A DNA stretch of 17,746 bases from Chloroflexota bacterium (GTDB lineage Bacteria > Chloroflexota > UBA5177 > JANWHV01): contig JAICHN010000052.1 in assembly GCA_025924845.1 (NCBI GenBank), forward strand, positions 1 through 17,746. The letters are read 5' to 3'. The notes below the pieces were generated by a model. That model was not told the origin of the DNA and made no database searches. It worked only from the letters and a program-made list of their open reading frames with translations. Below are positions 1 to 17,746 of the stretch, piece by piece. Position numbers and translations under genes: made by a program. Positions within the stretch are counted from its first letter, which is position 1. The number at the start of each line of letters is the position of its first letter.

Positions 1-389
1 ACATCTGGGCTGAGTATGCGCGCGGCGACGACCGACAGGTCGAACAGGCCGAGGTGAACAAGTTCGTCGGCGGCAAGATGTTCTTCGTCAAGTTCGGCAG
101 TGGACGACGGGACCCGGTCTGGCCGATTGACCTATTTTTGCCTCAGGCAACGCAGGTCCAAACTATCCTGGGCTACCTGCTCTCTGACGCGATTGAGGGT
201 TTTCCCGTGCCGTTTTATCCCCGATGTCTTCAGCGAGCCCATGAGAATGCCGCGCTCGTCGACTTCGACCTCGATATTCTTCAGGATGAGATCTTTGAGG
301 GCATACGCATCAGTCTGGATACCGACGCGCCCGTCCTGGATGCCTTCCGCCTGCAGGATGCCGATCCCGCCCACGCACGGTACCGTTAG
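1..389 (+). CDS. NurA-like nuclease, C-terminal part (5' end outside window)
   Basis: The reading frame is open from the first bases of the window to a TAG at 387-389, so this is the 3' end of a longer gene; the GTG at 54 is probably internal. The visible ~128 residues carry a beta-rich stretch (MFFVKFGSG, then DPVWPIDLFLP), followed by a helix and a GFPVPFYPRCLQRAHENAAL segment. That order resembles the end of the NurA fold, where a GYPxPLxxAH-like segment follows a strand contacting the active site. NurA is a 5'-3' nuclease that works with the HerA translocase. The gene sits 12 bp upstream of a HerA-like gene, the usual nurA-herA order. The N-terminal catalytic acidic residues are outside the window, so activity cannot be judged. 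The identity rests on weak C-terminal similarity plus context. Confidence 0.6.
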   Translation, partial: IWAEYARGDDRQVEQAEVNKFVGGKMFFVKFGSGRRDPVWPIDLFLPQATQVQTILGYLLSDAIEGFPVPFYPRCLQRAHENAALVDFDLDILQDEIFEGIRISLDTDAPVLDAFRLQDADPAHARYR

Positions 390-401
390 CGAGGAGGAGC
401 C

Positions 402-2489
402 ATGCCGCGGATTGAGTTGTTCGAGCGCGAGCACATCGTCGGGGTCTTCCGCGGCTTTCGTGAAGGAGGCCTCGAGTTTCACGCCGAGTTGGCCTTGCCC
501 TACCGGAACGACTTTCAGAGTTCTCCGATGCACGGCCAGTTCCTCCTCGTGCAGCTTGAGACGCCCGAGGAAGCGGTGCTCGGCCGTATCACCGCCTTCT
601 CCTCCGAAGGCAAGCTCTCGGTGGGGACGGGCGAGGAGTTTACTCTCCGCGCCGTGCGGGAGAGTCGACCGATTCCCGAGGATCTGCGCGAGCAATACCT
701 GAAATACCGGGTGAACATCCGTGTGCTGGGCGTCTTGCGGAGCGGCGACGATGGGCGGATTACCTTTCTGGCCTCACATCGCCGATTGCCACATGTCGGC
801 AGCCCGGTCGCCTTCCCCTCCGGCGCGGTCCTGCGCGAGATTGCCGGCCACAACCTGGAGGGAGCAGCGATTGGTCACTTCGCGCTGGGTGAGTACGTCT
901 ATTGCGATAATCGCCAGGACGTCAGTCTGCTCGATGGGATGCAGCGAAAGTCACCCGAGATCCTGATCCGCTTCCCCGTGGAGAGTCTGGTTTCGCGACG
1001 GTCATTCATCTTCGCCCGCGCCGGCTTCGGCAAGTCGAACCTCAACAAGCTGCTGTTCAGCATGCTCTACGAGCACACGCCGATGACGCTGAAGCGCGGT
1101 GACCGCCAGGTACCGGTGGGGACGATCATTTTCGACCCCGATGGTGAGTATTTCTGGCCGGACGATAAGGGCCGCCCCGGCCTCTGCGACGTGCCGCATC
1201 TGCGAGATAAGCTGGTGGTCTTCACCTCGCGTAAGAACAAGAGCCGCCTCTATGAGTCATTCGTGGCAAGCGGGATCAAGCTCGACCTGCGGCGGCTAGC
1301 GCCCAATGACGTGATTTCCATTGCCCTCTCGCCCGAGCGTCAGGACCAGCAGAACGTGCGCAAGCTGCGTGCCCTACGCCAGGAGCAATGGGAAAAGCTG
1401 ATCAGCCTAGTGGACCAGACGGGAGCCCAGACGCCGCTCGAGGAGATCGGCACGATTATGGGCCTGGATCCGGTGAAACAGGAAGCAGAGGCACTGGCGG
1501 CACGGGCGAATATTGCGGGCATTGTACATACGCTGCACGATCGGAGCAGCCAGTTCATGGACATGCTGCTGGGAGCCCTCAAGGAGGGGAAGCTCTGCGT
1601 GGTGGATGTGTCGCAGTTGCGGGGAAGCCAGGCTATGATCCTCTCCGGGTTGATTCTGCGGCGCATCTTCGACCACAACCAGCAGGAGTTCACCGAGGCC
1701 GAATCGCGGACTATCCCCACGATCGCCGTGATTGAAGAAGCTCAATCCGTACTGAACGACCGCGCTACCTCGGCGGAGCCGTTCATCGCCTGGGTCAAGG
1801 AGGGACGAAAATACGATCTGGGGGCCATGCTGATTACCCAGCAACCGGGGAGCATTCCCAACGAGATCCTCAGTCAGGGTGATAACTGGTTTCTCTTTCA
1901 CTTGCTCTCCTCGGTTGATCTGCTGAATGTACAAAGAGCAAACGCGCACTTCAGCCAGGACCTGCTCAGTGCCCTCCTCAACGAGCCGATGCCGGGCCAG
2001 GGCGTCTTCTGGAGTTCGGTGGCCGGTAAAGCCTACCCGGTATCGGTGCGCGTGCTCTCCTTCGAGCGGATGTTCGCGCCCCTGGATCCCCATTACGATC
2101 AACCGGCCGAGGCCACCTTCGCCGTGGAGCTAAGGGAACGCTTCCTGGCTGCCCTAGAAGGGATGGCCGAGGAAGGTGCTGAGACTGAAGGAGGGCAGGA
2201 CGGAGGTCAAGTTGATATTGTGGCCGCGTCGGAGCGTCGAGCGATCGCCGCCCTGGGGAATGACAAGGAGATCATGGCCAAGCTGCACAGCGAAGAGGGT
2301 TGTGCATGGGGACACCTAACCGGTTTTTTGGAGGCCAAGCTGCCTAGCACGTTCGAGGATCGCAACCGACGCGCCTATCAGATGGTACGTACTGCGATGA
2401 ACGAGATCCTGGGTGCGGAACGTAGCGGCTGGCACACTTATCGGAACGAACGGAACAAAGTCTATGTACGGGCGGGGAGAGGAGCCTGA
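402..2489 (+). CDS. herA: HerA-like hexameric DNA-translocating ATPase with extra C-terminal region
   Basis: This 695-residue protein has a HerA/FtsK-type P-loop ATPase core. Residues 1 to about 150 look like the beta-rich HAS-barrel found in HerA. Walker A is A205-R-A-G-F-G-K211-S212 and is followed by IIFDPDGEYFW, matching the DPxGEY signature of HerA. The Walker B-like segment is IAVIEEAQ with E445/E446. The sensor-like region KEGRKYDLGAMLITQQPGSI is typical of HerA. HerA pumps DNA and feeds it to NurA. Residues from about 570 to 695 lie beyond the ATPase core: an acidic, Gly-rich linker (EEGAETEGGQDGG), then a region that may be a winged-helix (WGHLTGFLEAKLP...YQMVRTAMNEILG). The start is supported by GAGGAGGAG directly upstream. 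It is likely co-transcribed with the genes on both sides. In bacteria such ATPases occur in repair and phage-defence loci; which applies here is not settled. Confidence 0.85.
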   Translation: MPRIELFEREHIVGVFRGFREGGLEFHAELALPYRNDFQSSPMHGQFLLVQLETPEEAVLGRITAFSSEGKLSVGTGEEFTLRAVRESRPIPEDLREQYLKYRVNIRVLGVLRSGDDGRITFLASHRRLPHVGSPVAFPSGAVLREIAGHNLEGAAIGHFALGEYVYCDNRQDVSLLDGMQRKSPEILIRFPVESLVSRRSFIFARAGFGKSNLNKLLFSMLYEHTPMTLKRGDRQVPVGTIIFDPDGEYFWPDDKGRPGLCDVPHLRDKLVVFTSRKNKSRLYESFVASGIKLDLRRLAPNDVISIALSPERQDQQNVRKLRALRQEQWEKLISLVDQTGAQTPLEEIGTIMGLDPVKQEAEALAARANIAGIVHTLHDRSSQFMDMLLGALKEGKLCVVDVSQLRGSQAMILSGLILRRIFDHNQQEFTEAESRTIPTIAVIEEAQSVLNDRATSAEPFIAWVKEGRKYDLGAMLITQQPGSIPNEILSQGDNWFLFHLLSSVDLLNVQRANAHFSQDLLSALLNEPMPGQGVFWSSVAGKAYPVSVRVLSFERMFAPLDPHYDQPAEATFAVELRERFLAALEGMAEEGAETEGGQDGGQVDIVAASERRAIAALGNDKEIMAKLHSEEGCAWGHLTGFLEAKLPSTFEDRNRRAYQMVRTAMNEILGAERSGWHTYRNERNKVYVRAGRGA

Positions 2490-2500
2490 GCGCCCAGCCC

Positions 2501-3610
2501 GTGACCCTGGGAAGGGCAGAAACCGCCCTCAACGGGATCTGTCCGTACTTCACCATGTTTCCACTCGCCTTTCCTTACGCGATTCTCAGTAAGCATGGCC
2601 GGACGGACGAGTGGGTGCTCGACCCTTTTTGTGGCCGCGGCACCACCAATTATGCCGGCCGTTTGCTGGGCATGCCGTCAATCGGGATCGACAGTAGTCC
2701 GGTGGCGTCCGCCATTGCTCAGGCCAAGCTGGCGAATACGAACCCCACGGCGATCATGCAGGCCGCACGGTGCATTCTGGCCGAAGCGCCCGAACCGACC
2801 GCCGTACCCGAGGGCGAGTTCTGGGAGTGGGCTTTCGCGCCGTCCGTGCTACACACCCTCTGTCGCCTGCGCGAGGGACTCCTGCGGAACTGTCGCTCGG
2901 ATGCCCGGGTTGCCATGCGCGCTATCCTGCTCGGCGCGCTCCATGGTCCGCGCCCCAAGCATCGGCCAAGTTACTTCTCCAACCAGGCACCTCGCACCTA
3001 TGCTCCCAAACCTCGGTATGCCGTGAACTTCTGGCGCGCGCGCGGCCTCATTCCAGAGCCGGTCGATGTGCCGGCGATCATCGAGGCGCGGGCGCTGCGT
3101 TACTATGGCCTGCCGGCCCGGCGGCACGAAGGCATGGTGCTGCGGGCGGATAGCAGGCTACCTGAAACCTTCGCGCGCTTAGGAAGGCCGAAGTCGTTGA
3201 GCTGGGTGATTACCTCGCCTCCCTATTACGGGATGCGTACCTATATTCCCGACCAATGGCTTCGGTCCTGGCTCCTCGGCGGTCTGGATTCAGTCGACTA
3301 TTCGATGGCAGGCCAGGTGACTCACGAGAGCCCCGAGTCCATGGCAGCGCAATTCAAACGTGTGTGGCGAAACGTGGGCACATGTGCCGCGTCAGGAGCG
3401 CGTATGATCGTTCGCTTCGGCGGCATCAATGATCGTAAAACCGATCCACAGGTGATCATCATCAACTCGCTGGCCGATACGGGTTGGGAGATTACTGCCA
3501 TCGAGTCGGCCGGGGCTGCGTCGGCGGGCCGTCGCCAGGCCGCGCATTTTGGGCGCGCGAAGCACACCGCCATTGATGAGTATGATATCTGGGCGCGCTG
3601 GGCAGGCTGA
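2501..3610 (+). CDS. DNA methyltransferase (N4-cytosine/N6-adenine type), SAM motif before TSPPY motif
   Basis: The 369-residue protein has the SAM-binding motif D41-P-F-C-G-R-G-T-T near the N terminus, followed by GIDSSPVA, and the catalytic motif T238-S-P-P-Y-Y-G in the second half. These are hallmarks of amino-methyltransferases of DNA that modify adenine N6 or cytosine N4. In the common beta-class N4 enzymes DPFxGSGTT comes after SPPY; here the order is reversed, as in alpha/gamma-type architectures. About 190 residues separate the two motifs and may hold target-recognition material. The start is uncertain: GTG at 2501 is the first usual start in the frame, 11 bp after the herA stop, with GGGGAGAGGAG about 16 nt upstream. 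Tight coupling to herA suggests the methylase marks host DNA in the same system. No classical restriction endonuclease gene is visible. Confidence 0.8.
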   Translation: MTLGRAETALNGICPYFTMFPLAFPYAILSKHGRTDEWVLDPFCGRGTTNYAGRLLGMPSIGIDSSPVASAIAQAKLANTNPTAIMQAARCILAEAPEPTAVPEGEFWEWAFAPSVLHTLCRLREGLLRNCRSDARVAMRAILLGALHGPRPKHRPSYFSNQAPRTYAPKPRYAVNFWRARGLIPEPVDVPAIIEARALRYYGLPARRHEGMVLRADSRLPETFARLGRPKSLSWVITSPPYYGMRTYIPDQWLRSWLLGGLDSVDYSMAGQVTHESPESMAAQFKRVWRNVGTCAASGARMIVRFGGINDRKTDPQVIIINSLADTGWEITAIESAGAASAGRRQAAHFGRAKHTAIDEYDIWARWAG

Positions 3611-3707
3611 ACAGCCATCACCGCCGAGCGGGTAGACTTGAGGCGAGAGCGCCGGCTTTGGCGTGCTCCGTACCAAGGATATGGCTATCGCCGAGAGGAT
3701 AGACGGC

Positions 3708-4826
3708 GTGAAGATTACCCGACTCGAAAGCCTTTTCGTGCAGCCGCGCTGGCATTTTCTGAAGATGCATACCGACGAGGGCATCATCGGCCTCGGTGAG
3801 CCTGTTGTGGAAGGGCGCGCCCGCACCGTCGCCGCCGCCGTGCGCGAACTCGGTGACTACTTGATCGGTCAGGACCCTCGGCGCATCGAGCACCACTGGC
3901 AAGTGATGTACCGCGGCGCCTTCTATCGGGGCGGCCCTGTCCTGGTCAGCGCGATTAGCGGGGTCGAGCAGGCCATGTGGGATATTCTCGGCAAGTCGCT
4001 CGGCGTTCCCGTTTACCAGTTGTTGGGCGGCCATGTCCGCGAGCGCATCCGCGTCTACGCCCATTGCGCGGTGACCAGTCCGGATGACGCGGCGGCGGTC
4101 GTCGCTCCGCTGGTCGAACAGGGCTTTACGGCGCTCAAGACCGGGGTTGATGCACCGGTGCGGATTGTAGACACCAAAGAGTACATCGACCGCCAGGTCA
4201 ATCGCATCACCGCCATTCGCGCCGCCCTCCCCGACCATGTAGACCTCGCAGTCGATTTCCACGGGCGGGTCAGTCCAGCCATGGCCATCCGGCTCGCGCA
4301 CGCGCTCGAGGACTTGCATCTGCTGTTCATCGAGGAACCGGTGCTGCCGGAGAATGTCGATGCCCTGGTCACGGTCGCCCGTTCGACCTCGATCCCTATC
4401 GCTACGGGCGAGCGCCTATTTACCCGCTGGGGTTTCCGCGAGGTTCTGGAGAAGGGCGCCGCCGTTGTCCTCCAGCCCGACCTCTGCCACGCGGGCGGGA
4501 TCGGCGAAGTGCGCAAGATCGCCGCCATGGCCGAGACCTACTTCGCCGCGGTCGCCCCGCACAATCCGCTCGGCCCCATCTCGCTTGCCGCCGGTCTTCA
4601 GGTGGATGCCTGCACCCCCAACTTCCTCTGTCAGGAGCAGGTCTCACTCGGCGTGGGCTACCTCAAGCAACCGTTCGTGGTGCGCGAGGGCTACATCGAC
4701 CTCCCCACCGGGCCGGGCCTGGGCATCGAACTGGACGACGAGGCGGTCGCCGGTCAACTCAACGACGGCAGTTGGCAAACGCCCATCCTCACTCATCCGG
4801 ACGATCATTCGTTCGCCGAGTGGTAG
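3708..4826 (+). CDS. dgoD: D-galactonate dehydratase (enolase superfamily)
   Basis: This enzyme dehydrates D-galactonate to 2-keto-3-deoxygalactonate in the DeLey-Doudoroff route of galactose use. The protein aligns with E. coli DgoD along nearly its whole length (shared segments EGRARTV, LGDYLIGQDP, FYRGGP, FHGRVS, FIEEPVL). I chose the GTG at 3708 because GAGAGGAT lies 7 nt upstream. With this start the metal ligands fall at D183, E209 and E235 and the catalytic pair at H185 and H285, the same numbers as in E. coli DgoD. An ATG at 3681 would add nine residues but has a poorly placed ribosome site. The length of 372 is close to the family's usual 380. No other dgo gene (aldolase, kinase, transporter) is beside it, so its pathway partners must lie elsewhere. 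A related sugar-acid substrate cannot be ruled out. Confidence 0.9.
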   Translation: MKITRLESLFVQPRWHFLKMHTDEGIIGLGEPVVEGRARTVAAAVRELGDYLIGQDPRRIEHHWQVMYRGAFYRGGPVLVSAISGVEQAMWDILGKSLGVPVYQLLGGHVRERIRVYAHCAVTSPDDAAAVVAPLVEQGFTALKTGVDAPVRIVDTKEYIDRQVNRITAIRAALPDHVDLAVDFHGRVSPAMAIRLAHALEDLHLLFIEEPVLPENVDALVTVARSTSIPIATGERLFTRWGFREVLEKGAAVVLQPDLCHAGGIGEVRKIAAMAETYFAAVAPHNPLGPISLAAGLQVDACTPNFLCQEQVSLGVGYLKQPFVVREGYIDLPTGPGLGIELDDEAVAGQLNDGSWQTPILTHPDDHSFAEW

Positions 4827-4856
4827 GGCAGGCATGCGCACCTAGCTCTTTACTAG

Positions 4857-4890
4857 CCTGCGAATGAATCCGTATGGCACGGGCGGGAGC
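4857..4890. repeat. Degenerate inverted copy of the 38-nt repeat
   Basis: Positions 4857-4869 (CCTGCGAATGAAT) are the exact reverse complement of 4995-5007 inside the second direct repeat. The CGGGCGGG nearby recalls the CCGCCCG tail of the repeats, though displaced. It looks like a decayed copy in the opposite orientation, placed just after dgoD. Confidence 0.5.
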
Positions 4891-4892
4891 AG

Positions 4893-4929
4893 ATGAATGC
4901 GCGCGTACCGGGGGCACGCGCGCATTCAT
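4893..4929. terminator. 14-bp perfect inverted repeat between convergent genes, possible bidirectional terminator
   Basis: The left arm ATGAATGCGCGCGT (4893-4906) and right arm ACGCGCGCATTCAT (4916-4929) pair perfectly around a 9-nt loop. The hairpin lies between the convergent ends of dgoD and gmd, where a two-way terminator is expected. No T-tract follows on either strand, so intrinsic termination is uncertain. It could instead be part of the surrounding repeat family. Confidence 0.5.
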
Positions 4930-4939
4930 GCGCCCGGTG

Positions 4940-5019
4940 ATCTTCCATGCGAATTCATCCGCAGGACCGCCCGAATCGACAATCCTCCACGCAAATTCAT
5001 TCGCAGGCCCGCCCGAATC
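4940..5019 (+). repeat. Two tandem 38-nt direct repeats, period 42
   Basis: Copy 1 is 4940-4977 and copy 2 is 4982-5019. They match at 33 of 38 positions, with a shared core AATTCAT-Y-CGCAGG-N-CCGCCCGAATC. The spacing between copies is 4 nt. No coding signal or ribosome site fits an expressed peptide here. The pattern is that of a short intergenic repeat family. Confidence 0.7.
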
Positions 5020-5027
5020 CAGGTTTC

Positions 5028-6985
<1,958 letters not shown>

Positions 6986-7341
6986 CGGGGCTCGTTCCCG
7001 ATCCCGGCGCGATCCTTCGTCCCATCCACGGCATTTCCCCATCGCTCTGGTTTGACCGCCGGAATGCTACCATATCGAGCCGCTTCCTCGTATAGGGGTT
7101 CTGCGGCAATGGCTGTTGTCTTGGGTGGTTGCGGAGTTATACGTAAAGGCGTATGTTTCCGTCCATATGGAACGTCGAGTACACGTTCCGTCTTCTCTTC
7201 TCGTTGTTTCATCAGCTTCACCCCGCTCGGAGGCGCATCGCGGAGTCCTCGCTGTAAACCAGCACCACTGGTTACTACAAATCTACCTACCAGAGGCGTC
7301 TACGACGGTCAGGCTGCTTATCGAAGCGTGGAGAGAGTGCG
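6986..7341. other. Divergent intergenic region between rmd and heliorhodopsin
   Basis: No credible gene was found in these 356 bases. Promoters for both flanking genes should lie here. A weak + strand candidate is TTGTCT, then 16 nt, then TATACG near 7120-7142. An inverted repeat GGAACGT-N7-ACGTTCC lies at 7169-7189. Neither is strong evidence by itself. Confidence 0.5.
7169..7189. promoter_or_regulatory. Inverted repeat upstream of heliorhodopsin, possible operator
   Basis: GGAACGT (7169-7175) and ACGTTCC (7183-7189) form a perfect 7-bp inverted repeat with a 7-nt spacer, about 150 bp upstream of the heliorhodopsin start. The size suits a dimeric regulator. No regulator family is recognised from the sequence. 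Confidence 0.3.
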
Positions 7342-8142
7342 ATGGCGACATCGTCCGATGTTGGAAGCCCTACGGAACGGGTCATTACCTATGGCGGTTT
7401 GCGCCGGCTTAACCTGAGCATGGCAGCGTTGCATCTGGTGCAAGGCCTGATCATCCTGTGGCTGGCCAATCGAGATTTCGTGCTGCCAATCAACGTGAGC
7501 TATTTGGATTTCAAGGAGGCCACGCAATCTCTGGTTCCGGCCAGTCGGACCCTGTTCGATGTCTCGCCGGCCTGGTTGGTTGCCGCGTTCCTTTTCATGT
7601 CGGCTATAGCCCACTTGGTGATTGCCACGGTCTGGCGGCGCGGCTACGAAAGTGACCTGGCTCGTGGTTTGAATCGGGCTCGGTGGTTCGAATACGCACT
7701 TTCAGCCGCCACAATGATGGTGGCCATTGCCCTGCTGGTAGGCGTGTACGACCTGGCAAGCCTTCTGATGATCTTCGCGCTGGTGTCCGTCATGAATCTC
7801 CTGGGACTGGTCATGGAGATCCACAACCAGACAACAGTTCACACTAAGTGGATAAGCTATATGGTGGGGTGCCTTGCGGGCATCGTCCCCTGGATCGTCG
7901 TGGCGATCTACTTCTGGGCGGCCAACGACTATGGGGGCGGGCAGATCCCGGGCTTTGTGTACGGGATCTATGTGAGTATTTTTTTCTTTTTCAACTGCTT
8001 TGCCATCAACATGTGGTTGCAGTATCGCCAAGTCGGCGCCTGGCACAGTTACCTGTACGGGGAACGGGCCTACATCGTTCTGAGCCTGGTTGCCAAGTCT
8101 GCCCTTGCGTGGCAGGTCTTTGCCGGAACGCTGCGGCCCTGA
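7342..8142 (+). CDS. Heliorhodopsin (retinal-binding seven-helix membrane protein)
   Basis: The 266-residue protein has seven hydrophobic helices (roughly 22-42, 77-98, 114-136, 138-160, 168-192, 205-228, 238-262). The last helix contains SLVAKSALAWQVFAGTLRP, with the retinal Schiff-base lysine at K252 and S248 four residues before it, as S237/K241 in heliorhodopsin 48C12. Helix 3 has R114-W-F-E117, matching R104/E107, where the Glu is the counterion. H31 and H91 match the pocket histidines H23/H80. PWIVVAIYF in helix 5 and FAINMWLQYRQVGAW in helix 6 to 7 are also family signatures. Heliorhodopsins are photosensory rather than known pumps and have an inverted topology; their role is poorly understood. 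The start has GGAGAGAG just upstream. It stands alone, with no carotenoid or retinal gene beside it; its convergent neighbour is a uspA-like pseudogene. Confidence 0.95.
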   Translation: MATSSDVGSPTERVITYGGLRRLNLSMAALHLVQGLIILWLANRDFVLPINVSYLDFKEATQSLVPASRTLFDVSPAWLVAAFLFMSAIAHLVIATVWRRGYESDLARGLNRARWFEYALSAATMMVAIALLVGVYDLASLLMIFALVSVMNLLGLVMEIHNQTTVHTKWISYMVGCLAGIVPWIVVAIYFWAANDYGGGQIPGFVYGIYVSIFFFFNCFAINMWLQYRQVGAWHSYLYGERAYIVLSLVAKSALAWQVFAGTLRP

Positions 8143-8189
8143 TGACTGCGGGACAACACAGCGAACGTGCGCGCATCCGCTGGTGGACA

Positions 8190-8646
8190 GCCATGTGCCG
8201 ACGAAGATGGAAACCGTGTGGGCTACATGCGCGGCATTTGGTCGGCCCAGCACTCGTCCCTTGGAAATAGTGACCCGACAACGATCCGCCCATGCTCCAG
8301 GTTGTCGCAAGCTGCGTCCAGGGATTCGCGGCACCGGAGTGCCCGGGCATCATCGCCGCCGTGCTCGTATCAATGTGCCCGTGCGGATCGGCGACGCCCC
8401 CGTGGGCCGAATGTGCTGATTGGCGAGCTATTCGCGCGCCGCGTCCGCCTCCGCGCGCAGGTAGTCATCGTAGAGGCTGTAGGGAGTATAGTTCTCCTGT
8501 TCGGTCGTTGCCATCACGGTGAGCGGCTCCACGGCCCGCACCAGGTGGAGGGTAGCACAGAACAATCGAGCGAGTCGCTCGGCGCCCGGAAGCACCCGCT
8601 CGGCCGGCGCGGAGCCGTCCAGATGTACCAGGATCTGCCGGAACAT
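8190..8646 (-). pseudogene. UspA-family universal stress protein, disrupted
   Basis: From the ATG at 8646 the - strand reads MFRQILVHLDGSAPAERVLP and then LFCATLHLVRAVEPL, a clear N-terminal UspA (nucleotide-binding stress protein) domain. The frame stops after DAARE with a TAG at 8428-8430, where relatives tend to have a Tyr codon. UspA-like pieces then continue in other frames: LANQHIRP in the same frame past the stop, GDDARA and CDNLEHGRIVVGS in a second, and RVLGRPNAAHVAHTVSIFV in a third, ending near 8190. Together these would make one domain of about 140-150 residues broken by a nonsense change and at least two frameshifts. It is read as a pseudogene. Sequencing errors could fake frameshifts, but three lesions make that unlikely. 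Confidence 0.7.
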
Positions 8647-8678
8647 CTCACTTACTCGTATCGGCGCCACGATAACGC

Positions 8679-8771
8679 CCGGGTGTTTCCAAGGCCACGA
8701 TCAGCAAGATCGAACGCGAGGAGGTGAGTCCAACCGCGATAATCCTGGTACGACTGGCCGGGGCATTGCGG
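8679..8771 (+). pseudogene. XRE-family helix-turn-helix fragment
   Basis: The + frame reads PGVSKATISKIEREEVSPTA and then IILVRLAGALRL. This matches the recognition helix and following helices of XRE/Cro-type regulators (consensus SGVSKATISKIERGEVSPTA). The expected first helices are missing upstream, where the UspA remnant begins only 33 bp away, and the downstream frame to 8957 shows no recognisable cupin or other domain. There is no good start. It appears to be a gene fragment left by deletion. Confidence 0.6.
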
Positions 8772-9023
8772 CTATATTGTCGTTCTGGCCAGGAGTTAGC
8801 TGCTATGCCTGAGATCGAAATCAAAGCCCTGAGCGACTCGCCGACAATCAGGCTGTCGTGCCCGCGGCGCATCAGCCGATTGAACCGCGCTCGGCTGGGC
8901 AGGGTGGGGAAGGAGTCCCACAGCCACTGCCGCTCATTTATCTCACGCCAAGCATAAACGTGTCAGGGTCAGCCGAATAGGTAAAGATCGGTCGGAAGGG
9001 CCAGGCTCGGCCGAGCGAATGCC
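8772..9023. other. Non-coding stretch after the XRE remnant
   Basis: The open frame that continues from the XRE fragment to a stop at 8955-8957 has no recognisable motif and unusual Arg/Ser-rich content. No promoter, RNA or repeat was recognised before the gntR stop. Confidence 0.4.
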
Positions 9024-9767
9024 CTAACGGGGCACTTCCAGGCGAAAGCGGTAGCGGTCGGCGCGGTAGATCGTGCGCCCAAAGATCGCGGGCACTTCCC
9101 CGTCATCGAGCCGGAGGTAGGTAGTCTGGCTGATCACGAGGGTGGGATCGCGCCGCGACTGCTGGAGCAGTTGCGCGTCGCCCGCCGTGGGAAGCGCCGC
9201 CTCCAGTTCCTGCGACCCGTGCGCGAGATGCAAGCCCAGGTTGGTTTCCATGAACTCATACAAGGAGTTGGCTTCGAGGTCGGCGTCGAGGATGCGCCGG
9301 AATAGCTGATAATTAAAATAGGCGGTCTCCAGAGCCATCGGCAGATCATCGGCCAGGCGCAGGCGTCGCATGTGGATCACGGCCTCGCGGATCCCCAGTT
9401 GCAGATGGTCGCTCACTTCCGGGGGGGCCGGGACCACGTCCCGCGCCAACAGCCTGGCCGAGGGCGTCATCCCCCGCACCCGCATGTCCTCGCTGAAGCC
9501 GCGCAAGCGACTGAGCTCGCGTTCGACCATGCTATGGGCCACGAACGTGCCGCGCCCACGTTCGCGCCGGAGCAGCCCCTCGCGCATCAGCCCTTCGAGC
9601 GCCTGGCGTACGGTCATGCGGGCGATCTCGAACTGGCGGCTAAGCGTCTGCTCCGACGGTATGGCCTGCCCCGGTTGCCAGGTGCCTGCCGCAATGTTCG
9701 CCCGGATCAGCACCTGGAGTTGCTGATACATAGGCACTTCGGTATGTTTGTCGAGGATGGACGCCAT
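9024..9767 (-). CDS. GntR-family transcriptional regulator, HutC/UTRA type
   Basis: The 247-residue protein has an N-terminal winged helix (residues about 8-78), with PMYQQLQVLIRANIAAG, then PGQAIPSEQTLSRQF and MTVRQALEGLMREGLL, followed by the RGRGTFVA wing. A UTRA effector domain follows (about 95-240: LSRLRGFSEDMRVRGM, DDLPMALETAYF, and near the end VPAIFGRTIYRADRYRF). HutC-type regulators sense small molecules, often amino-sugar phosphates in the NagR/DasR branch. The start has AGAGGAG 3 nt upstream. It is divergent from the MurNAc operon, and two GTCTAGAC sites that fit this subfamily lie between them. It is therefore the likely local repressor. The effector is inferred to be an amino-sugar phosphate. 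Confidence 0.9.
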   Translation of the reverse strand: MASILDKHTEVPMYQQLQVLIRANIAAGTWQPGQAIPSEQTLSRQFEIARMTVRQALEGLMREGLLRRERGRGTFVAHSMVERELSRLRGFSEDMRVRGMTPSARLLARDVVPAPPEVSDHLQLGIREAVIHMRRLRLADDLPMALETAYFNYQLFRRILDADLEANSLYEFMETNLGLHLAHGSQELEAALPTAGDAQLLQQSRRDPTLVISQTTYLRLDDGEVPAIFGRTIYRADRYRFRLEVPR

Positions 9768-9894
9768 TGCTCCTCTTCTCCATCAACTCAAGGCGCGGAC
9801 GATCAGGCAATGACGGCAAGAGCAAGGAGCATTGTACACCCTCCTCGGCGAAACGGCGGCAAGATCGCGGGACTACGAAGGGGACCGCACGGTC

Positions 9895-9902
9895 GTCTAG
9901 AC
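9895..9902. promoter_or_regulatory. HutC/NagR-type operator half 1, GTCTAGAC
   Basis: GTCTAGAC is a perfect palindrome matching the HutC-subfamily consensus GTMTAKAC and the core of the DasR/NagR site TGGTCTAGACCA. It lies 128 bp upstream of gntR and 59 bp upstream of the operon -35 box. Only two copies exist in the whole window, both in this region. Confidence 0.7.
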
Positions 9903-9960
9903 ATTAGCGGTTCCGCCGGCTCGATCGTACTCAGGTGCCTCCGTGCTGTCAAGGGTGCGA

Positions 9961-9989
9961 TTGACAACCCCCTAACCCGATGCTATACT
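9961..9989 (+). promoter_or_regulatory. Strong sigma-70-type promoter of the amino-sugar operon
   Basis: TTGACA (9961-9966) and TATACT (9984-9989) are separated by exactly 17 nt, with a TG at 9981-9982 giving an extended -10 box. Transcription should start near 9996. It points towards the acetyltransferase-ABC-namZ/murQ operon. Confidence 0.8.
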
Positions 9990-10007
9990 TCGTCCATTCT
10001 TGAGGCT

Positions 10008-10015
10008 GTCTAGAC
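10008..10015. promoter_or_regulatory. HutC/NagR-type operator 2, GTCTAGAC, just after the transcription start
   Basis: This second GTCTAGAC copy lies about 12 nt downstream of the predicted transcription start, a classic place for a repressor. Its flanks (CT before, CGG after) differ from those of the first copy, so the shared palindrome itself stands out. The divergent GntR protein is the natural ligand. Confidence 0.75.
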
Positions 10016-10170
10016 CGGTTACTGCTAGAATGCAACCTGATCGGGTTGGCATGGCGGGGCAGCGAAGTTATCCGCGTGGATTTGCTGACTTACGGAGAGC
10101 GCTAAGCGATTGCCCAGTCACGCCGGCCGAAGTTTGCCGCGTACTTGGCAAGGAGAACCGAGGGGGGACG

Positions 10171-11142
10171 ATGGCGAGTTTTTCGGTTCGAGGATACCGG
10201 CCGGGCGACGAGGCACCCGTGGTCGCGCTGTGGAATCGCTGTCTTCCGGCCGACCCCATTACCGCCGAGCGGTTCGCGGCTCAGGTGCTGCTTGATGTGA
10301 ATTTCGATGCCGGGGGCTTCCTGGTGGCCGAGCAGGAAGGGGCGATCGTCGGCTTTCTGCTTGCCCTCACCCGGCAAACACCCATGCAAGGGCTGGATAA
10401 CGATCCGGAGGATGGCTGGATTAGCGTCTTTTTCGTCGATCCGGCGTTTCGTAAGCAGGGAATCGGCCAGGCGTTGCTCGACCGGGGCCGGGCGCACGTC
10501 GCGGATCGGGGCCGCCGCTGGGTGAGCGTCTCTCCCTACGCGCCCAACTATTTCTGGCCGGGGGTGGATGCCGACCTCTACCCCGATGCATTGCGCTTTC
10601 TGCGCAAGAATCACTTTGAAACGATCGAGACACCCGTGTCCATGACCGCGAGCCTGCTTGGGTTCAGCATTCCCGACAGCGTACGGGACTTGCGGCGCCG
10701 CCGCGAAGACGAGGGTTATGCCTTCGGCACCCTGCGTGACGACCAGATCACGGGCGTGCTGGAGTTCAACAGCCGCCATTTCTCGGCCGACTGGGCCAGG
10801 GCGATCCGGGAAGGGCTCCTGCGCGGCGTGCCGCGTGAGCGGGTGCTGGTCGCGTCACGCGGCTCGGCGATCGTCGGTTTCTGCCTGTATGGCGGCTACG
10901 ACAGGGTGGCCGAGCGCTTCGGCCCCTTCGGAGTTCATCCCGATTTGCGTCGTGTCGGATTGGGCAGGATTCTTTTGTATCTCTGCCTGGATCGCATGCA
11001 CGCGAACGGCCTGCAAAGTGCCTGGTTTCTCTGGACCGGCCTTGATGACCCTGCCGGCCACCTGTATACCAGCGCCGGCTTCCACGTGGCGCGCTCGTTT
11101 ACCGTGCTACGCGCGGACGCGGCCTCCGGCGAGAGGAGGTGA
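10171..11142 (+). CDS. Tandem-GNAT N-acetyltransferase
   Basis: The 323-residue protein contains two GNAT (acetyl-CoA-dependent acetyltransferase) domains. The first has the acetyl-CoA motif R94-K-Q-G-I-G99 after ISVFFVDPAF; the second has R260-R-V-G-L-G265 after RFGPFGVHPDL. Conserved blocks PNYFWPGVDADLYPDA and AWFLWTGLDDPAGHLYTSAGF place both in one family of double-GNAT proteins. I chose the ATG at 10171, with GAGGGGGG a few bases upstream and the usual family start (FSVRGYRPGDEAPVVALW). The gene is first in the operon. The substrate is unknown; with a deacetylase and a MurNAc pathway nearby, an amino sugar or muropeptide amine is a reasonable inference. MshD (mycothiol synthase) is also a tandem GNAT, but its signatures are not seen. 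Confidence 0.85.
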   Translation: MASFSVRGYRPGDEAPVVALWNRCLPADPITAERFAAQVLLDVNFDAGGFLVAEQEGAIVGFLLALTRQTPMQGLDNDPEDGWISVFFVDPAFRKQGIGQALLDRGRAHVADRGRRWVSVSPYAPNYFWPGVDADLYPDALRFLRKNHFETIETPVSMTASLLGFSIPDSVRDLRRRREDEGYAFGTLRDDQITGVLEFNSRHFSADWARAIREGLLRGVPRERVLVASRGSAIVGFCLYGGYDRVAERFGPFGVHPDLRRVGLGRILLYLCLDRMHANGLQSAWFLWTGLDDPAGHLYTSAGFHVARSFTVLRADAASGERR

Positions 11143-11214
11143 GGGCGCGCAAAACAGACACCTGATCATCTCCCGCTCGGCATGTTTATCATTTTAGATC
11201 AAGGAGACTGCGCA

Positions 11215-12516
11215 ATGCTTATTCGCCGGAGCCTGGCCGCGGTTACTCTCTTATCGCTGGCCGCGGCGACGTTGGGGAGCACCGCCCATTCCCGTGTGGC
11301 GGCGGCCGCTCAGACCACGGTGACCTACTGGACGCACGTCAACGCGCCCGCCCAAAAGGTTGAGAAAAAGCTGATCAGCCAATTCGAGGCCAAGAATCCC
11401 AGCATCAAGATCAACTATGTGGTGGTCGACTTCAACAGCCTGCCCACCAAGCTCACCACGGCCCTGGCCGGCGGCGCCGGACCGGATATCTTCAACTATT
11501 TCCGCTCTTTCGCTCCCGCTCTGGTGCAGCGTAACCTGATCGCACCCGTGGACTTCAAGGCGTTCGGAGTGGCCGATCAGAAGGCGTTCACCAGCCGTTA
11601 CGTACCCTCGGTGATCGGCGGCTACACCTTCGGCAACACGATTTATGGGGTGCCGCACGAGGTATCAAACTTCGCCTTCTGGGTAAACGGCGCTCAGTTC
11701 AAGGCCGCCGGGCTGGATCCGGTCAAGGATTTTCCCAAGACCTGGGCGGACGTGGTGCGTCTGGGCAAAAAACTGACCATCACCAAGAACGGCAAGGTGG
11801 TTCAGGAAGGCATATCGCTGCCGCTCTACAACGTGGTCCGCGACACGCTCACCCTCGATTCCATGGCCCGTCAGGCGGGTGGTGGGCTATTCAGCGAGGA
11901 CGGCAAGAAGGCAATGTTGAATAGTCCGTCCGCCATCAAGGCGCTCCAGACCTGGGCGGACATGGTACATGTCTCCAAGATCAACGATCCTGCCCTCGGT
12001 CCCACCGCCTCGACGGACAACACCAACCTTTTCGGCGACGGCACCGCGTCCATGACCAACGTGGGCGGCTCCTGGCTGACCAGCATCCTCCAGCAAACCT
12101 ATCCCAAGGTGTACAAAGCCTACAACGTGGGGCCGGAACCGCGCTTCAACACGAAGCTGAAGATCGGCTCTGATATCTACGGCTTCGGTTTGTTCGTGAC
12201 CAAGGCGTCCAAGAATCAGGCGGCAGCCTGGCAATTCGCCCGCTTCCTGGTCGATCACGGCAATGACTACTTTTCAGGCGCGGGCATCTGGTTGGGCGAT
12301 AAGGCCCCCTTGAACCCGAAGTTGACCGCGACCCTGAAGAAATGGAACGTCTTCGAGAGCACCTTCTCCGAAGGTTCCTTCCTGCCCCCCGTGACCAACT
12401 ATAATCAGCTCGCCAATATCATCGAACGGGCGATTGAGCGCTCCGTCTTGAACGGTCAGAGCGCCAAATCCTCCCTCGATCAGGCGCAGCAGGAAGCCCA
12501 GCCGCTCATGCAGTAA
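11215..12516 (+). CDS. Sugar ABC transporter substrate-binding protein
   Basis: This 433-residue protein belongs to the family-1 extracellular sugar-binding proteins: TVTYWTHVNAP after the signal, GGAGPDIFNYFRSFAP, and a C-terminal half with GSDIYGFGLFVTKASKNQAAAWQFARFLV. A Sec signal peptide covers residues 1-32 (two Arg, hydrophobic core, AAAA before QTT). There is no Cys and hence no lipobox, so it is not a lipoprotein, which is unusual for a monoderm binding protein. I prefer the ATG at 11215, with AAGGAG 7 nt upstream, over an ATG at 11182. It should capture the saccharide imported by the next two permeases. From context the ligand is a MurNAc-containing sugar or muropeptide, but the sequence does not show this directly. 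Confidence 0.92.
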   Translation: MLIRRSLAAVTLLSLAAATLGSTAHSRVAAAAQTTVTYWTHVNAPAQKVEKKLISQFEAKNPSIKINYVVVDFNSLPTKLTTALAGGAGPDIFNYFRSFAPALVQRNLIAPVDFKAFGVADQKAFTSRYVPSVIGGYTFGNTIYGVPHEVSNFAFWVNGAQFKAAGLDPVKDFPKTWADVVRLGKKLTITKNGKVVQEGISLPLYNVVRDTLTLDSMARQAGGGLFSEDGKKAMLNSPSAIKALQTWADMVHVSKINDPALGPTASTDNTNLFGDGTASMTNVGGSWLTSILQQTYPKVYKAYNVGPEPRFNTKLKIGSDIYGFGLFVTKASKNQAAAWQFARFLVDHGNDYFSGAGIWLGDKAPLNPKLTATLKKWNVFESTFSEGSFLPPVTNYNQLANIIERAIERSVLNGQSAKSSLDQAQQEAQPLMQ

Positions 12517-12539
12517 GGTGGCGGGCCGCGTGGCGGAAT

Positions 12540-12574
12540 GGAGCGGTCTCTCTCTCACCTTGGGAGGCCGCTCC
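12540..12574 (+). promoter_or_regulatory. Intercistronic hairpin between binding protein and first permease
   Basis: GGAGCGGTC (12540-12548) pairs with GGCCGCTCC (12566-12574), 9 bp with one T-G wobble and a 17-nt loop, followed by a pyrimidine-rich run. Such stem-loops after binding-protein genes protect the upstream mRNA or partly stop transcription, giving more binding protein than permease. It also argues against starting the permease at the ATG at 12538. Confidence 0.55.
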
Positions 12575-12627
12575 TTCCCCTTCTTCGCGGTGTTTGGTCT
12601 GGGGCGCGAGGCGCGAAAGGGGTCGGC

Positions 12628-13521
12628 GTGGTAGGGATGCAGGGTATACGACGAAGAGGCAGGGGATTATCCCTGGCCCAACGGCGTTCGTTGTTTGGCC
12701 TGTTGTTCGTCCTGCCCGGTATCGTGCCGCTGCTGATCTTCGTCATCTATCCCATAGGAAGTGCTCTCTACCTCAGCTTTACCAATTGGGAACTCCTCGG
12801 CTCACCCCAGTGGCAAGGAGTGCAAAATTACACCGAGTTGAGTTCGGATCTGCAGTTCCGCTCGGCGCTGACCGTCACCCTGGAGTTCGCCCTCGGCACC
12901 GCCGTGCCGTCTTGCCTACTCGCCGTCGGCATTGCCCTGCTGTTCAACGCCGGCGTCCGCTACACCGCCTGGTACCAGCCGCTGCTCTTTTTGCCGGCGG
13001 TGCTGCCGGTGGTGGTGACCAGTCTCGTATGGGGTGTCCTCTACCAGGGCAACGGCGTGATCAACAACGTCTTCGGGCTGAACATCGGCTGGCTGACCGA
13101 CCAGAGTTGGGCGCTGCCCGCCCTGATGATCATGACGGTGTGGACCAACCTGGGCTACTACGCGGTGATCCTCCTTGCCGGCATTCGAGAGATTCCCCAC
13201 GACTACTACGAAGCCGGCAGGCTCGACGGCGCGGGGACGGCGGCGTTGATCTGGCATATCACCCTGCCCCTGGTCCGGCCCGCCTTATTGTTCGTGGTGG
13301 TAATCGCCACCTCGAACGCGCTGACCCTGTTCATCCAACCGTACCTGTTGACCCAGGGTGGTCCGGGCGATGCCACCAGAACGCTCTCCGAATTGATCTA
13401 CGACACGGCGTTCAGCTTTCTGGAGATCGGCAGGGCGTCGGCCATGTCGTTCATCTTGCTGCTGATTTCACTCGTGGTGGCCGCGGTCCAGTTCAGTGTC
13501 TTGCGCTCGGGAGATAGCTGA
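12628..13521 (+). CDS. Sugar ABC transporter permease, MalF/UgpA type
   Basis: The protein (297 residues from this start) is an integral membrane permease. A first helix LLFVLPGIVPLLIFVIYPIG is followed by a periplasmic loop and about five more helices. The ATPase-contacting EAA motif is E195-A-G-R-L-D-G-A-G203, followed by a WHITLPLVRPA segment. The start is uncertain: the GTG at 12628 has AAAGGGG at a suitable distance, while ATG 12637 and ATG 12538 are in the same frame. ATG 12538 would place the stem-loop inside the coding region. It pairs with the next gene to form the channel. No ATP-binding subunit is encoded here, so a shared MsmK/UgpC-like ATPase is expected elsewhere. Confidence 0.9.
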   Translation: MVGMQGIRRRGRGLSLAQRRSLFGLLFVLPGIVPLLIFVIYPIGSALYLSFTNWELLGSPQWQGVQNYTELSSDLQFRSALTVTLEFALGTAVPSCLLAVGIALLFNAGVRYTAWYQPLLFLPAVLPVVVTSLVWGVLYQGNGVINNVFGLNIGWLTDQSWALPALMIMTVWTNLGYYAVILLAGIREIPHDYYEAGRLDGAGTAALIWHITLPLVRPALLFVVVIATSNALTLFIQPYLLTQGGPGDATRTLSELIYDTAFSFLEIGRASAMSFILLLISLVVAAVQFSVLRSGDS

Positions 13522-13522
13522 G

Positions 13523-14368
13523 ATGAGTGCTCCGGAGACGGGCCGGCGGCCGGGCGTGGCGCGATCTATCCTGGTCCATGTCGCGCTTGCGATAGCGGGA
13601 ATCATCGTGGGCATCCCTCTCTACTGGACGGTGATTTCATCGCTCACCACCAACGCGGCGATTTTCGCCACGCCCGTGCAATGGATTCCCCCTTCGCTCC
13701 ATCCGGAGAATTTCTCGCAGGCTCTCTCCTCGGCCCCATTTGGGCGATACTTCTTCAACAGCACCGTCGTCGGTCTGGCGGTTACGCTCACCACGCTGGT
13801 CAGTTCGGCGTTCGCGGGCTACGGATTCGCCAAGTTCCGCTTTCCGGGGCGGCGTATCCTCTTCGTGGTGGTGCTAATCGCGCTCATGGTGCCGTTTCAG
13901 GCGATCATGATTCCCCTGTTCGTACTTGCCCGTCAGCTGGGATGGCTCAATTCCTATGCCGGCCTGATCGTCCCCGGCGCCGTGAGCGGTTTCGGTATCT
14001 TCCTGATGCGCCAGTTCATGAGTAAGCTGCCAGATGCCCTCCTGGAAGCGGCCCGATTGGATGGCTGCAATGAATTCATGGTCTTCCTGAAGGTTGCCCT
14101 GCCGCTGTCCCGTTCGGCCCTGTCAGCCCTGGCCGTGCTCACCTTTCTCGCCAGTTGGAACAACTTCCTCTGGCCGCTGATCGTAGCGCAGAGTGCCGAT
14201 GTCTTCACCGTCCCTCTGGGCATCGTGCAGTTCCGCGGCTCGTATTCCACCAACTACATTCAGATCCTTGCCGTGGCCCTGGTGGCGGCGGCTCCGGTGG
14301 TCGTGTTGTACCTGGCCATGCAGCGACAGATTATCTCGACGTTCGCCTCCAGCGGTATAAAGGGTTAG
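13523..14368 (+). CDS. Sugar ABC transporter permease, MalG/UgpE type
   Basis: This 281-residue permease has an N-terminal helix (IAGIIVGIPLYWTVISSL) and about five further helices. The cytoplasmic EAA motif is E175-A-A-R-L-D-G-C-N183, followed by FLKVALPLSRSAL. ATG 13523 begins 1 nt after the previous stop, so the two permeases are translationally coupled; GGGAGA lies upstream. An earlier in-frame ATG (13496) overlaps the previous gene and is less likely. It completes the membrane part of the importer, and the C terminus FASSGIKG is typical for MalG-like proteins. Confidence 0.92.
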   Translation: MSAPETGRRPGVARSILVHVALAIAGIIVGIPLYWTVISSLTTNAAIFATPVQWIPPSLHPENFSQALSSAPFGRYFFNSTVVGLAVTLTTLVSSAFAGYGFAKFRFPGRRILFVVVLIALMVPFQAIMIPLFVLARQLGWLNSYAGLIVPGAVSGFGIFLMRQFMSKLPDALLEAARLDGCNEFMVFLKVALPLSRSALSALAVLTFLASWNNFLWPLIVAQSADVFTVPLGIVQFRGSYSTNYIQILAVALVAAAPVVVLYLAMQRQIISTFASSGIKG

Positions 14369-14424
14369 AGAACGGCACGCCGGCTCCGTCCGCGCGCCAT
14401 GAATGAGGAAAGGAGATTCCGCTC

Positions 14425-15126
14425 ATGCCAACCGTTGAACGGGTCCTGGCTATCGGCGGTCATGCCGCCGATATGGAATTCAGCGCGGGCGCCGCTATCG
14501 CGAAGTACACGGCGGCGGGCGCCCACGCCGTTTTGTTGCACTGTACGGCGGGCGAGATGGGACACCCTCGCCTGTCCGGTGAGGAGTACGCGAAGCAGAA
14601 GATCGAAGAGGCGCATCGAGCCGCGAAGGTTCTGGGCGGCGAGGCACGGTTCCTGCCCTATCCGGACGCGGGCCTGCCGCGGAATGACGAGGTTGCCTAT
14701 GCCATTGTCGACGTCATTCGCGAGGTTCGGCCCGATGTGGTGATCACTCATTGGCGCGGGAGTTTCCACTCCGACCACAACAACACGCACTACAATACCC
14801 TGCAAGCCCTGTTCTACGCCGCGCTGCCTTCGATCAAGCGTACCCATCCCGCCTTTACGCCCTCCCACCTTTTCTTCGCCGAGAACTGGGAGGACATGGA
14901 TGATTACCTTCCCGATATCTATCTGGACACCACCGATGTCTACGATCGCTGGGTCGAGGCCGCCTCCCAGTACGAACTGTTTAGCGGATCAGTTTCCGGC
15001 TTCCGCTACCGTGATTACTATGAATCACTGGCCGTGATGCGTGGCTGCCTGGCCAACTTCAAGCGGGCCGTGACGTTGATGCGTCCGCCCGAGGCGCGGA
15101 TCAGCTACTGGAAGGATTTGCCGTAG
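14425..15126 (+). CDS. PIG-L family deacetylase (LmbE-like) with variant HAAD metal motif
   Basis: PIG-L/LmbE proteins are zinc-dependent de-N-acetylases of sugars such as GlcNAc-inositol (MshB) or chitobiose. The first motif here is G11-G-H13-A-A-D16-M-E, where MshB has H13-P-D15-D16. The metal ligands His and Asp stay, but the position of the catalytic base Asp15 is Ala. The second motif is F114-H115-S-D117-H118, with N-N-T-H following, which supplies the third ligand. The fold is otherwise intact: strands VLAIGG and AVLLHCTAGEMGHP, then PDVVITHWRGSFHSDH. Length is 233 residues. AAAGGAG precedes the ATG. It touches the next gene (TAG followed directly by ATG), so both are coupled. It may deacetylate an amino sugar, use another base, or have changed its role. 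Confidence 0.88.
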   Translation: MPTVERVLAIGGHAADMEFSAGAAIAKYTAAGAHAVLLHCTAGEMGHPRLSGEEYAKQKIEEAHRAAKVLGGEARFLPYPDAGLPRNDEVAYAIVDVIREVRPDVVITHWRGSFHSDHNNTHYNTLQALFYAALPSIKRTHPAFTPSHLFFAENWEDMDDYLPDIYLDTTDVYDRWVEAASQYELFSGSVSGFRYRDYYESLAVMRGCLANFKRAVTLMRPPEARISYWKDLP

Positions 15127-17208
15127 ATGCAGCGCGGGCATCCAGCGGTGGTACCGGGTTGCGACGTCTTCATGGAGGAGGCCGCCGTCGAACTGCAAGG
15201 CCGGCCCTTGGCCGTGCTCGCCGGTTCCGGCGCGGTCACCGCTCGCCTGATCCCCATCGTTACGGCGCTGCGATCGCGCCGGGATCTGAACATCGTGGCC
15301 CTCTTCGGCGCGGAACATGGCCTGCGGGGCGCCGAGCCTGCCGGCAAGGCCGTCGACTCCACGGGCCGTTCCGGCCCGGATCTACCAGTGTACAGTCTCT
15401 ATGGCGAGCATCGGGAGCCTACCGACGAGATGCTGCAGGGCGTCGACACCATGGTGATCGACTTCCAGGATGTCGGTCTGCGCTGGTACACCTATGCCTC
15501 GACTATAAGGGCCGTGCTCAAGGCCGCGGCACGGCGCAATCTACCGGTGATTCTGCTCGATCGGCCCAACCCGTTGGGCGGGATGCTTCTCGATGGTCCG
15601 GTCACGGATCCCGCCTTCCTCAGCTTTGTCGGCGCGGCCCAGGTGCCGATTCGCCATGGCCTGACCCTTGGTGAACTGGCCTGCTGGATGAACGATCACG
15701 AAGGGATCGGGGCACCGTTGCGGGTGATCCCGATGCGGGGCTGGCGGCGCGAGTTCTGGTTCGACGCCACCGGTCTGGCCTGGGTAGCGCCCTCGCCGAA
15801 CCTCCCTACCGATGATACCTGCCTGCCTTATGCCGCAACCTGCTTGATCGAGGGCACGCCGGTGTCGGAAGGGCGAGGCACCGCGCAGCCCTTCAAAGTC
15901 CTGGGCGCGCCCTGGATCGATGGGGAGCAGCTTGCCGCTCAGCTCAACCGGCTCGATCTGCCGGGGGTGCGTTTTGGCCCTACCTGGTTTCGTCCGTCCA
16001 TGAGTAAGTACGCGGAGCAGATCTGCGGTGGAGTCCAACTGCATATCGAGGATAGGTATGCCTTTGCCGGGGCGCGCATCGGGCTGCATCTCCTGGCGAC
16101 GCTCCGCGCGCTGTATCCGGAGCACATGGCGTGGATTCGCGATGACTCCGGTGCTTATGTAGTTGACCTCTTGCTCGGCAGCGATGCCCCACGCCAGGCC
16201 ATCGAGCAGGGCGACCGGGTAGACGACATGGTGACCTCCTGGCAGGCCGACCTGAAGCGATTCGACGAAGAGCGCCGCGACGTTCTCCTCTACGCCGATC
16301 CCACGGCTCACCACCTGGCATCGGGCAGTGCTTTATCGCAAACGGAACGGGTGAACGCGCGCACGGCTGATATTGATACGTTGAGCGCGCTGGAGATTCT
16401 GCGCCTGATCAGCGAGGAGGACGCGACGGTTCCCGCCGCCGTGGCGCGCGAACTGCCGGCCATCGCCGCCTGTGTGGAGCGTGTGGCTCATGCCCTGCGG
16501 AACGGGGGCCGCCTCATCTATGCCGGCGCCGGATCGAGCGGCAGGATGGGTGTTCTGGACGCGGCGGAGTGCTACCCCACCTATGGGGTCGATTCGTCCC
16601 AGGTGTTGGCGCTGCTTGCCGGCGGCCCCGCCGCCATGACCAATTCGGTCGAGGCCGCCGAGGATAACACGACGCGCGGCGGCGAGGACGTGGATGCGCT
16701 GGGCGTGAATGAGCAAGACGTGGTGGTGGGGATTGCCGCCAGCGGCCATACGCCGTACGTGGTGGGCGTGCTTCGCCGCGCCCGAGAGCGCGGCGCCTAC
16801 GCCGTCGCCCTGGTCGGCAACGGCGCCGGATCGGTGGCAAGCGCCGCGGATCTGGTGATCGCGCCGGCGACCGGTCCCGAGGTCATCGCGGGGTCGACTC
16901 GGATGAAGGCGGGCACCGCGCAAAAACTGGTGCTCAATATGATCTCCACCACTGCCATGATCCTGACCGGCCGGACCTTTGGCAACCTCATGGTCAATAT
17001 GCGGGCGGTCAACGACAAACTTCGCGAACGGATGCGGCGAATAGTCGCGGAAGCGGCCCAGGTAAGCCTGGAGGTAGCGGAGGCAGCGCTTGCCGCGTCT
17101 GATCATGACATGAAGACCGCCATTGTGATGCTGCTCTCCGGGGTGGATGCCGCCGAGGCACGACAGCGGCTGGAGCGCGCGTCCGGCGTGGTGCGCGACG
17201 CCGTGTGA
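15127..17208 (+). CDS. Fusion of exo-N-acetylmuramidase NamZ (DUF1343) and MurNAc-6-phosphate etherase MurQ
   Basis: One 693-residue chain joins two peptidoglycan-salvage enzymes. Residues 1 to about 391 match NamZ (GH171, B. subtilis YbbC), which removes MurNAc from non-reducing ends: E63-H-G within LFGAEHGLRG, D112-FQDVGLRWYTY, L143-L-D-R-P-N-P, P222-S-P-N-L-P-T, and E242-G-T-P-V-S-E-G-R-G-T. Residues 403-693 match E. coli MurQ, which splits the lactyl ether of MurNAc-6-phosphate to GlcNAc-6-phosphate and lactate: GAGSSGRMGVLDAAE481, VEAAE512, GSTRMKAGTAQK. E481 and E512 correspond to E83 and E114 of E. coli MurQ. The two parts adjoin with almost no linker. There is no signal peptide, unlike secreted YbbC, so both activities are probably cytoplasmic. 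In B. subtilis ybbC and murQ are neighbouring separate genes, which supports a functional link. The start follows the PIG-L stop directly. No MurNAc kinase is seen nearby. Confidence 0.95.
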   Translation: MQRGHPAVVPGCDVFMEEAAVELQGRPLAVLAGSGAVTARLIPIVTALRSRRDLNIVALFGAEHGLRGAEPAGKAVDSTGRSGPDLPVYSLYGEHREPTDEMLQGVDTMVIDFQDVGLRWYTYASTIRAVLKAAARRNLPVILLDRPNPLGGMLLDGPVTDPAFLSFVGAAQVPIRHGLTLGELACWMNDHEGIGAPLRVIPMRGWRREFWFDATGLAWVAPSPNLPTDDTCLPYAATCLIEGTPVSEGRGTAQPFKVLGAPWIDGEQLAAQLNRLDLPGVRFGPTWFRPSMSKYAEQICGGVQLHIEDRYAFAGARIGLHLLATLRALYPEHMAWIRDDSGAYVVDLLLGSDAPRQAIEQGDRVDDMVTSWQADLKRFDEERRDVLLYADPTAHHLASGSALSQTERVNARTADIDTLSALEILRLISEEDATVPAAVARELPAIAACVERVAHALRNGGRLIYAGAGSSGRMGVLDAAECYPTYGVDSSQVLALLAGGPAAMTNSVEAAEDNTTRGGEDVDALGVNEQDVVVGIAASGHTPYVVGVLRRARERGAYAVALVGNGAGSVASAADLVIAPATGPEVIAGSTRMKAGTAQKLVLNMISTTAMILTGRTFGNLMVNMRAVNDKLRERMRRIVAEAAQVSLEVAEAALAASDHDMKTAIVMLLSGVDAAEARQRLERASGVVRDAV

Positions 17209-17251
17209 GGCTCCAGGGTACCGCGAGGGAAGGCTTGCCGTTCTCCGCCTT

Positions 17252-17289
17252 ATCGGCCTCCCGACCGCTTGGCGTGCCGGGAGGCCGAT
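17252..17289 (+). terminator. Terminator-like hairpin after the amino-sugar operon
   Basis: ATCGGCCTCCCG (17252-17263) and CGGGAGGCCGAT (17278-17289) form a perfect 12-bp stem with a 14-nt loop, 43 bp after the fusion gene's stop. There is no clear T-tract. Its place and strength make it the best candidate for the end of the operon. Confidence 0.6.
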
Positions 17290-17304
17290 GAAGTAGCATG
17301 CGGC

Positions 17305-17445
17305 GCTAGCCTGGATTATGCATGACGATAGGAACCCTGGGAGCGCGCCCATCTTGGGCGTCCCCGTTCGCCCGGAATCCTACGGGGACGGGCGAGACGC
17401 CCGCGCTCCCGGGAACAGGGCTACCCATGAATAATCCAGGCTAGC
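17305..17445. repeat. 141-bp nested inverted-repeat element (MITE/REP-like)
   Basis: The ends GCTAGCCTGGATTAT (17305-17319) and ATAATCCAGGCTAGC (17431-17445) are perfect inverted repeats; adding CATG inside each end extends the match to about 20 bp with one mismatch. Inside are further pairs: GGGAGCGCG with CGCGCTCCC, GGGCGTC with GACGCCC, and CGTCCCCGT with ACGGGGACG. The whole can fold into one long branched cruciform. No coding sequence and no clear target-site duplication were seen. It looks like a mobile or dispersed palindromic element. Confidence 0.7.
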
Positions 17446-17746
17446 TGAGCAGATAACCTATGATCTGCCCGAGCTGGTTAGAAGCGTCGATGGTGATCGG
17501 GCTGCTCAGTGTTGTAGTCGGCGGTACCTGCAATCCAAAGCAATTCGAGCCTCCCGCCGACCAGGGCGGTGTCGCGGTCGTGTAGGCACGCTTGCCTCCT
17601 ACGAAGCCGGTATCCCACAGCCAACCCGGCGGTAGCGTCCCTGTACTTGCGCCCGTCCAGGGCGTCCCAAGCCACTCCAGATCGTAGATTTGGTTGGTTG
17701 GGGTGTAACTAGTATTTATCGACAGGCTGAAGACGACAGCGCCGCT
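17441..17746 (-). CDS. Unidentified protein, C-terminal 101 residues (start outside window)
   Basis: On the - strand, reading in from the window's right edge, 101 codons run without a stop to a TAG at 17441-17443. The peptide begins SGAVVFSLSINTSYTPTNQIY and ends QLGQIIGYLLS. It is poor in charge and rich in Thr, Gly, Pro, Ser and Trp (LEWLGTPW, PPGWLWDTGF, TTATPPWSAGG), a composition common in secreted or surface proteins, possibly ending in a beta-rich domain. No family is recognised. The last codons and the stop lie within the right arm of the 141-bp inverted-repeat element. It converges with the fusion gene. Confidence 0.55.
   Translation of the reverse strand, partial: SGAVVFSLSINTSYTPTNQIYDLEWLGTPWTGASTGTLPPGWLWDTGFVGGKRAYTTATPPWSAGGSNCFGLQVPPTTTLSSPITIDASNQLGQIIGYLLS

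Follow-up and report, generated by a model that had tools for sequence, protein, structure and literature searches.

In the window, i.e., the whole stretch of 17,746 nucleotides analyzed here, a single open reading frame of 693 codons with zero internal stops joins the two NamZ domains to a MurQ domain. The gene closes an operon-like row on one strand, in the order GNAT N-acetyltransferase, ABC sugar-binding protein, permease, permease, PIG-L N-deacetylase, and fusion. The coordinates of these features, and of the domains within the fusion protein, are given in Table 1.

Table 1. Features of the NamZ-MurQ locus (positions in the window; scores in bits)
Feature	Position	Strand	Evidence or remark
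GntR/UTRA regulator, divergent from the operon	9024..9767	-	PF00392, PF07702
Two-domain GNAT N-acetyltransferase	10165..11142	+	PF00583; longest frame from 10000
ABC sugar-binding protein, leader-like N terminus	11182..12516	+	PF01547
ABC sugar permease 1	12538..13521	+	PF00528; best NCBIfam UgpA, below its cut-off; longest frame, true start may be further in
ABC sugar permease 2	13496..14368	+	PF00528; best NCBIfam UgpE, below its cut-off
PIG-L (LmbE-like) N-deacetylase, abuts the fusion ATG	14425..15126	+	PF02585, 98.8
GGAAGGA (15110-15116, ribosome-site-like) and in-frame TAG (15124-15126)	15110..15126	+	fix the start of the fusion
NamZ-MurQ fusion gene	15127..17208	+	693 aa, single ORF
NamZ_N, residues 29-229	15211..15813	+	Pfam PF07075, 237.3 (cut-off 26.9)
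NamZ_C, residues 235-389	15829..16293	+	Pfam PF20732, 173.5 (cut-off 25)
Linker, residues 390-403	16294..16335	+	AlphaFold2 pLDDT <50 at 395-402; Pfam/NCBIfam domain limits
MurQ half, residues 404-693, with E481 and E512	16336..17205	+	NCBIfam equivalog TIGR00274 at 406-692, 342.5 (cut-off 302); conserved residues

The start of the fusion gene is fixed by its context. The PIG-L gene terminates in a TAG that is in frame with the fusion ATG and lies immediately 5' of it, so a longer upstream start is ruled out; the GGAAGGA motif stands ten bases upstream of the ATG. A missed upstream start, which the first-pass annotation (a reading made from the sequence without database searches) had named as a possible source of an overlooked signal peptide, was rejected on this basis. 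All three domain matches exceed their cut-offs, and the NamZ_N and NamZ_C profiles are covered over nearly their full length (Pfam). The domain search proposed in that annotation thus upholds its reading of complete NamZ and MurQ domains in one frame. At the residue level, 50 conserved positions were compared and no mismatch was found. The protein (P0001 in our set) keeps all 41 NamZ columns in which a single residue reaches at least 95% in an alignment of 255 sequences, including E63, H64, D112, D115, R119, D145, R146, E183, E242, and R250. In the MurQ half, E481 and E512, which we take to be the two catalytic glutamates of MurQ, are invariant in the 19 fusions that were aligned. The motifs singled out at first reading (EHG at 63–65, DRPNP at 145–149, and the two glutamates) all lie at the residues given for them. 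The GC content by codon position is also similar between the two halves (0.71/0.48/0.77 and 0.72/0.51/0.80).

The AlphaFold2 model of the fusion consists of two confident domains (mean pLDDT 93.5) separated by residues 395–402 with pLDDT below 50. With a pTM of 0.63, the model provides no indication that the NamZ and MurQ domains form an interface, and they look tethered rather than docked. Foldseek ranked 4k05 (DUF1343), 4s12, and 4lzj (both MurQ) as the best matches, and the alignment of the MurQ half with MurQ structures in the PDB spans almost all of that half at 45–50% identity.

The possibility that the fusion is a frameshift or assembly artifact was rejected. Nine further full-length relatives, with 62–87% identity, bear the same fusion, which excludes a frameshift, and an assembly slip is excluded because the 258 proteins listed include 27 with the NamZ-MurQ order and 6 with the reverse order. 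A stop or frameshift near residues 392–403, named in the first-pass annotation as a finding that would overturn the fusion, was not observed; the frame has no internal stop and fused relatives exist. The 258 different proteins were obtained from three protein searches, sorted by their domains, and represent the top of each search rather than a survey. The 27 NamZ-MurQ proteins include P0015, P0075, and probably P0198, which are N-terminally short, and P0123, which has a partial MurQ. The six MurQ-NamZ proteins, confirmed with Pfam, are P0030, P0031, P0161, P0162, P0163, and P0176. MurQ was also found joined to other partners among the 258 proteins listed: 19 carry a BadF-type kinase after MurQ (within P0188–P0258), one is a NagZ-type GH3-MurQ protein (P0228), one a MurQ-serine hydrolase (P0248), and GNAT domains are joined to MurQ in P0214 (MurQ-GNAT), P0224, and P0240 (both GNAT-MurQ; Pfam). 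Only 2 of the 19 MurQ-BadF proteins have an organism name, and both are actinobacteria (Monashia and Microbacterium). The named NamZ relatives include members of Chloroflexota and Thermomicrobiales, and also Pseudoxanthomonas, Firmicutes, and an archaeon. The first-pass annotation expected that uncharacterized fusions might sit in databases, and this is the case, for example, for the fused protein P0191, whose public entry, from a Bacillota MAG, is labeled as a MurNAc-6-phosphate etherase.

The fusion looks rare in the groups of whole genomes that were searched. Among the matches listed from 398 genomes of the phylum to which G003, the genome of a Bacillota MAG locus, belongs, none was a fusion, and the best match (484 bits) covered NamZ only. 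A clade-B query (E 1e-100; clades are defined below) found none in 149 genomes from the G002 phylum, a set that overlaps the 398 genomes; in the absence of a known positive, such an empty answer is uninformative. A search of 297 genomes from the phylum that includes a Granulicella genome (E 1e-110) found no fusion, and the one match (G575) was a serine hydrolase-NamZ gene with a leader-like start, followed by a separate murQ, with PIG-L nearby. There was no relative of the fusion in the viral contigs, and no plasmid record carried most of it; the best plasmid match was the MurQ of Thermomicrobium roseum (54%).

Phylogenetic trees were used to examine how often the two domains were joined. The relatives of the window's protein (clade A, 62–87% identical) and a distant set (clade B, 36–42% identical where measured) are separate in both the NamZ and the MurQ trees. 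Joining A and B into one clade was not rejected (p-AU 0.132 for MurQ and 0.127 for NamZ), so two origins of the NamZ-MurQ order are not proven, and this order may have arisen once or twice. The two reverse-order proteins placed on the trees, P0030 and P0031, stand apart in both, and the reverse order is most simply explained as a separate event. Four single-domain NamZ proteins (P0011–P0014, 394–402 residues) fall among the fused proteins of clade A and end at the fusion joint. Forcing the fused ones into one clade was rejected (p-AU 4e-52), which indicates that joining or splitting occurred several times; the ends of P0011–P0014 fit repeated splitting of the fusion or joining of neighboring genes.

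The cellular location of the NamZ half was assessed from the N terminus. Hydropathy at the N terminus, scanned by the Kyte-Doolittle scale as a heuristic, showed no leader-like stretch; the highest 15-residue value was 1.65 at residues 28–42, within the NamZ domain. For comparison, the sugar-binding protein encoded in this operon reached 1.97 at residues 18–32, in a leader-like context. This heuristic and the fixed start bear out the earlier statement that the fusion has no signal peptide. The first domain match begins at or before residue 17 in 32 of the 33 fused proteins (fragments included), the exception being P0122. The secretion signal of the B. subtilis type is thus absent from the fusion, and such a signal is not a defining feature of the NamZ family. 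Among single-domain NamZ relatives, 105 of 134 have no room for a leader (at most 20 residues before the domain), these 134 being the nearest relatives listed and not a sample of the family. Likewise, NamZ was leaderless in 37 of 55 loci and had a possible leader in 18; these loci come from genomes of a Bacillota MAG's phylum, and several genomes contributed two. Because most of the listed single-domain relatives are already leaderless, the presence of NamZ inside the cell is not owing to the fusion. The first-pass annotation had proposed that the fusion moves exo-muramidase action into the cytoplasm, and this claim is not supported, given how common unfused leaderless NamZ is and the separate leaderless NamZ proteins in operons with ABC genes and MurQ (L028 and L053–L055). 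Its companion claim, that saccharides containing MurNAc are imported intact and cut inside, survives as the best reading once the fusion is removed as the cause, because the protein has no leader, its MurQ partner is cytoplasmic, and the operon contains ABC importer genes.

The other products of the operon were compared with known structures. The GNAT protein matches chains 5kga and 5kf1 (328 aa) over residues 17–293/325 with E of about 1e-11; these chains are presumably the glucosaminide acetyltransferase GlmA of C. acetobutylicum. The nearest solved structure for PIG-L is a BshB1-type deacetylase, followed by an LmbE-related protein, 4-oxalmesaconate hydratase, and diacetylchitobiose deacetylases. 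The matches of the binding protein are general sugar binders and none names a wall sugar, so a wall-sugar cargo is putative. None of 16 window proteins scanned with Pfam was recognized as a PTS component, a NagZ, a sugar kinase, or a transporter ATPase (the window stops 538 bases past the fusion). The MurP PTS expected of an operon of the B. subtilis type was thus not among them, and an ABC importer is present instead. The window proteins also had no match to DUF871, the domain of MupG.

We also analyzed the neighborhoods of unfused NamZ genes in other genomes. Of the 55 loci introduced above, L026–L040 were mostly chosen for having NamZ and MurQ on one contig, and L042–L081 (40 loci) were taken by search rank. 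The NamZ genes of four loci are separate from MurQ, leaderless, and within ABC operons: L028 has the order SBP, permease, permease, MurQ, a polysaccharide-deacetylase-like gene (identified by eye), NamZ, GNAT, PIG-L, and L053, L054, and L055 have MurQ, SBP, permease, permease, NamZ. L059 consists of SBP, permease, permease, PIG-L, GNAT, NamZ, NagZ, and a BadF kinase, and MurQ was not found there; L038 and L045 contain a partial gene set, and in L025 and L026 murQ and namZ adjoin or overlap. Across the 55 loci, SBP occurred in 19, SBP with both permeases in 17, MurQ in 20, NagZ in 24, a serine hydrolase in 23, BadF in 8, PIG-L in 5, and GNAT in 4. In 20 control regions (17 kb, same genomes), SBP occurred in 2, a permease in 1, and MurQ, NagZ, PIG-L, GNAT, and BadF in none. 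These counts indicate that the genes gather around NamZ, with the full set in few loci only. The loci are from Bacillota, and the neighborhood evidence comes from organisms other than the host of the window. In the megaplasmid of Thermomicrobium roseum, the gene next to murQ encodes a BadF kinase, and anmK, nagA, and ABC genes lie in the vicinity; NamZ is absent from this record.

The ABC and MurQ neighbors are not tied to leaderless NamZ. In the 40 rank-order loci, the full ABC set was present near 9 of the 24 NamZ genes without a leader and near 6 of the 16 with one; for MurQ, the counts were 3 of 24 and 5 of 16, respectively. A BadF kinase was found near 8 of the 37 leaderless NamZ genes and none of the 18 with a possible leader, although 5 of the 8 are in loci that had been chosen for having both NamZ and MurQ on one contig; in the rank-order loci the counts were 3 of 24 and 0 of 16. 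The association of the kinase with leaderless NamZ is therefore only suggestive.

Characterized NamZ releases unphosphorylated MurNAc from the non-reducing end, and the substrate of MurQ is MurNAc-6-phosphate. We consider it probable, at roughly 60%, that the fusion is a cytoplasmic two-enzyme protein that salvages peptidoglycan sugar. Small MurNAc saccharides, such as MurNAc-GlcNAc, would enter through the operon's ABC importer, and the NamZ half would cleave off the MurNAc at the non-reducing end in the cytoplasm. A kinase from another gene would then phosphorylate the free MurNAc, and the flexibly tethered MurQ half would strip the lactyl group to give GlcNAc-6-phosphate. The GNAT and PIG-L enzymes probably adjust the N-acetyl groups of the same sugars. 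That a deacetylase stands beside an acetyltransferase in one operon is not accounted for by this pathway, and the presence of PIG-L and GNAT in only a minority of NamZ loci (5/55 and 4/55) counts against it. Since sugar imported by an ABC transporter arrives unphosphorylated and MurQ needs the 6-phosphate, a phosphorylation step by a kinase is required, whether after the NamZ reaction and ahead of MurQ or before NamZ, and because none was recognized among the 16 window proteins, we infer that it is encoded elsewhere. If NamZ yields free MurNAc, the NamZ and MurQ reactions are not consecutive, and channeling is not expected.

Phosphorylation could also come first: a cytosolic kinase would act on the imported disaccharide, and the NamZ half would be a 6-phospho-N-acetylmuramidase that passes its product straight to the MurQ half. 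Both joined steps would then be consecutive, and S. aureus provides a precedent: its DUF871 protein MupG is described as cutting MurNAc-6P-GlcNAc in the cytoplasm, and mupG and murQ form part of one putative operon (PMC6262408). Nevertheless, no alignment column has K, R, or H in at least 80% of the 32 fused and at most 35% of the 45 leader-bearing NamZ sequences, and the sole strongly differing column is 179 (Leu against Met). A special phosphate pocket in fused NamZ was considered, and none is visible by sequence (255 sequences). In addition, the operon has no PTS, and the C. acetobutylicum kinase MurK is described as acting specifically on MurNAc and GlcNAc (PMC10465942). We therefore regard phosphorylation of the disaccharide as distinctly unlikely; owing to the specificity of MurK and the lack of a charge change in fused NamZ, a kinase acting on free MurNAc, between the two halves, is favored. 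If phosphorylation did come first, this NamZ would be a second, unrelated solution to the MupG step, in an ABC-fed pathway.

The fusion might also lack mechanistic meaning, with adjacent genes having lost a stop codon and the halves working as they do when apart. Adjoining or overlapping murQ and namZ genes do exist (L025 and L026), and split and fused forms alternate inside the clade of the window's protein. The rank-order counts strengthen this explanation and weaken the salvage proposal, as they show the ABC and MurQ neighbors to be unspecific. Against this, recurrence in both orders and four other kinds of MurQ partner exceed what one accident would produce, and we consider the explanation rather unlikely; it is compatible with the salvage proposal and is not its opposite. 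A sensory or regulatory role of the MurQ half toward the NamZ half, in place of etherase activity and as in GKRP or MurR, which share the fold, is very unlikely. Pfam and PDB matches to the SIS domains of GKRP, and weaker ones to MurR, would agree with such a role, whereas clearance of the equivalog cut-off, near whole-length alignment with MurQ structures, and retention of both presumed catalytic glutamates in 19 of 19 aligned fusions argue for the etherase. Export without a leader, with NamZ working outside the cell, would agree with the extracellular breakdown of muropeptides described for B. subtilis (PMC5061867), but MurQ would be idle there, and the lack of a leader, together with the early start of the first domain in nearly all fused proteins, makes export highly improbable.

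The NamZ and MurQ families are known; their joining and the surrounding operon are new. The fusion is real, recurrent, leaderless, and located in an ABC sugar operon, and both of its activities are predicted from sequence. Together with the kinase, GH3, GNAT, and serine-hydrolase partners of MurQ, the fusion in both orders provides genetic evidence for joint action of leaderless NamZ and MurQ within the cell; the two fusion orders and the breadth of the MurQ partners were the main surprises. The preferred salvage reading suggests an ABC-fed cytoplasmic route based on an exo-muramidase, in addition to the secreted, PTS-based route known from B. subtilis, and it names a candidate gene set (SBP, two permeases, PIG-L, GNAT, NamZ, NagZ, kinase, and MurQ). 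It also raises the question of whether the sugar is phosphorylated before or after cleavage by NamZ. No description of a NamZ-MurQ fusion was recognized in the literature among the matches listed, which is not proof of absence, and we know of no such fusion in the salvage route of C. acetobutylicum.

The fusion shares features with several known systems. As in the B. subtilis cluster murQ-murR-murP-amiE-nagZ-ybbC, where YbbC is NamZ, both enzyme families are encoded together; the two are described there as separate genes (PMC5061867), in agreement with the first-pass annotation. In contrast to B. subtilis, for which MurP PTS uptake and extracellular muropeptide cleavage are described, the window has one leaderless protein and ABC uptake genes. 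The S. aureus MupG-MurQ-MurP system, for which a cytoplasmic muramidase, its putative cotranscription with murQ in an operon, and import of MurNAc-GlcNAc are described (PMC6262408), is similar in these respects, although MupG is a DUF871 protein with a 6-phosphate substrate, a separate gene, and PTS uptake. Fusions of NamZ with another wall enzyme are also seen in the S12 serine hydrolase-DUF1343 proteins, which lack MurQ; a serine hydrolase-DUF1343 architecture was already in print in 2008 (PMC2605481). The MurQ-BadF proteins likewise join MurQ to a step of the same pathway, with a kinase as the partner and MurQ first. Finally, the NagZ-MurK-GlmA route of C. acetobutylicum is similar in that muropeptide cleavage is described as not taking place outside the cell (PMC4974736) and in that a MurNAc/GlcNAc kinase is described (PMC10465942). 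That route also has a glucosaminide GNAT, and the GNAT of the window matches 5kga and 5kf1.

The 258 proteins listed from the top of three protein searches were sorted by domain, and a BadF-type kinase was joined to MurQ in 19 proteins within P0188–P0258. The other MurQ partners were GH3 (NagZ-like), GNAT, and serine hydrolases (proteins P0214, P0224, P0228, P0240, and P0248; loci L030 and L031 of the Bacillota-phylum set). Because MurQ is fused to all these partners, it looks like a fusion hub of the wall-sugar salvage pathway.

Neighboring genes were also found one stop codon apart. In locus L102 of genome G575, the gene order is serine hydrolase-NamZ, murQ, and PIG-L; a single TGA parts the first gene from murQ in the same frame, and the N termini of the serine hydrolase-NamZ and PIG-L proteins appear leader-like by eye. 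In the window, a single TAG parts the PIG-L gene from the NamZ-MurQ fusion, again in a shared frame.

Salvage gene sets were also detected on plasmids. In Halorussus vallis, which is not known to have peptidoglycan of its own, a single cluster (L014) holds GNAT, anmK, a peptidoglycan-recognition-type protein, a serine hydrolase, leaderless NamZ, and nagZ. On the Thermomicrobium roseum megaplasmid (L013 and L015), the genes for murQ, a BadF kinase, hexosaminidase, anmK, a serine hydrolase, nagA, an SIS protein, and an ABC importer are grouped, and NamZ was not found within this group.

Positions of the features discussed
Feature	Sequence	Position	Detail
HerA-type helicase domain protein, then DNA methylase-like protein	Window	402-3610	
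Galactonate dehydratase	Window	3663-4826	503 bits (cut-off 311)
Heliorhodopsin	Window	7342-8142	PF18761, 317 bits
PIG-L and fusion	Window	14425-17208	
Perfect 12-base hairpin	Window	17252-17289	3' of fusion
Inverted-repeat stretch	Window	17305-17445	3' of fusion
L014	H. vallis plasmid NZ_CP100002.1	190003-205232	Haloarchaeal peptidoglycan salvage set
L102	G575	1-4618	

Elsewhere in the window, the galactonate dehydratase belongs to a sugar-acid pathway separate from wall-sugar salvage, and about 0.9 kb separates the heliorhodopsin gene from the GntR regulator gene that follows it on the opposite strand. The 141-base stretch downstream of the fusion has inverted repeats of 20 bases at its ends, 95% complementary to each other, and encloses a further inverted repeat; it resembles a small mobile or repeat element.
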